Assembly (NCBI GenBank): GCA_000752675.2
Contig: LM994627.1
Location: 17,608-81,607 of the forward strand
DNA: 64,000 bases
Source of the DNA: a bacterium OL-1
GTDB taxonomy: Bacteria; Actinomycetota; Coriobacteriia; Coriobacteriales; Atopobiaceae
Reading direction: 5' to 3'
Shown here in pieces: positions 1 to 64,000 of the stretch. The notes under the pieces were generated by a model that saw only the letters and a list, made by a program, of their open reading frames with translations, did not search any database and was not told the DNA's origin. The translations under genes and the position numbers were made by a program. Position 1 is the stretch's first letter. Each line of letters opens with the position of its first letter.

Positions 1-68
1 GGGCTTCTCGGCCTGCCGCCGGGGTTGCGACTGCCTTGCGCTTCTCGGCCCCTCCTTCTGGCGTTGTC

Positions 69-126
69 GGGCAGTTTTTGGACACATAACAATGTATTCA
101 TCGGCCAAAATGTCTGAAAACTGTCC
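69..126. repeat. 58-bp imperfect palindrome, copy 1
   Basis: The arms read CAGTTTTTGGACA and TGTCTGAAAACTG and can pair with two mismatches. A related 58-bp sequence lies at 30989-31046; both share GACACATAACAA near the left third and begin with GGGC and end with GTCC. It lies just upstream of queD and could form a hairpin in RNA. No coding potential is seen from 1 to 183. Confidence 0.55.
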
Positions 127-183
127 GGATTCACCCTGCAGAGGGTTCCTTCGCTTTGGACGTTCAACAACAGGGGGCTTCGC

Positions 184-612
184 GTGTACACGCTTTCGAC
201 TGAGTACTGGTTTGACTCGGCGCACTTCCTCACCGACTACAACGGCAAGTGCGAGAACCTCCATGGTCACCAGTGGCGCGTGGCTGCCTATGTGCGGGCG
301 GACAAGCTTGCCACCTCTGGCACCGAGAAGGACATGGTGGTGGACTTTGCCACGCTCAAGCGCATCGTGCGCGAGGAGTGCGATGCGCTTGACCACACCT
401 TCCTTGTGGAGGAGGGTTCGCTTGCGCCCTCGACGCTCGAGGCGCTTAAGTCTGAGGGCTTCAGCCTGACCATGCTGCCCTTCCGCACTACGTCGGAGAA
501 CCTGGCGCACTACCTCTTCGACCGGCTCTCGGCGCGCGGCCTTCCCGTCTGCCGGGTCGATTGCAACGAGACGCCCAACAACCGGGCGTCGTACGAGCCG
601 GACGTGGAGTAG
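184..612 (+). CDS. queD: 6-carboxy-5,6,7,8-tetrahydropterin synthase (QueD family)
   Basis: 142-residue protein of the 6-pyruvoyl-tetrahydropterin synthase fold. It should convert dihydroneopterin triphosphate to 6-carboxytetrahydropterin, an early step to queuosine and other 7-deazaguanines. The QueD-type CxxxHGH motif is visible (CENLHGH), giving the catalytic Cys and two zinc-binding His; a third zinc His lies in DSAHFL. Further acid and His positions (ALDHTFL) fit the family, and length is near the usual 120-150. Translation starts at a GTG; no better start lies upstream. No queC, queE or queF is next to it, so the rest of the pathway must be elsewhere. Related PTPS-family functions cannot be fully excluded. 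Confidence 0.82.
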   Translation: MYTLSTEYWFDSAHFLTDYNGKCENLHGHQWRVAAYVRADKLATSGTEKDMVVDFATLKRIVREECDALDHTFLVEEGSLAPSTLEALKSEGFSLTMLPFRTTSENLAHYLFDRLSARGLPVCRVDCNETPNNRASYEPDVE

Positions 613-654
613 GACGCCGCGGCTGGTGCGCCGGCGGCCTTCTCGGCAATAGCT

Positions 655-785
655 GCCACACATTTGCGCCCGAAGTTGTATTCGCTCGCAGGTTGCTACA
701 GATTCGCACGCCGAATGTGTATCGCGCCGCCACGCGTTCGCCCCGTCACACGTTCGCGCTCGAATGTGTGACAGAAGCGTCACGA
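655..785. repeat. Cluster of short inverted repeats
   Basis: The gap between queD and the next gene (613-870) contains repeated inverted copies of ACACATTCG/CGAATGTGT-like words, including CACACGTTCGCGCTCGAATGTGTG near 759-783. They would fold into two successive hairpins. They could end the queD transcript or be intergenic repeats; there is no clear T-run. Confidence 0.4.
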
Positions 786-870
786 CAATAACGCTGGGCG
801 GTGCTCCTGGCGACACAACCTGCGCTACACTCTGAATTAGCGCTGAACTTTGATGGGAGCGAGGTGGCGC

Positions 871-1932
871 ATGGCAGAGAACGCCCTTCACGGGGTCAAC
901 CTTACTGGCTGGCTTACGCTTGAGCCTTGGGTCACGCCGGAGCTCTTCTCGGGCTCAGGTGCCCTTGACGAGCCCTCGCTCATCACGTCGCTGGGAGCCA
1001 AGGGCTACCGCGAGGTGGTCCGTCGCCATCGTGCCCGCTTCCTCACTAAGGATGACTTCTCCCGCATTGCATCACGCGGTTTCAACGCCGTGCGGCTGCC
1101 CGTGCCCTGGTACGTCTTTGGCGAGTCAGGTCCCAATCCCGGCCCCTACCTGGGCTGCATTGACGAGGTAGACCAGGCGCTCGAGTGGGCCGAGGAAATC
1201 GACCTCAAGGTTGTCTTTGCGCTTGCCGTAAACCCCGGTGTACCCGGCGACGAGGAGACCTGGAACAGCTTCACCGACGACCGCGGCATCCGCGAGAACG
1301 CACTCTGGGTCCTCTCGCAGCTAAGCTCCAGGTACGCCTCGCGCATGGGATTCTATGGCATCGAGGTGGCGGACGATGCCCGCATCCAAACGCGCCGCGG
1401 GCTAGGCGTCACCGATGGCATGCCCGGCCACCTGCTGAGAAACTACTACCGTGCCGCCTACGACCGCGTGCGCGAGGCAGCCGGCCCAGACCCCGTGGTG
1501 ATCATCCCCGACGCCGGCATGCCTACCGACTGGCGGCGTTTTATGGCGCAGCGCCAGTACCAGAACGTCTGGCTTGACTGCCACCTGGACAAGCCCTCGG
1601 CAATCATGGCCGACATGGGCTACGCGCCCGGGGCAAGCACGCTGGGCGTGCGCCACATCATGGCGGCCATCCATCGCCACATTCGCGAGGGCCAGCGAAG
1701 CGGCCTTCCTGTGATGGTGGGCAAGTGGTCCTCGGCGCTTCCCATTGCCGACGCTGCCATGACGCCCGAGGGGCGGGTGGCGCTCGAGCGCATCTACTCG
1801 TCTGAGCAGCTCACGGCATACGAGAAGCTCCCCGCGTGGTTCTTCCAGACCTGGAAGACCACGGGCAGGCTCTCCAGCTGGGACGCCCGCGTGGCACTCT
1901 CCTCCTTCGAGCGGGGGCTTATCTGCTCATGA
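871..1932 (+). CDS. GH5-like (exo-1,3-glucanase-type) protein, probably inactive
   Basis: 353-residue protein resembling glycoside hydrolase family 5 exo-beta-1,3-glucanases: the N-terminal HGVNLTGWLTLEPW block, the VRLPVPWY strand near residues 74-81 and the overall length fit. Both catalytic positions look lost. The family GIELLNEP stretch is GIEVADDA (163-170), so the acid/base Glu becomes Asp, and the VGEWS nucleophile block is VGKWS (282-286), so Glu becomes Lys. It is therefore probably a carbohydrate-binding or regulatory pseudoenzyme. I chose ATG 871, preceded by GAGG at suitable spacing; TTG 850 or ATG 853 are alternatives. No signal peptide. The stop overlaps the rsmI start (ATGA), suggesting translational coupling. 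Confidence 0.65.
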   Translation: MAENALHGVNLTGWLTLEPWVTPELFSGSGALDEPSLITSLGAKGYREVVRRHRARFLTKDDFSRIASRGFNAVRLPVPWYVFGESGPNPGPYLGCIDEVDQALEWAEEIDLKVVFALAVNPGVPGDEETWNSFTDDRGIRENALWVLSQLSSRYASRMGFYGIEVADDARIQTRRGLGVTDGMPGHLLRNYYRAAYDRVREAAGPDPVVIIPDAGMPTDWRRFMAQRQYQNVWLDCHLDKPSAIMADMGYAPGASTLGVRHIMAAIHRHIREGQRSGLPVMVGKWSSALPIADAAMTPEGRVALERIYSSEQLTAYEKLPAWFFQTWKTTGRLSSWDARVALSSFERGLICS

Positions 1933-2804
1933 CAGGCATTCTCTCTGTGGTGGGCACGCCCATCGGCAACCTTGAGGACGCCTCTCCACGCGTCAGGCGC
2001 ACGTTGGGCGAGGCGAACGTCATCCTTTGCGAGGACACGCGCGTCACGGCTCGGCTCCTCTCGGCCTTTGACCTGCATGTTCCTCTTGTACGCTGCGACG
2101 AGAACGTGATTGCGTCGCGCGTGGCTACTACGCTGGAGCGCGTGGAGGCGGGGGAGCGCGTGGCATTTGTCTCCGATGCGGGCATGCCGGGCGTGAGTGA
2201 CCCCGGCCAGCGCCTGGTGGACGCCGCGCTGGACGCGGGGCTTCCCGTGGAGGTCGTACCGGGCCCGTCGGCTGTGACCTGTGCCGTTGTCGCGTCTGGC
2301 CTGGCCTGCGAGCACTTCTTCTTTGAGGGCTTCCTGCCGCGCCGACACTCTGCGCAGGTGGTGCGTCTCGGTGAGCTTGCCCAGGTGCCGGGAGCCATTG
2401 TGTGCTACGAGTCGCCACGCCGCGTGGCCGCCACGCTCGCGAGCGTGGCCGAGGTCATGCCGGGCCGTCGCGTGGCCCTGGTGCGCGAGCTCACCAAGCT
2501 GCACGAGGAGGTTGTGCGCGACGAGGCCACGGCGCTTGCCGCCCAGATTGCCGCGCGCGACGAGGTCCGTGGGGAGTGCGTGATTGTCATCGCCCCGCCC
2601 ACGGCCGACGAGCTCGAGGAGCGCCGTCGCGCTGCGACGGGTGCAGGCGCCGCCACGCTCGAGGACGCCATCCGCGACGGCCTTGCCGCGGGTGAGCCCA
2701 AGAGCGCGCTGGCAAAGCGGCTGGCAAAGGCCTTCTCGGTGCCCCGTGCGCAGGTCTACGACCTGGTGGTTGCTGCTGCCGAGAAGGGCGCCCCCGGCGC
2801 GTGA
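1929..2804 (+). CDS. rsmI: 16S rRNA (cytidine1402-2'-O)-methyltransferase RsmI
   Basis: 291-residue SAM-dependent tetrapyrrole-methylase-fold enzyme that 2'-O-methylates C1402 of 16S rRNA. Diagnostic motifs are the N-terminal VVGTPIGNLED, EDTRVTARLL, SDAGMPGVSDPG, VVPGPSAV and the FEGFLPR block, followed by CYESPRR and LVRELTKLHEE. The ATG overlaps the previous stop by four bases. A C-terminal extension (about 240-291) has an HTH-like SALAKRLAKAFSVPRAQVYDLV segment, as in many RsmI proteins. It lies upstream of metG and rsmA, so three translation-related genes are grouped. Confidence 0.95.
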   Translation: MTGILSVVGTPIGNLEDASPRVRRTLGEANVILCEDTRVTARLLSAFDLHVPLVRCDENVIASRVATTLERVEAGERVAFVSDAGMPGVSDPGQRLVDAALDAGLPVEVVPGPSAVTCAVVASGLACEHFFFEGFLPRRHSAQVVRLGELAQVPGAIVCYESPRRVAATLASVAEVMPGRRVALVRELTKLHEEVVRDEATALAAQIAARDEVRGECVIVIAPPTADELEERRRAATGAGAATLEDAIRDGLAAGEPKSALAKRLAKAFSVPRAQVYDLVVAAAEKGAPGA

Positions 2805-2861
2805 CGCCTCTGCGCAAGCCCACGTGCCCCACTGCGTCGCCGCACCTCCGCCAACACGCTG

Positions 2862-2875
2862 GAGTATCATAGCCG
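2862..2875 (+). promoter_or_regulatory. Possible metG promoter -10 region
   Basis: TATCAT near 2868 sits about 50 bp before the metG start in the 119-bp gap after rsmI. No clear -35 hexamer was seen, so this is a weak call. Confidence 0.25.
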
Positions 2876-2923
2876 CTGCATGCAATCCCGCAGGGCAACG
2901 TCCGTCATTAGGAGACCCAACCC

Positions 2924-4525
2924 ATGGCAAAGCCGAGCTTCTTCATCACCACGCCCATCTACTACGTCAATGCCAAGCCGCACCTGGGCACGGCCTACTC
3001 GACCGTCCTCTGCGACGTCGAGGCGCGCTACCGCCGCGCGACGGGCTATGACGTCAAGTTCCTCACGGGCATGGACGAGCACGGCGAGAAGGTCGCGGAG
3101 GCCGCGGCAGCCCATGGTATGACCCCGCAGGAGTGGTGCGACTCCCAGGCGCCCTTCTTCAAGGACCTCTGGCGCCAGCTCGAGATCTCGAACGACGACT
3201 TCATCCGCACCACCGAGCAGCGCCAGCACGACGCCGTGCAGTACCTCTGGGAGCGCATGAAGGAGTCCGGCTACCTCTACAAGGGCTCCTACGACGGCTG
3301 GTACTGCGTGCCCGAGGAAACCTACTTCACCGAGACCCAGGTCACGAAGTCCGATGAAGAGCACCACACCGAGGGTCAGCACCTCTGTCCCGACTGCGGC
3401 CGCCCGCTCGAGCGCGTGCAGGAGGAGTCCTACTTCTTCAAGCTCTCCGCGTTCCAGGACCGCCTGCTCAAGCTCTATGACGAGCACCCGGACTTTGTCC
3501 AGCCCGACTTCCGCATGAACGAGGTCCGCAGCTTCGTGGAGGGGGGCCTTCAGGACCTGTCCGTTTCACGCACGAGCTTTGACTGGGGCATCCCCGTGCC
3601 GTTTGACGAGAAGCACGTGACCTACGTGTGGTTCGACGCCCTTCTCAACTACATGACCGCCGTGGGCTACGGCGTGGACACGCCCGAGGCCAAGGCCGAG
3701 CTGGCGTATCGCTGGCCCGCGCAGTACCACGTGGTGGGCAAGGACATCATCCGCTTCCACTGCGTGATTTGGCCGGCCATGCTCATGGCCATCGGTGAGG
3801 CGCTGCCCGAGCACGTCTTTGCGCACGGCTTCCTCATGGTGCGCAACGAGGAGACCGGCCAGGGCGAGAAGATGTCCAAGAGCCGCGGCAACGCCATTGC
3901 GCCACAGGACGTGATCGACCTTCTCGGCGTCGAGGGCTACCGCTACTACTTCATGACCGACGTCGTGCCCGGCGAGGACGGGGCCATCAGCTTCTCTCGC
4001 ATGGAGCAGGTCTACAACGCCGACCTGGCCAACAGCTGGGGCAACCTGGTGTCTCGCGCACTCAACATGAGCGCGAAGTACTTTGACGGCAAGACGCCCG
4101 AGCTTGCCGATGGCTGGGCGGACGAGCAGAACCCCCTGCGTGAGATTGCCCAGGGCATCGAGGGCCGCTACGCCGAGCACATGGACAAGCTTGAGTACGT
4201 CCAGGCAAAGGACGTGGTGATGGAGCTCGTCCACGCCGCCAACCACTACGTGGAGGACATGGCGCCGTGGACGGTGGCCAAGGACTTCACGCGCGTCGGT
4301 GAGCTGGCCCACATCATCGCGAACCTGCTCGAGTCCATCCGCATCTGCGCGCACCTTCTGGCGCCCTTCATGCCCGAGACCTCTGCCGAGGTCCTGCGTC
4401 GCATGGGTGCCGGCGACGAGGTGGGCACCACCGACCTCGCGTCCGTGTGCGAGTGGGGCCGCCTTGTCGGCGGCGTCGAGGTGACGAAGGGCGACGCGCT
4501 CTTCCCGCGTCTGCAGAAGAAGTAG
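2924..4525 (+). CDS. metG: Methionyl-tRNA synthetase
   Basis: 533-residue class I aminoacyl-tRNA synthetase that charges tRNA-Met. The HIGH-type motif is PHLGTAYS near residues 18-25, the second signature KMSKS is present, and a CxxC pair (CPDCGRP) lies in the connective domain. The length matches the short MetG form that lacks the C-terminal EMAP/tRNA-binding domain. The ATG has an AGGAG-like site just upstream. The stop is five bases before rsmA, consistent with one transcript. Confidence 0.96.
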   Translation: MAKPSFFITTPIYYVNAKPHLGTAYSTVLCDVEARYRRATGYDVKFLTGMDEHGEKVAEAAAAHGMTPQEWCDSQAPFFKDLWRQLEISNDDFIRTTEQRQHDAVQYLWERMKESGYLYKGSYDGWYCVPEETYFTETQVTKSDEEHHTEGQHLCPDCGRPLERVQEESYFFKLSAFQDRLLKLYDEHPDFVQPDFRMNEVRSFVEGGLQDLSVSRTSFDWGIPVPFDEKHVTYVWFDALLNYMTAVGYGVDTPEAKAELAYRWPAQYHVVGKDIIRFHCVIWPAMLMAIGEALPEHVFAHGFLMVRNEETGQGEKMSKSRGNAIAPQDVIDLLGVEGYRYYFMTDVVPGEDGAISFSRMEQVYNADLANSWGNLVSRALNMSAKYFDGKTPELADGWADEQNPLREIAQGIEGRYAEHMDKLEYVQAKDVVMELVHAANHYVEDMAPWTVAKDFTRVGELAHIIANLLESIRICAHLLAPFMPETSAEVLRRMGAGDEVGTTDLASVCEWGRLVGGVEVTKGDALFPRLQKK

Positions 4526-4530
4526 GCGCC

Positions 4531-5391
4531 ATGCACTCCTGGCTTGCCAACCAGTCTGCAACGCGAGATGTGCTCGACGAGTTTGGGCTTTCTACAAAGC
4601 ACCGGCTTGGGCAGAACTTCCTGGTGGATGACACCGTGATCGGGAGGATTCTGGACCTGGCGGAGCTTGACCCCTCGGATGTTGTGCTTGAGGTGGGGCC
4701 GGGGATCGGTACCCTCACGGTGGCCATGCTGCCGCGCGCAGGCGCCGTCTGCGCCGTGGAGGCCGACCGCCAGCTCGAGCCGGTGCTGGCCGAGACCTGC
4801 GCGCAGGACTCCGAACGGCTTAACCTGGTGATGGGGGATGCCCTCCGGGTGATTCCGGACGGGCTCCCGCTTGAGCCGGGCAAGTTTGTCTCGAACCTGC
4901 CCTACCAGGTGGCGGCGACCCTCATCCTCAAGGTGTTTTCCGAGGTTCCATCGGTGCGGCGTGCCGTGGTGATGGTCCAGGCCGAGGTCGCGGACCGCAT
5001 CTGTGCTGCCCCTGGGTCCAAGACCTACGGCGCCTACACGGCAAAGCTGGCGCTTCTCGGCCGTGTGACCGGCCGCTTCGAGGTGGGGCCGGGCTCGTTC
5101 AACCCGCCGCCGCACGTGAACTCCGCCGTCGTGCGCATCGACCGCGCACCGCTCGAGGGTGTGCCGTCATCTACGCCTGCGGTAATCGATGCCGCGTTCG
5201 CGCAGCGCCGCAAGACCATCCGGAACTCCATGGCCTCGAGCGGGTACGAGAAGGCTGTGCTAGACGCGGCGTTTGCCGCGTGCGGCATTGCGCCGAGCGT
5301 GCGAGCCGAGACCCTCTCGCCCGGGGACTTCGTGCGGCTGGCGGCTGCGCTGGAGGGCGCGGCTGCGGGGGAGGGCGGTGCGGGTGCCTAG
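4531..5391 (+). CDS. rsmA: 16S rRNA (adenine1518-N6/adenine1519-N6)-dimethyltransferase
   Basis: 286-residue Rossmann-fold methyltransferase (KsgA/RsmA) that dimethylates two adjacent adenines near the 3' end of 16S rRNA. Motifs: LGQNFLVDD, LEVGPGIGTLT (SAM binding), VEADRQL, and the catalytic SNLPYQVA near residues 126-133. FNPPPHVNSAV and QRRKTIRNS are typical of the C-terminal part. ATG 4531 was chosen because the family begins a few residues before the KHRLGQNF block. The last eight bases overlap the tatD start. Confidence 0.95.
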   Translation: MHSWLANQSATRDVLDEFGLSTKHRLGQNFLVDDTVIGRILDLAELDPSDVVLEVGPGIGTLTVAMLPRAGAVCAVEADRQLEPVLAETCAQDSERLNLVMGDALRVIPDGLPLEPGKFVSNLPYQVAATLILKVFSEVPSVRRAVVMVQAEVADRICAAPGSKTYGAYTAKLALLGRVTGRFEVGPGSFNPPPHVNSAVVRIDRAPLEGVPSSTPAVIDAAFAQRRKTIRNSMASSGYEKAVLDAAFAACGIAPSVRAETLSPGDFVRLAAALEGAAAGEGGAGA

Positions 5392-6397
5392 CGCGCTTCT
5401 CGGCCTTGATGCCCTCACGCTTGAGGACGGCCACCTCTTCCACGACCGCAAGGGCCGACCGCGGGAGCTGCCGCCGGCGAGCGCGCCTTTGGCCGACACC
5501 CACGGCCACCTTACGAGCTTCACGCGGCACGACCCTTCTGTTGCCATCTGCCGGGCAGCGCTGGCGGGCGTGCGTCTGCTGGTGGTGCCGGTCGACCCCG
5601 TGGATGAGGTGCCGCGCCTCTTTCCCTCGGCGGCAGCGTACCTCTCGTGGATAGACGAGCAGGTGGAACGTGCCGCGGAGCGCCTGGAGGAGTGCGCTCG
5701 ACACGGGCTGGTGCCTCCGGAGTACGCGGGGTATCCGGACCTTCCGCCGCTGGTGGAGCGCGTTCGCATTGTGGCTGGGGCGCATCCGTACGGCGCGGCG
5801 CGGCTGGACAAGGCCGCGCTTGCCTGCCTGGAAGAGCTTCTCGCCAGCCCGCGTTGCGTGGGCGTGGGCGAGATTGGCCTGGACTTTGGACCGTACAACG
5901 AGCTGCCGGCAGACGTGCAGGAGACCGCGTTCAGGCGCCAGCTTGCCGTTGCCCGCGAGCACGGGCTACCCGTTGAACTGCACATTCGTGACAGCCAGGA
6001 TCCCGATGACCACTCCGCCCACGAGCTCGCGGCGCGGGTGCTGGCCGAGGAGGGCATGCCTTCTGCTGGCTGTGACCTGCACTGCTTCACGGACGGTCCC
6101 GAGGTCATGGCCCCCTTCGTGGAGCTGGGCTGCCACATTGCCTTTGGCGGGGCGTCCACGTTCAAGCGCTCCGACGACATCCGCGAGGCGGCCGCGGCCT
6201 GTCCCGAGGGGCTTCTCCTCTCCGAGACGGACTGCCCCTACATGGCGCCCGTGCCGCTGCGCGGCGAGGAGTGCGAGCCTGCCATGGTGGCCTTCTCGGC
6301 TGCCTGCGTGGCTGCAGTCCGCGAGGACGTCGGCGTTGCCATGCGGGATCAGACGTACGCTGCGCTTTGGGAGAACGCCTGTCAGCTGCTTGGGTAG
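5384..6397 (+). CDS. tatD: TatD-family metal-dependent DNase
   Basis: 337-residue TIM-barrel hydrolase of the amidohydrolase superfamily. Metal ligands are visible: DTHGH near the N-terminus, GEIGLDFG, ELHIRD, DLHCFTDG and SETDCPYMAP. Family members are 3'-5' exonucleases acting on DNA and are often linked with rsmA and metG, as here. GTG 5384 was chosen because GAGGG lies eight bases upstream; an in-frame extension to 5273 would read through rsmA and looks like non-coding sequence. An insertion of about 40 residues precedes the first metal motif and another follows it, so it is longer than the usual 260. Exact substrate is not predictable. Confidence 0.88.
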   Translation: MPSALLGLDALTLEDGHLFHDRKGRPRELPPASAPLADTHGHLTSFTRHDPSVAICRAALAGVRLLVVPVDPVDEVPRLFPSAAAYLSWIDEQVERAAERLEECARHGLVPPEYAGYPDLPPLVERVRIVAGAHPYGAARLDKAALACLEELLASPRCVGVGEIGLDFGPYNELPADVQETAFRRQLAVAREHGLPVELHIRDSQDPDDHSAHELAARVLAEEGMPSAGCDLHCFTDGPEVMAPFVELGCHIAFGGASTFKRSDDIREAAAACPEGLLLSETDCPYMAPVPLRGEECEPAMVAFSAACVAAVREDVGVAMRDQTYAALWENACQLLG

Positions 6398-6954
6398 ACC
6401 CCGCTCGGTCAGCGTTGTCTCCTCTCGGCCGCCTTTGCCGCTGCGCTCTGTCCCCGCCGCCCTCGCCCCTCTTGGAAAACCTGCGGGTTAATAGCACCTT
6501 TCTGTGCTGAGACAAGCCGTCTGCCTGCGGTTCTTGTCAGCAACACCCTTGAAGAACTGCAATTAAACCGCAGGTTTCTCGGCGACAAAGGACTGCGGGG
6601 AGGCTGGCTCTGCGCTCTCACGTTCAATTGCATTCGGCTGCGTTGTGCCGAAATTATCGCGCGATATTTCTAGATTGTCTCAAGCTTAACTGGCCGAATG
6701 TATTTCTCGTAAGAAATTTCGTTCAATAATCGGGGAAGTTCTGGGCGAGCCTCTCGACCAGCCCCGGCCGCCGGCCCCGCGACCAGCCTCCTCGACCGTT
6801 GGTCCCTCGGCGGTCGCCGGCCCCGCGACCTCTGCTCGTTAATAAGCGGGAGCGCCGCACTTCCGGGGCTTGGACGATCCTGCCCACTAAGGTCTCGCGT
6901 GCTACCATCAGTTCAACCGATGCGACCCCCACCCGTGCAAGCGATGGGGGTCGC
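6398..6954. other. Non-coding gap rich in inverted repeats
   Basis: 557 bp between tatD and comF with no convincing gene. It holds an inverted repeat with arms AACCTGCGGGTTAAT (about 6478-6492) and ATTAAACCGCAGGTT (about 6562-6576), one mismatch, and a second hairpin element at 6653-6730. Short open frames here differ in character from the neighbouring genes and were not called. A GC-rich stretch at 6745-6800 is palindromic around CCGGCCGCCGG. Confidence 0.6.
6653..6730. repeat. 78-bp imperfect inverted-repeat element, copy 1
   Basis: The left arm ATTATCGCGCGATATTTCT and right arm AGAAATTTCGTTCAATAAT are imperfect reverse complements. A related element of 79 bp lies at 62672-62750, whose right arm AGAAATATCGCGCAATAAT is the near-exact complement of this left arm. 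Function unknown. Confidence 0.6.
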
Positions 6955-7713
6955 ATGCCAATCGAAGCCAACGGCGCACTGGGCCGCCTCTCCACTGGCG
7001 CTTCGCTTCTCGCCTCTGGCGCCGCCGAGCTTCTGTGGCCAACGCGCTGCGTCTCCTGCGAGATGCCCGGTGAGCTCGTCTGCGAGCAGTGCCGAGAAAA
7101 TCTCCCCTGGATTGCCCAGCGGTGGGCGTGTCCGGACTGCGGAGCTCCGTTTGGCTATCTCACCTGCACGGAGTGCACGCATGAGTGGGAGACGCGCACG
7201 ACCATCTGCGCACTGAGGTTTGCTGGCACCGCCGCCCGCATGGTCTCGTGCCTGAAGGACGCCCACGAGCTACGGCTGGCTCCCGTCATTGCCGCCGCCA
7301 TGGCAACGGCGCTGGACGAGGCATCCGCCTGGCCGGCGCGTGATGGCTGCGCGAGCTTTGACCCGCGGGCCATCGATGCCGTGTGCTTTGTGCCTGCTAC
7401 CTCGGCGGCGTTTGCGCGGCGAGGCTTTGACCACATGGAGCTCGTCTCCCGCGCGCTCTGTCGTGAGGAAGGTCTTTCCCTGGCCGATGTCCTTGTGCGT
7501 CCCTACTCTCGTGACCAGCGCACCCTGGGGCGAGAGGAACGTGCGGCCAACCTCGCGGGCACCATCTCAGTGTGTGATGACGTTTCGGGCCTTGACCTGC
7601 TGCTGCTTGATGACGTAATCACCACGGGGGCGTCGGTGCGCGAGGCGACGAGGGCGCTTCTTGCACGTGGTGCGGCGTCGGTGACGGCGTGCGCCCTTGC
7701 TCGCGTGTGGTGA
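6955..7713 (+). CDS. comF: ComF-family phosphoribosyltransferase-like protein
   Basis: 252-residue protein with an N-terminal zinc-finger-like region (CVSCEMPGELVCEQC and CPDCGAPF...CTEC, about residues 27-65) and a C-terminal type I phosphoribosyltransferase fold. The PRPP-binding loop is LLLLDDVITTGAS near residues 217-229. ComF/GntX proteins are linked with DNA uptake and recombination, but their substrate is unsettled. ATG 6955 was chosen because GGGGG precedes it and the protein begins shortly before the first zinc Cys. No other competence genes are next to it. Monocistronic as far as visible. Confidence 0.85.
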   Translation: MPIEANGALGRLSTGASLLASGAAELLWPTRCVSCEMPGELVCEQCRENLPWIAQRWACPDCGAPFGYLTCTECTHEWETRTTICALRFAGTAARMVSCLKDAHELRLAPVIAAAMATALDEASAWPARDGCASFDPRAIDAVCFVPATSAAFARRGFDHMELVSRALCREEGLSLADVLVRPYSRDQRTLGREERAANLAGTISVCDDVSGLDLLLLDDVITTGASVREATRALLARGAASVTACALARVW

Positions 7714-7748
7714 GGCTGCCTCGGCACAATCTGCCAGTTGCGCTGCTG

Positions 7749-7779
7749 TTGCTGGCTTTCGCCTGCTACCTGCTATAAT
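7749..7779 (+). promoter_or_regulatory. Strong extended -10 promoter for the raiA-type RNA
   Basis: TATAAT at 7774-7779 is preceded by TG one base upstream (extended -10, TGnTATAAT). TTGCTG at 7749-7754 is a -35 candidate with a slightly long 19-base spacer. The expected start, about seven bases after the -10 box, is 7785-7787, which is where the first base of the long closing stem of the RNA falls. Confidence 0.75.
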
Positions 7780-7784
7780 TTCCT

Positions 7785-8045
7785 GCGTTCCACCCAGGTC
7801 TGTGGTTGCGGGCGCATGCGTGCGCCCTAGTTCATGGCAGACGAGGCCAAAAGGATCCACGTAAGTCGTGGGGTGCGCCCTGCGGCGAGCACGGCTCGTC
7901 CTAGAGGTAAGTCGCACCGCCCGTTAGACAAGAGGCATACGGCCTCGCGGGCGAGAGGGCTGCGAGTGAGGGGCCGTGTAGCCCCAAAGCGGAGGCCCCA
8001 GTGCGCGAGTGTGGGGTCGAATACCAGGTCAGCTGGGTGGAACGC
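7785..8045 (+). ncRNA. raiA-type structured non-coding RNA
   Basis: About 261 nt with no real reading frame, closed by a perfect 13-bp stem: GCGTTCCACCCAG (7785-7797) pairs with CTGGGTGGAACGC (8033-8045). Internal hairpins include GGGCGCA/TGCGCCC (about 7811-7828), CCACG-TAAGT-CGTGG (about 7857-7871), and GGGGCC/GGCCCC-type pairs near 7970-8000. The word GTAAGTCG occurs twice, near 7861 and 7906. The position upstream of a ribosome hibernation gene (hpf/raiA) matches the published raiA motif RNA of Firmicutes and Actinobacteria. RNase P, tmRNA, 6S and SRP signatures were looked for and not found. The RNA appears to be its own transcription unit with a strong promoter. The family assignment rests on location, size and folding, not on a covariance-model hit. 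Confidence 0.72.
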
Positions 8046-8097
8046 TGCTCTTTACTAGTCCGACTTGAGCTTCTCGCCAGATGCTTCCCTTCTCGCG

Positions 8098-8207
8098 GCT
8101 TGCATTTTTCGATCGTTTAGCGGTGGCTAACCAATCGGAATCTGCAGATTCGCTAGCAGCTTGCATATTTCGATTGTTTAACCTCCTCTAACCAATCGAA
8201 ATTTGCA
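8098..8207. repeat. Two tandem palindromes with 61-bp period upstream of hpf
   Basis: The unit begins GCTTGCAT at 8098 and again at 8159. Each has an inner palindrome: CGATCGTTTA with TAACCAATCG in the first, and ATTTCGATTG with CAATCGAAAT in the second. Inner palindromes span about 8101-8146 and 8162-8207. They lie between the structured RNA and hpf and could be operators, processing sites or repeat-family members. The rest of 8208-8408 shows no gene. Confidence 0.65.
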
Positions 8208-8408
8208 TTGTCGCCGAGAGTGGCTCCTATGCTCTGCTGCGCCCGCCCTGACCTGCCGCGTCCACGCCGCTCTTTGCGTCCACTGCCCATATTCACTCGT
8301 CCGCCGCCTTTGCGCGTAACGCGCGGCCGCTTTGGGTACCTACCAAGTACGGCCAGACTCGCGTCGGTGCTTGCGCGGGAATGGCAGGGCAATCGATTGG
8401 AGGCACGC

Positions 8409-8999
8409 ATGGTTGACATCAAGATCTCGGGTCGCAAGGTCACCGTTTCCGACGCGCTGCGTGACCGAGTCAACGAGAAAATAGGGGACGCCCTCAAGGT
8501 ATTCGACATCTCTCCCATGAGCTGCGACGTCGTGCTTCGCGTTGACAAGAACCCCTCGAACCCTGATCGCAAGACCTGCGAGGTCACGGTCTTCGTGCGC
8601 AAGAACGTGGTGCGCGTTGTCGCCAGCGCCGATGACATGTACGCCGCCATCGACGAGGCGTCCGACAAGGTCACTCGCCAGCTGCGCAAGTACAAGACCC
8701 GCGTCATCGACCGTCGCCAGCGCTCCCAGGTGCCGCCGGCGCCCGTCCCCAGTGCAGACGAGCTTGCCAACCTCATCACGCCTGCGCCGGAGGAGGAAGA
8801 CGACCAGCTCGTGCGCGAGAAGTACGTCGAGCTCACGCCCATGAGCGAGGAGGAGGCCCTCGTCCAGACCGACCTTCTCGGCCATGATTTCTATGTGTTC
8901 ACAAACGCCACCACCGGCCTCGTCAACGTCATTTACCATAGGAAGAATGGCGGCTACGGCATCATCAAGCCCAAGGTCGAGGAAAACCCGGACGCGTAA
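8409..8999 (+). CDS. hpf: Long-form ribosome hibernation promoting factor
   Basis: 196-residue protein that binds 70S ribosomes and promotes 100S dimers in resting cells. The N-terminal RaiA/HPF domain (about 1-110) starts with MVDIKISGRKVTVSDALRD. A charged proline-containing linker (about 95-130) leads to the C-terminal dimerisation domain (about 140-196) with FYVFTNATTG and a YGIIKP tail, typical of the long form. ATG 8409 follows GGAGG at 8398-8402. The structured RNA lies about 360 bp upstream. The gap to degV is only 18 bp, so the two may be co-transcribed. Confidence 0.94.
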   Translation: MVDIKISGRKVTVSDALRDRVNEKIGDALKVFDISPMSCDVVLRVDKNPSNPDRKTCEVTVFVRKNVVRVVASADDMYAAIDEASDKVTRQLRKYKTRVIDRRQRSQVPPAPVPSADELANLITPAPEEEDDQLVREKYVELTPMSEEEALVQTDLLGHDFYVFTNATTGLVNVIYHRKNGGYGIIKPKVEENPDA

Positions 9000-9017
9000 G
9001 CGGGAAAGACTGAGCGA

Positions 9018-10112
9018 ATGGCAGAAGAGATAGACCAGAAGACCATAAGCGCCCAGGAGGAAGCTCCCCAATCGTCACAGGCACCGGCCGACGTCGCAGG
9101 CGTCGGCCGGCGCTACCATCAGAGGCGCAACGTTACGATCATCGTCGACTCAACCTCCGACTACGCCCCCGGCGTGGCGGAGCAGCTCGGCGTCGAGGTC
9201 ATCCCCTTTACCTACGTGGACTCCAACGGCGTGGAGCACGTGGATGACATGTGGAAGACCCAGGACCCGCACGAGTTCTACGAGAACATGCGCAAGCACC
9301 CCGAGACCCACTACACCACCAGCGCGGTGACGCCCGGCCGCTACCTCGAGATCTTCGAGAGGGCTGCCGAGGAGGGCCTGCCCATCATCTACATGGGGCT
9401 CTCCGAGGGCCTCTCGTCCTCCATCAACGCGGCGCGCCAGGCGTCGGACATGCTCCGCGAGAAGCATCCTGGGACCGAGATCTACGTCCTTGACAACCGC
9501 TGCGACTCCGCGGCAGGCGAGCTTCTCGCCATCGAGGTCGTGCGCCAGGCGTCGAACGGCCTCACGGCGCGCGAGCTCTACGACTGGGCCTCGGACGCGC
9601 GCTTCTTCATCCACGGCTACTTCACGCTCGACAGCTTTGATGCGCTTGCCGCGGGCGGCCGCATCCCGCCCGCCGCGGCCAACGTGGGCGGCAAGCTCGA
9701 CATCAAGCCCGAGCTCTCCTACGACCTCAACGGTGCCCTCACGCTGCGAGGCATGTGCCGCGGCCGCAAGAAGGCGCTGCGGGCCATCATCCAGGACTTC
9801 CGCGACAACTACGCGCATGACCCCTCGCTCCCGCTTGCCATCGTCTCGACCGACGCCGAGAAGGACGCGGACTGGCTCGAGCACGAGATCCGCAAGGAGA
9901 GGGGCTGCGAGGACGTCACCGTCATCCGCTCCTCGGTCTCGCCCATCCTGGGAACCCACGTAGGACCGGGCATGGTAGCCCTGGTTTTCTGGGGCACAGA
10001 CCGCCGCGAGAAGCTCTCGCTCACCGACCGCATCGCCAAGCGCGTGCGGGGGCGCGCGAGCAGCGGCGGCGATGCCCAAGACGCGCCCGGGACCCCGGGT
10101 GCGCAATCCTAG
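9018..10112 (+). CDS. DegV-family fatty-acid-binding protein
   Basis: 364-residue DegV-family protein. Members bind long-chain fatty acids and some (FakB) present them to the fatty acid kinase FakA. Family signatures are VTIIVDSTSDYAP near residue 38, VIPFTY, TTSAVTPGRYLEIF, the YMGLSEGLSSS lipid-binding loop and RIPPAAANVGG near residue 214. An N-terminal extension of about 35 charged residues and a Gly/Ala/Pro-rich tail after about 340 exceed the usual 280. No fakA is adjacent. It follows hpf with an 18-bp gap. Confidence 0.88.
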   Translation: MAEEIDQKTISAQEEAPQSSQAPADVAGVGRRYHQRRNVTIIVDSTSDYAPGVAEQLGVEVIPFTYVDSNGVEHVDDMWKTQDPHEFYENMRKHPETHYTTSAVTPGRYLEIFERAAEEGLPIIYMGLSEGLSSSINAARQASDMLREKHPGTEIYVLDNRCDSAAGELLAIEVVRQASNGLTARELYDWASDARFFIHGYFTLDSFDALAAGGRIPPAAANVGGKLDIKPELSYDLNGALTLRGMCRGRKKALRAIIQDFRDNYAHDPSLPLAIVSTDAEKDADWLEHEIRKERGCEDVTVIRSSVSPILGTHVGPGMVALVFWGTDRREKLSLTDRIAKRVRGRASSGGDAQDAPGTPGAQS

Positions 10113-10188
10113 CCTCGGTACGCAACCGGGCCGTCCTGCGGGCACGCATGCCCCGGGGCGGCCTCCCTCACATGAAAGGACCAAGCAT

Positions 10189-11286
10189 ATGCCTACAACC
10201 CACAGGACAAAGGTTGCCTTCATCGGCACCGGCATCATGGGTGCCCCTATCGCCGGCCACATCCTGGATGCCGGCTACGACCTCACGGTGAACAATCGCA
10301 CCAAGTCGAAGGCCGAGGGGCTTCTCGCCAAGGGCGCGCACTGGGCCGACACCCCCGCCCAGGCAGCCGCAAACGCGGACGTCGTCTTCACCATGCTCGG
10401 CTACCCCGCGGACGTCGAGGACGTCTACCTCTCGACGGACGGGCTGGTGCGCGCCGCGAAGAAGGGTGCCTACCTGGTTGACCTCACGACCTCCTCGGCA
10501 CAGCTCGCCAAGGACATCCACGACGCCTGCGAGGTCGAGGACAAGCATGCCTTCGACTGCCCCGTGACCGGCGGCGACACCGGTGCCAAGGCGGGCACGC
10601 TCACGCTCATCGTGGGTGCCAAGGAGAGCTACGCCGCACCCGTGCTGCCCATCCTTCAGACCTTCTCGGACAAGATCTACTACATGGGCGGCGCCGGCAA
10701 GGGCCAGACGGCCAAGCTCTGCAACCAGGTCTCGCTTGCCGCGTGCATGGTGGGCTACGCAGACGCCATGGCCCTCGCCGAGCAGGGCGGCCTCGACGTT
10801 GCCCAGACGCTCGACATGGTGAGTCATGGTATGGGCGGCTCGGTAGCCATGGAGCGCCTGGCGCCCAAGTCGCTCAACGGAGACTACAAGCCGGGCTTCC
10901 TTGTGGAGCACCTGCGCAAGGACCTGGGACTGGCGCTCGCACAGGCGGAGGACACAGATATCACGCTTCCCGGCGCCGACACGGCCTACACCCTCTACGA
11001 CATGCTGTACCAGATTGGCGGCGCGCGCCTGGGGACCCAGGCCATTAGCCTCCTCTACCAGGATGAGGCCACCTGCACGGCGGCCGGCCTCGACTGGTCC
11101 AAGCTCGACGTGGAGGACCTTGCCAACGAGGACGAGAAGGACGACAAGGACGGCCATTGCTGCGGTGGCCATGGTGGCGACGGCTGCTGCGGCGGCCACG
11201 GGGAGGGCCACGGCGGCGACGGCTGCTGCGGCGGCCACCACCACGAGGACGGCCACTGCTGCCACCACCACGGAGACGGGGAGTAG
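10189..11286 (+). CDS. Beta-hydroxyacid dehydrogenase with Cys/His-rich C-terminal tail
   Basis: 365-residue NAD(P)-dependent dehydrogenase of the 3-hydroxyisobutyrate/tartronate-semialdehyde reductase family. The dinucleotide loop is FIGTGIMGAPIAGHI near the N-terminus. DCPVTGGDTGAKAGTL is the substrate signature, and the catalytic Lys lies in GKGQTAKLCNQ. The ordinary domains end near residue 305. The last 45 residues (321-365) are an unusual tail with 11 His and 8 Cys arranged as four CC pairs separated by Gly, suggesting metal binding. ATG 10189 follows GAAAGGA. The six-base gap to the next gene suggests one operon. The substrate is unknown. Confidence 0.85.
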   Translation: MPTTHRTKVAFIGTGIMGAPIAGHILDAGYDLTVNNRTKSKAEGLLAKGAHWADTPAQAAANADVVFTMLGYPADVEDVYLSTDGLVRAAKKGAYLVDLTTSSAQLAKDIHDACEVEDKHAFDCPVTGGDTGAKAGTLTLIVGAKESYAAPVLPILQTFSDKIYYMGGAGKGQTAKLCNQVSLAACMVGYADAMALAEQGGLDVAQTLDMVSHGMGGSVAMERLAPKSLNGDYKPGFLVEHLRKDLGLALAQAEDTDITLPGADTAYTLYDMLYQIGGARLGTQAISLLYQDEATCTAAGLDWSKLDVEDLANEDEKDDKDGHCCGGHGGDGCCGGHGEGHGGDGCCGGHHHEDGHCCHHHGDGE

Positions 11287-11292
11287 CCCCGC

Positions 11293-11772
11293 ATGGACGA
11301 GAGCAGGCTCGGCATAGGCAGCTTCGCTGTTGCCATCTTCGTGATCATGGTCTTTGCCTTTGGCCTCGTCATCGGCGAGCACGTGGGCGAGGAGATGGGC
11401 AAGAAGTGCGTCGAGAAGCGCGACTTCCACATCGCCAACCTCAAGATTGTCGTGGTTGGCGTCGCGGTCTCTGCCGTGGTGTGGGCCGCCCAGCTGCTCA
11501 CGCTTGCCGGCTTGGTCCTTGGGCTCATGGCCGGCGCGCTTGCCGGGGCAAAGATTGGCTTTGGCGAGTCCGTTGGCCCCTGGAAGTTTGCCGACAAGTA
11601 CTTCAACGTGAACAAGGACCAGGCCAACCACACCGAGGCCGATAAGGCCCGCAGGCGTGCAGTGCGCAAGGCGCGCAAGGAGGGCAAGCCCGAGCCGGAG
11701 TTCATGAGCGTCCAGGCAGAAGCCCCAAACGCCGAGACCGGCACCAACGCCAAGAAGGGATCCGGGAACTAG
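11293..11772 (+). CDS. Small membrane protein of unknown function
   Basis: 159 residues with hydrophobic segments at about 9-28, 50-70 and 72-88, the last very rich in Gly/Ala. A basic region (ARRRAVRKARKEGK, about 118-132) and a polar tail suggest a cytoplasmic C-terminus. I do not recognise the family. It sits between the dehydrogenase with the metal-binding-like tail and the NYN protein, with gaps of six and zero bases, so all three are probably co-translated. Confidence 0.7.
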   Translation: MDESRLGIGSFAVAIFVIMVFAFGLVIGEHVGEEMGKKCVEKRDFHIANLKIVVVGVAVSAVVWAAQLLTLAGLVLGLMAGALAGAKIGFGESVGPWKFADKYFNVNKDQANHTEADKARRRAVRKARKEGKPEPEFMSVQAEAPNAETGTNAKKGSGN

Positions 11773-12555
11773 ATGGCAACCACCGACATGCCGCAGAGCT
11801 CCATTGCGGTGTTCATAGACTACGAGAACCTTGCGCTGGGCACCGGAAAGCGCAAGCGAAACGGCCACCAGGAACCGGGTCCTGCGCCCGACGTCAAGCT
11901 CATCCTGGAGCGCCTGGTCGACAAGGGCCGCATCACGGCAAAGCGTGCCTACTGCGACTGGCAGCGCTTCGACACGGCCGTCACGCCCCTGCACGAGCTG
12001 GGCATCGAGCTCATCGAGATCCCGGACCGCGCCTACACCGGCAAGAACTCGGCCGACATCCGCTTGGCCGTGGATGCCGTGGAGATGTGCCTCACCAAGG
12101 ACCACATTGACACCTTTGCGATTCTCTCCGGTGACTCGGACTTCTCGCCGCTCGTCTCCAAGCTCAAGGAGTTTGGTAAGACGGTCATTGGCGTGGGCAT
12201 GAAGGAGTCAACCAGTTCGCTTCTGGCCGAGGTCTGCGACGAGTTCATCTTCTACGAGGACCTCACCCGCTCGGCGGGCATCCCGGACTTCTCGCAGAAG
12301 GTCCCCAAGGAGAAGCAGCCCTGCTACCAGCTGCTCTTCGAGACCATCGACGCCCTGCAGCGCGAGAGCGACTCGTTCATCCTTGCGAGCCGCCTGAAGG
12401 ACACCATGCGACGCAAGCGCCCGCAGTTCTCGGAAGGCTCGTTTGGGTACCGTTCCTTCACGGCGCTTATCCGCGAGGCGGCAAAGCTTGGCTTTATCGA
12501 CATACACCAGGACCCCAAGAGCGGAACCGTCGTGGTCGACGGCTTCCACGAGTAG
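11773..12555 (+). CDS. NYN-domain protein with C-terminal OST-HTH/LOTUS-like domain
   Basis: 260-residue protein. The N-terminal NYN (PIN-like RNase) domain shows AVFIDYENLALG, CDWQRFD, KNSADIRLAVDA and the acidic ILSGDSDFSPLV motif, giving the Asp cluster expected for metal-dependent RNA cleavage. The C-terminal third (about 180-255) resembles an OST-HTH/LOTUS RNA-binding domain. This LabA/DUF88-like architecture is widespread and poorly characterised. It starts immediately after the stop of the membrane protein. An RNA-processing or decay role is inferred. Confidence 0.82.
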   Translation: MATTDMPQSSIAVFIDYENLALGTGKRKRNGHQEPGPAPDVKLILERLVDKGRITAKRAYCDWQRFDTAVTPLHELGIELIEIPDRAYTGKNSADIRLAVDAVEMCLTKDHIDTFAILSGDSDFSPLVSKLKEFGKTVIGVGMKESTSSLLAEVCDEFIFYEDLTRSAGIPDFSQKVPKEKQPCYQLLFETIDALQRESDSFILASRLKDTMRRKRPQFSEGSFGYRSFTALIREAAKLGFIDIHQDPKSGTVVVDGFHE

Positions 12556-12582
12556 CGCGGGGTTAAGAGAGGAGACTTGGCA

Positions 12583-13173
12583 ATGGCAGGGGAGAACAAC
12601 AAGACGATGAGCGCGGCGGGCGTGGCCGCCCTGGTTGACGGCCTCTCGGCGTCGAGCCGCAGGCATCGCCAGGAGGTGTCGCAGGACATCGCGGCCGTGG
12701 CGGCAAAGGACCCGTCGCTGCTCGCCGGCCACATTGACGCGCTGGTCGACGCCCTTGACCGCCCGGAGGCACAGACGCGCTGGGAGGTGCTCGACGCCCT
12801 CTCCACCATGACGGATGCGTACGCCGACCAGGTGAGCGCCGCCTTCGACGGCGCCGAGGCGTCGCTCTTCGACGACGACTCCGCGACGGTGCGCCTGGCA
12901 GCGTTCCTCTTCCTCTGCCGCCTGGGGGCCACCTCTCCCGCGCGCTCCGACGAGGTCTGGCCGCTTCTGGACGAGGCGATCCAGTGCTACCACGGCGATG
13001 CCGAGTACCGCGACATGCTCGAGGGGCTTCTCGCCTTCGCCGGCGGCGACATCTCCAAGAAGACGGCCAAGGAGCTTGTCTCGCGCGTGAAGTTTGACGC
13101 GGAGAGCGGCAACGGCTACATCAAGCAGTTCTCGGGTGACATCCTTGCGGTTGCAAAGGGCAAGGTAAAGTAG
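12583..13173 (+). CDS. HEAT-repeat-like alpha-helical protein
   Basis: 196 residues, predicted nearly all helical, with repeating helix pairs such as LVDALDRPEAQTRWEVLDAL and SLFDDDSATVRLAAFLFL, typical of HEAT/ARM-like scaffolds. The C-terminal SRVKFDAESGNGYIKQFSGDI stretch is less repeat-like. ATG 12583 was preferred over TTG 12577 because AGAGGAGA ends seven bases before it. No enzymatic motif is seen. It follows the NYN gene by 27 bp. Confidence 0.65.
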   Translation: MAGENNKTMSAAGVAALVDGLSASSRRHRQEVSQDIAAVAAKDPSLLAGHIDALVDALDRPEAQTRWEVLDALSTMTDAYADQVSAAFDGAEASLFDDDSATVRLAAFLFLCRLGATSPARSDEVWPLLDEAIQCYHGDAEYRDMLEGLLAFAGGDISKKTAKELVSRVKFDAESGNGYIKQFSGDILAVAKGKVK

Positions 13174-13387
13174 GTCTTCTCGCACGGGGTGTCCCTTGAT
13201 GGAGCCGCTGCGCATGCATGCTGCCTGCTTTAAGGTTGGCTGTGTGCATGTGCGGACACGGGGGAGTGTTGGCGGGTAAGCCGGCTAGCTGGCCTTGCTG
13301 CGTTAGAATGCCAAGCGTATGTATCCGCCGAGTACCAAAAGCAGACTCATGACGCGGGCTTCCCGCGCCGATTCGAGAGGTGAGCAC

Positions 13388-14299
13388 ATGGCAGACAGTA
13401 CCATCGAGAAGAACAGCGCAAAGGGAGGTACCGCCAAGACCTCAGGCGCGCCTAAGGCTCCCAAGGGTTCGAAGCGTTCGCTGGGCACTCCCATTTGGAT
13501 TGCCATCTGCGTCGTGGCACTTGTCGTGGGCGTCCTTTGTGGCCACTTCCTGCTCTCCAGCGGCTCGGGCAAGGCAACCGGCAGCACGACTATCAGCGAG
13601 TCTGACCTTGACTCCACTATTGCCACCTACACCTATAACGGTTCCAGCCACGCCATCACCGCGCGCGAGGTCATTGAGCAGAATGGCTCCATTGAGAACC
13701 AGGCCAACGATGACGGCTCGTACAACGTGCCCTCCGCAGATGACGTTCTTAGCTACGCGCGTAACGCCGTGGTGCTTGAGGAGGCCAACGCGCAGGGCAT
13801 CTCCGTTACCGATGACGACGTGAGCGCCTATGCGCAGAGCACCCTTGGCACCGATGACTACGCAACCATCGGCTCCAACTACGGTCTGGACGAGGATGCC
13901 ACCAAGTCGCTCCTCCACGACGCTGCGGTCATCAAGAAGCTCCGTGACTCCGTAGTCACCACCACGGTGCCCGACCAGCCCACCGCCCCCACAGCGCCCT
14001 CTGACGGCAACGAGGACACCACCTCGGCGGACTACGCGCAGTACATCATCGGCCTTGCCGGCGACGAGTGGGACTCGGCCAACAACACGTGGGCGAGCAC
14101 GGACGGCACGTACTACTCGGCTCTCTCGACCTACTCCATCTCCAACGACTCTGCAAGCTATGCTGCCGCCGAGCAGGCCTACTACGTGGCGTACTCCAAC
14201 TACTCCGCTGCGGCCTCCCAGGCGTCGAGCGAGTGGACGACCTACGTCAACACGCTGCTCTCCAAGACTTCCATCCAGATTGGCTCTCTGGCGGTCTAG
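13388..14299 (+). CDS. Membrane-anchored SurA_N-like protein without PPIase domain
   Basis: 303 residues. A short basic cytoplasmic N-terminus is followed by one hydrophobic helix (WIAICVVALVVGVLCGHFLL, about 34-54) and an extracellular domain rich in Ser/Thr/Tyr. Residues about 80-195 resemble the SurA N-terminal chaperone domain (SADDVLSYARNAVVLEEANAQG, ISVTDDDVSAYAQ). The PPIase (parvulin) domain of PrsA/SurA is absent; instead there is a Tyr/Ser/Ala-rich C-terminus. A surface protein-folding or substrate-binding role is inferred. RBS GAGAGGTGAG precedes the ATG. It ends just before a strong terminator. Confidence 0.68.
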   Translation: MADSTIEKNSAKGGTAKTSGAPKAPKGSKRSLGTPIWIAICVVALVVGVLCGHFLLSSGSGKATGSTTISESDLDSTIATYTYNGSSHAITAREVIEQNGSIENQANDDGSYNVPSADDVLSYARNAVVLEEANAQGISVTDDDVSAYAQSTLGTDDYATIGSNYGLDEDATKSLLHDAAVIKKLRDSVVTTTVPDQPTAPTAPSDGNEDTTSADYAQYIIGLAGDEWDSANNTWASTDGTYYSALSTYSISNDSASYAAAEQAYYVAYSNYSAAASQASSEWTTYVNTLLSKTSIQIGSLAV

Positions 14300-14323
14300 G
14301 GGTCGCGTTACGGGTTACCTGAC

Positions 14324-14355
14324 GGGGACGGGGCATTGCGCCCCGTCCCCTTTTT
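14324..14355 (+). terminator. Rho-independent terminator after the SurA-like gene
   Basis: GGGGACGGGGC (14324-14334) pairs with GCCCCGTCCCC (14340-14350) around a five-base loop, followed by TTTTT. Confidence 0.92.
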
Positions 14356-14441
14356 GATGACAATTTTGATGAGCTGTGGATGCGTGAGGCAGGGGTCGCG
14401 GGGTAAGTGGACGGCCGCCCTGCCGCGAGAGGGGAGTGCCA

Positions 14442-15632
14442 ATGCGTGCGATTGTGAGCGCCTGCCTTCTGGGGAGGCCCGTGCGCTATGACGGCGGGGC
14501 AAAGCCGTGCCGGGCGGTTCTCGACTTAGCCGAGAAGCTCGAGGTGACGCCCGTGTGTCCCGAGATGGCGGCTCGCCTGCCTGTGCCTCGCCCACCTGCC
14601 GAGCAGCGCGACGGCCGCGTGTGGCTTCGTGACGGCACCGACGTGACCGAGGCCTTTTGGCGCGGGAGCGAGGAGATGCTTGCCGTTGCACGCCGCGCGG
14701 GGGCACCGCTCGCCGTCCTCAAGGCAAAAAGCCCGTCATGCGGCGTTCACGTCATCTACGATGGTACATATACCGGAAGTCTTACCGAGGGGGAGGGTGT
14801 CTATGCCCGTCTCCTCGAGGAGGAGGGGATCTGCGTGGTTAGCGAGGAGACAGTCGAGTCCTGCAAGCCCTCTGTGGAGCATCCTGTTGCCATTGTGCTG
14901 GGGACGGGCCTGGGGCACCTTGCCAAGCTCGTCAAGCCCGTGCGCCGCATCGACTATCACGACATCGAGGGCTTCCCGGAGTCCGCGCGTCCCGTGCGGG
15001 GGCACGACTTCGAGGCTACGGTTGGCACCATCGACGACGTTCCCGTGGTGGTCTACCCCGGACGCATCCACCTCTACCAGGGCTACTCTGCCTCTGAGGT
15101 CACTTCGCTCGTGCGGCACGCGTTCCGCCTGGGGTGCCGCGACATCATCTTTGCCTGCGCCACCGGCGCGGTCGAGGGCAACGCCAAGGTTGGCCTCGGC
15201 ATCCTCACCGACCAGATCAACCTTACGGGGAGAAACCCGCTTGCCGAGTGGGACGAGCTGCGCGACGTTGATACGCCGTTTGTGGACATGAGCGAGGCCT
15301 TCTCGCCCTACCTGCGCACGATTGCCCAGGGCGTTGCCGACGACGCCGGCATTGGGCTGCAGCAGGGAGTCTACGCCGGCATGCTGGGCCCCTCGTTCGA
15401 GACGCCGGCAGAGGTGGCGGCACTTCGCTCGCTGGGGGTCTCCTTTGCGGGCATGTCCACGGTGAACGAGGTCATCATGGCCCGTGCGCTCGACATGAAC
15501 GTGCTGGGGCTCACGCTGGCAACCAACATGGCGGGTTCGGCCGACACGGACCACGAGTCTGTGCTTGCCTGCGCCGAGCGCTACTCCGAGGACTTCGAGC
15601 GGCTGGTGCGCGGCGTGCTTCGGATGCTGTAG
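14442..15632 (+). CDS. DUF523 (TudS-like)-purine nucleoside phosphorylase fusion
   Basis: 396 residues in two parts. Residues 1-143 are a DUF523 domain; its three conserved Cys are visible as SACLLG (C8), PVCPE (C39) and KSPSCG (C100). In the characterised DUF523 protein TudS such cysteines hold a [4Fe-4S] cluster that removes sulfur from 2-thiouracil. Residues about 147-396 are a class I (trimeric) purine nucleoside phosphorylase with VLGTGLGHL, GRIHLYQGY, FETPAEV and GMSTVNEV motifs. Together this suggests salvage of thiolated bases or nucleosides, which is inference. ATG 14442 follows GAGAGGGGAG; GTG 14436 is an alternative. The preceding terminator makes it the first gene of its unit. Confidence 0.85.
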   Translation: MRAIVSACLLGRPVRYDGGAKPCRAVLDLAEKLEVTPVCPEMAARLPVPRPPAEQRDGRVWLRDGTDVTEAFWRGSEEMLAVARRAGAPLAVLKAKSPSCGVHVIYDGTYTGSLTEGEGVYARLLEEEGICVVSEETVESCKPSVEHPVAIVLGTGLGHLAKLVKPVRRIDYHDIEGFPESARPVRGHDFEATVGTIDDVPVVVYPGRIHLYQGYSASEVTSLVRHAFRLGCRDIIFACATGAVEGNAKVGLGILTDQINLTGRNPLAEWDELRDVDTPFVDMSEAFSPYLRTIAQGVADDAGIGLQQGVYAGMLGPSFETPAEVAALRSLGVSFAGMSTVNEVIMARALDMNVLGLTLATNMAGSADTDHESVLACAERYSEDFERLVRGVLRML

Positions 15633-15710
15633 GTTGGCGCCGTCGCGTTTCTCGCATTTCTTGGCGCCCGCGCCGTCCCCTCCCGCGTCACACTCCCCGC
15701 GCCGTCCTGC

Positions 15711-15825
15711 GTCGCCGGAGGGCCCCTTTTGGCGGCATTTGCAACACAGACTGCCCTCCGGCGACAAATTGTCTCCGGAGGGCATTGTTTGGCGATAATT
15801 GCATCATTTTGCGTCTTTCGGCGAC
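15711..15825. repeat. Pair of 55-bp palindromic units, copy A (115 bp)
   Basis: Unit 1 (15711-15765) has perfect arms GTCGCCGGAGGGC and GCCCTCCGGCGAC. A five-base spacer AAATT leads to unit 2 (15771-15825), GTCTCCGGAGGGC to CGGCGAC. The same 55+5+55 layout and sequence family recur at 44492-44606, and longer arrays occur at 62.2 kb. It lies between the convergent PNP fusion and spermidine-synthase-like genes and could act as a bidirectional terminator. Confidence 0.85.
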
Positions 15826-15840
15826 ATCGCCGGCTGCTGT

Positions 15841-16650
15841 CTACAGTGACTCGTCGTGCAGGACGTCGCCGAGGAAGTCCTCGTCAAAGGGGATGGCGTC
15901 GGGAAGGTCGAGGGCGGTGTCCGAGGCAAAGACGATGTAGTTCTCGCCGACGTTCTGGTGGTCAATCACCAGGGTGATCGCCACGTTGACGAAGGTTGCC
16001 ACAAGACCAGCGGCGACGCTTCTTAGAAAGCCGTTGCCTGGATCGTTCTCGTCTGGGACCACGTTGGCGAGAAGGACACCACGTGGAGAAAGTGCCTGGT
16101 GTGCAGCTCGAAACGCCTCAACCGTCGCAAGGGTGCGCACGGGAGCGTCGCGGATAAAGGCGTCGAGGACGATCGCGTCGTACGAGGAGTACGTGGCGTT
16201 ATCGAGCACCTGGCGGCCGTCCGCGCAGATGACGTTGAGCTGGCCACCTGCGCGTCTCTGCAGCTCGCAGGCCTCGTCCAGGTAGAACCAGCGCCGCGCG
16301 GCCTCGATGATCGCCGGGTCTATCTCGACCACGTCGGTCACGACGTCGGGGTGCTTCTCGGCAACGTATTTTGGAAACGCAAAGCCACCGCCGCCTATGG
16401 CGAGAAGTCGCTGTACGTTGGGCACCAGGTCAAAGACGCGGCAGAAAGCTCTGTGGTAGGCAAACGGCGGGTCCATGCGGTGGGGACCCAGCAAGGTCGC
16501 GGACTGCCAGACGCCTCCTGTGCTGAGGATTCGCTGCCAGACGCCATGAACACGCGAGGTGTGAACGAGTGCGAGGCCAGACTGCGTGCGCACCACGTGC
16601 GGGAGAAGCTCGGCGGAGGAAGGGAAGTGGCCGTTTGAGTTGTCTTTCAT
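15841..16650 (-). CDS. Spermidine-synthase-like methyltransferase-fold protein
   Basis: 269-residue Rossmann-fold protein similar to the spermidine synthase/SpeE-like family. LLAIGGGGFAFPKYV is the SAM-type glycine loop, VVEIDPAIIEAARRWF the acidic strand-2 motif, and YDAIVLDAFI the catalytic-region strand. True spermidine synthases carry a GGGDG loop and a DSTDP-type acidic motif; both are changed here, so aminopropyl transfer is doubtful. ATG 16650 was chosen because its mRNA has GGGAGGG upstream; the upstream frame extension lies in low-quality sequence. It faces the PNP fusion, with palindromic units between. Confidence 0.72.
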   Translation of the reverse strand: MKDNSNGHFPSSAELLPHVVRTQSGLALVHTSRVHGVWQRILSTGGVWQSATLLGPHRMDPPFAYHRAFCRVFDLVPNVQRLLAIGGGGFAFPKYVAEKHPDVVTDVVEIDPAIIEAARRWFYLDEACELQRRAGGQLNVICADGRQVLDNATYSSYDAIVLDAFIRDAPVRTLATVEAFRAAHQALSPRGVLLANVVPDENDPGNGFLRSVAAGLVATFVNVAITLVIDHQNVGENYIVFASDTALDLPDAIPFDEDFLGDVLHDESL

Positions 16651-16806
16651 GTCATCCCTCCCGCTGCCTGCTGCCTGCGTAGGCTCACCATCATAGCGGT
16701 GAGGGGTGTGCTTGGACGGCGCGGGGCTGGAAGCTGGTCGCTTTAGTGCCGTGCCAGTTGCTTGGGCGCGATTGGGAGGGCAGTAATCGCGCTTGCGAAG
16801 GTGGCG

Positions 16807-16958
16807 TGCACAAAAATCGCGGTTGCCGGTCAAAATTCGTGGTTTCGCTTAGTATCACCCCGCAGGTGCCATTTTTCTACCTGCGGCCCCGTAAAAAGTT
16901 AGAGTTTTCGTACTCGGCGATTTGCCGAAAATGGGCCGGCAACCGCGATTTTTGTGCA
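16807..16958. repeat. 152-bp element with 23-bp perfect inverted ends
   Basis: Left end TGCACAAAAATCGCGGTTGC (continuing CGG) at 16807-16829 is exactly the reverse complement of 16936-16958. Inside are two smaller hairpins, CCGCAGGT/ACCTGCGG near 16861-16888 and TCGGCGATTTGCCGA near 16915-16929. It could be a very small non-autonomous element or a structured RNA. No target duplication was recognised. The rest of 16651-17119 shows no gene. Confidence 0.8.
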
Positions 16959-17119
16959 GGGAGGTGCTCTTCGGCAATCCTGATGGGTGTTATGTGCCGC
17001 GTGCGAAACGCTAAGGGGCTCGTGTGCGTCCATCCGGCGAGGGAATCCATGGAGAAATCCGCGCTGACGCTTGCAAAGCAGGGCGCGTCCCCGTATAGTA
17101 GTTGGGCGCTCAAGCGCAG

Positions 17120-17195
17120 GCCAGCATAGCTCAGTTGGTAGAGCACCGCTCTCGTAAAGCGGGGGTCATCAGTTCGAGTCTGATTGCTGGCTCCA
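17120..17195 (+). tRNA. tRNA-Thr (anticodon CGT)
   Basis: 76 nt with a complete cloverleaf. The acceptor stem is GCCAGCA/TGCTGGC, followed by T and an encoded CCA. The anticodon stem is CCGCT/AGCGG with loop CTCGTAA, giving CGT. The T-loop is TTCGAGT. It lies at the left edge of the AT-richer island, the kind of place often used for integration, but no integrase or duplicated tRNA 3' end was seen. Confidence 0.96.
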
Positions 17196-17206
17196 TTGTT
17201 TTCGCA

Positions 17207-17236
17207 GGTCAGGACACATGTTGTCCTGACCTTTTT
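17207..17236 (+). terminator. Rho-independent terminator after tRNA-Thr
   Basis: GGTCAGGACA (17207-17216) pairs with TGTCCTGACC (17222-17231), followed by TTTTT. Confidence 0.92.
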
Positions 17237-17975
17237 CGTTGGTAAAAGGACGAATTTCCCCAAAAGGGTAGAATCCAGGGTAGGAATCCGTGCGTTAGCA
17301 ATATGCGGAATCCCCGTATTCCAGATTTGCCCCCTCATAGACCTTGTCGTGGGCGCCCGTGCGCATGTGTGAGGGCATTGATTTGAGATTCGGTACAAAA
17401 TCCCCGCTTGCCCTTTGCGGGACTTGGTGCGCAGTCCATGTGGATGAACTGGAGTCCCTTGCGGATGACGGGAAGAACCTGCTCACGGTGGGAGCTGAGC
17501 AAAAATTCGCCGCTGGTGAAGAGATTTCATTTGGCCAAGATGAGAGTCTCTTAACGGGCGGTAATCCCCAATCTCCCTCGGAACTCATTTATTGAGCGGG
17601 TCCACTCGTTTGCATGTCAGAATTGCACGATTTGGCAGTCTTGCACAGTGCAAATACCGAATAAGGCTGTCAGGGACGCGCCCCTTCTGATCGACCATTT
17701 GAACGGCCGTTTTTCAGCCTTAGACGGTTTGCCGAAACAATCTCAAATCAACCATGGCTATTTTAGTTAAACAAAATATGTGGCTAACCGTATGTGACGA
17801 CTTGGAATTGAGAATGCAATAACACAAACAAAGACAAGGTAAACGATGCTGTCTGCCTTTGTAAACGATGCTCGCGCGTCTCTGAGCACAGTTGTTTGCA
17901 TGCAGCCCGTGAGAGCACATTTCGTATTTTGGTAATTCTCGCGCATCTCACAAGGCGTGAAAATGAAAACCAGAG
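17237..17975. other. Gap at island edge, no convincing gene
   Basis: About 740 bp. Two short overlapping frames near 17295-17595 on opposite strands have no recognisable motif. The right half (17700-17960) is AT-rich and probably holds the promoter of the PTS-type regulator; no single best pair of hexamers can be picked. Confidence 0.5.
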
Positions 17976-17999
17976 ATGGCAAAAACTAAGGAGGGGATT

Positions 18000-20087
18000 G
18001 TGGTTCGGGCAAACCTAAACGGTCGCCAACGCAACGAGCTTCATGATCTCTCCAAGGCTGTCGATGGAATTCTCGTTGCTGACATGATGTCCAAGTACAA
18101 GATTTCTCGGCGTAGTGTGTATTACGACATTGAGAAGATTCATCAATGGCTCTCGAGTGAAGGACTCGGGCACATCTCTGTTGTAAACCAAGTGATAAGT
18201 GCAGACGGTATCTCTTGGAGCCAGCTGGGGCGCTTCTTTGGTGAACACTCGTCTACCCATTTCTCGCTCGAGGAAAGAAGGGCCCTGACAGCGGTTCTGA
18301 TTGTGTTGTCCATTGACCCAGTTACCATTGCCTCGTTAATGGATTACTTCGGCGTGAGCAGAAACACGACAATTGCCGATATTCGCGAGCTGCGGACAGA
18401 GCTCTGTCCGCGAGGCCTTGATCTCGAGAGTTCCCCTACTGGCGGTTACTCTGTCAAGGGCGACGAGATAACGCTGAGAAAGTACATCTGGCTAAAGCTG
18501 CAGGAGTTGGCGGCTTCCGGGAGGGCGACGGATGTTAAACGCCACCTACAGGTTACCCTCACAAAGGCGACTAACAACGACATCGATTATTACGAGCTCT
18601 GCCGTAGTCTCATCAAGCAGTATGAGTCGGACCTTCAAACACGTTGCTTCCTGGATTCAGCAGGTCTCGAGGGAATGATGATTCAGGTTTCCTGGTTGCG
18701 GGGGCTAGCTGGGCATTGGGTTGAGATGGGACGCGAGGAACAGCTGACTCTGATGGGGACGGCGTCCTTCCGCTCTGTCCAAATGAGTGCAGAGAAGCTA
18801 AAGAGGGTTGGAATAATACTCCCCTCTGAAGAAGTTCTTTATATCACCTCGTTGCTGCTGGGAATCAAGACTGCAGACTTCATGGCTCACAGCGAAGAAG
18901 ATCACTATATTTCAAACCTGACCGAGCGCCTAATTGCAAACTTTGAGCGAGTCGGCTGCCTTACCTTCGTGAACAAAGGCTACGTCCACGAACAGCTAAC
19001 TCACCATATTCGTCCTCTCTACTATCGTCAGAAGTATGGCATCTCTGCCCACAACCCCCTCACAAATGACATTCAGAAGATGTATCCGATGACCTATGAA
19101 TTTACCCGCAGGGCTGCAACGCTCTCGGGGATGGGACAGCTCTCTGACGATGAGCTTGCGTACCTGACAGTGTACCTATCCTCGGATCTTGACAATAAGA
19201 TGCTTGAGCAGGGCGACACAAGTGCAACCAAGGTCCTGGTGATTGGCGCCTCGAATATGTCCACGGCAACCCTGGTCAAAGAACAGCTAGTGGATGCCGT
19301 GGGTATCCAGTTTGACTTTGACTACGAAGAGCCAGAGAAGCTCAAGCGTTGGACTCTCGACAGCTATGCGTTAGTCCTTACGCTCGTCCAGCTCCCTCCC
19401 GATATTTCTGGCGAGAACATCGTCAGCATCACTCCATTTCTCTCTGACGATAACCGTCAGCAGATATATGGAGTCCTTAGGAGAAATAGGATCATCTCTC
19501 GCTATGCCTCCCTCATTGACGGAATCATCAAAATTGTAAGCAATAGCCTCCCCGAACACGACGCAACGATTCTCGAGTCCGATAAGCTTCATTTCGAACT
19601 ATTTCGGTTTTTTGATGAGAGAGACCGGGGACTCATGGGGCCTCCGGTGATTCAAAGCCAGGGCTCTTGCATCCTTCCGGACACGATTGCGGTCTCAGAA
19701 GGGTCAACTTGGAAGGAAGCGGTTATCGCTGGGGCGCTCGTTCTGCAAAATGGAGCAACCTCCAGCAGACTCGTTGAGCGGATGGAGAACATCATACGGT
19801 CGCGTAGGCTTCTCTACTATCGACCCGAGAAGGACGTCGTTGTTGTCAGATGCCCCATGTATGGAGACGAGGGCGCTCATGTTGCTGCCCAGGTGGTTGT
19901 TTCTCCGGACGGGGTTAGATTCCCAGACGGAGAAATTGCACGGGTCGTCATCTGCATCGCGACAATTAATAGGTACTCACACTGGGGAACACTCTACGCG
20001 CTGTATGAGTGGCTGTCTGTTCCAGATCATGTTGCCGAGCTTGAAGAAAGTAGTCCTGTTGGGCTGAATAGGGGAGGCAAGCGATGA
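18000..20087 (+). CDS. PRD-containing PTS-type transcriptional regulator (MtlR/LicR-like)
   Basis: 695 residues. Two N-terminal HTH units (KYKISRRSVYYDIEKI and FGVSRNTTIADIREL, about 35-125), then two PRDs (about 185-290 and 300-410; HHIRPLYYR has a conserved PRD His), an EIIB-like domain (about 420-510) and an EIIA-like domain (about 565-690). The EIIB loop reads IGASNMSTA with no phospho-Cys, and the EIIA site reads VVRCPMYGDE in place of IPH, so both PTS-like modules look degenerate. It probably senses PTS state through its PRDs and activates the downstream genes. GTG 18000 was chosen because AAGGAGGGG (17988-17996) is well placed; ATG 17976 is the alternative. Confidence 0.85.
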   Translation: MVRANLNGRQRNELHDLSKAVDGILVADMMSKYKISRRSVYYDIEKIHQWLSSEGLGHISVVNQVISADGISWSQLGRFFGEHSSTHFSLEERRALTAVLIVLSIDPVTIASLMDYFGVSRNTTIADIRELRTELCPRGLDLESSPTGGYSVKGDEITLRKYIWLKLQELAASGRATDVKRHLQVTLTKATNNDIDYYELCRSLIKQYESDLQTRCFLDSAGLEGMMIQVSWLRGLAGHWVEMGREEQLTLMGTASFRSVQMSAEKLKRVGIILPSEEVLYITSLLLGIKTADFMAHSEEDHYISNLTERLIANFERVGCLTFVNKGYVHEQLTHHIRPLYYRQKYGISAHNPLTNDIQKMYPMTYEFTRRAATLSGMGQLSDDELAYLTVYLSSDLDNKMLEQGDTSATKVLVIGASNMSTATLVKEQLVDAVGIQFDFDYEEPEKLKRWTLDSYALVLTLVQLPPDISGENIVSITPFLSDDNRQQIYGVLRRNRIISRYASLIDGIIKIVSNSLPEHDATILESDKLHFELFRFFDERDRGLMGPPVIQSQGSCILPDTIAVSEGSTWKEAVIAGALVLQNGATSSRLVERMENIIRSRRLLYYRPEKDVVVVRCPMYGDEGAHVAAQVVVSPDGVRFPDGEIARVVICIATINRYSHWGTLYALYEWLSVPDHVAELEESSPVGLNRGGKR

Positions 20088-20527
20088 GCGCGAAGAAAAG
20101 GCTCGTTTACAATGGGCGTCACGGCCTTCCCGAGGGAACCAGGTGCTTTTGGTGCGGCTCAGGCGATGCCAATCCCGAGTTCATCCTTAATCCCGGCGGA
20201 TCCCCGTTGCTAGCCTGCTGCAACCAAGTGGAGTACGAGAAGGCAAAGGCATTCATTAATAAGGACAACAAGGTTCGTACCCCCTACTATCTCGTGCTCT
20301 TCGTTCTTCTCGTGGTAAACCTCTTCTTTATCGGTATGGATATCCATACTTGGTGGTCATATGCTCCGCTCCTAGGAATCTGCCTTACGGTACTCGTATG
20401 GCCTGCGGTGTTTACTCACTACGAGTTCTACGTTCGTCTGGGGCTCGTTAAGACCAGACGGGTCATTAGGTTTATCGCCTGCGCTGTTGCCCTTCTCTCG
20501 ATGCTTGCAGCCTTGAGTGTCCTATAG
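20084..20527 (+). CDS. Small membrane protein with zinc-ribbon-like N-terminus
   Basis: 147 residues. The N-terminal 50 residues hold CFWCGSG and LLACCNQ, a possible four-Cys metal site. Three hydrophobic helices follow at about 67-86, 90-109 and 125-145. Its start overlaps the regulator stop (ATGA), so it is translationally coupled to the regulator. I do not recognise the family; a link to the regulator or to PTS signalling is only inferred from position. Confidence 0.65.
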   Translation: MSAKKRLVYNGRHGLPEGTRCFWCGSGDANPEFILNPGGSPLLACCNQVEYEKAKAFINKDNKVRTPYYLVLFVLLVVNLFFIGMDIHTWWSYAPLLGICLTVLVWPAVFTHYEFYVRLGLVKTRRVIRFIACAVALLSMLAALSVL

Positions 20528-20603
20528 GCCGCGGGCAAACAACCAGAAAACTGGATAGACGTCGCCAGACGTCTCTGGCTACCCCTGTGAGGAGGTGAGC
20601 TGA

Positions 20604-21065
20604 ATGAATAAGCTACTCGATGAGAATCTCGTCTTCATTGACGCCGACGTTGCCACTTCGGAGGATGCAATCAACCTCATGGCATCGAGGCTCAGGGAAC
20701 TCGGCTATGTAAAAGAGGGCTACGCACAGATGGTCCTTGATAGAGAGAAGGTCTTTCCGACCGGTTTACCTGGCAAATCGATGTGCATTGCAATTCCCCA
20801 CACGGATCCGACGCTTGTTGTAAAACCGGCTATCGGCGTCATCGTCCCTAAGGAACCGGTCGAGTTCAGCATGATGGGGGAGCCTGATACAAAGCTTCAG
20901 GTTAGTCTCATCATGCCGCTTGTGATAAAGGACTCCAACAAGCAGATTGACCTCCTGAGGGCAATGATGCACGTAATCCAGGACGACGATCTTCTCCGTG
21001 CCGTTAGGACTTCCGATAGTCCGCAGGAAATTGTCTCGCTCCTTCACGAGCTGGACGAAGCATAA
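20604..21065 (+). CDS. PTS EIIA component, fructose/galactitol type
   Basis: 153-residue EIIA of the fructose-mannitol superfamily. It takes phosphate from HPr and passes it to EIIB. The phospho-accepting His is H66 in CIAIPHTDP. The single-domain form next to a GatB-like EIIB and a GatC-like EIIC fits the galactitol family. ATG 20604 follows GAGGAGGTGAG, a very strong RBS. The preceding 76-bp gap contains a small repeat, AGACGTC/GACGTCT, around 20558-20575. Confidence 0.9.
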   Translation: MNKLLDENLVFIDADVATSEDAINLMASRLRELGYVKEGYAQMVLDREKVFPTGLPGKSMCIAIPHTDPTLVVKPAIGVIVPKEPVEFSMMGEPDTKLQVSLIMPLVIKDSNKQIDLLRAMMHVIQDDDLLRAVRTSDSPQEIVSLLHELDEA

Positions 21066-21107
21066 GCAATCTTCCTAGAAATCACATTCAGAACAATGGG
21101 GTGAACT

Positions 21108-21413
21108 ATGAGACCGGTACGTATTTTGTGCGTCTGTGGTTCGGGCACCGCCACCTCGGCAATGCTCGCGGCAAAGCTCCAGGATGTCCTTGAGGAGCAT
21201 GGGTACCAGCTTGACTCTGACGAGACCAATCCTCCCGGCGTGCCCATTGCAATGATGACTAACGATTGGGATTTGATTGCCTTTACTAGCCCCATTGAGG
21301 ATGACCCCGGAATACCCATGCTCAATGCAACAGGTTTCCTTGTTGGCATCAACGAGGACGAGTTCATCGAGCAACTCATGGATGAGGTTGGCAAGCTTGA
21401 CCTTTCCGAATAG
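21108..21413 (+). CDS. PTS EIIB component, galactitol type
   Basis: 101-residue GatB-like EIIB. The phosphocysteine loop is ILCVCGSGTATS; C10 in VCGSG is the likely phospho-accepting residue. It passes phosphate to the incoming sugar bound by EIIC. It is followed by 30 bp and then the IS30 element, which separates it from its EIIC gene. Confidence 0.88.
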   Translation: MRPVRILCVCGSGTATSAMLAAKLQDVLEEHGYQLDSDETNPPGVPIAMMTNDWDLIAFTSPIEDDPGIPMLNATGFLVGINEDEFIEQLMDEVGKLDLSE

Positions 21414-21443
21414 ATAGAGACCTCGCTACCACAGAATTAGGAG

Positions 21444-22537
21444 GGCGGATTGTCAAGCTGAGTGCAACATCTCCCGATAGACCTCGTTGGCCGTCTTGAA
21501 CCCCAGGACCTTCCTCGGCCTGTCGTTGATCAGCTGGTACACATGCCGCACCTCCTCGTCGCTCACCCTGGAGAAGTCCGTGCCCTTCGGGAAGAACTCC
21601 CGGATGAGGCCGTTGGTGTTCTCCACGGTCGGCTTCTGCCAGGGGTGGTGGGGCTCGCAGAAGTAGAACTGGACGCCCCCTAGGGCCTTCGTGACCTCAG
21701 CGTGGTTCGCGAACTCCTTGCCGCGGTCCGGCGTCACCGTCTCGAGAGGCCTGCCCTTCAGGGCCGCCACCCCGACCCTGCCGACGGCCTCCGCGGCGTG
21801 CGACTCCGACCTCCCTCCCACGAGCAGCCTCGAGGCACGGTCCACTATCCCCACCAGGCAGGCCGTGCCCGGGCCCACGACCGTGTCGTCCTCCCAGTCG
21901 CCGAGACGCGAGCGTTCGTTTGCCTCGGCGGGCCGCTCCGAGATGTCGTGCGAGATCTTGATCTTGCCTCGCGCCTCCTCGCGGCCCCTTTTGGACCGCC
22001 TGCCCTTCCTGCGCAGGTGGCGACGCACGCGCTCGTCGCCCGTGGCTTGCGGGGCATCCATCCCGCCCGCGTTAACGGCCCGGTAGATGGTCGCGGAGCT
22101 CACGACGCAGCGTCCGTGCTCGAGCCTGAGCCTGCCGTCTATCTGCTCGGGGGACCAATGGTCGCATACGATGCGGGAGCGTACCTCCTCGGCCAGGGCT
22201 GGGTCGTCCAGCTTGCGGTGCGGCCTGCATGCCCTATGCCTCGCCTCAGCCCGCATCTGGGCCTTGAGCGCCCCATAGCGCCCATGTCTGCCGTTCCTTT
22301 TGAGCTCCCTGCTCACGGTGGACTTGTCCCTGCCTATGTCTTTGGCTATCGCGGACACCGCCTCGTGCTTCGCATGCAGCTCGGCTATCCTGTCCCTCTC
22401 ATCAGCACTAAGATGTGTGTAGTGGCGCATTTCCCTCGGCTTCCGACGTTGACCTTGACAACCAACATCGTTGCCTTCGGGAGTGCGCCACATTCATGAG
22501 ATGGCGGATCGTGTTGCACTCAGAATGCTAATCCGCC
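21444..22537. mobile_element. IS30-family insertion sequence (1094 bp)
   Basis: The ends are imperfect inverted repeats of about 26 bp: left GGCGGATTGTCAAGCTGAGT (continuing GCAACA) and right, read inward, GGCGGATTAGCATTCTGAGT (continuing GCAACA), 22 of 26 identical. GAG flanks both sides (21441-21443 and 22538-22540), a three-base target duplication in the IS30 range. The single transposase gene runs leftwards and its stop falls inside the left repeat. Intact ends and an open gene suggest a recent, possibly active copy. Confidence 0.9.
21453..22430 (-). CDS. IS30-family transposase
   Basis: 325-residue DDE transposase. N-terminal HTH region: MRHYTHLSADERDRIAELH and AIAKDIGRDKSTVSREL. Catalytic residues are in GDWEDDTVVG, TPDRGKEF and KPTVENTNGL followed by REFFPKGTDF, the classic IS30 signature. 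ATG 22430 was chosen because IS30 proteins begin with this YTHL-type helix and GAGGGAA precedes it; a longer form from 22493 is possible. The gene is intact and more GC-rich than the island around it. Confidence 0.95.
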   Translation of the reverse strand: MRHYTHLSADERDRIAELHAKHEAVSAIAKDIGRDKSTVSRELKRNGRHGRYGALKAQMRAEARHRACRPHRKLDDPALAEEVRSRIVCDHWSPEQIDGRLRLEHGRCVVSSATIYRAVNAGGMDAPQATGDERVRRHLRRKGRRSKRGREEARGKIKISHDISERPAEANERSRLGDWEDDTVVGPGTACLVGIVDRASRLLVGGRSESHAAEAVGRVGVAALKGRPLETVTPDRGKEFANHAEVTKALGGVQFYFCEPHHPWQKPTVENTNGLIREFFPKGTDFSRVSDEEVRHVYQLINDRPRKVLGFKTANEVYREMLHSA

Positions 22538-22547
22538 GAGGCTTTCG

Positions 22548-23984
22548 ATGGATGTGTTTTTCGCTGGTCTAAAATCATTCTTTGACGCATTTGGCAACTA
22601 TATTACGGTGCCAATCATCATCTACATCATCTGTCGCATTTTCAAGACACCACGCAAGCGCGCATTTCAGTCTGCAGTTCTCGTCGGCGTTGGCCTTAAG
22701 GGCATGGCATTCATTACTTCGGGCTTTGGTGGAGTTCTCACCCCGGTTGTCCAGCAGATGGTCAACAACTCTGGTCTCAATAGGCCCGCGCTGGATATCG
22801 GTTGGCAGGCGGTCGCAGCAGTCGCCTACTCGACCCAAATCGGCATGGCCTTTATTGGGATTGGCCTTCTCTTCCAGATAGTATTCTGGCTTTGCAAGGC
22901 AACAGACATCTTCATGCCGTCGGATCTTTGGAACAACTACTCCATCTCCGTTTGGGGGTCGATGTTCTTCCTTTTGACCCAGAACATCTGGATGGCATTT
23001 CTCCTGATGATCTTCATCAACATGGTCACTCTCTTGATTGCTGAGTCCATTCAGAAGCGATGGTCGACGTATTACCACTATCCCAGCTGCGCGATGACAG
23101 CCCCTCACCACAACGGTGACGCTCCGATGTATCTTGTCCTCAACATCCTCTTCTCGAAGATGGGTATGGATAAGATCAAGGCGAATCCCCAGGACATTCG
23201 TAAGAAGATCGGATTCATGGGCGAGCCCATGTACATCGGTTTGATTGTGGGCCTCATCCTTGGCGTTGTTGGAAACTTTACGCAGCTCAACTCTTTTGCC
23301 GGCTGGGGCTCCATCGCCAACGTCGCAGTTACCTGCGCTGCTGTCATGGCTATCTTCCCTCGCATCGCCGGAATGTTTGCTGCCGGCTTTGGAGCACTGA
23401 CTGAGTACTCCAGGAAGACCATGGCGAAGACGAAGTATGGTAAGGATCGCGAGTTTATCGTGGCGGTCAATGATGCTCTGGGCTATGGCGAGGCGGCTAC
23501 TCTCACTACTGGCCTGCTGGTCATTCCGTTCGCCCTGCTTGTTGCCTTTGTCCTTCCTGGCAACCTCGTGATCCCCCTGATGGTCCTGCCTTCTCTGCCC
23601 TATATGGTTGAGGTTCCCGTCTCCCTTTCCAATGGCAACATCGTGAAGGCATGGCTGATGGCCATCATCGTCTTTAGTGCCAAGACTCTTATGGCTTCCT
23701 ACTGGGCAGCAACCTTCACCCAGGTTGCAGCCGAGGTTGGTTTCGAGGCAGCAACCCAGGCAGTGGCCGGCGGAACCTTCATCATTGGCTACATTATGTC
23801 CAACTGCACTGCAGGTCTCATTACCATGGCTTTCCTTACCATGAACCCCGTGATTATTGCCCTGACCGTGGCGGTGTATGTTGTCTTCTTTGTCCTTTTC
23901 AAGAAGAACAAGGTTCGCTTCCAGGATTACCTCGAGTTCCTTGCAACCGGTAAGAAGCCTGAAGTCGAGAAGGCCGCTGCATAG
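22548..23984 (+). CDS. PTS EIIC component, galactitol type (GatC-like)
   Basis: 478-residue membrane permease of the galactitol-family PTS. It has about ten to twelve hydrophobic segments from DAFGNYITVPIIIYIICRIF to the C-terminal VAVYVVFFVLFKKNK. A GatC-like loop with PAPH-type context (SCAMTAPHHNGD) precedes EPMYIGLIVG. The start ATG has GAGG six bases upstream, and this GAG is the duplicated target of the IS30 insertion. The gene is intact, but its original promoter and EIIB junction are now 1.1 kb away, so expression may depend on the IS. Confidence 0.9.
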   Translation: MDVFFAGLKSFFDAFGNYITVPIIIYIICRIFKTPRKRAFQSAVLVGVGLKGMAFITSGFGGVLTPVVQQMVNNSGLNRPALDIGWQAVAAVAYSTQIGMAFIGIGLLFQIVFWLCKATDIFMPSDLWNNYSISVWGSMFFLLTQNIWMAFLLMIFINMVTLLIAESIQKRWSTYYHYPSCAMTAPHHNGDAPMYLVLNILFSKMGMDKIKANPQDIRKKIGFMGEPMYIGLIVGLILGVVGNFTQLNSFAGWGSIANVAVTCAAVMAIFPRIAGMFAAGFGALTEYSRKTMAKTKYGKDREFIVAVNDALGYGEAATLTTGLLVIPFALLVAFVLPGNLVIPLMVLPSLPYMVEVPVSLSNGNIVKAWLMAIIVFSAKTLMASYWAATFTQVAAEVGFEAATQAVAGGTFIIGYIMSNCTAGLITMAFLTMNPVIIALTVAVYVVFFVLFKKNKVRFQDYLEFLATGKKPEVEKAAA

Positions 23985-24032
23985 CCGCTGAAGAGCACCT
24001 AACTACCGAAACTTGCCAAGCGTTATTCAACA

Positions 24033-24065
24033 GTGCCTGCAGGGAAACCCCTGCCCTGCAGGCAC
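24033..24065 (+). promoter_or_regulatory. Intercistronic hairpin between EIIC and dehydrogenase genes
   Basis: GTGCCTGCAGGG (24033-24044) pairs perfectly with CCCTGCAGGCAC (24054-24065). No T-run follows, so mRNA stabilisation or attenuation is more likely than full termination. Confidence 0.6.
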
Positions 24066-24088
24066 CCGAACGAAGGGTGACTGCCACT

Positions 24089-25141
24089 ATGAAGTTCCTT
24101 GTGATTGGAGATGTTGTTGTCCCCGTCGACCTTCTGGTCGAGGCGGCTAAGACGCTTGATCCTGACGCGGAGATCGAGACCTCCTATTGGGACACCGGTG
24201 CTCGGAGCGAGTTCAACAAGCACTCACTTAACCTTGAGAAGAACGGTCCCTCTGCAGAGCGTCCGCCGGCGGATGCATATGAGAAAATCGCCGATGCAGA
24301 TGTCCTGCTTGTTCACTTCTGCCCGGTTGCGGAGGAGCTCATTGAAGCCGGCAAGAACCTGAAGCTCATTGGTACCTGCCGCGGAGGCATGGAGCACATT
24401 GACGTCCCGGCTGCAACGGCACATGGCATTCCCGTTATTCACTGTATTCGCAATGCCGAATGCACTTCCGACTTTGCGGTCGGGCTCATGTTCGCGGAGA
24501 CCAGAAACATTGCACGGGCGCACGCTGCGCTCAAGCAGGGTGTTTGGCGCAAGGATTACGTTAACTCGGGCTATACCACGTCGATGTGCGAGATGACGCT
24601 GGGTCTTGTTGGACTTGGCCACATTGGAAAGCTTGTCGCAAAGAAGTGTCTCGGTATTGGCATGAAGCGAGTCATTGCATATGACCCGTATTTGAAGCAA
24701 GAACAGCTAGATGCAATCGGGCTGGACGTCCAGCTTGTAGACGAGGAGACCTTGTTCAGGGATTCGGACATCGTATCCCTGCATATGCGCCTTACGCCCG
24801 AGACTAAGGGATGCATCAACGAAAGGCTCCTTTCGCTTATGAAGCCAACCGCGTATCTCATCAATACCTCGCGCGCGGGGGTGCTAGACAAGGACGCATT
24901 TGTTAAAGCACTTCAGACTAGGTCTATCGGAGGTGCCGCTCTCGATGTTTTCTGGGAGGAACCCATTCCAGAGGGGGACCCGCTTCTTGAGCTTGACAAC
25001 CTTACGATGACGCCGCATACCGCAGGCAACGTAGTCGACGCTCTTCCCAAGAGTCCATTGCTTCTCGCCAAGAAGATTCGCGAGTACTGGGATACCGGTG
25101 AGAGCGACATGGTCGTAAATCTGAAGGCTCTTCGCGCTTAG
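24089..25141 (+). CDS. D-isomer-specific 2-hydroxyacid dehydrogenase
   Basis: 350-residue NAD-dependent oxidoreductase of the D-2-hydroxyacid dehydrogenase family. The dinucleotide motif is LGLVGLGHIGKLVAKK. Catalytic residues: Arg in INTSRAGVLD, Glu in the DVFWEEPIPEG block, and His in TMTPHTAGN. It probably interconverts a 2-keto and a 2-hydroxy sugar acid or glycerate-type intermediate. ATG 24089 was chosen; GTG 24077 is in frame with weaker support. It is the first catabolic gene after the PTS genes. Confidence 0.88.
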   Translation: MKFLVIGDVVVPVDLLVEAAKTLDPDAEIETSYWDTGARSEFNKHSLNLEKNGPSAERPPADAYEKIADADVLLVHFCPVAEELIEAGKNLKLIGTCRGGMEHIDVPAATAHGIPVIHCIRNAECTSDFAVGLMFAETRNIARAHAALKQGVWRKDYVNSGYTTSMCEMTLGLVGLGHIGKLVAKKCLGIGMKRVIAYDPYLKQEQLDAIGLDVQLVDEETLFRDSDIVSLHMRLTPETKGCINERLLSLMKPTAYLINTSRAGVLDKDAFVKALQTRSIGGAALDVFWEEPIPEGDPLLELDNLTMTPHTAGNVVDALPKSPLLLAKKIREYWDTGESDMVVNLKALRA

Positions 25142-25191
25142 TTCATAGATCGACTTAGCTTTTATTGTTCATCGAATGAAAGGACGCAATC

Positions 25192-25857
25192 ATGATTATG
25201 CAGGAAGCCCGAGAGCAAATTGTCGAGTATGGCAAGAAGATGAGCGCAGCAGGGCTGTCTGTTGGTACATCGGGAAATATCTCGATTTATGATAAGGAAA
25301 CAGGTTACATGGCCATTAGTCCCTCAGGCCTTGGCTATTTTGACACTACTCCTGAGGACGTTGTCGTTATGGACCTTGACGGCAATATCATTGACGGCAA
25401 GCGCAAGCCTTCCTCCGAACACGGACTGCATACTATTTTCTATCGAAACCGTCCCGAGGCTGGAGCGGTTGTCCATACCCACTCTCCGTATTGCACTACG
25501 CTGGCATGCATGGGGGAGACCATGAAGTCCGTTCACTACGTGATTATGGGAACGGGCGTTGAGGAGGTGCCGCTGACCCCTTACGTTACGTTCGGTACTC
25601 CCGAGCTTGCCGAAGCGGTGGGGGAGACTTTGAAGGCTAACCCGAAGACTCGGGCGACGCTTCTTGCCAACCATGGCATTGTCGTCTGCCAGGCCAACCT
25701 TCCGAAGGCCTTTGGCTTGGCAGTTAACTGCGAGTTTGTAGCTCAGGTCCAGTACCAGTGCCTGTGCGCTGGGAAGATGAACCACATATCCCACGAGGAA
25801 ATGGAGAAGGCATTCGAGCGTTCGAAGACCTACGGTCAGGTGCCTGACAAGAAATAG
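25192..25857 (+). CDS. Class II aldolase (L-fuculose-phosphate aldolase-like)
   Basis: 221-residue zinc-dependent class II aldolase/adducin-fold enzyme. Signatures: GLSVGTSGNIS (phosphate-binding loop), SPSGLGYFD, PSSEHGLHTIFYR with the catalytic Glu, VVHTHSPYCT giving two zinc His, and LLANHGIVV giving the third. Members cleave phosphorylated ketoses such as L-fuculose-1-P or L-ribulose-5-P to a phosphorylated C3 unit and an aldehyde. GAAAGGA precedes ATG 25192. It likely cleaves the phosphorylated product of the PTS pathway. Confidence 0.9.
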   Translation: MIMQEAREQIVEYGKKMSAAGLSVGTSGNISIYDKETGYMAISPSGLGYFDTTPEDVVVMDLDGNIIDGKRKPSSEHGLHTIFYRNRPEAGAVVHTHSPYCTTLACMGETMKSVHYVIMGTGVEEVPLTPYVTFGTPELAEAVGETLKANPKTRATLLANHGIVVCQANLPKAFGLAVNCEFVAQVQYQCLCAGKMNHISHEEMEKAFERSKTYGQVPDKK

Positions 25858-25866
25858 CCACTCTCT

Positions 25867-25892
25867 GGGCCGGAGGCGATTGTCTCCGGCCC
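25867..25892 (+). promoter_or_regulatory. Intercistronic hairpin between aldolase and alcohol dehydrogenase
   Basis: GGGCCGGAG (25867-25875) pairs with CTCCGGCCC (25884-25892). There is no T-run after it. Confidence 0.55.
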
Positions 25893-25918
25893 GCTCTGAC
25901 GAGGACGGAGTGACAAAA

Positions 25919-26944
25919 ATGCATGCTGCTGTTCTGTACGACCAACAGGACATTCGTATTGTCGAGCGGCCCATCCCGGAGCCAGGCGAGGGCGAAGTCG
26001 TTATCAAGAATGTCGTCTCCACCACATGCGGGACTGACGTGAAGAACTACAAAAGGGGTTATCCACTTCTGAAACCCCCGCACCCATTCGGTCATGAGTT
26101 CTCTGGCGTTATTGCCGCAACGGGTCTAGGAGTGGAGGGCTTTCATGAGGGTGACCGAGTAGCCGTCCACAACAGTGCCCCGTGCGGACGTTGCTATTGG
26201 TGCAAGCATGGACAGACATCCATGTGCGAGAATCTTCTGTTCAACCGAGGCTCGTATGCCGAATACGTAAAGGTTCCCCAGCGTATCGTTCAGCTCAATA
26301 TGTTCCATATGCCAGACGAAATGACTCATAAAACAGCGAGTCTGCTTGAACCATTCTCATGTGCCGTTTACGGAATCCAGAACTGTCCCATTTGTCTAGG
26401 GGACCTCGTCGTAATTAACGGAGCGGGTCCAATAGGCCTTATGTTCGCACGCCTTGCCGTGCTTGAGGGAGCTCAAGTACTTGTGACCGATCTTGCCGAG
26501 GGGAGATTGAAAGCAGCAAAGGCCATGGGGGCCTGGGGCACGCTCAATCTTACTGACATTGAAGATCCTGCGGCTGCGGTGCGCGAAAGCTTTGGATGTT
26601 CCAGAGGCGCTGACGTGGTGATTGAGTGCACGGGAAACTTGACAGTTTGGGAGCAAAGTCTCCGTATGGCAAGGAAGGGCGGCTTTGTTCTTTTATTCGG
26701 AGGGACGAAGCCCGGTAGCATTCTCAGCGTGGATGCAACGCTCCTTCATTACTCGCAGCTCACTATTAAAGGCGTGTTTCATACAACTCCGCTCAGCGTC
26801 TCTCAAGCCTTCAGACTTCTCGAGATGGGGGTTATCAACGATAAGGACTTTGTCCAGCATGAGTATCCCCTTGCTGAGCTGGAGAAGGCACTTCTCGAGC
26901 ATGCCTCGGGTTCAGTAATCAAGAACGCGATTGTTTACGACTAG
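25919..26944 (+). CDS. Zinc-dependent medium-chain alcohol/polyol dehydrogenase
   Basis: 341-residue MDR-family dehydrogenase related to sorbitol, threonine and galactitol-1-phosphate dehydrogenases. Catalytic zinc ligands: Cys in TTCGTDVKN and the HPFGHEFSG His/Glu pair. Structural zinc Cys cluster: CGRCYWCKHGQTSMC. The cofactor loop is INGAGPIGLMFARL. It probably oxidises a polyol or sugar phosphate from the PTS. ATG 25919 follows CGGAG; GTG 25910 is an in-frame alternative. Confidence 0.88.
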   Translation: MHAAVLYDQQDIRIVERPIPEPGEGEVVIKNVVSTTCGTDVKNYKRGYPLLKPPHPFGHEFSGVIAATGLGVEGFHEGDRVAVHNSAPCGRCYWCKHGQTSMCENLLFNRGSYAEYVKVPQRIVQLNMFHMPDEMTHKTASLLEPFSCAVYGIQNCPICLGDLVVINGAGPIGLMFARLAVLEGAQVLVTDLAEGRLKAAKAMGAWGTLNLTDIEDPAAAVRESFGCSRGADVVIECTGNLTVWEQSLRMARKGGFVLLFGGTKPGSILSVDATLLHYSQLTIKGVFHTTPLSVSQAFRLLEMGVINDKDFVQHEYPLAELEKALLEHASGSVIKNAIVYD

Positions 26945-26962
26945 TTGTCCGAAGGGATTACT

Positions 26963-28120
26963 ATGAGACAGATTAAATTGGGAGCAGATAGAATCTATTT
27001 TGGCGAAGATGCCGTCAAGGCACTTGCCGAGTTGCCTGCCGTTCGTAAGCGTGCGTATATTGTCATGAGCGGCACCATTCAGGAGGAGCTCGGCCAGCTC
27101 AAGGTTGTGACAGATGTCCTGGAATCGGCTGGTTTCGCTTGGAAATCAAACACAAATGTTGAGCCGGAGCCCTGCTGGGAATCGGTACGTCAGGGTGTCG
27201 AGGAGATGCGTGAATTCGAACCCGACTGGGTGATTGGCTTCGGTGGCGGATCCGCTATGGATGCCGCAAAGGCCATGTGGGTCTTTTACGAGAATCCCCA
27301 ATACAAGTCTCTTGAGGAAGTTATGCCCCCGGCGCCATTGGAGCTTCGCAAGAAGGCACGCGTTTGTTGTATCACTACGAGTGCTGGTACTGGCTCAGAG
27401 TGTACAAGGGCCGCGCTCATCAAAGATCCTGTTCAAAAGAGAAAGTACTCTGTGCGGGAGTACACGGGGAAACTGATTCCGGACGTTGCGATTCTCGACC
27501 CAATCTTCTCGGTCACCATGCCTCGTCGCGGTACCGTGGGATGCGGGATGGATGCTCTCACGCATGCCATCGAATCGTATGTGACTCCGCTTGCCAATCC
27601 ATTCTCCGATGCTCAGGCAATCGGAGCGTGGATTTATGGCTACCGTGCACTTCCCATCTGCGCGAACGAGCCCGATAATCTGCAAGCACGTGGGGACATG
27701 CTCGCAGCGTCATGCTTGGCAGGAATCTCGTTTTCAAACTGTGCGCTTGGAATATGTCATGGGGTGGCGCACACGTTTGGAGCGACGTATGGAATTCCCC
27801 ACGGCCTTGCGAATGCTGTAGTGCTCCCGTACTCGATTGATTTTAATGCAAACCATGATAGTCATGCGAGGAAGCGCTACGAGGAACTCGCTACGTTTGT
27901 CGGCAAAAATGATTTGAAGAAAACAATCATCGATCTCAGGAGGCAGCTCGACGTTCCCGCAACAATGAAGGAGCTTGTTCCTGACGAAGGTACGTTCAAT
28001 ACCGACTTCGATACCCTCGTCCAGAAAGTACTCACGGATGTCGCGACTCCTGCAAACCCAGTAAAGATTACTGAGGAATATGCAAGCGAGATGCTTCGGC
28101 GAGTCTACTACGGCGAATAG
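26963..28120 (+). CDS. Iron-containing alcohol dehydrogenase
   Basis: 385-residue group III (Fe-dependent) alcohol dehydrogenase. GGGSAMDAAKAM binds NAD(P). Metal ligands are in GMDALTHAIESY and the GICHGVAHTFGATYGIPHG block, with the expected Asp and three His. Family members reduce aldehydes such as lactaldehyde or glycolaldehyde, which would fit removal of the aldehyde made by the class II aldolase. GAAGGGA precedes ATG 26963; TTG 26945 is in frame but less well placed. Confidence 0.9.
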   Translation: MRQIKLGADRIYFGEDAVKALAELPAVRKRAYIVMSGTIQEELGQLKVVTDVLESAGFAWKSNTNVEPEPCWESVRQGVEEMREFEPDWVIGFGGGSAMDAAKAMWVFYENPQYKSLEEVMPPAPLELRKKARVCCITTSAGTGSECTRAALIKDPVQKRKYSVREYTGKLIPDVAILDPIFSVTMPRRGTVGCGMDALTHAIESYVTPLANPFSDAQAIGAWIYGYRALPICANEPDNLQARGDMLAASCLAGISFSNCALGICHGVAHTFGATYGIPHGLANAVVLPYSIDFNANHDSHARKRYEELATFVGKNDLKKTIIDLRRQLDVPATMKELVPDEGTFNTDFDTLVQKVLTDVATPANPVKITEEYASEMLRRVYYGE

Positions 28121-28164
28121 ACAAATCCCATCCATCGTACGTAAGCTTTAGCAAGGAGAGAGCC

Positions 28165-29364
28165 ATGAAGATTACGAGCGTGGACGTCATTCGGACTTTC
28201 AAGGAGCCTTCCATCCCAGCTGAGGTTGCCGTGGGCAACGTCCCTTGGCATCCCGTGTTCGTGAGGATTAACACCGACGAGGGGATTTCCGGTCTCGGTG
28301 AGGTCGGCGTTGCGTACGGCAACGCTCAAACTGCTGGCTTTGGCATGGCAGTCGATTTTGCAAAGTGCATCGTTGGGCTGAACCCTATGAACAACGAGCA
28401 AATATGGGACAGGCTTCACCGACTCACGTTTTGGGGCATGGGCAACGGTGGCGTCATCATGGCAGGCATCTCAGGCATAGATATTGCGCTGTGGGACATT
28501 AGGGGAAAGGCCCTCGGAGTTCCCGTCTATCAATTGCTGGGAGGCAAGACCAACACCAAGCTTCGTGCATATGCCTCTCAACTTCAGTTTGACTGGGGAA
28601 AGGTGTCAAAATCTCTTGCGAAGCCTGAAGAGTATGCAGAGGCAATGCAGAAAGCAATGGCTGATGGCTTTGATTGTGTAAAGGTTGATCCAGTTGGATT
28701 TGACAAGAACGGTGTGTGGATGGGCCGGTCAAGCAGGGGCATCCTTCAGCGCGATCAGATGGATTTGGCAGTCAAGCGCGTTGAAGCGATGCGCGAAGTC
28801 GGACCTGATGTGGATATCATTATTGAACTGCATGCACTCACGGATGCCACCACGTCTGTTCAGCTCGGAAGAGAACTCGAAAAACTCGGCTGCTTCTATT
28901 ACGAGGAGCCAACTCAACCGCTGAATCCCAAGCTCTTCCGCGAAATTCACGATAAGGTAAGCATCCCGATTGCCACGGGTGAGAGGGTCTACACGCGCTG
29001 GGGTTACAGACCATTCTTCGAGGACCATTCAATTAATATCATTCAACCTGACCTCTGTAACGTCGGAGGTATCACTGAGGGTAAGAAGATTTGCGACTAC
29101 GCCCATGTCTACGACATCGGCGTTCAGGTCCACTGCTGTGGCGGGCCAGTCTCTGCAAGTGCTGCACTTCAGCTTGAGGCCGTTATCCCTAACTTCGTGA
29201 TTCACGAGCTTCATGCATCGGCACTGATTGAAGACAACATCCGGCTTTGCAAGAACGATTACGTTGCAAAGGGTGGGTACTTTGAGGTGCCCGAGGAACC
29301 CGGAATCGGTCAAGAGCTTACGGACTATGCGCTGTCTAATGCAGATGTGGTCACGGTTAAATAG
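28165..29364 (+). CDS. Enolase-superfamily acid-sugar dehydratase (mandelate racemase subgroup)
   Basis: 399 residues with the enolase-superfamily capping domain (about 1-125) and TIM barrel. Metal ligands appear as IIIELHAL, FYYEEPTQP and IATGERVYTR. A KVD-type motif (CVKVDPVGF) lies on the second strand, and IQPDLCNVGGI and QVHCCGGP supply Asp and the probable catalytic His. It resembles D-galactonate/gluconate-type dehydratases, which convert aldonates to 2-keto-3-deoxy acids. The exact sugar acid is unknown. It ends the PTS-linked gene set, after a 44-bp gap with a GGAGAGAG RBS. Confidence 0.88.
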   Translation: MKITSVDVIRTFKEPSIPAEVAVGNVPWHPVFVRINTDEGISGLGEVGVAYGNAQTAGFGMAVDFAKCIVGLNPMNNEQIWDRLHRLTFWGMGNGGVIMAGISGIDIALWDIRGKALGVPVYQLLGGKTNTKLRAYASQLQFDWGKVSKSLAKPEEYAEAMQKAMADGFDCVKVDPVGFDKNGVWMGRSSRGILQRDQMDLAVKRVEAMREVGPDVDIIIELHALTDATTSVQLGRELEKLGCFYYEEPTQPLNPKLFREIHDKVSIPIATGERVYTRWGYRPFFEDHSINIIQPDLCNVGGITEGKKICDYAHVYDIGVQVHCCGGPVSASAALQLEAVIPNFVIHELHASALIEDNIRLCKNDYVAKGGYFEVPEEPGIGQELTDYALSNADVVTVK

Positions 29365-29603
29365 GACTACCTGTTAAAAAAATAATTATAGCGGCATGAC
29401 CTGGGTAACGGACTTTGGTTACGTTGCCCGGGTTACTCATCTGTTCCGCAAGTAGTCTTGAGATAGGAAATAGCCCCAGTTCTTTAGAAGAGGGCCCTTC
29501 TCGTACTGACATGCTTAAAGTTGAAACATATTCAGGATAAATGTTCGAGAGAGGGGGTGGCGAGGCAAATGACAATGAAAAATACTCTAAATAGTCCAAA
29601 GCA
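29365..29603. other. Non-coding region after the dehydratase, with hairpin
   Basis: An AT-rich stretch is followed by a hairpin, CCTGGGTAACG (29400-29410) with CGTTGCCCGGG (29422-29432), imperfect. It could end the catabolic operon, although the T-run lies only on the opposite strand. No gene is seen. Confidence 0.4.
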
Positions 29604-30155
29604 ATGGCGGATACCTCTCTTCTAGAGAAGTTACAAAGGCATGGATACCTCGGCGGGAACTCTCAGAAGCTGTCGAGGGTGGGATAATAATCCAAATTGA
29701 TCGTGGCCTCTACGCTATGCCAGAGACGTGGGAAGATTCCTTGGTTGTGACGCAGTGCCGCTATGCGCGAGGGATTTTTGCCGACAATTCTGCATTGTGG
29801 CTTCAGGATCTCTCCGAGCGAGCGCCTCTCTCACTATGACTTTTCTTCGAAGTTGCAACAAGTCGTCGGCAAAGGCTGCGGGCATAATTTGCCATCGTGC
29901 GCCACCAAAGTACTCGAACTCGGCATTTGTAGCGCGATTACCCCCCATGGCAACGCCGTGTGTGCGCATGACGCAGAGAAGTCACTATGCGATGTGGTGC
30001 GTGGGCCCCTAGGCCATGCGGACCTCCAGATTGTGATTCCGGCAATGCGCATGTACATAGGTAGCGACAGATGCGATCCGCCAAAACTTATAGCATATTC
30101 CAGGCATCTTGGAGTTGAGAGAAAGATTAGCGGGTACTTGGAGGTGCTGCTGTGA
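29604..30155 (+). pseudogene. Frameshifted AbiEi-type antitoxin (type IV toxin-antitoxin) remnant
   Basis: Pieces in three frames join into one AbiEi-like protein. The start ATG 29604 gives LLEKLQRHGYL; the next frame gives RRELSEAVEGG and RGLYAMPETWED, then TQCRYARGIFADNSALWL; the last gives GNAVCAHDAEKSLCDVVRG, ADLQIVIPAMRMY and a KISGYLEVLL end. These match the winged-helix antitoxin layout, including the IYVLPDIWED-like and ERTICDI-like motifs. At least two frameshifts (near 29640 and 29840-29900) and a TGA at about 29838 break it. No AbiEii toxin follows. Confidence 0.75.
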
Positions 30156-30316
30156 GGACCATCAACGTGACTTCTCCCCTAGGAGTCTCCCGTTGCGTCC
30201 GTGTCCCCTTCGCCTGAGAACTGACGCCAGGCGGTATTCTTTGTTGCTACGACAACTTTTCTTTTCGCCACAGCGGAGCACCATTGCCTTGTCACCGTTA
30301 GAGAGGAGTGTCGCGT

Positions 30317-30967
30317 ATGAATGAGACAGCGGGACACACATTTAATATAGCCGCAGACAACCCGCCTGTCGCGGGCTGCACGGTTTCGCATCCGGTTTGG
30401 GAGGCCAGTGGAAACGGCCTCTCGTACTTTAGCCTTGGCGCCGGGACCGACATCAGCGCCGAGCTCTACGGTTACCACAGGCTGGAGCTTGTTGTTGCCG
30501 GCGAGGCACAGATCACGGGTGCCATGCCCGCCGACGTCGCCGCTGGCCAAGCCGTGGTCACGCCCACGAATGTCCCCGTGGGCGTGCGTGCCGAGAAGGA
30601 CACCGTTTACGTTGAGCTTTCGCTCGAGAAGGGAACCACCATGAACAACGTCATCAAGCCAGGCGAGGCGTTCACTCTAAAGGACCTCATCCCTTACCAG
30701 GATGGGCGCATCGTGAACATGGACCTGGCACACAACGACAGCATGAAGTTCGTGCTCATGAGCTTCGATGCCGGCACCGGCCTCTCCGAGCATGCCGCCC
30801 CTGGTGATGCCCTCGTGTTTGCGCTGGACGGCGAGGCAACCATCACCTACGAGGGCGTCGAGAACCTCGTCCGTGCCGGACAGACCTTCAAGTTTGATGC
30901 GGGCGGCCGTCACGCCGTGCGCGCCGACAAGCGCTTTAAGATGGCGCTGCTGGTCACGCTGGCGTAG
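30317..30967 (+). CDS. Double-cupin-domain protein
   Basis: 216 residues forming two beta-barrel cupin domains: about 30-105 (RLELVVAGEAQI, VVTPTNVPVGV) and 115-216 (MNNVIKPGEAF, SEHAAPGDALVFALDGEATI, RAGQTFKFDAGGRHAV). The second has His and Asp/Glu near metal-ligand positions; the first lacks a full set. Members range from isomerases to small-molecule sensors, so no reaction is assigned. ATG 30317 follows AGAGGAG at nine bases. Composition returns to the GC-rich norm here, marking the right end of the island. Confidence 0.75.
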   Translation: MNETAGHTFNIAADNPPVAGCTVSHPVWEASGNGLSYFSLGAGTDISAELYGYHRLELVVAGEAQITGAMPADVAAGQAVVTPTNVPVGVRAEKDTVYVELSLEKGTTMNNVIKPGEAFTLKDLIPYQDGRIVNMDLAHNDSMKFVLMSFDAGTGLSEHAAPGDALVFALDGEATITYEGVENLVRAGQTFKFDAGGRHAVRADKRFKMALLVTLA

Positions 30968-30988
30968 GGCCATTCGTCAGGTCACGTC

Positions 30989-31046
30989 GGGCTAAAATCC
31001 GACACATAACAACGTAATATCCGAGAAAAACGTCGAGTTCTGTCCC
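30989..31046. repeat. 58-bp imperfect palindrome, copy 2
   Basis: Same length as copy 1 at 69-126 and shares GACACATAACAA at the same offset, with GGGC at the start and TGTCC near the end. It lies between the cupin gene and the convergent sensor kinase operon. Confidence 0.55.
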
Positions 31047-31132
31047 GTGAGCATCGGTGGAGGAGCCCGTCGGCACCAGCGAGGAGCCTGTGAGCATCGG
31101 CGGAGGAGCCCGCTGGCGCCGGTGAGCTCCTC
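31047..31132. repeat. Two direct repeats of about 43 bp with terminal hairpin
   Basis: GTGAGCATCGGTGGAGGAGC and GTGAGCATCGGCGGAGGAGC start two tandem copies. The following GCTCCTCCACCG can pair back with CGGTGGAGGAGC, so the region can form a hairpin at the end of the reverse-strand kinase transcript. Confidence 0.55.
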
Positions 31133-31155
31133 CACCGCCAGCGGCACCCGCGCCC

Positions 31156-32505
31156 CTACTCCTCCGGAATCGGGATGAGCGCGTTTACATGGAAGACGTC
31201 GCCGTCGCTGCTAAAGGTCACGGTGCCGTCGTACTTCTCGGCAACGTCGCGCATGGAGCGCGTCCCCAGGCCGTGCCCGGTGGGGTCGGCGGCCGTGGTC
31301 TTGGGCAGCCCGTCGACCATCGTCACGGTACCGTTAAAGTAGTTGGTCACGTTAAGCGTGAGCATTCCGCCCGTTCGCCTGGCCACCAGGCCAATCGCGC
31401 GCTTCTCGGGGTCGTCTACCTTGCGTACGGCGTCCAGTGAGTTGTCGAGGGCATTTCCCACCAGCGAGTAAATGTCGACCGGGTCCATGAACGCCAGCGC
31501 GGATCCGTCGGCAATGCACGAGAGCGTGATGCCCTCGCGCTCGCACACCAGGCCCTTCACAAAGAGCAGCGCGTCCAGGGCGTCGTTTCCGGTCTTGAGC
31601 CGCAGCTCGGACATGCGCGTCTCGCTCGCCAGCTCCTTAAGCTTTGCCGTGCTGGCCCCGCCTTCGCTCGCCGCCGCGCGCACGTGTTGGCGCAGCACCT
31701 CCATACGCGCGTTCACAGCCTCTACGCTCTCGCGCATGAGGGTGTAGTGGGCCTGCTGGTCTGCGTCTATGCGCTCGAGCGTGGCAACGTCGGACTCCAG
31801 CTGACGCGAGTAGAGCATCTCGAACTCCAGCACCAGCGAGAAGACGCAGATCACGTCGTGCACGGCCCGCAGCACCATCACAAACGGCACGGGAATCCCG
31901 GCGTCGAGGAGGTGCTTGTTCTCCATGTCAAAGACAATGGCGATGAGAACCACCAGCGCAAGCACCAGGAGGATCTTCTTGTTCTCAATCTCTACCAGGC
32001 CGTTCTTGCGTATGGGCCTTACGAACAGCCAATAGCACACGGGGTAGACCACGGCCATGCCCAGAAGGTTGAGCGGCAGGAAGAGGGGGCTTGACATGTT
32101 GGTCCCTCCTCCCTCGGCAAGCAGGAACGCCGAGTAGGTGACGCAGCTTGCAAGGTTCTGGATGATGTAGCCCGCCGTGGCGCAGAAGAGCGCCGTCCAG
32201 ATGGACACCCGGTAGCAGAAGACCAGCGCGGCAACAATGAGCACCAGCATTGCGACAAAGTCAAGCGCCTCTGCCACAAACGAGGTCGCCCTCGGCGAGA
32301 AGACCGAAACCATAAGCGAGTTTCTATAGAGCGCAAACGAGACGAGCACCAGGACCGCGAGGGACGCTACTGCGCGTGGCACGACGTGGCTGCGTGGGGG
32401 CAGAAGCGCCGCGAACATCCCCACGGCCACCACGAGCTGCGTCGATATGGTCGTGGCAAGGATGAGCGCCGCATGCGTCATGATGGCCGCGATGGTCGTG
32501 CTCAT
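31156..32505 (-). CDS. AgrC-like GHKL sensor protein, non-canonical phospho-site
   Basis: 449 residues. Six or seven hydrophobic helices fill residues 5-228, followed by a coiled dimerisation helix and a GHKL ATPase domain (about 320-449). N-box: VGNALDNSLDAV; G-box: GHGLGTRSMRDVAEKYDG. Compared with the neighbouring sensor, the phospho-His position is shifted: RQH (Q273, H274) here against RHQ (H262) there. It may be a weak kinase or a partner subunit. It overlaps the upstream sensor by four bases and lies third in the reverse operon after the LytTR regulator. Confidence 0.85.
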   Translation of the reverse strand: MSTTIAAIMTHAALILATTISTQLVVAVGMFAALLPPRSHVVPRAVASLAVLVLVSFALYRNSLMVSVFSPRATSFVAEALDFVAMLVLIVAALVFCYRVSIWTALFCATAGYIIQNLASCVTYSAFLLAEGGGTNMSSPLFLPLNLLGMAVVYPVCYWLFVRPIRKNGLVEIENKKILLVLALVVLIAIVFDMENKHLLDAGIPVPFVMVLRAVHDVICVFSLVLEFEMLYSRQLESDVATLERIDADQQAHYTLMRESVEAVNARMEVLRQHVRAAASEGGASTAKLKELASETRMSELRLKTGNDALDALLFVKGLVCEREGITLSCIADGSALAFMDPVDIYSLVGNALDNSLDAVRKVDDPEKRAIGLVARRTGGMLTLNVTNYFNGTVTMVDGLPKTTAADPTGHGLGTRSMRDVAEKYDGTVTFSSDGDVFHVNALIPIPEE

Positions 32506-33833
32506 CGAACTGCCGCCTCTCTTGTTGCCGGTATGGGAATGAGCACGTCAAGCCTAAAGAGGTCGCCATCGGTACTGGTGGTGATCGAGCCACCATAGCG
32601 CTCAGCTACGGCACGCATGTGGCGCGCACCGTAACCGCGTGCGTCTTGGCGGCTTGGTGCAAGCGGGAGACCGTTCGAGAGGCGCACGTCTCCACGGAAG
32701 TAGTTCTCAACGTGCGCGCTCACCATGCAGCCCGTGCTTCTCACCGTGAGGTCAATCACGCGCTTGTCAGGGTCGTCGAGCTTCACGACGGCTTCCATCG
32801 CGTTGTCCACGGCGTCTCCAAAGAGCGAGTAGATGTCTGCCGGCGCCATGAAGGAGAGCGCGCCACCGTCTGCCACGCACCCGAGCGAGATGCCCTCGCG
32901 CTCGCACACCAGGCCCTTCTCGGTGAGGACCGTGTCCAAGGCAACGTTGCCGGTCTTCACGGCGGCATCGTACACGCTCAGCTGGCCTTCCAGGTCGGCG
33001 AGTGCGTCCGCGCCCACAAAGTCCAGCGCCTCAAGATCGCGCAGCTGGTGGCGGATGTCGTGCATGCGCACGTTGATTGCCTGCACGTTGGCGCGAGACG
33101 CCGCCAGGACCTTTGCGTCATCGGCGCGGGCACGCTCCATGGCGGCGACGTTTGTCTGCAGGCTTCTCGTGTAGAGCAGCTCGAACTCCACCGTGAGCAT
33201 GAACACGCAGGATATGCCATGGATGATGCGCAGAAGCACCACGTCGGCAAACCCTGCTCCCAGCATGGGAAGCGACTTGTTCACCAGGTCAAAGGCAATG
33301 ACTACGAGAATGACTGCCGCCACCACGATGAGCATGCCGTGGTCCTCCACGTCCGTCAGGCCATGACGCCTTACGGGAAGCGCAAAGGCAAGGTAGCCCA
33401 GGAGGTACACCACGCACGTGACCGCCGCCATCTCCGCAAGCCCAAGAAGGGTGGAGCGCTCTCCCAGAGCAAAGGCGAGCAGACCCACCGTGCCGCTCGC
33501 GAGGTTCTGCAGGGTGTAGCCAGCTGTGGCAAAGAAGAGGGCCACCCACACCGAGGTGTCAAACAGGATAAGCAGCGTGGGCACGGCGAACACAAGCACA
33601 AGCGAGAAGAGCGCAAACTCCTCCAGCACGCGAGACGGTCCCCTTGCTTGCAGCATGCCGGTGGCCTCCGCCGCCGCAACCAAGGCGAGCGTGAGAGCCA
33701 CCCCGGCAGCGGCAAGAGCGCCCAGACGCACCCAGAAGTGGGGGCGGTGGGGGAGCGGCCACGCAAAGAGGAGCATGGCAATGGCGACCTGCGCGAGGAC
33801 GGTCATCGGGCCCACGACAGCTTCGACGCCCAT
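32502..33833 (-). CDS. AgrC-like GHKL sensor histidine kinase
   Basis: 443 residues with six or seven transmembrane helices in the first 218 residues and a C-terminal GHKL ATPase. The likely phosphorylated residue is H262 in MHDIRHQLRD. N-box: FGDAVDNAMEAV; G-box: RGYGARHMRAVAERYGG. The architecture is that of peptide-sensing AgrC/ComD/CitA-like kinases. Its start overlaps the response-regulator stop (ATGA). No agrB or agrD-like gene lies nearby, so the signal is unknown. Confidence 0.88.
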   Translation of the reverse strand: MGVEAVVGPMTVLAQVAIAMLLFAWPLPHRPHFWVRLGALAAAGVALTLALVAAAEATGMLQARGPSRVLEEFALFSLVLVFAVPTLLILFDTSVWVALFFATAGYTLQNLASGTVGLLAFALGERSTLLGLAEMAAVTCVVYLLGYLAFALPVRRHGLTDVEDHGMLIVVAAVILVVIAFDLVNKSLPMLGAGFADVVLLRIIHGISCVFMLTVEFELLYTRSLQTNVAAMERARADDAKVLAASRANVQAINVRMHDIRHQLRDLEALDFVGADALADLEGQLSVYDAAVKTGNVALDTVLTEKGLVCEREGISLGCVADGGALSFMAPADIYSLFGDAVDNAMEAVVKLDDPDKRVIDLTVRSTGCMVSAHVENYFRGDVRLSNGLPLAPSRQDARGYGARHMRAVAERYGGSITTSTDGDLFRLDVLIPIPATREAAVR

Positions 33834-34543
33834 CAGATGCTTCCGCCCAGGTACTTTGCGATCTCGTCCACTGCGGCACGGCGACGCGACCGGCTGAAGA
33901 AGTAGGTCTCGCCCGTGGTGGTGCGCACCTCCGATCCGGTCACGGTGCGCACGTACGCCATGTTGAGCAGGCAGCTGTTCGAAATGCGCACGAAGGGGGC
34001 CTGCGCGAGCTCCTCCTCGGTCTTAGAGAGGCTGCCGCGCACCACATGGGTGTTGCCATCCGCAAGGTGGTAGACCAAGCTGTGGTTGGATACCTCGACG
34101 GCCACCAGCTCTGCGGCCGGAATCACTCGCAGACCGTCATGCGTGGTCACCACCACGTTCATGCCGGAGTTTCGCCTGATGATGCGCATGGCCTTGTCCA
34201 TGCGCATCTTGAAGTTGAAGTACGAGACGGGCTTCACTACAAAGTCCAGGGCGTCCACCTCGTAGCCGCGTACCGCATACTGTGCGAGGTTGGTTACAAA
34301 TATGATGGGTGTCTCGGAGTCATAGGTGCGGATGAGTGTTGCTGCCTCCATCCCGTTGATACCGGGAAGCCCAATGTCCATGAAGATAAGGTCGAACTTA
34401 GCGTCACCCGATGTGGCGCCCAGCGCAGAGCGCTCCCAGCTCACCTGGAACTCCAGGCTGTTCTCGCGCGCGTAGCGCTCCAGACTATGGCGAAGCGTCT
34501 CGGCCTCGCGCTCATCGTCTTCGACTATGAGTATGCGATACAT
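33833..34543 (-). CDS. LytTR-family response regulator (AgrA-like)
   Basis: 236 residues. Receiver domain (about 1-120) has the acidic pair in VEDDERE, the phospho-Asp in FMDIGLPG, Thr/Asn in IIFVTN and Lys in FVVKPVSYF. The C-terminal LytTR DNA-binding domain (about 135-232) has LVAVEVSNHSLVYH and FVRISNSCLLNM. It is the first gene of the reverse operon and pairs with two sensor proteins. LytTR regulators usually bind direct repeats upstream of exported or quorum-controlled genes. Confidence 0.93.
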   Translation of the reverse strand: MYRILIVEDDEREAETLRHSLERYARENSLEFQVSWERSALGATSGDAKFDLIFMDIGLPGINGMEAATLIRTYDSETPIIFVTNLAQYAVRGYEVDALDFVVKPVSYFNFKMRMDKAMRIIRRNSGMNVVVTTHDGLRVIPAAELVAVEVSNHSLVYHLADGNTHVVRGSLSKTEEELAQAPFVRISNSCLLNMAYVRTVTGSEVRTTTGETYFFSRSRRRAAVDEIAKYLGGSI

Positions 34544-34898
34544 GCGTCCCCCTATTCCCCATTACTATGGTACGCGAGAACCGGGAGCCTGCGCATTGAC
34601 ACCTATCCGTGTGGCTTGATGTGTCCGGTGACGTTGGCGAATGCAATCCGCGACCCTGTTTTGACGGGTTACGACCTTCGAGGTCAAGATGCGTCCCGTG
34701 TCCCTACTGTTACAACCGGAAGGGGTTCCCCGTCATGGGTGACCCGCCGCAGGTCCAGGGGCGCTCGCGCCGCGAGTTGGCCATTCGTGGCACGTGGCAG
34801 ACCGAATGTGCCACTTTTTCCCGGCGCGGCGAGTTGGGCAATAGAGTTGTTTCAGATGAAGGCGTCAAGGGCGCCATGTATACGAGGGAGCGGGTTCG
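34544..34898. other. Divergent intergenic region between LytTR regulator and GH3 gene
   Basis: 355 bp. TTGACA near 34597-34602 is a forward -35 candidate without a good -10. GACCT/AGGTC forms a small hairpin near 34674-34685. GTGGCAC (34787-34793) pairs with GTGCCAC (34808-34814) and is followed by TTTTT, a possible weak terminator or attenuator before the GH3 gene. No gene seen. Confidence 0.5.
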
Positions 34899-37391
34899 AT
34901 GAAGCACGCGGATCTTATCGGGAAGATGACGCTGGAGAAGAAGTGCGCGCTTCTCCAGGGGGCCACGACCTTTGGGAGCTGGGGCTCTGAGCGCCTGGGC
35001 ATTCCTACCATGGAGTTCTCTGACGGCCCCAATGGCCTGCGCCACCAGCTGGGCGCGGCAGACCATCTGGGCATTGCGGGCTCCGAGCCTGCCACTTGCT
35101 TCCCCACGGCGGTCACGGTTGCCAACACCTGGGACGAGGCGCTGGGCGAGAAGATTGGCGAGGCGCTGGGCGAGGAGGCCGCGGCCCAGGGCGTGGGCAC
35201 GCTTCTGGGGCCGGGCCTGTGCATGAAGCGTTCGCCGCTCTGCGGGCGTAACTTTGAGTACTTCTCCGAGGATCCCTACCTTGCAGGCAAGATGGCCGCG
35301 TCCTACGTGCGCGGCATCCAGTCCAAGGGCGTTGCCGCCTGCCCCAAGCACTTTGCTGCCAACAGTCAGGAGACGCGCCGCCAGGCGTCCAACTCGGTGG
35401 TCGACGAGCGCACCTTGCGCGAGAACTACCTCACGGCCTTCGAGATTGTGGTGCGAGAGTCCCACCCCAAGTCGATCATGAGCTCCTACAACTTGATCAA
35501 CGGCACTTACGCCAATGAGAACCGCCACCTGCTGCGTGACATCCTGCGCGGCGAGTGGGGCTTCGACGGCGCCGTGGTGACGGACTGGGGTGGCTCGAAC
35601 GACCACGTTGCCGGCGTGGAGGCAGGCTCCACCTTCGAGATGCCCGCCCCTGGCATGGACTCCGTCCGCCAGCTTGTGGCCGCGGTGCACTCCGGCCGCC
35701 TCTCCGAGGAGGTGCTTGACAGCTGCGTGGACGATGCGCTTGAGCTGGTGCTCTCCACGCATCCGGCCGTCGAGGGCGCCACGGGCGAGTTTGACAAGGC
35801 CGGCCACCACGCGCTTGCGCGCGAGGCCGCGGCCGAGGGCGCCGTTCTTCTCAAGAACGAGGACTCGCTGCTGCCGCTTGCTGCCGGGACCAAGGTTGCC
35901 CTCGTGGGCGACTTTGCCCGCGAGCCGCGCTACCAGGGCGCTGGTTCCTCTGCCGTCAACTGCACACAGGTCGACGACATTCTCGACATGGTGGGGGAGA
36001 GCGGCCTTACGCTCGTTGGGTACGAGCAGGGCTTCCTTCGCCACGGCGGCGAGGACGCTGCCAAGCGCGACGCCGCCGTTGAGCTGGCGCAGCACGCCGA
36101 CGTTGTCATTGCGTGCCTGGCGCTCGACGAGATTGCGGAGTCCGAGGGTGCGGACCGTCGCAACATGCGCCTGAACGACAACCAGATTGAGCTCCTGCAC
36201 GCAATCTCGCAGGTGAACCCCAACGTGGTCGTGCTTCTCTCGGCCGGCTCTTGCGTCGAGACCGACTGGGTGGCAGACGCCCGCGCGGTGCTCTACCTTG
36301 CGCTTGGCGGACAGGCCGGCGCCGGCGCGGCGCTTGATTTGGTGTGCGGTCGCGTGAACCCCTCCGGCAAGCTCACCGAGACCTGGCCCAAGCGTCTGGC
36401 CGACACCCCCACGGCGGACCGCTTCCCGGCGCAGGGCATGAGCGCCGAGTACCGCGAGGGCATCTACGTGGGCTATCGCTACTACCAGACGGCAGGCGTC
36501 GAGGTTGCGTACCCGTTTGGCTATGGTCTCTCGTACACGAGCTTCTCGTACAGCGACCTCAAGGCGACACCCAAGGGCGTGACCTTCACCCTTACCAACG
36601 ACGGTGACCGCGCGGGCACCGAGGTGTGCCAGCTCTACGTGTCCAAGCCCAATCACCAGGTGTTCCGCGCCGCCCAGGAGCTCAAGGGCTTTGCCCGCGT
36701 GGAGCTTGCCGCGCACGAGAGCAAACAGGTGAGCATTGCCCTGGATGACAAGGCGTTCCGCTACTTCAACGTGGCGACCGACGCCTGGGAGGTCGAGGGC
36801 GGCACGTACGAACTGCACGTTGGCGCTTCAAGCGAGGACATTCGCCTTGTTGGAACTGTTGAGGTTGAGGGCACCAACGCGGCGGACCCCTATGCCGGCG
36901 TCGACGTGAAGCCCTACCAGACGGGCAAGGTCCAGACCGTGGACGACGCGCACTTCGCAGCGCTTCTCGGCCACCCCATCCCCAGCCCCAAGGTGCGCAT
37001 CGATCGCAACATGTGCTTCTGCGACCTCAACCACGGCCGCTCGCCCATCTTCTGGATTGTGTGGCTGGTGCTTGCGGCCATGAAGCACGCGGCCGACGCC
37101 TCGGGCAAGCCCAACCTCAACGTGCTGTTCATCTGGAACATGCCGCTGCGCGCGCTGGCCAAGATGACCAACGGCATGGTCTCCGTGGCCATGGTCGACG
37201 CCATCGTGCGCGAGATCAAGTGGTGGGGCCTTGCAGGAATCGTGCCGGCGCTTCTCGTCAAGCTTGCGACCGGGGAGGGCTTCATCCTGGTGTGGTTCCT
37301 CTGGTTTGTCGTGCCGATTCTTGTTGCCTTTGTTGCGAACCTCATCGGCAACGCGCGTACCAACGGGGCGCTTGCCTCGGCGGACAAGTAG
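34899..37391 (+). CDS. GH3 beta-glucosidase-like hydrolase with C-terminal membrane region
   Basis: 830 residues. GH3 catalytic domain with KHFAANSQETRR, and D229 in GAVVTDWGG as the likely nucleophile; then the alpha/beta domain (VALVGDFAREPRYQGAGSS) and a fibronectin III-like end (YPFGYGLSYTSF, DDKAFRYFN). After about residue 700 come 130 extra residues with three or four hydrophobic helices (SPIFWIVWLVLAAM, WWGLAGIVPALLV, GFILVWFLWFVVPILVAFVA). There is no signal peptide, so the enzyme is probably cytoplasmic and held to the membrane. Substrate is probably a beta-glucoside or related oligosaccharide. The ATG follows GGGAGCGGG. Confidence 0.88.
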   Translation: MKHADLIGKMTLEKKCALLQGATTFGSWGSERLGIPTMEFSDGPNGLRHQLGAADHLGIAGSEPATCFPTAVTVANTWDEALGEKIGEALGEEAAAQGVGTLLGPGLCMKRSPLCGRNFEYFSEDPYLAGKMAASYVRGIQSKGVAACPKHFAANSQETRRQASNSVVDERTLRENYLTAFEIVVRESHPKSIMSSYNLINGTYANENRHLLRDILRGEWGFDGAVVTDWGGSNDHVAGVEAGSTFEMPAPGMDSVRQLVAAVHSGRLSEEVLDSCVDDALELVLSTHPAVEGATGEFDKAGHHALAREAAAEGAVLLKNEDSLLPLAAGTKVALVGDFAREPRYQGAGSSAVNCTQVDDILDMVGESGLTLVGYEQGFLRHGGEDAAKRDAAVELAQHADVVIACLALDEIAESEGADRRNMRLNDNQIELLHAISQVNPNVVVLLSAGSCVETDWVADARAVLYLALGGQAGAGAALDLVCGRVNPSGKLTETWPKRLADTPTADRFPAQGMSAEYREGIYVGYRYYQTAGVEVAYPFGYGLSYTSFSYSDLKATPKGVTFTLTNDGDRAGTEVCQLYVSKPNHQVFRAAQELKGFARVELAAHESKQVSIALDDKAFRYFNVATDAWEVEGGTYELHVGASSEDIRLVGTVEVEGTNAADPYAGVDVKPYQTGKVQTVDDAHFAALLGHPIPSPKVRIDRNMCFCDLNHGRSPIFWIVWLVLAAMKHAADASGKPNLNVLFIWNMPLRALAKMTNGMVSVAMVDAIVREIKWWGLAGIVPALLVKLATGEGFILVWFLWFVVPILVAFVANLIGNARTNGALASADK

Positions 37392-37485
37392 CAGCTGAGC
37401 TTTCCCGCGTCGTCGCGTGGGGCGGCGCGGCCGTGTGTGGATGTAGGTTAATCGGCCGTGTGGCCGGGAAGGAAGGGGCAAGTCA

Positions 37486-38016
37486 ATGAGCTTCAAGACC
37501 TGGACCGAGGAGCACAAGACGCTCTGGCAGTTCATCAAGTTCAACGTGCTGTCGAACATCTCAACCATTACGCGCTTTGTGTGCACCTGGGTGGGCACGG
37601 CTATCTTCATCAACGCCATGCAGCTGAATAGCCCGTTCAAGTTCCTGCTGTTTGACTACACCACTCCCGGCTCGAACTACCTGGGCGGCTTCATCACGTT
37701 CCTCATCGCCGAGGTGCTGGCGCAGGTCGTGAACTTCTTCGTTCAGATGTTCCTGGTGTTTGACTCCGACACCTCGTTCAAGGACGCTGCCTGGAAGTAT
37801 GCGCTGCTTGCCGTGCTCATCGTGGTTGTCAACCTCATCCTCCCAAGCTACGTGACGGCATTCTGCCAGGGCACCTTTGGCTGGGATGCGGGGCTCTCCG
37901 GAACCGTGGCGTCCTTTGTCAACACGCTTGCGGCCGTCGTCGTGAGCTTCCCGCTGCTCAAGTTCTGGATTATGCCGGACTCCAAGGACAAGAAGGCCGA
38001 GGCCAAGGAGGCATAG
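37486..38016 (+). CDS. GtrA-like four-helix membrane protein
   Basis: 176 residues with four hydrophobic helices at about 17-42, 60-85, 100-123 and 137-160 and a Lys/Glu-rich tail. FIKFNVLSNISTITRFV and the later AQVVNFFVQMFLVF block resemble GtrA proteins, which take part in moving lipid-linked sugars across the membrane. It lies 94 bp after the membrane-tailed GH3 gene and before a strong terminator, so the two may be one unit. Assignment is moderate. Confidence 0.6.
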   Translation: MSFKTWTEEHKTLWQFIKFNVLSNISTITRFVCTWVGTAIFINAMQLNSPFKFLLFDYTTPGSNYLGGFITFLIAEVLAQVVNFFVQMFLVFDSDTSFKDAAWKYALLAVLIVVVNLILPSYVTAFCQGTFGWDAGLSGTVASFVNTLAAVVVSFPLLKFWIMPDSKDKKAEAKEA

Positions 38017-38053
38017 CGGATTCCGTAGTGTCGCGGCGTTACGACGGCTTATC

Positions 38054-38095
38054 AAGGTGGCCCGCCCTGATTATTACGGGGCGGGCCACCTTCTT
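38054..38095 (+). terminator. Strong hairpin terminator after GtrA-like gene
   Basis: AAGGTGGCCCGCCC (38054-38067) pairs perfectly with GGGCGGGCCACCTT (38079-38092), followed by CTTT. The A-rich left side would let it work on the reverse strand too. Confidence 0.85.
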
Positions 38096-38134
38096 TGGGG
38101 AAAATGGCGAGTTACGTCCTTCTTGGGTACTAAC

Positions 38135-38242
38135 CTATCGCTTCTTGGTGATTGAACGTACGACAAGCAGGAGAGCCACAACCACTATGGCAACGCACGC
38201 AATAATCAGTGGCTCAGGCGCACCCAGGCCTGCGTATTTCAT
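38135..38242 (-). CDS. Unlisted 35-residue single-helix membrane peptide
   Basis: The reverse strand reads MKYAGLGAPE, then PLIIACVAIVVVALLLVV, then RSITKKR and stop. It has one hydrophobic helix (about residues 11-28) and a strongly basic C-terminus. A GGAGGCGAGG Shine-Dalgarno overlaps the stop of the upstream exported-protein gene, so the two are probably translationally coupled. The size, helix and basic tail resemble small membrane-active or regulatory peptides, but no family is recognised. Confidence 0.62.
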   Translation of the reverse strand: MKYAGLGAPEPLIIACVAIVVVALLLVVRSITKKR

Positions 38243-38253
38243 AGCCTCGCCTC

Positions 38254-38769
38254 CTAGTTGGCATACGTGTGCAGGGTTGTGCCTTCCATCAGTGCCTGGA
38301 GAACTGCTACTGTCGATCCCATTCCGCCCACAGTGTCAACATTCAACCGATAAGTTGCGTGGGTACTCCCCCAATTGAAGCTCTCTCCCGAAACTGTGCA
38401 GAGGAAAGTGGTATAGGAAGGGCTATGAGCGTTAGTAATTGCGTGGTTACTAATAGTGATATAAAAATGGCGGTAGATTATAGGGGAGTTGTAGTAAATC
38501 TCCCAGTTGCCAGATGCGTTGTCATAGTATGAATCCCACAACGGGCGAATCGCCGATGCTGGGCGAATACCGATTTCTGCCGTCCTGCCATCAGAGAGAT
38601 AAACAGTCTCTGACTGTGGCTGATTCAGCTCGAGATCAAAGGTTGCTTCGACTGTCTCTCGACCATCGGGCTCACTTGCATTTGCAACGGCTGGCCCACA
38701 CATGCCGCCAAGAAAAACTGTCAGAGCCAGAGTGAAAAGAATGCAATACCTACGTCTGTATTGATTCAT
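38254..38769 (-). CDS. Small secreted protein, possibly DUF5626-like
   Basis: 171 residues. A clear signal peptide: basic MNQYRRR, a hydrophobic core CILFTLALTVFLGG and an Ala-rich cleavage area (VANASE, about residues 28-32). The mature part is beta-rich with many Tyr, Ser and Asn (IYYNSPIIYRHFYITISN), a layout seen in small DUF5626-type exported proteins. No catalytic motif. It is more AT-rich than the flanking genes, suggesting a separate origin. The 35-residue membrane peptide follows 11 bases downstream. Confidence 0.65.
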   Translation of the reverse strand: MNQYRRRYCILFTLALTVFLGGMCGPAVANASEPDGRETVEATFDLELNQPQSETVYLSDGRTAEIGIRPASAIRPLWDSYYDNASGNWEIYYNSPIIYRHFYITISNHAITNAHSPSYTTFLCTVSGESFNWGSTHATYRLNVDTVGGMGSTVAVLQALMEGTTLHTYAN

Positions 38770-39368
38770 CCGTGCCTCCTGACATAAGAGATTGCCTGCG
38801 TCATGACAAATGGTGCAAGTAACAGAGGGGCTTCCCGGCTAGTTTGTCTTGTGTAGCGCCTGGCCCCATTGGCCAGGTGCTTGTATTTGGGGTTCATCAC
38901 CTCCTGCAACGATTGTAATGTCTGCCGTTCTCGTGCTCGACGCGCTCTCGGTTAGCGTTTGATGCTGGACTCCTTGCGGCGTAGGTATTACTAATTCAGC
39001 AGGGCGGGGCCTTTCCTCCTCACTTCTCCGCCTCCGCCCCCACCCCCGCCCCTCTCCACCGTTCCATTCTTTATCGGTATCTGAGAGTTGGCGCTCTCGC
39101 CAACTGGGCAAACGTGGCTCCTCTTGCACAGAAACCGATAAAGAACGAAGGGCGGAAATGAGAGGGGAGGAGAGGAGGCTAGGGGAAGGCGGCGGCTGAC
39201 CGTACGAATTGTTGTTGCGACGTGTGCGAGAAGGTCTCGGCTGCGCTTGGGGGCACCGCTTGGCTAAACTCAAAGGCTGGCTAAAAACGTCTGCGAGTGA
39301 CACCGCTCTACGTTATCCCGCAGAGCCGGCTACAGATTCGCAAGCAACAACGAGGGGAGCCACCTCAC
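38770..39368. other. 599-bp non-coding region upstream of uvrA with large hairpins
   Basis: A stem GCGCCTGGCC/GGCCAGGTGC lies at 38856-38880. A large imperfect inverted repeat spans about 39035-39185: TTCTTTATCGGT (39067-39078) pairs exactly with ACCGATAAAGAA (39134-39145), with a smaller AGTTGGCG/CGCCAACT hairpin inside and CT-rich/AG-rich arms outside. The long reverse frame over this area looks like a by-product of the CT-rich arms. No SOS box was recognised before uvrA. Confidence 0.55.
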
Positions 39369-42245
<2,877 letters not shown>

Positions 42246-42247
42246 CC

Positions 42248-42751
42248 ATGGCAAAGCGCGAGAAGTTCCAGAAGACCAACGCCATGCGCGAGCTTGAGCG
42301 TGCGGGCGTTTCCTTCACGTATCAGGAGTTCGAGGAGGACGACCTCACGCGCGGCCTGGGCCTGCGCATGGCGCTCGAGGCGGGCGTCGATCCGGCGTCA
42401 TCGTTCAAGACGCTGGTCACGGTGGCTCCTTCCGGCACCTACGTGGTGTGCTGCATTCCCGTGGGCGAGGAGCTCGACTTCAAGAAGGCCGCGGCAGCCG
42501 CAGGCGAGAAGAGCCTCTCGATGCTTCCCACCAAGGAGCTCGAGGGCCTTACGGGCTACGTGCGCGGGGGCTGCTCGCCCGTGGGCATGAAGAAGCGCTT
42601 TCCCACGCTCATAGACGAGACGGCCCAGCTCTTTGACATCATTGGCATCTCGGGTGGCAGGCGCGGGCTCTCCCTGCGTCTTTCCCCCGATGACCTCGCG
42701 TCGTTTACCGGCGCTTTGTTCGTGGACATCTGCCGAGAGGAGACCCGGTGA
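42248..42751 (+). CDS. ybaK: YbaK/EbsC-type aminoacyl-tRNA deacylase
   Basis: 167-residue editing protein. It hydrolyses mischarged Cys-tRNA(Pro) or a related aminoacyl-tRNA. Family signatures: KTLVTVAPSGTYVVCCIPV, with the catalytic-type Lys, and GYVRGGCSPVGMKKRFPTLID, where the GGxSPxG-type loop is GGCSPVG. It starts two bases after uvrA and ends overlapping murJ (GTGA), so all three may share one transcript. Confidence 0.9.
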   Translation: MAKREKFQKTNAMRELERAGVSFTYQEFEEDDLTRGLGLRMALEAGVDPASSFKTLVTVAPSGTYVVCCIPVGEELDFKKAAAAAGEKSLSMLPTKELEGLTGYVRGGCSPVGMKKRFPTLIDETAQLFDIIGISGGRRGLSLRLSPDDLASFTGALFVDICREETR

Positions 42752-44460
42752 GCGATACGCAGGGTTGGAAGCCGAAGCACATGGCTACCGGCGAGAAGCG
42801 GCCTGCGCCCAGTGCACCAAGTGCAGCGAGAAGCGCTTCCACGGACGCTAAGGCGACCGAATCCACCGAGAACCAGGTTGGCCGCAACGCCGCCCTCATG
42901 AGCTTCCTCGTTATCGTAAGCCGCATCACGGGCTTCTTCCGTACCTGGGGCCAGAGCTTCGCGCTTGGCGCCGGGATGGTGGCTAGCTGCTACTCCGTGG
43001 CCAACAACCTGCCCAACCAGCTGTACGAGATTGTCGTAGGCGGCATGCTGGTCACGGCGTTTCTGCCGGTCTACATGTCGGTCAAGCAGCGCGAGGGCGA
43101 GGAGGGAGCCAGCCGCTACACGTCGAACCTCGTCTCCATCGTCACGCTGCTCATGGGAGCCGTGGCCGTTCTCGGCTTCATCTTTGCTGCGCAGCTCGTG
43201 TGGACGCAGTCCTTCTCGGCTACCAGCGACTTTGACGCGGACTTCGCTACCTACCTCTTTAGGTTCTTCGTGGTGGAGGTCGTGCTCTACTCGCTCTCCT
43301 CGATCTTCTCGGGCGTGCTCAACGCCGAGAGGGACTACTTCTGGAGCAGCGCCAGCTCGATTTTCAACAACTTTGTCATCACCGCGTCGTTCTTGCTCTA
43401 CGCGGCGCTGGTGAACGTGAACCCCACGCTGGCCACGCTGATCCTGGCCATTGGCAACCCTGCCGGCGTGGCCGTGCAGGTGCTGGTCCAGATGCCGTCG
43501 CTTCGCAAGCACGGCATCCACCTCACGTGGCACATCGACTGGCACGACCCGGCGCTCAGGGACACACTCTCCATTGGCATTCCCTCGCTGGTGGTCATGA
43601 TCACGTCGTTTGTCACCACGTCGGTGCAGCAGAGCACATCGCTTTCCGTCTCGGTTTCTGGCGCATCCGTCATCTACTACGCGCGTCTGTGGTACACGCT
43701 GCCCTACGCCATTCTCGCCGTCCCCATCACCACGGCCATGTTCACCGAGCTCTCCGACCGCTTTGCGCACAACGACATCGACGGCTTCAAGCGCGGCGTC
43801 ACCTCCGGCATGAGCCAGATCCTCTTCTTCATGGTGCCGTTTGGCATGTACCTCATTGCCTTCTCCATGCCGCTGGCGTCGCTCGTTGCGGCTGGCAAGT
43901 TCACCGCCGACCAGCTCTCCATGACTGCCGCCTACATCTGCGGCCTTGCTTGCGCGCTGCCGTTCTACGGCATTGGCATGTACTTCCAGAAGGTGACCTC
44001 GTCCATGCGCCAGATGAGGGTCTACGCGCTGGCAAACGTCGTGGGCGGTGCCGGGCAGGTTGCCGTGCTGTTGTTGCTCAACCCCGCATGGTTCGGCGAG
44101 ACGGGCTCCATGTTTGTGATTGCGCTGACGTCCTTTGTCTTCTTCCTGCTCGTCGACGTTGTGACCATCGTGAACCTGCGTTCCTCGCTGGGGCGCGTGG
44201 GCTTTGGCTCGGTGCTGAAGTCGTTCGTGAAGTCGGTCGTCTTTGGGCTGGCGGGCGCCGGTGCGGGCATTGCGATCCTCTGGGCACTCTCGTCGTTTGT
44301 TGGTAGCTGCGAGGGGCACACTTTCCTGGCGCTGTTGTACTGCGCGGTGGCGGGCATCCCCTCTGTGCTGGTCACCTATGGACTTGCCATCCTGTTCAAG
44401 GTGCCCGAGGCGCACTTCATCAAGTCCGTTCTCGCCCGCTTCACTCGCCGCCGCGGATGA
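42748..44460 (+). CDS. murJ: Lipid II flippase MurJ
   Basis: 570-residue MOP-superfamily membrane protein with about 14 hydrophobic helices, which moves lipid II to the outside for peptidoglycan synthesis. NQLYEIVVGGMLVTAFLPVY and the ITGFFRTWGQSFALG start of TM1 are typical MurJ blocks. A 45-residue polar N-terminus is longer than usual. GTG 42748 overlaps the ybaK stop and has GAGAGGAG upstream; ATG 42781 is an alternative. The stop codon lies inside a perfect palindrome. Confidence 0.92.
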   Translation: MSDTQGWKPKHMATGEKRPAPSAPSAARSASTDAKATESTENQVGRNAALMSFLVIVSRITGFFRTWGQSFALGAGMVASCYSVANNLPNQLYEIVVGGMLVTAFLPVYMSVKQREGEEGASRYTSNLVSIVTLLMGAVAVLGFIFAAQLVWTQSFSATSDFDADFATYLFRFFVVEVVLYSLSSIFSGVLNAERDYFWSSASSIFNNFVITASFLLYAALVNVNPTLATLILAIGNPAGVAVQVLVQMPSLRKHGIHLTWHIDWHDPALRDTLSIGIPSLVVMITSFVTTSVQQSTSLSVSVSGASVIYYARLWYTLPYAILAVPITTAMFTELSDRFAHNDIDGFKRGVTSGMSQILFFMVPFGMYLIAFSMPLASLVAAGKFTADQLSMTAAYICGLACALPFYGIGMYFQKVTSSMRQMRVYALANVVGGAGQVAVLLLLNPAWFGETGSMFVIALTSFVFFLLVDVVTIVNLRSSLGRVGFGSVLKSFVKSVVFGLAGAGAGIAILWALSSFVGSCEGHTFLALLYCAVAGIPSVLVTYGLAILFKVPEAHFIKSVLARFTRRRG

Positions 44461-44487
44461 GACAAAGGGACTGTCCCTTTGTCTCAT
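44457..44487. terminator. Perfect 15-bp palindrome across the murJ stop
   Basis: ATGAGACAAAGGGAC (44457-44471) and GTCCCTTTGTCTCAT (44473-44487) are exact reverse complements around a single T. The first arm includes the murJ stop (TGA). With no downstream T-run, it is more likely a processing or partial termination hairpin. Confidence 0.7.
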
Positions 44488-44491
44488 AACG

Positions 44492-44606
44492 GTCGCCGGA
44501 GGGCACGTTTTGTTGCAGCTTGCATCATGGAGGCCTTTCCGGCGACTAATAATCGCCGATGGGCGTCAAATGGCGAAAAACGCAACAAAACGGGGCTTCC
44601 GGCGAC
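44492..44606. repeat. Pair of 55-bp palindromic units, copy B (115 bp)
   Basis: Unit 1 (44492-44546) starts GTCGCCGGAGGGC and ends TCCGGCGAC; spacer TAATA; unit 2 (44552-44606) starts ATCGCCGATGGGC and ends TTCCGGCGAC. Length and spacer match copy A at 15711-15825 exactly. The outer halves also pair: ACGTTTTGTTGC with GCAACAAAACG. Confidence 0.85.
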
Positions 44607-44655
44607 TCGAGCACGAGCCCTCGCGCCCTGCCGCTGTACTCTCCCCATATGAATG

Positions 44656-44718
44656 GAGCGTTAACGCTCTGTGTGCCTCGCCTGCATACAGCCCCATGCA
44701 CTTTAGTATGCTAAAGTG
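44656..44718 (+). promoter_or_regulatory. Two operator-like palindromes upstream of the his operon
   Basis: GAGCGTTAACGCTC (44656-44669) is a perfect 14-bp palindrome. CACTTTAG-TATG-CTAAAGTG (44699-44718) is a perfect 8-bp inverted repeat with a four-base centre, about 112 bp before the hisZG start. The TAGTATGCTA core could be a site for a TrpR/YerC-like histidine repressor; this is an inference. No T-box or leader peptide with a His run was seen. Confidence 0.5.
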
Positions 44719-44830
44719 ACAACGCACGAGAAGGACAGCGCACGGGACGGGCGCGCCACACAACGTGCGTGGCATTTTCCGTCGCGGCAGAGCGGTATGC
44801 TCTACGTACAAAAAGGGGAGAGGGGCAGGC

Positions 44831-46501
44831 GTGATAGCAGGCACACCAAGCGGGTTCCGTGACATCCTTCCTCAGGAGGCGCTCGCGCGCGAGCGCATCT
44901 CCGGCATCGTGCGCGAGGTCTTCTCGTCGCATGGGTACCTTCCGGTTGAGACGCCGCTCTTGGAGTCGCGCGACGCCCTCGAGCGGGCCGGCCGCATCAA
45001 GGGCCTGCCGTTCCAGCTCTTCGACGTGGACGGGAGCCTCCTCACGCTGCGCCCGGACCTCACGCTGCCCATCGCGCGCATGATTTCCACACGCGTGAGC
45101 CCGGACCGCCTGCCCGTGCGCCTTCGCTACGAGGCGCCCGTCGTGCGCGAGGAGTCCTCGCTCAAAGGCCAACCGCGCCAGTTCACACAGCTTGGCGTGG
45201 AGCTTGTGGGCGGCGACGGCGCTGCCGCAGAGCACGAGGTCGTGGACCTTCTCGCCGAGACGCTCGGCGCGCTTGACGTGCCCGCGTGGCGCATCGTGCT
45301 GGGCTCTGTCAAGCCGCTCAAGGCCCTGCTCGACACCTGCGCACCCAGCGCGCGCTTCCGCGAGGAAGCACTTGCCCTGGTGCACGACTCAGACTTTGTC
45401 TCTCTGGACGAGATGGTCGAGAAGGCCGCTGCAGCAGAGGAGTTGGAGCCCGCCGCGGCACGCGCCATCTGCCGCATCCCGCGCCTGGTGGGCGGCACCG
45501 AGGTGGTGCCTGCGCTCGACGCGCTGCTCGACGAGGCGGGTGTCGAGAAGGATGCCCGCGGCACCGCGGAACTCTCGCATCTGGTTGACTCGCTCTCGGA
45601 CCTCTTTGCCGATGGTCGCGCGTCCTTTGACTTCTCGATCATCAACTCCTTTGACTACTACACGGGCATCATCTTCAAGGGCTACGCCGAGGGCATCGCG
45701 GCATCTCTTGCATCCGGCGGCCGCTATGACGCGGTTCTCGCCAACTTGGGCCGCGAGGGTACCGCTGCCTGCGGCTTTGCGCTCTCGCTCGAGCGCCTGC
45801 AGGAGATTCTGGGCGAGCCGGGCGAGTCGGGCGTGGTCACCCCTGGCGTGAGGCTGGCCGAGAGGCCACTGCGCATAGCCGTTCCCAAGGGGTCGCTCCT
45901 CAAGGACACCATCCGCGTGCTGGAGGCGGCGGGGCTCCCGGTTGAGGGCCTGCGCGACCCCGGCCGCCAGCTCACGGTGCGCGAGGGCGACGTTGAGTAC
46001 GTGATCGTGCGCGCACAGGACGCGCCCGCCTTTGTGGGCCACGGCGGCTGCGACTGCGGCATCTGCGGGCGCGACTCGCTCGTTGAGGCCACCATGGACG
46101 TGCTCCAGCTGGTCGACCTGGGCTTTGGCGGCTGCCGCTTTGTGGTGGCCGAGCCGCGCGCCAAGGCGGGCCTTGCCGAGCGCAACTACGCCTGGCGTGG
46201 CACCGTGCGCGTGGCCACCAAGTACCCGCGTATCACGCAGGCCTACTACGACTCCATTGGCCAGCAGGTGGACATTGTGACTCTGCACGGCAACATCGAG
46301 CTTGGACCCATCGTGGGCATGACCGACCGCATCGTGGACATCACGGCCACGGGCACCACGCTTCGCGAGAATGACCTGGTCGTTGTGGACGAGGTCATGG
46401 AATGCACCGCCCGCTTCTTTGCAGGACCGGCCGCATACCGCTGCGACAAGAGGATTCGCGACCTGGCGACGCGTCTCGCCGAGGTCGCGGGAGGGGAGTA
46501 G
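44831..46501 (+). CDS. hisZG: HisZ-HisG fusion: ATP phosphoribosyltransferase
   Basis: 556 residues joining the two subunits of short-form ATP phosphoribosyltransferase, the first step of histidine synthesis. Residues about 1-335 are the HisRS-like regulatory part HisZ (GTPSGFRDILP, TLRPDLTLPIAR, FDYYTGIIFKGY and SGGRYDAVLANLG). Residues about 345-556 are catalytic HisG (LRIAVPKGSLLKDT, EYVIVRAQDAPAFV, GRDSLVEA, TKYPRITQAYY and the PRPP loop region VDITATGTTLREN). GTG 44831 was chosen after GGGGAGAGGGG; an in-frame start at 44765 adds unlikely basic sequence. Feedback control by histidine is expected through the HisZ part. Confidence 0.92.
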   Translation: MIAGTPSGFRDILPQEALARERISGIVREVFSSHGYLPVETPLLESRDALERAGRIKGLPFQLFDVDGSLLTLRPDLTLPIARMISTRVSPDRLPVRLRYEAPVVREESSLKGQPRQFTQLGVELVGGDGAAAEHEVVDLLAETLGALDVPAWRIVLGSVKPLKALLDTCAPSARFREEALALVHDSDFVSLDEMVEKAAAAEELEPAAARAICRIPRLVGGTEVVPALDALLDEAGVEKDARGTAELSHLVDSLSDLFADGRASFDFSIINSFDYYTGIIFKGYAEGIAASLASGGRYDAVLANLGREGTAACGFALSLERLQEILGEPGESGVVTPGVRLAERPLRIAVPKGSLLKDTIRVLEAAGLPVEGLRDPGRQLTVREGDVEYVIVRAQDAPAFVGHGGCDCGICGRDSLVEATMDVLQLVDLGFGGCRFVVAEPRAKAGLAERNYAWRGTVRVATKYPRITQAYYDSIGQQVDIVTLHGNIELGPIVGMTDRIVDITATGTTLRENDLVVVDEVMECTARFFAGPAAYRCDKRIRDLATRLAEVAGGE

Positions 46502-46503
46502 CT

Positions 46504-47904
46504 TTGAGAAGGATCACGCTTGCCGCCGGACAGGCGCTCACGCAGGCAGACCTCAACCGTTCGGGGGCGCTTCCCCGCGAGGTGATGGAGAGCGCGGCAG
46601 CAATTGTGGATGACGTGCGCGAGAGGGGCGACGCAGCCGTCCGCGAGTACTGCCAGCGCTTCGACGGCGTCTGCCCAAGCGACTTCCGCGTTCCGCAGGA
46701 ACTGGTGGACGCCGCTCCCGGCATGGTGGACGCGGAGTTCCTCTCGTCTCTGCGCCGGGCGTACCGTCAGATCCGCGAGTTCCACGAGCGCCAGCGCGAG
46801 AACTCTTGGTTCGAGACGCGCCCCGACGGCACCATCCTGGGCGTCAAGGTGACGCCGCTCGACTCCGTGGCAATCTACGTGCCCGGAGGCCGCGCGCAGT
46901 ACCCCTCGACCGTGCTCATGGATGCCATTCCCGCAAAGGTCGCCGGCGTGCGGCGCGTTGTCATGGTGACGCCGCCCCAGCACGACGGCACGCTCTCTGC
47001 CTATACCTTGGCCGCAGCCTCCGTGGCTGGCGTCGACGAGGTCTACGCCGTGGGAGGTGCCCAGGCGATTGGCGCTGTGGCATACGGCACCGAGTCCATC
47101 CCCCGCGTCGACAAGGTCGTGGGTCCCGGTAACGCCTACGTTGCGGCCGCCAAGCGCCACGTCTCCGGCGATGTGGGCATCGACATGATCGCAGGCCCGT
47201 CCGAGGTCTGCGTCCTGGCAGACGCCTCGGCAGACCCCGTTGTGGTGGCGGCGGACCTCATGGCCCAGGCCGAGCACGACCCCATGGCGTCCTGCTACCT
47301 CGTGACCTGCGACGCGTCGCTTCCAGACCGCGTTCTCGACGCCGTGGAGCGCCTGGTCTCGCAGAGCCCGCGCGAGAAGATCACCCGTGCCTCGCTCGAC
47401 GACCGCGGCGTGGTGGTTGTGGCCGCAACGCTGGCAGACGCCGTCGAGGCCGTGAACGTGGTGGCGCCGGAGCACCTCGAGCTGCACTGCGAGGACGCCA
47501 TGTCGCTTCTGGGGTCTGTGCGCAACGCAGGCGCCATCTTTGTGGGCGCCTGGAGCTCTGAGCCCCTGGGGGACTACGTTGCTGGTCCCGATCACACGCT
47601 CCCCACGGGGGGCACCGCGCGCTTCTCCAACCCCCTGGGCGTCTACGACTTCCAGAAGCACTCGAGCGTTATCTCCTACACGCCGCAGGGCCTTCTTGCG
47701 GATGCCCCCGCCGTCCAGGCCATGGCTCAGGCCGAGGGGCTTTGGGCGCACGCCCTTTCTGCCGGGCTACGCGTGAAGCTTGCCGAGCAGGGCGAGAAGG
47801 ACTTCGCAAACGCGGCCGCCGCTTGCGAGGACGCAACCCACACCGCGTGGCCGCGCGCCCTCGACACGCCGGGCGTGCCCAAGCTGCCGGGATACGAGGG
47901 GTAG
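46504..47904 (+). CDS. hisD: Histidinol dehydrogenase
   Basis: 466-residue zinc enzyme for the last two oxidations, histidinol to histidine. Signatures: YVPGGRAQYPSTVLM, GPGNAYVAAAKRHV, IDMIAGPSEVCVLAD, AQAEHDP, APEHLEL, and GPDHTLPTGGTARF with a catalytic His. The start is an unusual TTG two bases after the hisZG stop, preceded by GGGAGGGGA; earlier ATGs lie inside the hisZG frame and give no family match. A C-terminal extension of about 20 residues is present. Confidence 0.95.
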   Translation: MRRITLAAGQALTQADLNRSGALPREVMESAAAIVDDVRERGDAAVREYCQRFDGVCPSDFRVPQELVDAAPGMVDAEFLSSLRRAYRQIREFHERQRENSWFETRPDGTILGVKVTPLDSVAIYVPGGRAQYPSTVLMDAIPAKVAGVRRVVMVTPPQHDGTLSAYTLAAASVAGVDEVYAVGGAQAIGAVAYGTESIPRVDKVVGPGNAYVAAAKRHVSGDVGIDMIAGPSEVCVLADASADPVVVAADLMAQAEHDPMASCYLVTCDASLPDRVLDAVERLVSQSPREKITRASLDDRGVVVVAATLADAVEAVNVVAPEHLELHCEDAMSLLGSVRNAGAIFVGAWSSEPLGDYVAGPDHTLPTGGTARFSNPLGVYDFQKHSSVISYTPQGLLADAPAVQAMAQAEGLWAHALSAGLRVKLAEQGEKDFANAAAACEDATHTAWPRALDTPGVPKLPGYEG

Positions 47905-47911
47905 GGAAGAG

Positions 47912-49003
47912 ATGACAGGCATCACACCAGAGGTCCGCGCGCTCATGCGGCCGTCCGCGGCGGCGCTCGAGCCCTACGACCCGGCCTTCTCCCCCGTGGA
48001 CGTGATTCTCTCGGCAAACGAGAACAACTACGGCATCCCGCCCGAGGTGGCACCGGCGCTCGCCAAGGCCGTGACCGATGCCGCATGGAACCGCTATCCC
48101 GTTCCCCTTTGCGGAGAGCTGCGCGAGAAGATCGCCGCGTGGCACGGCGTGGCACCTGAGCAGGTAGTTGTTGGCAACGGCGGCGACGAGCTGCTCTTCA
48201 ACTTCTTCCTGGCGTTTGGCGGTGCGGGGCACGCCCTGGTGAGCTGCCCGCCCACCTTCTCGGTCTACGGGCTCTATGCCTCCATGGTGGAGACGCCCGT
48301 GGTCGAGGTTCCGCGCGAGAAGGGCTTCGCTCCCAACGTGGATGCGCTGGTTGAGGCCGCGCGCACGGCGACGCTTGTGGTGGTGACCTCGCCCAACAAT
48401 CCCACGGGCGACCTCTTCCCGCGCGAGGGCGTGCGCAGGCTCTGCGAGGCGTGCCCGGGCATCGTTCTTGTGGACGAGGCCTACATCGAGTTTGCAGACC
48501 CCGGCTCCTCCGTCGAGGACATGCTTGGCGAGTACCAGAACCTGGCCGTTCTACACACTTTCTCAAAGGCGTTTGCGCTGGCGGGAGCCCGCATGGGCTA
48601 CGTGCTGGCAAGCCCCGCGGTGGTGGCGGCGCTTGCCGCCGTGAGGCAGCCCTACTCGGTGAGCGTGCTCGACCAGGCCGCCGCCCTTGTCGCCGTCACG
48701 CACCGGGACGCGTTTCAGCCGGCCATCCAAGCCATACGGCAGGATCGCGGCCGCCTCTCCAAGATGCTTGACGTCCTCGCCCCGCTGGGCGTGTACGTGT
48801 GGCCGAGCCAGGCGAACTTCCTCTGCGTTCGCGTGCCGCACGCCCACGACGTGTGGCGCCGCCTGCGCGACGAGCGCTCCATACTGGTGAGGGACTTCTC
48901 GTTCACGCCCGGTCTTGAGGGCTGCCTGCGCATCACCGTGGGCAAGCCCGAGGAGAACGATCTTGTGGTGGCAGCCCTCAAGTCCATCCTGAAGGGGGAA
49001 TGA
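47912..49003 (+). CDS. hisC: Histidinol-phosphate aminotransferase
   Basis: 363-residue class I/II PLP aminotransferase. It converts imidazole-acetol phosphate to histidinol phosphate. [12 protein letters not shown] is the family N-terminal motif, TSPNNPTGD and [10 protein letters not shown] bind PLP, and the Schiff-base Lys is in [19 protein letters not shown] 47912 starts seven bases after hisD, with GGGAAGAG before it. Confidence 0.94.
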
Positions 49004-49005
49004 CC

Positions 49006-49593
49006 ATGGCACGCGTGGCAAGCGTCTCTCGGCAGACCGCCGAGACATCGATTGAGGTCACGGTGAACCTTGACGGTACCGGTACCTCGGACATCTCGAC
49101 GGGGGTGGGCTTCTTCGACCACATGCTCACGGCACTCTCGCGCCACTCGCTCGTGGACCTCACGGTGCACGTGAAGGGTGACACCTGGGTGGACGACCAC
49201 CACACCGTCGAGGACACCGGCATCGTGCTGGGACAGGCGCTCCACCAGGCGCTGGGCGACAAGCGCGGCATCCGCCGCTTTGGCGATGCGCTGGTCCCGC
49301 TCGACGAGGCCCTGGTCATGGCTGCCGTTGACATCTCCGGCCGTGGCGAGCTCTTTTGGGACGTGCCCATTGGCCCCGATAAGGTGGGCACCTTCGACAC
49401 CGAGCTGGGGCACGAGTTCTTCTGCGGCCTGGCGCGTGACGCCGGCATGACCGTTCACCTGCGCGAGATTGCCGGCGAGAACGCCCACCACATCCTCGAG
49501 GCCACGTTCAAGTCGTTTGCCCGCGCCCTCCGGGCCGCCGTCGAGACGGATCCGCGTGTGGAGGGCATCCCGTCTACGAAGGGGGCGCTCTGA
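49006..49593 (+). CDS. hisB: Imidazoleglycerol-phosphate dehydratase
   Basis: 195-residue monofunctional IGPD. Its metal-binding motifs are visible: [25 protein letters not shown] and, in the second half, [13 protein letters not shown]. No phosphatase domain is fused. ATG 49006 has AAGGGGG seven bases upstream; ATG 49000, which overlaps hisC, is the alternative. Confidence 0.95.
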
Positions 49594-50306
49594 TGGCATC
49601 CGCGAAGATCGTCGTCATCGACTACCACAAGGGCAACCTCCTCTCCGTCCAGCACGGCCTTGCTGCCGTGGGCGGCGAGGCGGTCATCTCTGACGCGCCC
49701 GAGGACATCTCCACGGCCTCTGGCCTGGTGCTTCCTGGCGTTGGCAGCTTTGAGAGCGCCATGGAGTACGTGAACGCCTCCGGCCAGGGCGAGGCCATTC
49801 TCGACGCACTCGACCGCGGCGTTCCCTTCCTGGGCATCTGCCTGGGGCTCCAGCTGCTCTTCTCGCGAGGTGAGGAGCGCTCGGGCGAGAGGGGCCTCCC
49901 GCACGAGAACGAGGAGCCCGTCGCCGCCGGCACTCTCGGTGACGACCGCTGGGTCGCCGGTCTGGGCTACTTTCCCGGTTCTGTCACGCGGCTGCGCTCG
50001 GGGAGGCTCAAGGTGCCGCACGTGGGGTGGGACCAGGTCTATCCCACCGCGGTGGGCGAGAGCTCCCGCCTTCTGCGCGGCGTTCCCTCCGGCGCAAACT
50101 TCTACTTCACGCACTCCTACGCCCTTGCGGACGACGTCGACCCCGCGTTGGTTGCCGCCCGCACGCACTACGCGCGCAGCTTTGGCTCGGCCATTGCACA
50201 GGGTGCGGTCTTTGGCGTGCAGTTCCATCCCGAGAAGTCCTCTGCCACGGGCCTCGTGGTGCTCTCCAACTTCGTCGACATCGTGCGGGCTGGGGGCGTC
50301 CGATGA
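49593..50306 (+). CDS. hisH: Imidazole glycerol phosphate synthase, glutamine amidotransferase subunit
   Basis: 237-residue class I glutaminase that supplies ammonia to HisF. Triad: nucleophile Cys in LGICLGLQLLF, with His and Glu in GVQFHPEKSS. VIDYHKGNLLSVQ and LPGVGSFESAM are family blocks. An insertion near residues 95-110 (about 15 charged residues) is longer than usual. The ATG overlaps the hisB stop by one base. Confidence 0.95.
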   Translation: MASAKIVVIDYHKGNLLSVQHGLAAVGGEAVISDAPEDISTASGLVLPGVGSFESAMEYVNASGQGEAILDALDRGVPFLGICLGLQLLFSRGEERSGERGLPHENEEPVAAGTLGDDRWVAGLGYFPGSVTRLRSGRLKVPHVGWDQVYPTAVGESSRLLRGVPSGANFYFTHSYALADDVDPALVAARTHYARSFGSAIAQGAVFGVQFHPEKSSATGLVVLSNFVDIVRAGGVR

Positions 50307-51037
50307 TCCTGTTCCCGGCAATCGACCTGGTGCGCGGCCGTGTGGTGCGCCTTGCGAACGGCGACCGCTCGCGCATGGACGTCTATTCGGATAGCCCGGC
50401 CTCCGTGGCCCGCGACTTTCTCGCCCGCGGTGCCAGCTGGGTGCACGTGGTAGACCTCTCGAGCGCGCTTGGCGAGGACGAGGCGGCCCGCGAGGCAAAC
50501 GCCCAGGCGATACGCGCCATCTGCCAGGTCGAGGGGCTCTCGGTTGACGCCGGCGGCGGCGTGCGCTCGATCGACGCCATGTGCCGGCTTGCGGGGCTGG
50601 GCGTGCGACGCATCGCCATAGGTACGGCGCTCGTGCGCGACCCCGCGTTTGCCCGCCAGGCGGCGAGCGAGTTTGGCGACATGGCAGTGGCGGACGTCGC
50701 CGCAAAGGACGGCGTTGTGCGCGTGAACGGCTGGCGCGAGGGTGGCTCGCTTGCGGCGGACGACCTCGTTTCCAGCCTTGCCGAGATGGGCTTTCGCCAC
50801 CTGGTCTTCACTGACATCGCCCGTGACGGCATGCAGACGGGCGTCGACCCCACTGCGTACAGGCACATCGCCGAGGTCGCGGGCTTTCCCGTGGTTGCCT
50901 CCGGTGGCATTGCCAGCGTGGACGACGTGCGAGCGCTTGCCGCGCTGGGGCCGCAGGTGGTCGAGGGCTGTATAACGGGGCGCGCGTTGTACGAGGGCGC
51001 GCTCACGCTCGAGGACGCTCTCGCCGCGTGCGGGTAG
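50303..51037 (+). CDS. hisA: ProFAR isomerase
   Basis: 244-residue TIM-barrel enzyme that isomerises ProFAR to PRFAR. LFPAIDLVRGRVVRL with the first catalytic Asp, VDAGGGVRS and FTDIARDGMQTG (second catalytic Asp region) and ASGGIASVDD (phosphate loop) are visible. It overlaps hisH by four bases. PriA-type dual function with TrpF, known in some actinobacteria, cannot be judged by eye. Confidence 0.94.
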   Translation: MILFPAIDLVRGRVVRLANGDRSRMDVYSDSPASVARDFLARGASWVHVVDLSSALGEDEAAREANAQAIRAICQVEGLSVDAGGGVRSIDAMCRLAGLGVRRIAIGTALVRDPAFARQAASEFGDMAVADVAAKDGVVRVNGWREGGSLAADDLVSSLAEMGFRHLVFTDIARDGMQTGVDPTAYRHIAEVAGFPVVASGGIASVDDVRALAALGPQVVEGCITGRALYEGALTLEDALAACG

Positions 51038-51044
51038 GCGATGG

Positions 51045-51134
51045 GGTCTGCCGGCCCTCCTGCCCGGCCCAGCGCTCGCCGTCTTTGGCGGCTCGCTCGC
51101 TGCGCGATTCGCCTTGCGGGAGGGCCGGCAGACC
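51045..51134. repeat. 90-bp inverted-repeat element between hisA and hisF, copy 1
   Basis: 16-bp perfect arms GGTCTGCCGGCCCTCC (51045-51060) and its complement (51119-51134). The core reads GCGCTCGCC...GGCGGCTCGCTCGC. It shares this core, in opposite orientation, with copy 2 at 51276-51358. Confidence 0.85.
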
Positions 51135-51275
51135 TCAGGGCAGCCTGCCGCAAGCAGCGCGCCCTCGCGCAACGTCGCTTGGCTTCTGTTCTCTGTTCTT
51201 CTAGAAGGTCAGGCCCTGGTCCCAGGCTCCAGTCAGGGGATGACCGCCTGAACGTGTTGGTTTCGACTGCGGGCT
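51135..51275. other. Spacer between the two hairpin elements before hisF
   Basis: About 140 bp without recognisable gene, promoter or RNA signature. Together with both elements it makes the only large gap (346 bp) inside the his gene set. Confidence 0.5.
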
Positions 51276-51358
51276 GCCGTGCTTGTCGCGGCGCGAGTCG
51301 CGAAGCGAGCGAGCCGCCCCCAAGGGCGGCGAGCGCCGAGCGCCGCGACAAGCACGGC
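51276..51358. repeat. 83-bp inverted-repeat element before hisF, copy 2
   Basis: 19-bp perfect arms: GCCGTGCTTGTCGCGGCGC (51276-51294) and its complement (51340-51358). The core GCGAGCGAGCCGCC...GGCGGCGAGCGC is the reverse complement of the core of copy 1. It ends 25 bp before the hisF start and could influence its translation. Confidence 0.85.
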
Positions 51359-51383
51359 GGCCCCCCACCGAAGGGAAGTAACC

Positions 51384-52151
51384 ATGCTGACAAAGAGGGT
51401 CATCCCCTGCCTGGACGTCAAGGACGGCCGCGTCGTTAAGGGCGTCAACTTCGTCGACCTGCGCGACGCCGGCGACCCCGTGGAGCTTGCCGCCAAGTAC
51501 GACCGCGAGGGCGCGGACGAGGTGGTCTTCCTCGACATCACCGCGACCTCGGATGATCGCTCTACTACGGTGGACCTGGCCTCGCGCGCGGCAAGCCAGC
51601 TGCACATCCCCTACACCGTGGGTGGCGGCTTCCGCGACGTCGAGGGCTGCCGCGTGATGGTCTCGGCGGGCGCCGACAAGGTCTCAATCAACTCGGCCGC
51701 CGTGCGCGACCCCACCCTCATCACGCGCGCTGCCAGCGCCTTTGGCAGCCAGGCCGTGGTCGTGGCCATCGACGCCAAGCAGGTGGGGCCGGGCGACAAG
51801 TGGGAGGTCTACCTTGCCGGAGGCCGCATCCCCACGGGCATCGACGCCGTCGAGTGGGCCGAGGAGGCCGCACGCCGCGGTGCCGGAGAGATTCTTCTCA
51901 CGAGCATGGACCGCGACGGCACCAAGGACGGCTTCGACATCCCGCTCACGCGTTCCGTTTCGCGCGCGGTGAGCATCCCCGTAATCGCCTCGGGCGGCGT
52001 GGGCACGCTCGAGCACTTTGCGGAGGGCATCATTGAGGGCGAGGCCGACGCCGTTCTCGCCGCGAGCGTCTTCCACTTTGGTACGTACACGGTGCGTCAG
52101 GTGAAGGAGTACATGGCGAGTCAGGGCATCCCGGTGAGGCTCGATTTCTAG
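51384..52151 (+). CDS. hisF: Imidazole glycerol phosphate synthase, cyclase subunit
   Basis: 255-residue TIM barrel that joins PRFAR and ammonia to give IGP and [21 protein letters not shown] carries the first catalytic Asp, [10 protein letters not shown] and [15 protein letters not shown] the second, and [11 protein letters not shown] the phosphate site. AAGGGAAG precedes the ATG. It is separated from hisA by two large hairpin elements. Confidence 0.96.
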
Positions 52152-52203
52152 CGAACCCTGCGCGTCGTCGTCTGCAACACCTGTACGAGAAGGAGCAAGA
52201 ACC

Positions 52204-52587
52204 ATGACAGATGCGTCGCACGTCTCGCCAACCTATGCCGGCGAGCCCCCGCAGCCTTGTGACGACTTTCCCGCCTGCGTAAGCTTTGACGCCCACGGCC
52301 TCGTGCCCGTGGTCGTGCAGCAGGAGGGCACAGGCGAGGTGCTCATGGTCGCCTGGGCCAACCGCGAGGCCCTGGACCTCACCATCAAGACGCGCACCAG
52401 CTGGTTCTGGTCGCGTTCGCGCAAGGAGCTCTGGAACAAGGGCGCCACCAGCGGAAACATGCAGCAGGTGCGCCGCATCCTTGTGGACTGCGACGCCGAC
52501 ACCCTCATCTACGTGGTCGACTCGCCTGGTCCCGCCTGCCACACAGGGCACCGCAGCTGCTTCTTCCGCGAGGTTCCTCTCGCTTAA
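52204..52587 (+). CDS. hisI: Phosphoribosyl-AMP cyclohydrolase
   Basis: 127-residue monofunctional HisI that opens the purine ring of PR-AMP. MVAWANREAL, TSWFWSRSRKELWNKG, DCDADTLIYVV and the Cys-rich end (GPACHTGHRSCFFR) supply the zinc and magnesium ligands. The GAGAAGGAGC RBS is clear. HisE is a separate gene downstream rather than fused. Confidence 0.96.
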   Translation: MTDASHVSPTYAGEPPQPCDDFPACVSFDAHGLVPVVVQQEGTGEVLMVAWANREALDLTIKTRTSWFWSRSRKELWNKGATSGNMQQVRRILVDCDADTLIYVVDSPGPACHTGHRSCFFREVPLA

Positions 52588-52681
52588 GCCCCGCGCCCCC
52601 AGGCGCTACGTTGCCTGCACATTCCGCGGGCGTCCTTGCCGTACACTAAATAGGTTGCTCGCACAAACCAAAGGAGAACAG

Positions 52682-53005
52682 ATGGGCGTCAGAACCGCAA
52701 ACGTGAAGGACGGAAACATCGGGGAGACCCTGGAGGGACTTGCCGCCGTCATCCACCAGCGCGCCACCTCGGCGTCCCCGGAGGAGTCCTACACGGCGTG
52801 CCTCCTCACGCCAGAGAAGGGCGACAAGCTGCTCTCCAAGCTCGCCGAGGAGTCCTCGGAGATCATCATGGCCTGCAAGGACGAGGACCACGACCACATC
52901 CGCTACGAGATGGGCGACCTTCTCTACCACATGCTCGTGGTTGCCGAGAAGTACGGCATCACCCTTAACGAGCTGGCCGGCGAGCTTGACGCCCGCCGCA
53001 AGTAG
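52682..53005 (+). CDS. hisE: Phosphoribosyl-ATP pyrophosphatase
   Basis: 107-residue helical MazG-like HisE that removes pyrophosphate from PR-ATP. SYTACLLTPEKGDKLLSKLAEESSEIIMACK and RYEMGDLLYHMLV show the conserved Glu/Asp metal ligands. AAAGGAGAACAG lies before the ATG. It is the last histidine gene; the ATP-grasp gene follows after 23 bp. Confidence 0.95.
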   Translation: MGVRTANVKDGNIGETLEGLAAVIHQRATSASPEESYTACLLTPEKGDKLLSKLAEESSEIIMACKDEDHDHIRYEMGDLLYHMLVVAEKYGITLNELAGELDARRK

Positions 53006-53028
53006 GCAGAACCGGAGGTAACCCAAGC

Positions 53029-54291
53029 ATGGCGCAGAGGCCCAAGGTCACAGATAGAGACGAGCTTGCCCAGAAGATCCAGCCGGTCATCCTGGGGGCA
53101 GACTATTCCTGCTACGCGTATGTCCGCGCCTTCTGGGAGGCCTACCACGTTCGCTCGATCATCTACGCGGGTTCGGACATCAAGTCCATCTCGCGCACCA
53201 AGTTTGCGGACTACCACGTGGAGGAGGGCGTCGACTCCGAGGAGGTCCTCATCCCGCTGCTCAAGCGCGTGGGCGACCAGCTCTGCGTCGAGGGGCGGGT
53301 GCCCTTCCTCGTGACCTGCGGCGACTTCTACGCGCGTATCGTCTCTAAGCACAAGCCAGAGCTCGAGCGGTGGTACTACACCCCAGTCGTGGACTTTGAC
53401 GTACTCGACTTTGTCACGCAGAAGCAGAACTTCTACGAGGTGTGCGAGCAGGTGGGCATGGCCTACCCCAAGACGCGCTTCCTCGACTGCTCGCTCAAGG
53501 GCGCTGTTGCCAACGATGAGGGCTTCACCTACCCGCTGGTGGCCAAGCCGTCCAACTCGGCCCACTACCACTACGCGGAGTTCGAGGGCAAGAAGAAGGT
53601 CTTCGTCATCCAGACACCGGAGGAGCTGCGCCGGGTCTACACGGCGCTCCAGGACTCCTGCTACGACGACAGCCTCATCGTGCAGGAGTTTGTGCCGGGT
53701 GGTGACTCCCACATGCACGCCCTCTACTGCTACGTCGACAAGGACTCCAACCCGGTCTTTACGGTCTGCTGCCACGTGGGCCTCGAGGACCACCACCCCA
53801 GCGCCATTGGCAACGCCGTCGCCATTGTCCCCGAGCCAAACGAGGAGATGACCTCCTCGGCTGCGCGCTTCCTCAAGAAGGTGGGCTACCACGGCATGTG
53901 CTGCTTTGACGCCAAGTACGACGCGCGTGACGGCAGCTACCGCTTCCTCGAGGTCAACGCTCGTCCCGGCCGCAGCTCGTGGCTCGTGCTCCTCTCGGGC
54001 ATCAACTACGCCCGGATCCAGGCGGAAGACGCCATTCTCGGCGTGAGCCCGGTGCCCGTGGAGCCCAAGGGCGACTGGGCCTACGTGGGCGTTCCCAAGG
54101 CAGTGATCAAGCGCTGCATGCCCAACGTGCCGGTGAAGGAGCGCGTGCTTGCGGCATATGACAACCACACCGCGAGCTTTGCGCTCGACTGGCCCGAGGA
54201 CTCCCTCTCCCAGCGCTTCTGGGCACGGGTCAACTTCGAGCACCAGGTCTCGAAGTTCAAGCGCTACCTCCCCGAGCCGGACCAGCCGTGA
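53029..54291 (+). CDS. ATP-grasp ligase, D-aspartate ligase-like
   Basis: 420-residue ATP-grasp enzyme. YPLVAKPSNSAHYHYAEFEGKKKV forms the nucleotide-binding sheet, LIVQEFVPGGDSHMHAL the middle strand, and CFDAKYD with FLEVNARPGR the magnesium-binding Asp/Glu/Asn set. The N-terminal ILGADYSCYAYVRAFWEAY resembles D-aspartate ligases (Aslfm type), which add D-Asp to peptidoglycan stem lysine or ornithine. Position 23 bp after hisE suggests co-transcription, but no functional link to histidine is evident. Other amino-acid ligase roles are possible. Confidence 0.72.
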   Translation: MAQRPKVTDRDELAQKIQPVILGADYSCYAYVRAFWEAYHVRSIIYAGSDIKSISRTKFADYHVEEGVDSEEVLIPLLKRVGDQLCVEGRVPFLVTCGDFYARIVSKHKPELERWYYTPVVDFDVLDFVTQKQNFYEVCEQVGMAYPKTRFLDCSLKGAVANDEGFTYPLVAKPSNSAHYHYAEFEGKKKVFVIQTPEELRRVYTALQDSCYDDSLIVQEFVPGGDSHMHALYCYVDKDSNPVFTVCCHVGLEDHHPSAIGNAVAIVPEPNEEMTSSAARFLKKVGYHGMCCFDAKYDARDGSYRFLEVNARPGRSSWLVLLSGINYARIQAEDAILGVSPVPVEPKGDWAYVGVPKAVIKRCMPNVPVKERVLAAYDNHTASFALDWPEDSLSQRFWARVNFEHQVSKFKRYLPEPDQP

Positions 54292-54328
54292 CGGCTGGGC
54301 GCTCCAGCGCAGGAAGGCATAACGTGCC

Positions 54329-56308
54329 ATGACAATCCGTGACCCCGGGGCTCGCCCGGATTTTGACGATGCGCGCTCGCTTGACGAGAGCCTGCCCGAG
54401 CTGCGTCGCCAGGTGGACGACGCTCCCACGGACCCCGGCTGCTACCTCTGGAAGGACGCGCGCGGTCAGGTCGTCTACGTGGGCAAGGCCAAGAACCTGC
54501 GCGCCCGCCTGCGCCAGTACGTGACGCTCCAGGACGACCGCGACAAGATTCCCCTCATGATGCAGGTCGTGAGGTCGTTCGACTACATCGTGGTGGGCTC
54601 CGAGCACGAGGCCCTCGTGCTCGAGCGCAACCTCATCGCTCAGTACCACCCGTACTTCAACGTGGACTTCAAGGACGACAAGAGCTACCCCTACATCGCC
54701 ATCACCGAGTCGGATGTGTTCCCGGCCATCAAGTACACGCGCGAGCACCACCGCAAGGGGACGCGCTACTTTGGCCCCTACACCGACGCTCACGCCGCGC
54801 GCGACACCATCGACACGCTGCGCAAGGTCGTGCCCATCTGCACGGCCACGTGCGCGGAGTGGAAGCGCTGCCGTCGAGAGCTGGAGCGCCGCCCTGACGA
54901 GGCGGCCGTGGCCAACCTGGCGCTTGCCCGCACGGGGCGGCCCTGCTTCGACTACCACATGGGCAAGGGGCCGGGCGTCTGCGTGGGCGCCATCGACACT
55001 GTCGAGTACGCCAAGCACGTGCGGCAGGTCGAAGACTTTCTCGCCGGGCGCCGCTCGCACGTGGTCTCGGCCGTGGAGGAGCAGATGCGCGAGGCCGCCG
55101 CGGACCTCGACTTTGAGCGCGCGGGCCGCCTCAAGGCGCGCCTCGAGAGCCTGAACGCCCTGGACGACCGCCAGCAGGTCATGTTCTCCTCGGACGTCTC
55201 CCTCGACCTTATCGGCTTCTACCGCGAGGAGACCATCAGCGCGGCCTGCGTCTTTGTGGTGCGCGAGGGCCGCACGGTGCGCACCGTCGAGTTCATTCTC
55301 GACAAGGGCGCGGACGTGGGGGAGGTCGAGCTGCAGGGCGGCTTCCTCAAGCGCTACTACGACGAGACGGCAGACATCCCCTCCGAGGTGGACGTGGACG
55401 TAGACCTGCCGGACGCCGAGCTTCTCTCGGAATGGCTTGCCGAGAAGCGCGGGCGCGCCTGCCACATCCATCACCCCCAGCGCGGCGAGAAGCGCCATCT
55501 CCTGGACATGGCGGTCGCCAACGCCCGTCATGCGCTCATGCGCTACATGGTGCGCACGGGCTACGCGGACGACCGCACCAACCAGGCGCTGCTGCAGCTC
55601 GAGAGCGCACTTGCCCTCGACGCGCCGCCCATGCGCATCGAGTGCTTCGACATCTCGACCCTCCACGGCCACTTCACGGTTGCCTCCATGGTCGTCTTTA
55701 CCAACGGCCGTCCCGACAAGTCCCAGTACCGGCGCTTCAAGATCCAGACGCCGCTCACCGAGGCGAACGACTTCGTGAGCATGTCAGAGGTTCTCGCCCG
55801 GCGCTACGCGCCCGAGCGCATGGCCGACGAGCGCTTTGGATCGCGCCCGGATCTGCTGGTGGTCGACGGCGGCAAGCCCCAGCTCACGGCTGCCATGGAG
55901 CAGCTCTCCTCGCTGGGGCTCGACATTCCGGTGTGCGGCCTTGCCAAGTCGGACGAGGAGGTCTTTGTCCCCTGGGACGAGACACCCGTGGTGCTGCCCT
56001 CGGGCTCGGCGTCGCTCTACCTCATCAAGCAGGTGCGCGACGAGTCGCACCGCTTTGCCATCACCTTCCACCGCGAGCTGCGCGACAAGGCCATGACCGT
56101 CTCGGTGCTCGACGACGTGCCGGGCGTGGGCCCCAAGCGCAAGCGGGCCATCATGCGCCGCTTTGGCTCGCTCAAGCGCCTGCGTGCTGCGAGCGTGGAG
56201 GACATCGCCCAGGTCCCGGGTGTGCCCGCCGAGGTGGCGCAGGCGGTCTACGACGCCCTCCGTGCCTGGGACGAGGAGGCCCAGACGGTGGCGGAGAAGG
56301 CGCGTTAG
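54329..56308 (+). CDS. uvrC: Excinuclease ABC subunit C
   Basis: 659-residue dual-incision nuclease of nucleotide excision repair. GIY-YIG domain: DPGCYLWKDARGQVVYVGKAKNLRARL. UVR motif near residues 255-285 (AAADLDFERAGRLKARLESL), then the RNase H-like endonuclease (ECFDISTLHG, LLVVDGGKPQL) and tandem HhH motifs at the end (VPGVGPKRKRAIM). Length is normal. Its last four bases overlap the convergent beta-propeller gene. Confidence 0.96.
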   Translation: MTIRDPGARPDFDDARSLDESLPELRRQVDDAPTDPGCYLWKDARGQVVYVGKAKNLRARLRQYVTLQDDRDKIPLMMQVVRSFDYIVVGSEHEALVLERNLIAQYHPYFNVDFKDDKSYPYIAITESDVFPAIKYTREHHRKGTRYFGPYTDAHAARDTIDTLRKVVPICTATCAEWKRCRRELERRPDEAAVANLALARTGRPCFDYHMGKGPGVCVGAIDTVEYAKHVRQVEDFLAGRRSHVVSAVEEQMREAAADLDFERAGRLKARLESLNALDDRQQVMFSSDVSLDLIGFYREETISAACVFVVREGRTVRTVEFILDKGADVGEVELQGGFLKRYYDETADIPSEVDVDVDLPDAELLSEWLAEKRGRACHIHHPQRGEKRHLLDMAVANARHALMRYMVRTGYADDRTNQALLQLESALALDAPPMRIECFDISTLHGHFTVASMVVFTNGRPDKSQYRRFKIQTPLTEANDFVSMSEVLARRYAPERMADERFGSRPDLLVVDGGKPQLTAAMEQLSSLGLDIPVCGLAKSDEEVFVPWDETPVVLPSGSASLYLIKQVRDESHRFAITFHRELRDKAMTVSVLDDVPGVGPKRKRAIMRRFGSLKRLRAASVEDIAQVPGVPAEVAQAVYDALRAWDEEAQTVAEKAR

Positions 56309-57399
56309 TCGGGGACCGCAAACATTCCGGAGATGTAGCTAAAGTTTTCGTCGATGTGGCTCACGGTGGAGCGACCGAGTGGCGACAGACTGTCTGTCAG
56401 GTCAAACGAGAGGAGCTCGCGATTGGCGCCCACAACATAGAGCGTATCGCCAGAGATGCAGCTCTGCATGACGGCGCAGGTAAGGTTGTGCTCTTCCGAG
56501 AGCGGTTCCCACGTTGAGGGGTCGTAGAGCGCGGCTGTGGTCGGGCTCTCACTATGAATGTCTCCAAAGAGGAGAAGCACGCAGCCATTCCAGGGGAGGG
56601 CATCGAGCACGGCCGTATCGAATTCCTTCGATTCGAGCACGGCCGTATCGGTGTGGTAGATGCCGAGCTGCGTCGATGGGACTTGCCTCGAGGCGTCTTC
56701 CCAATTCGCAAAGATGAGCAGGTTGCCTGCGGCAACGGGCCGATAACGACCGGATCCAAGCTTAGTCGTGGTTACGGTGTCTATCAGATTGAGGTCTCGG
56801 TCATAGATGCTGATCCACGATGTGGACTCGTCTGGCGCGTCGGGCGAGAGGGGACTTCCCGCTGAGAAGGCATACAGCTTCCCGTCGTAAAGGCAGAGGG
56901 ACTCGATGTAGGTGTCCGTCTCCCCAATGTCAGTGACATCGCCCGTTTGCCGGTCTATGCGGCATATGTGCGAGACGTTGTTGAGGTTGCTGCAGGTAAA
57001 GATGTAGTCATCATCTGCGCAGACTCCATAGAGGTTTATCTGATCGACGCTGTAGCGGGTTACGGAAAGGTCATCAAGGTCCACGCCGAGCACCGTCTTC
57101 TCGTCGCGCTTGGTTGTGTAGCCTTGGGGGATAACATAAAGCGTGCCGTCATAGACGGGGGAGAGGTTCCAGTCACACCCGAGCGTGGCATAGTCAAGCG
57201 GCAGGCCGCCGAGTTCGTTGAGCTCGCTGTCATAGAGAATGATTCGGCTCCGCGCCTGGAACTGCCGTGTCTCAATCACGCCAAAGGAAGCCTGCTCCGT
57301 GGGGGCAGGAGAGACATTTCTTCTGGTCAGCCAAGCAATGGAGAGTGCTGCGACAGCGCATGCGAGAAATGCCGTCAGTAGGGCAGCGCGCCTTTTCAT
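56305..57399 (-). CDS. Membrane-anchored beta-propeller-like extracellular protein
   Basis: 364 residues. An N-terminal MKRRAALLTAFLACAVAALSIAWL helix acts as a signal anchor; no lipobox Cys follows. The rest is beta-rich with repeated blades such as LCLYDGKLYAF, SCISGDTLYVVGANRELLSFDLT and DDYIFTCSNLNNVSHICRID, suggesting a seven- or eight-bladed propeller. No catalytic motif. GGAGGCGC precedes the ATG. It is the last gene of the reverse group after the exported NlpC/P60-like protein. Confidence 0.7.
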   Translation of the reverse strand: MKRRAALLTAFLACAVAALSIAWLTRRNVSPAPTEQASFGVIETRQFQARSRIILYDSELNELGGLPLDYATLGCDWNLSPVYDGTLYVIPQGYTTKRDEKTVLGVDLDDLSVTRYSVDQINLYGVCADDDYIFTCSNLNNVSHICRIDRQTGDVTDIGETDTYIESLCLYDGKLYAFSAGSPLSPDAPDESTSWISIYDRDLNLIDTVTTTKLGSGRYRPVAAGNLLIFANWEDASRQVPSTQLGIYHTDTAVLESKEFDTAVLDALPWNGCVLLLFGDIHSESPTTAALYDPSTWEPLSEEHNLTCAVMQSCISGDTLYVVGANRELLSFDLTDSLSPLGRSTVSHIDENFSYISGMFAVPD

Positions 57400-57467
57400 G
57401 TGCGCCTCCAGTCAGGGGTGAAGGAGGTGCACCCCATGGAATAAACGGGGCGCACCGTGAAGCCAGA

Positions 57468-58085
57468 CTATACTTGAGAGTAAATAGTCGACGTATGCGA
57501 AGACATAACAAGTTCTGTCGGGTAGACCGCATTGCCCCAGGCAGATGTGTCGAGGTCAATTCCATAGAGGTCTTTGTAGGCAGCCCACACAAGCTGAGAA
57601 CAATAGAAAGAGTTACGCGTATCCCTGTCGAAGAAATTGTAGTTGTATGGCTTTCCAATCTGCGAATAACACCAGTTGGCCGCTGCTGCGTCTTGTGCCG
57701 TGGTCGTCTCGTTCACGTTTAGACCGTACACGACCTCCTTTGAGGATGCCCAGTTATTTGACCCAAGAACGACTCCTTGGTCTGTGGACTCTACAACCCA
57801 TAGGGAAGAGTAGACGATAGCTGCATGTCCAGAAGGAATCCACTTAAACTTATCCCCGGTGACAAGGATCACTCCCTTGCGAGTGGGGTAGGTTCCCAAG
57901 CGCCTCATTGGTCCCTTATCGGACATTATCGGCATACGTGCAGCCTCTTCCCAATACGGCGCGAACTCCTCTTCAGAGGGGACATCTCTCACGGGGGGCT
58001 CTGACGCAACTGCAGGCGTGTGAAAACCACTGATAGCGAGAAGAACAACGAGGACTGGTAAAACGGCAATCATCTTCTTGTACAT
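57468..58085 (-). CDS. Secreted YiiX-like (permuted NlpC/P60) cysteine hydrolase
   Basis: 205 residues with a signal peptide (MYKKMIAVLPVLVVLLAISG, cleavage near AVASEP, about 27). The papain-like permuted fold has His in WIPSGHAAIVYSS and the nucleophile Cys in NSFYCSQLVWAAYKDLYG. DTSAWGNAVYPTEL is the usual end motif. Members cut peptide or amide bonds in cell-wall peptides or lipids. AGAGGAG lies upstream. The gene is downstream of the LuxR-type membrane regulator and may be its target. Confidence 0.82.
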   Translation of the reverse strand: MYKKMIAVLPVLVVLLAISGFHTPAVASEPPVRDVPSEEEFAPYWEEAARMPIMSDKGPMRRLGTYPTRKGVILVTGDKFKWIPSGHAAIVYSSLWVVESTDQGVVLGSNNWASSKEVVYGLNVNETTTAQDAAAANWCYSQIGKPYNYNFFDRDTRNSFYCSQLVWAAYKDLYGIDLDTSAWGNAVYPTELVMSSHTSTIYSQV

Positions 58086-58288
58086 CTCAAACTCCTCTTA
58101 GATAGGGAACGTTCTCGCTGTATCGATCCGAGATACTTCTGAGACGCTTTAGTCGACAGAGGTGCTTGTACTGTTCCATCTATCTCTTCCTCTCGCCTCC
58201 GTACTTGATATTGGACTGACTAGGAAGATGATTTCAGGGTTAGGGGTTTGCGTCTGTCGTCCAAGAGGATGGGATTCGTAAATTCGTG

Positions 58289-60139
58289 TCAACTCAAGAG
58301 CGAGGTTATTACCTTTTGCAATTCAGCTGCGCTGTGAATGCCAAGGGCGACATAAATGCGACTCCGGTATGACTTTACGGTTCCTCGTGCTATATGAAGC
58401 TGATCACAGATTTCACCCTCGCTGTCACCCCGAGCGATGAGGAGGGCAATTTGTGTCTGGAGCTCGTTGAGCCCGTAACTGCGGAGGTGCTTGAGCACCA
58501 CGTCCGCGTCCTTCGGAGAGTTTCCGTAGGGGGATGTTGTTGGGGAGATCTTTCCAAATACCATGGCCCCGGCAACAAGAAGAAGTGCACACAGCACGTA
58601 CGACACATCGGGATGAGATGTGAGTAGGGAGTTAATGGGTCCCTGAAGAAGGAAACAGAATCCCACGAGTGCCGCGAGTTCGCGAGAGCGACAAAATAGT
58701 TCCTGTATGCCCGTTTGCAGGAGATGCCTGGTGCGATGCGTCCACGAGATTTCAGCTCCTGATAGAGCTACGTTCGTACCAATGAGCAAAATGGTTGCGA
58801 AAAGAACTAACAGTGAAAGGATGCGAAAGAGCCACAGAAGTGGCCAAGACGCCACCAGAAGCACTGCGGAGAGTGTCGTTCCGGTAGCCGCGAGGAGGCT
58901 TTTTTCCCAAGAAGGGGAAACGCAAAGCCGTTGTCGAAGGGCCTCCTCTCCTCCTGAATCTGGATGGCAGAGAAAACCGATGAGAGCACCACAGATGAGA
59001 GCGAGTCCAAAGAAGTGTGCCGTCACAAGTTGACTGTTCGCATCGAATGGACACAAGGTATATGCAAGGCAGAACCCCATACAGGCAAGGGTGCTCCAAT
59101 GCTTGTGCAAGAATGCAAATCTACGGTTGACTGATGTTGAGTTTTCGCTTGCGTTATCAGATTTGACATCATTGCTCTGCTGTGCAGAAGAGATGAGAAG
59201 GCAGAGTTCTTTCTTGGAGCGTATTCCCAATTTCTCATATCCTCGAGAGCGATTGGTATTGACAGTTGACTCTGAGATGCCGAGCTCTTGTGCGATGATG
59301 CGGCGCGGCTTTCCAAGTGCGGTACTGATAAGAACCTCGGCCTCTCGACCACTGAGTGGACGGAGTGCATGGGAGGAGAGAAGCCGCTCGATGCGGGTGC
59401 TCTCACGGACTTTTTGCCTGGGATTTGTCGACTCTTCGGTGGCGGTCGTGTGCCTGGGGGACGCATGACGGATAAGGTATAAAATAACGACGGTAACAGC
59501 AAAGAGATGCATCCCCGTTAGAACAAGAGCGAGATGTGGGCAACCCGATAGGGTGTCATAGAGTGATGCCGAGAATACGAGTCCGGCGACAAGTGAGAAG
59601 AGCGTCCGTTCGTCTGTTCCGGAAGATAGACGAGTGAGGAGTTGCGCTACGAGAGATGCCGTGGCACCGAGGCATGCCGAGAAGACAGGAAACCATGGGC
59701 CGATTGCCGGAAACGAGAGACCCAGAACAAGCGGCACAACAAAAGTAATTCCGAGGATTACTACAGACTGGAGAGCTGCGTCATCATTGGGTTCCGGATG
59801 CGCAAACTCAAGGGCGAGGCATATCCACCCAACAAGAGCGAATGCGGTAGCTGCGACCTCGGCTGCAGCAAAGTCTACGAGAGCGTTGGCTTCAACAATC
59901 AATATCTCTAGCGCGAAGATGGGAATTGCGCCTATGGCTCCTGCAACAGCCATGAACCGCCGACACTTCTCGGAAGAGACCTTGTCGGCAGCTCCGAGCG
60001 TGCGTCCGACGAGCAAGGCGGCGCAGGCGAGGCTGAGCGTAAACAGTGGTTGGCGGGGCGGTAGCGCGGCAATAAATCCCGACCAGATGCACCAGATAAG
60101 CTTACCTCTTCGTGCAAGGATGGCATATGTTCTCATCAT
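58289..60139 (-). CDS. LuxR-type regulator made of two membrane-plus-HTH modules
   Basis: 616 residues. Module 1: about six or seven transmembrane helices (1-240), then a GerE/LuxR HTH near 262-320 (PLSGREAEVLISTALGKPRR, SESTVNTNRSRGYEKLGI). Module 2: a second membrane region (about 340-535) and a second LuxR HTH near 555-616 (GLNELQTQIALLIARGDSEG, ARGTVKSYRSRIYVALGI). Single-module versions are typical of Coriobacteriia; a fused pair is unusual. There is no receiver domain, so it probably binds DNA from the membrane. Start ATG 60139 (or 60136) follows AAGGGAG; the longer upstream frame is poor. Confidence 0.85.
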   Translation of the reverse strand: MMRTYAILARRGKLIWCIWSGFIAALPPRQPLFTLSLACAALLVGRTLGAADKVSSEKCRRFMAVAGAIGAIPIFALEILIVEANALVDFAAAEVAATAFALVGWICLALEFAHPEPNDDAALQSVVILGITFVVPLVLGLSFPAIGPWFPVFSACLGATASLVAQLLTRLSSGTDERTLFSLVAGLVFSASLYDTLSGCPHLALVLTGMHLFAVTVVILYLIRHASPRHTTATEESTNPRQKVRESTRIERLLSSHALRPLSGREAEVLISTALGKPRRIIAQELGISESTVNTNRSRGYEKLGIRSKKELCLLISSAQQSNDVKSDNASENSTSVNRRFAFLHKHWSTLACMGFCLAYTLCPFDANSQLVTAHFFGLALICGALIGFLCHPDSGGEEALRQRLCVSPSWEKSLLAATGTTLSAVLLVASWPLLWLFRILSLLVLFATILLIGTNVALSGAEISWTHRTRHLLQTGIQELFCRSRELAALVGFCFLLQGPINSLLTSHPDVSYVLCALLLVAGAMVFGKISPTTSPYGNSPKDADVVLKHLRSYGLNELQTQIALLIARGDSEGEICDQLHIARGTVKSYRSRIYVALGIHSAAELQKVITSLLS

Positions 60140-60383
60140 GTCTCCCTTATGGCTTGATGCTGAGAATAGGACAAAGCCTGCTCTACTGAGGCTGCGCTCC
60201 GGTGGGTGGTGGGCGAGAGCCCGATGAGACAGTGCGGGATATCGCGCGGGTTCGCTGTGCGTGATATGAGCATGCAAAAGCGTCCAGCTCCGAATCTCGC
60301 GGGCCAGTTGCGCTCAGCATCGGCTAGCCTAGTCTCTAGTCCAAAATGGCGCGACCGTGGGGGCCGCACGGAGAGGAGCATCC

Positions 60384-61073
60384 ATGGCTGTCAATCCGCT
60401 CGTCCAATCCCTCAAGGGTAAGCTCATCGTGAGCGTCCAGGCGTATCCCGGAGAACCCATGCGGCACCCGGAGACCATGGCCCAGATCGCCCGCGCCTGC
60501 GAGCTGGGCGGTGCCGCAGCGATTCGCTGCCAGGGCCTCTCGGACATTGCCGCCATCAAGGGCCGCGTTGAGATTCCCGTCATCGGCCTCTGGAAGGAGG
60601 GCCACGACGGCGTCTACATCACGCCCACGCTGCGCCATGCCGTGGCCTGCGTGAACGCCGGCGCCGACGTGGTGGCCATCGACGCCACCAATCGCCCGCG
60701 CCCCGACGGCCGCACCTTCGAGGAGACCGTCCGCGACCTGCGCGCCCAGTGCGAGACCATCGTCATGGCCGACTGCATGACTATCGAGGATATCCGTCGC
60801 GGCGTCGCGTGCGGCTGCGACATCGTGTCCACCACGCTCTCGCACAACAAGCCCGCAATCGACACCACGCTGGACGACGGTCCCGACATCGCCCTTCTCG
60901 CCGAGGCCGCCAAGGAGTTCCCCGGCTTCCCCGTGATCTGCGAGGGCCACGTCCACACCCCGGCGGACGCGCGCGCGGCCATTGACGCTGGTGCGTGGGC
61001 TGTGGTCTCGGGCACCGCGATCACGCATCCCACGAGCATCACCAGCTGGTTCAAGGCGGCCATCGAGGCTTAG
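60384..61073 (+). CDS. nanE: N-acetylmannosamine-6-phosphate 2-epimerase
   Basis: 229-residue TIM-barrel NanE that converts ManNAc-6-P to GlcNAc-6-P in sialic acid use. SVQAYPGEPMRHP, AIRCQGLSDIAAIK, PVIGLWKEG, ADVVAIDATNRPRPDG (catalytic Lys region upstream), DIVSTTLSHN and CEGHVHTPADARAAIDAGAWAVVSGTAITHP are typical. GAGAGGAGC precedes the ATG. No sialic acid lyase or transporter lies nearby. Confidence 0.93.
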   Translation: MAVNPLVQSLKGKLIVSVQAYPGEPMRHPETMAQIARACELGGAAAIRCQGLSDIAAIKGRVEIPVIGLWKEGHDGVYITPTLRHAVACVNAGADVVAIDATNRPRPDGRTFEETVRDLRAQCETIVMADCMTIEDIRRGVACGCDIVSTTLSHNKPAIDTTLDDGPDIALLAEAAKEFPGFPVICEGHVHTPADARAAIDAGAWAVVSGTAITHPTSITSWFKAAIEA

Positions 61074-61110
61074 GTACTGACATTCCGGCAACAACCAAAA
61101 GGAGAAGCAC

Positions 61111-62205
61111 ATGGCTGAGAACAACGGCTCTGGCAATGTGGCCCCGCTCGATGCGGCGGCCGCCGCAAAGGCAGCGTTTGCCGAGGTCACAGGCGAGCCC
61201 TTCCCCACAGACATCTACACGGCGCCGCAGCTCTCCTGGGCGGTCATCGGTTGCGGCGTGATTGCCAACCAGATGGCGACCTCGCTTGCCCTCTCCGGCC
61301 GCCATCTCCGCAGCGTTGCCAACCGCACACGCGAGAAGGCCGAGACCTTTGCCGAGCGCTACGGCGTGGAGCGCGTGTACAACTCGGCCGAGGAGCTCTA
61401 CCAGGACCCCGGCGTGGACGCCATCTACATCACCACACCGCACAACACGCACATCCGCTACCTGCGCGGCGCCCTCGCGGCGGGCAAGCACGTCCTCTGC
61501 GAGAAGTCCATCACGCTCAACTCCGAGGAGCTCGACGAGGCCCGTGCGCTTGCACGCGAGAACAACGTGGTGCTCATGGATGCCACGACCATCCTGCACA
61601 TGCCGCTCTACCAGGAGCTTCTCCGCCGTGCCAACGCGGGCGAGTTTGGTGCCATGAACCTGGCGCAGCTCAACTTTGGCAGCTACAAGGAGTACGGCGA
61701 CCTCACCAACCGCTTCTACAACCCCAAGCTGGCGGGCGGCGCGATGCTCGACATTGGCGTCTACGCACTCTCGCTCATGAGGCTCTTCATGGCAAGTCAG
61801 CCCACGGAAGTCGTTTCTCTCGCCAACCTGGCGTCGACGGGCGTGGACCAGACCTCGGGCATTGTGTGCCGGAACAAGGAGGGGCAGATGGGCGTCCTTT
61901 CGCTCACGCTCCACTCCAAGCAGCCCAAGCGCGCGGTCCTGAGCTTTGACCGCTGCTATGTTGAGGTCATGGACTATCCTCGCGCCGATGTCGCGACCAT
62001 CGTGTGGACGGAGGACGGGCGCCGCGAGGAGGTTCGCGCAGGTCGCTCGGGCTATGCGCTCTGCTACGAGATTGCCGACCTCGAGCATGCGGTTGCGGGC
62101 GACGCCCGTGCGGCGGGCCTCATCGACTATGCCGCTGACGTCATGCAGATCATGACCCGCCTGCGCCGCGAGTGGGGCGTGGTCTACCCCGAGGAGCGCG
62201 CATAG
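61111..62205 (+). CDS. Gfo/Idh/MocA-family oxidoreductase
   Basis: 364-residue NAD(P)-dependent sugar or cyclitol dehydrogenase. The Rossmann motif WAVIGCGVIANQMA begins near residue 43 after a 40-residue N-terminal extension. The family EK motif is in HVLCEKSITLN, and the substrate domain has GGAMLDIGVYALSL. It is 37 bp after nanE, so probably co-transcribed; it might act on an amino-sugar or sialic-acid-derived sugar. Its last bases overlap a partial copy of the 61-bp-period repeat array. Confidence 0.88.
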   Translation: MAENNGSGNVAPLDAAAAAKAAFAEVTGEPFPTDIYTAPQLSWAVIGCGVIANQMATSLALSGRHLRSVANRTREKAETFAERYGVERVYNSAEELYQDPGVDAIYITTPHNTHIRYLRGALAAGKHVLCEKSITLNSEELDEARALARENNVVLMDATTILHMPLYQELLRRANAGEFGAMNLAQLNFGSYKEYGDLTNRFYNPKLAGGAMLDIGVYALSLMRLFMASQPTEVVSLANLASTGVDQTSGIVCRNKEGQMGVLSLTLHSKQPKRAVLSFDRCYVEVMDYPRADVATIVWTEDGRREEVRAGRSGYALCYEIADLEHAVAGDARAAGLIDYAADVMQIMTRLRREWGVVYPEERA

Positions 62206-62420
62206 GTGCTAGCTGCAGAAATGCGCCCTTCGGCGAGAAAATGCCGCCTGAGCGAAGGTGTCGTACGGAATGCTGTCGAAACCTCACGCTCGGGCGAGAA
62301 ATTCTCGCCCGAGGGGCGCTTTCGTACGAAGTAGCTGCGATAACGTGCCCTCCGGCGTCAGTTCCGCGCCGGAAGGGCAATTTCGTGCGTAATCCTTGCG
62401 GTAACGCTGCTTCCGGCGTC
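62182..62420. repeat. 61-bp-period array of 56-bp palindromic units
   Basis: Three clear units start at 62243, 62304 and 62365, each 56 bp with five-base spacers (AAAAT, AAATT, AGTTC), ending in GGGCGAG, CCGGCGTC and CCGGCGTC. A diverged fourth unit (62182-62237) spans the stop of the oxidoreductase gene and ends TTCGGCGAG. Starts read GCCGCCTGAG, CTCGCCCGAGGGGC and CGCGCCGGAAGGGC. Same family as copies A and B. Confidence 0.85.
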
Positions 62421-62671
62421 CTGGACCCCCTGGACCCCCTGGACCCCCCGGCCCTTATGCTTCCGGACCAGCGGAGAATAGCTCCTTTTCTTAAACGGCG
62501 GTTGCGTTTGCCCAGGTGGCGGCCAACTGGATTAAGAAATGGAGCTTAAACTCCACGGGGCGAGAGGGGCTAGAGCTCGGGAGAGGCACGCCATCCCAAC
62601 TTAGAACGTTGCCATTAGCGAGAGCCCCTATCAAAAGCGCGTCTCTATGGACGGCACCGCTGCATCTCGGC
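62421..62671. other. Non-coding stretch with short tandem repeat and inverted repeats
   Basis: GGACCCCCT occurs three times in tandem near 62423-62449. A further inverted repeat pairs AGCTCCTTTTCTTAA (about 62479-62493) with TTAAGAAATGGAGCT. No gene is seen between 62206 and 62958. Confidence 0.55.
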
Positions 62672-62750
62672 AATTTATTGCGCGTTTTTCCTTGTCCTAA
62701 GTACGTTTGCCCAGATAAGCTCATATTTACGAGAAATATCGCGCAATAAT
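62672..62750. repeat. 79-bp imperfect inverted-repeat element, copy 2
   Basis: Left arm AATTTATTGCGCG and following T-rich bases pair with AGAAATATCGCGCAATAAT (62732-62750). Related to 6653-6730 by arm sequence and length. It lies upstream of rapZ. Confidence 0.6.
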
Positions 62751-62958
62751 CCTATGCGAGAGTTTCGATAGTGGGGCGTTCGCCCCGCCGGACGAGAGAC
62801 CCCGTCCGCCGAGAAGCCCCGCCTAGAACCCCGCCGAGAACCCCCGGGCGAGAAGTGCGGACCCCGGGGGAGCAACGGCACGGCGCCAGCACCAGCGTGC
62901 CAACCGGGCACCAACCCCTATACTTGATGCGGTTGCCACCAGAGCGGAGGAGGGACGA

Positions 62959-63915
62959 ATGCCAGACACAAGCACCGGCCAGGACATGCGCGACGCCGAG
63001 AGCCGCGACCGCGTCCCCGACATCGTGATCATCACAGGCATGTCCGGTTCGGGTCGCACGCAGGCCCTGCACTGCTTCGAGGACATGGGCTACTTCTGCA
63101 TCGACAACCTCCCGCCGCGCCTGGTCCCGCAGCTTGCTGAGCTCGTGGGCATTAACTCGGGCGTTGGGCGACATCTTGCCGTGACCTGCGACCTGCGCAG
63201 CCAGGGCCTCTTCGACGAGCTCACGGACACCATCCGCCAGCTCGGCGAGCACGAGCTCTCGTGCAAGCTCCTCTTCCTGGATGCCTCCGACGAGATTCTC
63301 ATGCGCCGCTACAACGAGAACCGCCGCCGCCACCCGCTTGCGGTACCCGGCGAGTCCGTCGAGCACGCCATCAAGCGCGAGCGCCGGCAGCTCAAGGACG
63401 CGCGCACCATGGCCGACCTCGTCATCGACACTAGCCACATGCGCACCTCAGCCCTGCGGGCCCGCCTCAACGCGGCCTTCTCAGAGCTCACCGAGCAGCA
63501 GCTCCTCGACGTGAATGTCTTCTCGTTTGGCTTCAAGCACGGGATGCCCTCCGAGGCTGACCTCATGATCGACGTGCGCTTTCTGTCAAACCCCTTCTAC
63601 GACCCCGAGATGCGCTACCTCACGGGTAATGACGAGAAGGTCGCACGCTTCGTGATGGACAACAAGATCACGCGCGACTTCATGGACGCGTGGCTGCGGC
63701 TGCTCGACGTTGCCATGCCGGGTTATGTCGCCGAGGGCAAGGCGCGCCTGTCCATCGCCGTGGGCTGCACGGGCGGCCAGCACAGGAGCGTCGCCATTGC
63801 CAACGCCACGGCGGCCCATCTCAAGGCGCAGGGCTATCGTGTGAACCTCTTCCACCGCGACCTCCCGGAGGCTGTTGCTGCCGCCGCGCACGACGCTGCC
63901 ACGGGCGAGAGGTAG
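62959..63915 (+). CDS. rapZ: RNase adapter protein RapZ (YvcJ family)
   Basis: 318-residue nucleotide-binding protein. The P-loop GMSGSGRTQAL near residues 27-37 has Arg where Lys is common. FCIDNLPPRLVP, FLDASDEILMRRYNENRRRHPL, MIDVRFLSNPFYDPEMRYLTG and IAVGCTGGQHRSVAIA are diagnostic. In Gram-positives it precedes yvcK and/or whiA; here whiA follows after three bases. GGAGGAGGG lies upstream. Confidence 0.95.
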   Translation: MPDTSTGQDMRDAESRDRVPDIVIITGMSGSGRTQALHCFEDMGYFCIDNLPPRLVPQLAELVGINSGVGRHLAVTCDLRSQGLFDELTDTIRQLGEHELSCKLLFLDASDEILMRRYNENRRRHPLAVPGESVEHAIKRERRQLKDARTMADLVIDTSHMRTSALRARLNAAFSELTEQQLLDVNVFSFGFKHGMPSEADLMIDVRFLSNPFYDPEMRYLTGNDEKVARFVMDNKITRDFMDAWLRLLDVAMPGYVAEGKARLSIAVGCTGGQHRSVAIANATAAHLKAQGYRVNLFHRDLPEAVAAAAHDAATGER

Positions 63916-63918
63916 CCA

Positions 63919-64000
63919 ATGTCCTTCACCGCCCAGGTAAAAGACGAGCTCTCGCGCATAGAGCCCGCCTCCCGCATGGCCGAGCTCGCGCAGCTCTCGG
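63919..64000 (+). CDS. whiA: WhiA, partial (cut by window end)
   Basis: The first 27 codons read MSFTAQVKDELSRIEP, then ASRMAELAQLS, matching the start of the sporulation/cell-division DNA-binding protein WhiA. It begins three bases after rapZ, with GAGAGG in the rapZ stop region as RBS. No yvcK lies between, a common rearrangement. The rest lies outside the window. Confidence 0.88.
   Translation, partial: MSFTAQVKDELSRIEPASRMAELAQLS

Follow-up and report, generated by a model that had tools for sequence, protein, structure and literature searches.

Between comFC and hpf, the Coriobacteriia bacterium OL-1 carries a clear yet ordinary copy of the known structured RNA raiA (ModT), and we consider it probable that this RNA acts independently and in trans as a housekeeping-like RNA for leaving growth, rather than as an hpf leader or a riboswitch. 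That raiA is a gene of its own is argued from its match to the Rfam family RF03072, its single copy, covariation in its helices, a promoter element that recurs in relatives, selection on the RNA where the lipoprotein gene that usually follows it is missing, and a separate conserved block in front of hpf. The window, meaning the whole stretch of DNA analysed, comprises 64,000 nt of contig LM994627.1, and all coordinates refer to it.

A full-length raiA RNA between comFC and hpf

The initial annotation, made from sequence alone, had placed a raiA-type structured RNA with a perfect 13-bp closing stem upstream of a long-form hpf gene, and named the Rfam raiA covariance model as the way to check it. 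That model (RF03072) matched window positions 7789-8041 on the + strand over its full length, model positions 1-209, with a score of 156.1 bits that lies far above the curated cut-off of 101.3 (E 4.8e-39). The two P1 arms at 7785-7797 and 8033-8045 are each 13 nt long and 100% complementary, forming perfect pairs that extend beyond the stem of the Rfam model. A genome search found raiA as a single copy in the 2.46-Mb genome. The features of the locus are listed below.

6955-7713, + strand: comFC, the usual upstream neighbour of raiA (Pfam DZR_2 and Pribosyltran; start codon chosen, frame open from 6799)
7771-7779, + strand: extended -10 of the raiA promoter, TGC TATAAT (TGCTATAAT), read from the sequence and recurring in the class
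7785-8045, + strand: raiA (ModT) RNA including the full 13-bp P1 (RF03072 match plus P1 arms)
7810-7827, + strand: P2 hairpin, an insertion relative to the Rfam consensus (6 of 7 pairs double-changed, 92.1% of cells paired)
7840-7845, + strand: 5' strand of the pseudoknot pk-1, in the P3 loop (100% of cells paired, 4 of 6 pairs double-changed)
7861-7868, + strand: first GTAAGTCG word (ACGTAAG part conserved, rest variable)
7865-7886, + strand: P5 hairpin (9 of 9 pairs double-changed, 88.2% of cells paired)
7895-7900, + strand: 3' strand of pk-1 (same pairs as 7840-7845)
7907-7914, + strand: second GTAAGTCG word (GTAAG part conserved)
8334-8339, + strand: GGGTAC, candidate sigma-B-type -10 of a separate hpf promoter (GGGTAY recurs upstream of hpf in the class)
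8409-8999, + strand: hpf, long-form ribosome hibernation factor of 196 aa (Ribosomal_S30AE E 3.6e-25, Ribosom_S30AE_C E 1.5e-24)

Both S30AE domains agree with the long form given in the annotation. The repeated word it had pointed out, GTAAGTCG, begins at 7861 and 7907, with a third occurrence at position 39481 of the window. Across the class the GTAAG part of both raiA copies is well conserved, and the final three letters of the first one fall in a variable stem.

The locus shares with the raiA motif/ModT family the full-length match, P1, P2, P3b, pk-1, P5 and the 3' helices, as well as comFC upstream and hpf downstream, neighbours that an excerpt of PMC11706538 reports for 74% and 66% of raiA loci, respectively. 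Of 55 raiA loci, 51 have comFC upstream, 50 of these in the same orientation as the RNA; the comFC product in the window matches the ComF subfamily at 71.5 bits, below its cut-off of 233.55, and degV lies downstream of hpf. The P2 hairpin found here is absent from C. difficile according to the text available from PMC11706538. OLE and other large conserved bacterial RNAs resemble raiA in being large, conserved and structured with a non-coding role, as part of the same paper describes, but apart from one tRNA no other Rfam family, OLE included, reached its gathering score in the window.

The annotation was also correct in calling the genome Coriobacteriia-like, and raiA is common among its relatives. 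Of 60 genomes searched, comprising this one and 59 relatives, 55 gave a raiA match. A phylum-wide sample of 296 genomes yielded 101 with the RNA, each in one copy, and 100 of these matches scored above the cut-off. Four of the five relatives without a match (G016, G032, G049, G050, G054) are drafts of 57-90% completeness. Among these five, only the G032 locus was fetched; in this 95% complete genome, N runs and what looks like a wrong join interrupt the place expected for raiA, which would explain the missing RNA. The G032 contig (L185) has N runs and apparent wrong joins inside comFC and beside the lipoprotein gene. Within the literature searched, we found no paper combining raiA, structured RNA and Coriobacteri.

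An extended -10 element marks the predicted 5' end of raiA

The extended -10 at 7771-7779 predicts a transcription start at about 7785-7787, on the first bases of P1, in agreement with the initial annotation. In counts made with no shuffle control, 65 of 80 class loci have the pattern TGnTAnnnT upstream of raiA, compared with 4 of 35 outside the class; the looser TAnnnT lies just upstream in 80 of 80 and 32 of 35, respectively. Within the class, raiA is as a rule preceded by an extended -10. The annotation had spoken of raiA's own strong promoter; the element is present and recurs in relatives, but its strength is unproven, since no good -35 accompanies it (TTGCTG at 7749-7754 sits 19 nt away) and a sigma-70 two-box consensus scan of 7500-9100 returned no promoter.

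At the other end, P1 is followed only by TGCTCTTTAC, and no + strand terminator was returned when 7500-9100 was scanned, so transcription may continue from raiA towards hpf.

hpf is preceded by its own conserved promoter-like element

We weighed the possibility that raiA is a riboswitch-like 5' leader of whichever gene comes next, which would be hpf in the window and a lipoprotein gene in most of the class. The locus resembles a riboswitch in that raiA precedes an open reading frame of the same orientation, and Rfam itself types the family as 'Cis-reg; riboswitch'. Unlike a riboswitch, it shows no expression platform at raiA.

For hpf, a short leader joined to the gene is not what we found: the hpf ATG lies 367 nt beyond the Rfam end of raiA, a spacer that sets the window apart from the described family. 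Within the window's genus raiA is 96.9% identical and hpf 93.6%, a value that falls to 82.9% for the third positions of hpf; mean identity in the spacer is 33%, a figure lowered by length differences. The last ~100 nt before hpf are conserved in the genus, and this block includes GGGTAC at 8334-8339.

Of the 58 class loci with a called start, 45 have the GGGTAY motif in the 120 nt preceding hpf (the other 22 of the 80, for which the fetched stretch held no called hpf start, were excluded), as do 4 of 28 outside the class. In 500 mononucleotide shuffles of the 58 the count averaged 3.9 and never exceeded 11. Its presence tracks a SigB/F/G gene, with the motif in 33 of 40 genomes that have the gene and 0 of 6 that do not (p 1.8e-4, or 5e-4 if the window's genus is counted once; the table omits 14 of the 60 genomes, which had no called hpf start or no fetched locus). 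An exact GGGTAY is missing before hpf in seven of the 40 SigB/F/G genomes, and no clear -35 accompanies the element. In excerpts of earlier papers, the SigB promoter of the S. aureus hpf operon has GGGTAT as its -10 (PMC6256015), and GGGTA is given as the -10 of an Actinoplanes SigB/F/G factor (PMC11205660). The recurrence and the SigB/F/G association make hpf look stress-sigma controlled, and raiA looks like a housekeeping gene; hpf may be a stress-sigma target in Coriobacteriia.

Because hpf lies 367 nt away behind its own GGGTAC element, raiA is probably not an hpf leader. As a cis target of raiA, hpf was rejected on its own promoter-like block and the unconserved spacer. The span 7749-8999 marked by the annotation has the right coordinates, but by our reading it holds two transcription units with two dispersed palindromic repeats (8101-8207) between them.

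These repeats are tandem palindromes of ~46 nt at 8101-8146 and 8162-8207, spaced 61 nt apart, and are a further difference from the described raiA family. A 361-nt query gave 26 matches in the genome, a number that includes its own locus and both-strand palindrome matches, leaving fewer distinct places, and 1 to 25 matches in seven siblings, their own raiA-hpf regions included (the single match in G004 is the hpf block only). The repeats are often paired over ~107 nt and are REP/BIME-like. We rejected them as a part or terminator of raiA, since they are a dispersed family and are missing at the locus in five of seven siblings (present in G005 and G007). A link to a REP-type transposase was unsupported: the genome has one Y1_Tnp match, and the 3.3-kb stretches examined at four such genes from the genus hold no copy of the repeat.

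A solute-binding lipoprotein gene follows raiA in most of the class

The next gene after raiA, on the same strand, encodes an SBP_bac_3-type lipoprotein in 70 of 80 class loci and in none of 35 outside the class (67 raiA loci were found there; the 35 fetched and counted are mainly but not only the higher-scoring ones). The median distance from the Rfam end to this gene is 41 nt and does not exceed 60 nt in 47 of the 70 loci, although start calls are approximate and those of G020 and G178 are wrongly placed. The ten class loci with no adjoining lipoprotein gene belong to the eight genomes of the window's genus and to G021 and G296; G328, congeneric with the latter two, keeps it. In a search of the 60 genomes the raiA-side orthologs form a group of their own: all 46 adjoining a found raiA match at E 4.4e-65 or better, the following tier starts at 2.5e-36, and the window's genus has the lower tier only. 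The statement that raiA lies upstream of hpf is therefore literally true for the window, but the arrangement looks derived within the class, through loss of the intervening lipoprotein gene, and hpf seems to have a promoter of its own.

The lipoprotein resembles amino-acid-binding proteins, with Pfam PF00497 in three of three scanned and AncQR as its best PDB profile match (E 8.3e-45). The TITEER motif of AncQR is kept in 0 of 24 aligned lipoproteins, some of which have R or K nearby; the arginine of this motif holds the carboxylate of the ligand. The protein (L042:3286-4242, with orthologs in the 70 class loci) is an orphan and divergent, with 26-50% identity to the first of the 24 aligned, and one or two further SBP genes follow it in 4 of 55 loci. 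A link between raiA and periplasmic-binding proteins has already been reported, from an earlier bioinformatic paper, in an excerpt of PMC11477304; the association itself is known, and what is new here is its class-wide spacing, its absence in the window's genus and the counts.

The close, co-oriented lipoprotein gene is what most favours a leader function, together with the 3' end of raiA. A T-rich tract, defined as five or more T in 8 within 30 nt past the Rfam end, follows raiA in 19 of 35 loci outside the class against 8 of the 70 with the lipoprotein gene (p 7e-6; T content 21.2% and 18.7% in the same two groups), as if the terminator had been lost and the two units fused. Among the class loci that have no lipoprotein gene, 6 of 10 carry the tract: 4 of 8 from the window's genus and 2 of 2 from G021 and G296. 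Under a second measure, taken after the P1 extension, the counts were 15 of 35 for loci outside the class, 7 of 80 for class loci and 3 of 8 for the window's genus. The pattern is consistent with terminator loss at the joining of the lipoprotein gene to raiA, with the caveat that the loci are related and not independent.

Against a leader function, raiA is 96.9% identical within a genus that has no lipoprotein gene beside it, which indicates that the RNA is under selection independent of that gene's presence; in this persistence, and in the promoter-like element that hpf has of its own, the locus differs from riboswitches. The 5' strand of P1 and the Shine-Dalgarno of the lipoprotein gene show no coevolution: masking of the latter by the former was rejected at -6.24 kcal/mol against -6.22 for permuted pairs (p 0.47; 68 of the 70 loci). 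Complementation in trans has been published in Clostridium (PMC11706538, in the part available). On balance we regard a leader function as unlikely.

A bolder version is that raiA in Coriobacteriia lost its terminator and became fused to a dedicated orphan solute-binding lipoprotein, the two forming a nutrient-sensing unit of RNA and surface sensor for growth exit. The window's genus would then be a natural deletion of the sensor half, with the RNA working alone, independent of c-di-GMP, sporulation and hpf. We hold this as a speculative idea that is rather improbable as a whole.

raiA persists in genomes with no detected Spo0A or GGDEF domain

Returning to the preferred reading of an independent trans-acting RNA, we asked how it relates to c-di-GMP and sporulation, through which raiA might act here as reported for C. 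difficile. Excerpts of PMC11706538 report that deletion of modT in that organism raises c-di-GMP and lowers sporulation, and that ModT there is abundant and acts in trans. No Spo0A_C domain was found in any of the 60 genomes, with a positive B. subtilis control. No GGDEF domain was found in this 99% complete genome or in 29 of the 60 genomes, 27 of which carry raiA, and no EAL domain in seven of eight genomes of the window's genus. Because Spo0A_C was found in none of the 60 genomes and GGDEF was not found in this one, sporulation and c-di-GMP are unlikely as core raiA roles here, and we give very little credence to action through both as in C. difficile.

Covariation supports the raiA fold across the class

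The structure tested was taken from the Rfam model and the cryo-EM description in PMC11751092, which was available in part and describes pk-1, here written as a pseudoknot. Helix names beyond P1-P3, P5 and pk-1 are our own assignment, and the scored set excludes P4 and pk-2. We aligned 80 class raiA sequences, 79 of them distinct, and dropped the one identical row before the covariation count; one pk-1 pair (7839 with 7901, A-C in the window) and one P1c pair, both non-standard in the window, were also left out.

Across the 79 distinct sequences 94.1% of cells are paired, pk-1 included, and 55 of 69 pairs have changes on both sides. Sliding the partner by 1-3 columns lowers pairing to 31-45%. 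The initial annotation had named loss of the closing stem in close relatives, with no compensating changes, as a result that would count against it; the stem is kept, with compensating changes on both sides in 11 of 12 pairs of the P1a/P1b helix. The pseudoknot joins the P3 loop to the P5-P6 junction, as in the raiA family, and one of its pairs is C-G in 40 sequences and A-U in 39. Pairing is weakest in the helices of the P8 tip, at 73.8-77.6% of cells, and P3a varies on one side only.

The notion that a GC-rich intergenic stretch simply folds well by chance, which the 66% GC of raiA might invite since GC-rich DNA folds, is refuted with next to no room left for it by the covariance-model E of 4.8e-39, by a predicted fold of the 261-nt stretch at -130.1 kcal/mol against -111.3 +/- 5.2 when shuffled (z -3.59, 0 of 200 shuffles as low), and by 784 double-change cells against 250.5 +/- 15.9 in shuffles.

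Proposed role of raiA in Coriobacteriia

In the explanation we favour, raiA would be a one-copy gene of its own, on which RNA polymerase would start near 7785-7787 from a housekeeping-type extended -10 promoter. The transcript would adopt the known compact shape, closed by P1 and locked by pk-1, and would be released with P1 as its boundary through processing or weak termination past P1. It may then act in trans as a stable housekeeping-like RNA that aids timely exit from exponential growth, and hpf would have a transcript of its own, made from a stress-type promoter near 8334. The trans action, the abundance and the role at the growth transition are proposed by extension from published Clostridium work.

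raiA is a widespread RNA and, in Clostridium, an abundant one, and the published phenotypes, as far as the excerpts cover them, point to sporulation, aggregation and c-di-GMP. The authors of PMC11706538 argue, in the text available, that non-sporulating hosts indicate a more basic role for raiA, and our c-di-GMP and lipoprotein observations sharpen that argument. The RNA is kept without Spo0A, without a GGDEF match (in 27 of 55 raiA genomes) and without its usual downstream gene, which speaks against three candidate core functions at once. The window's genus thus offers a minimal genetic background for finding the partner of raiA and narrows the possible role of this RNA.
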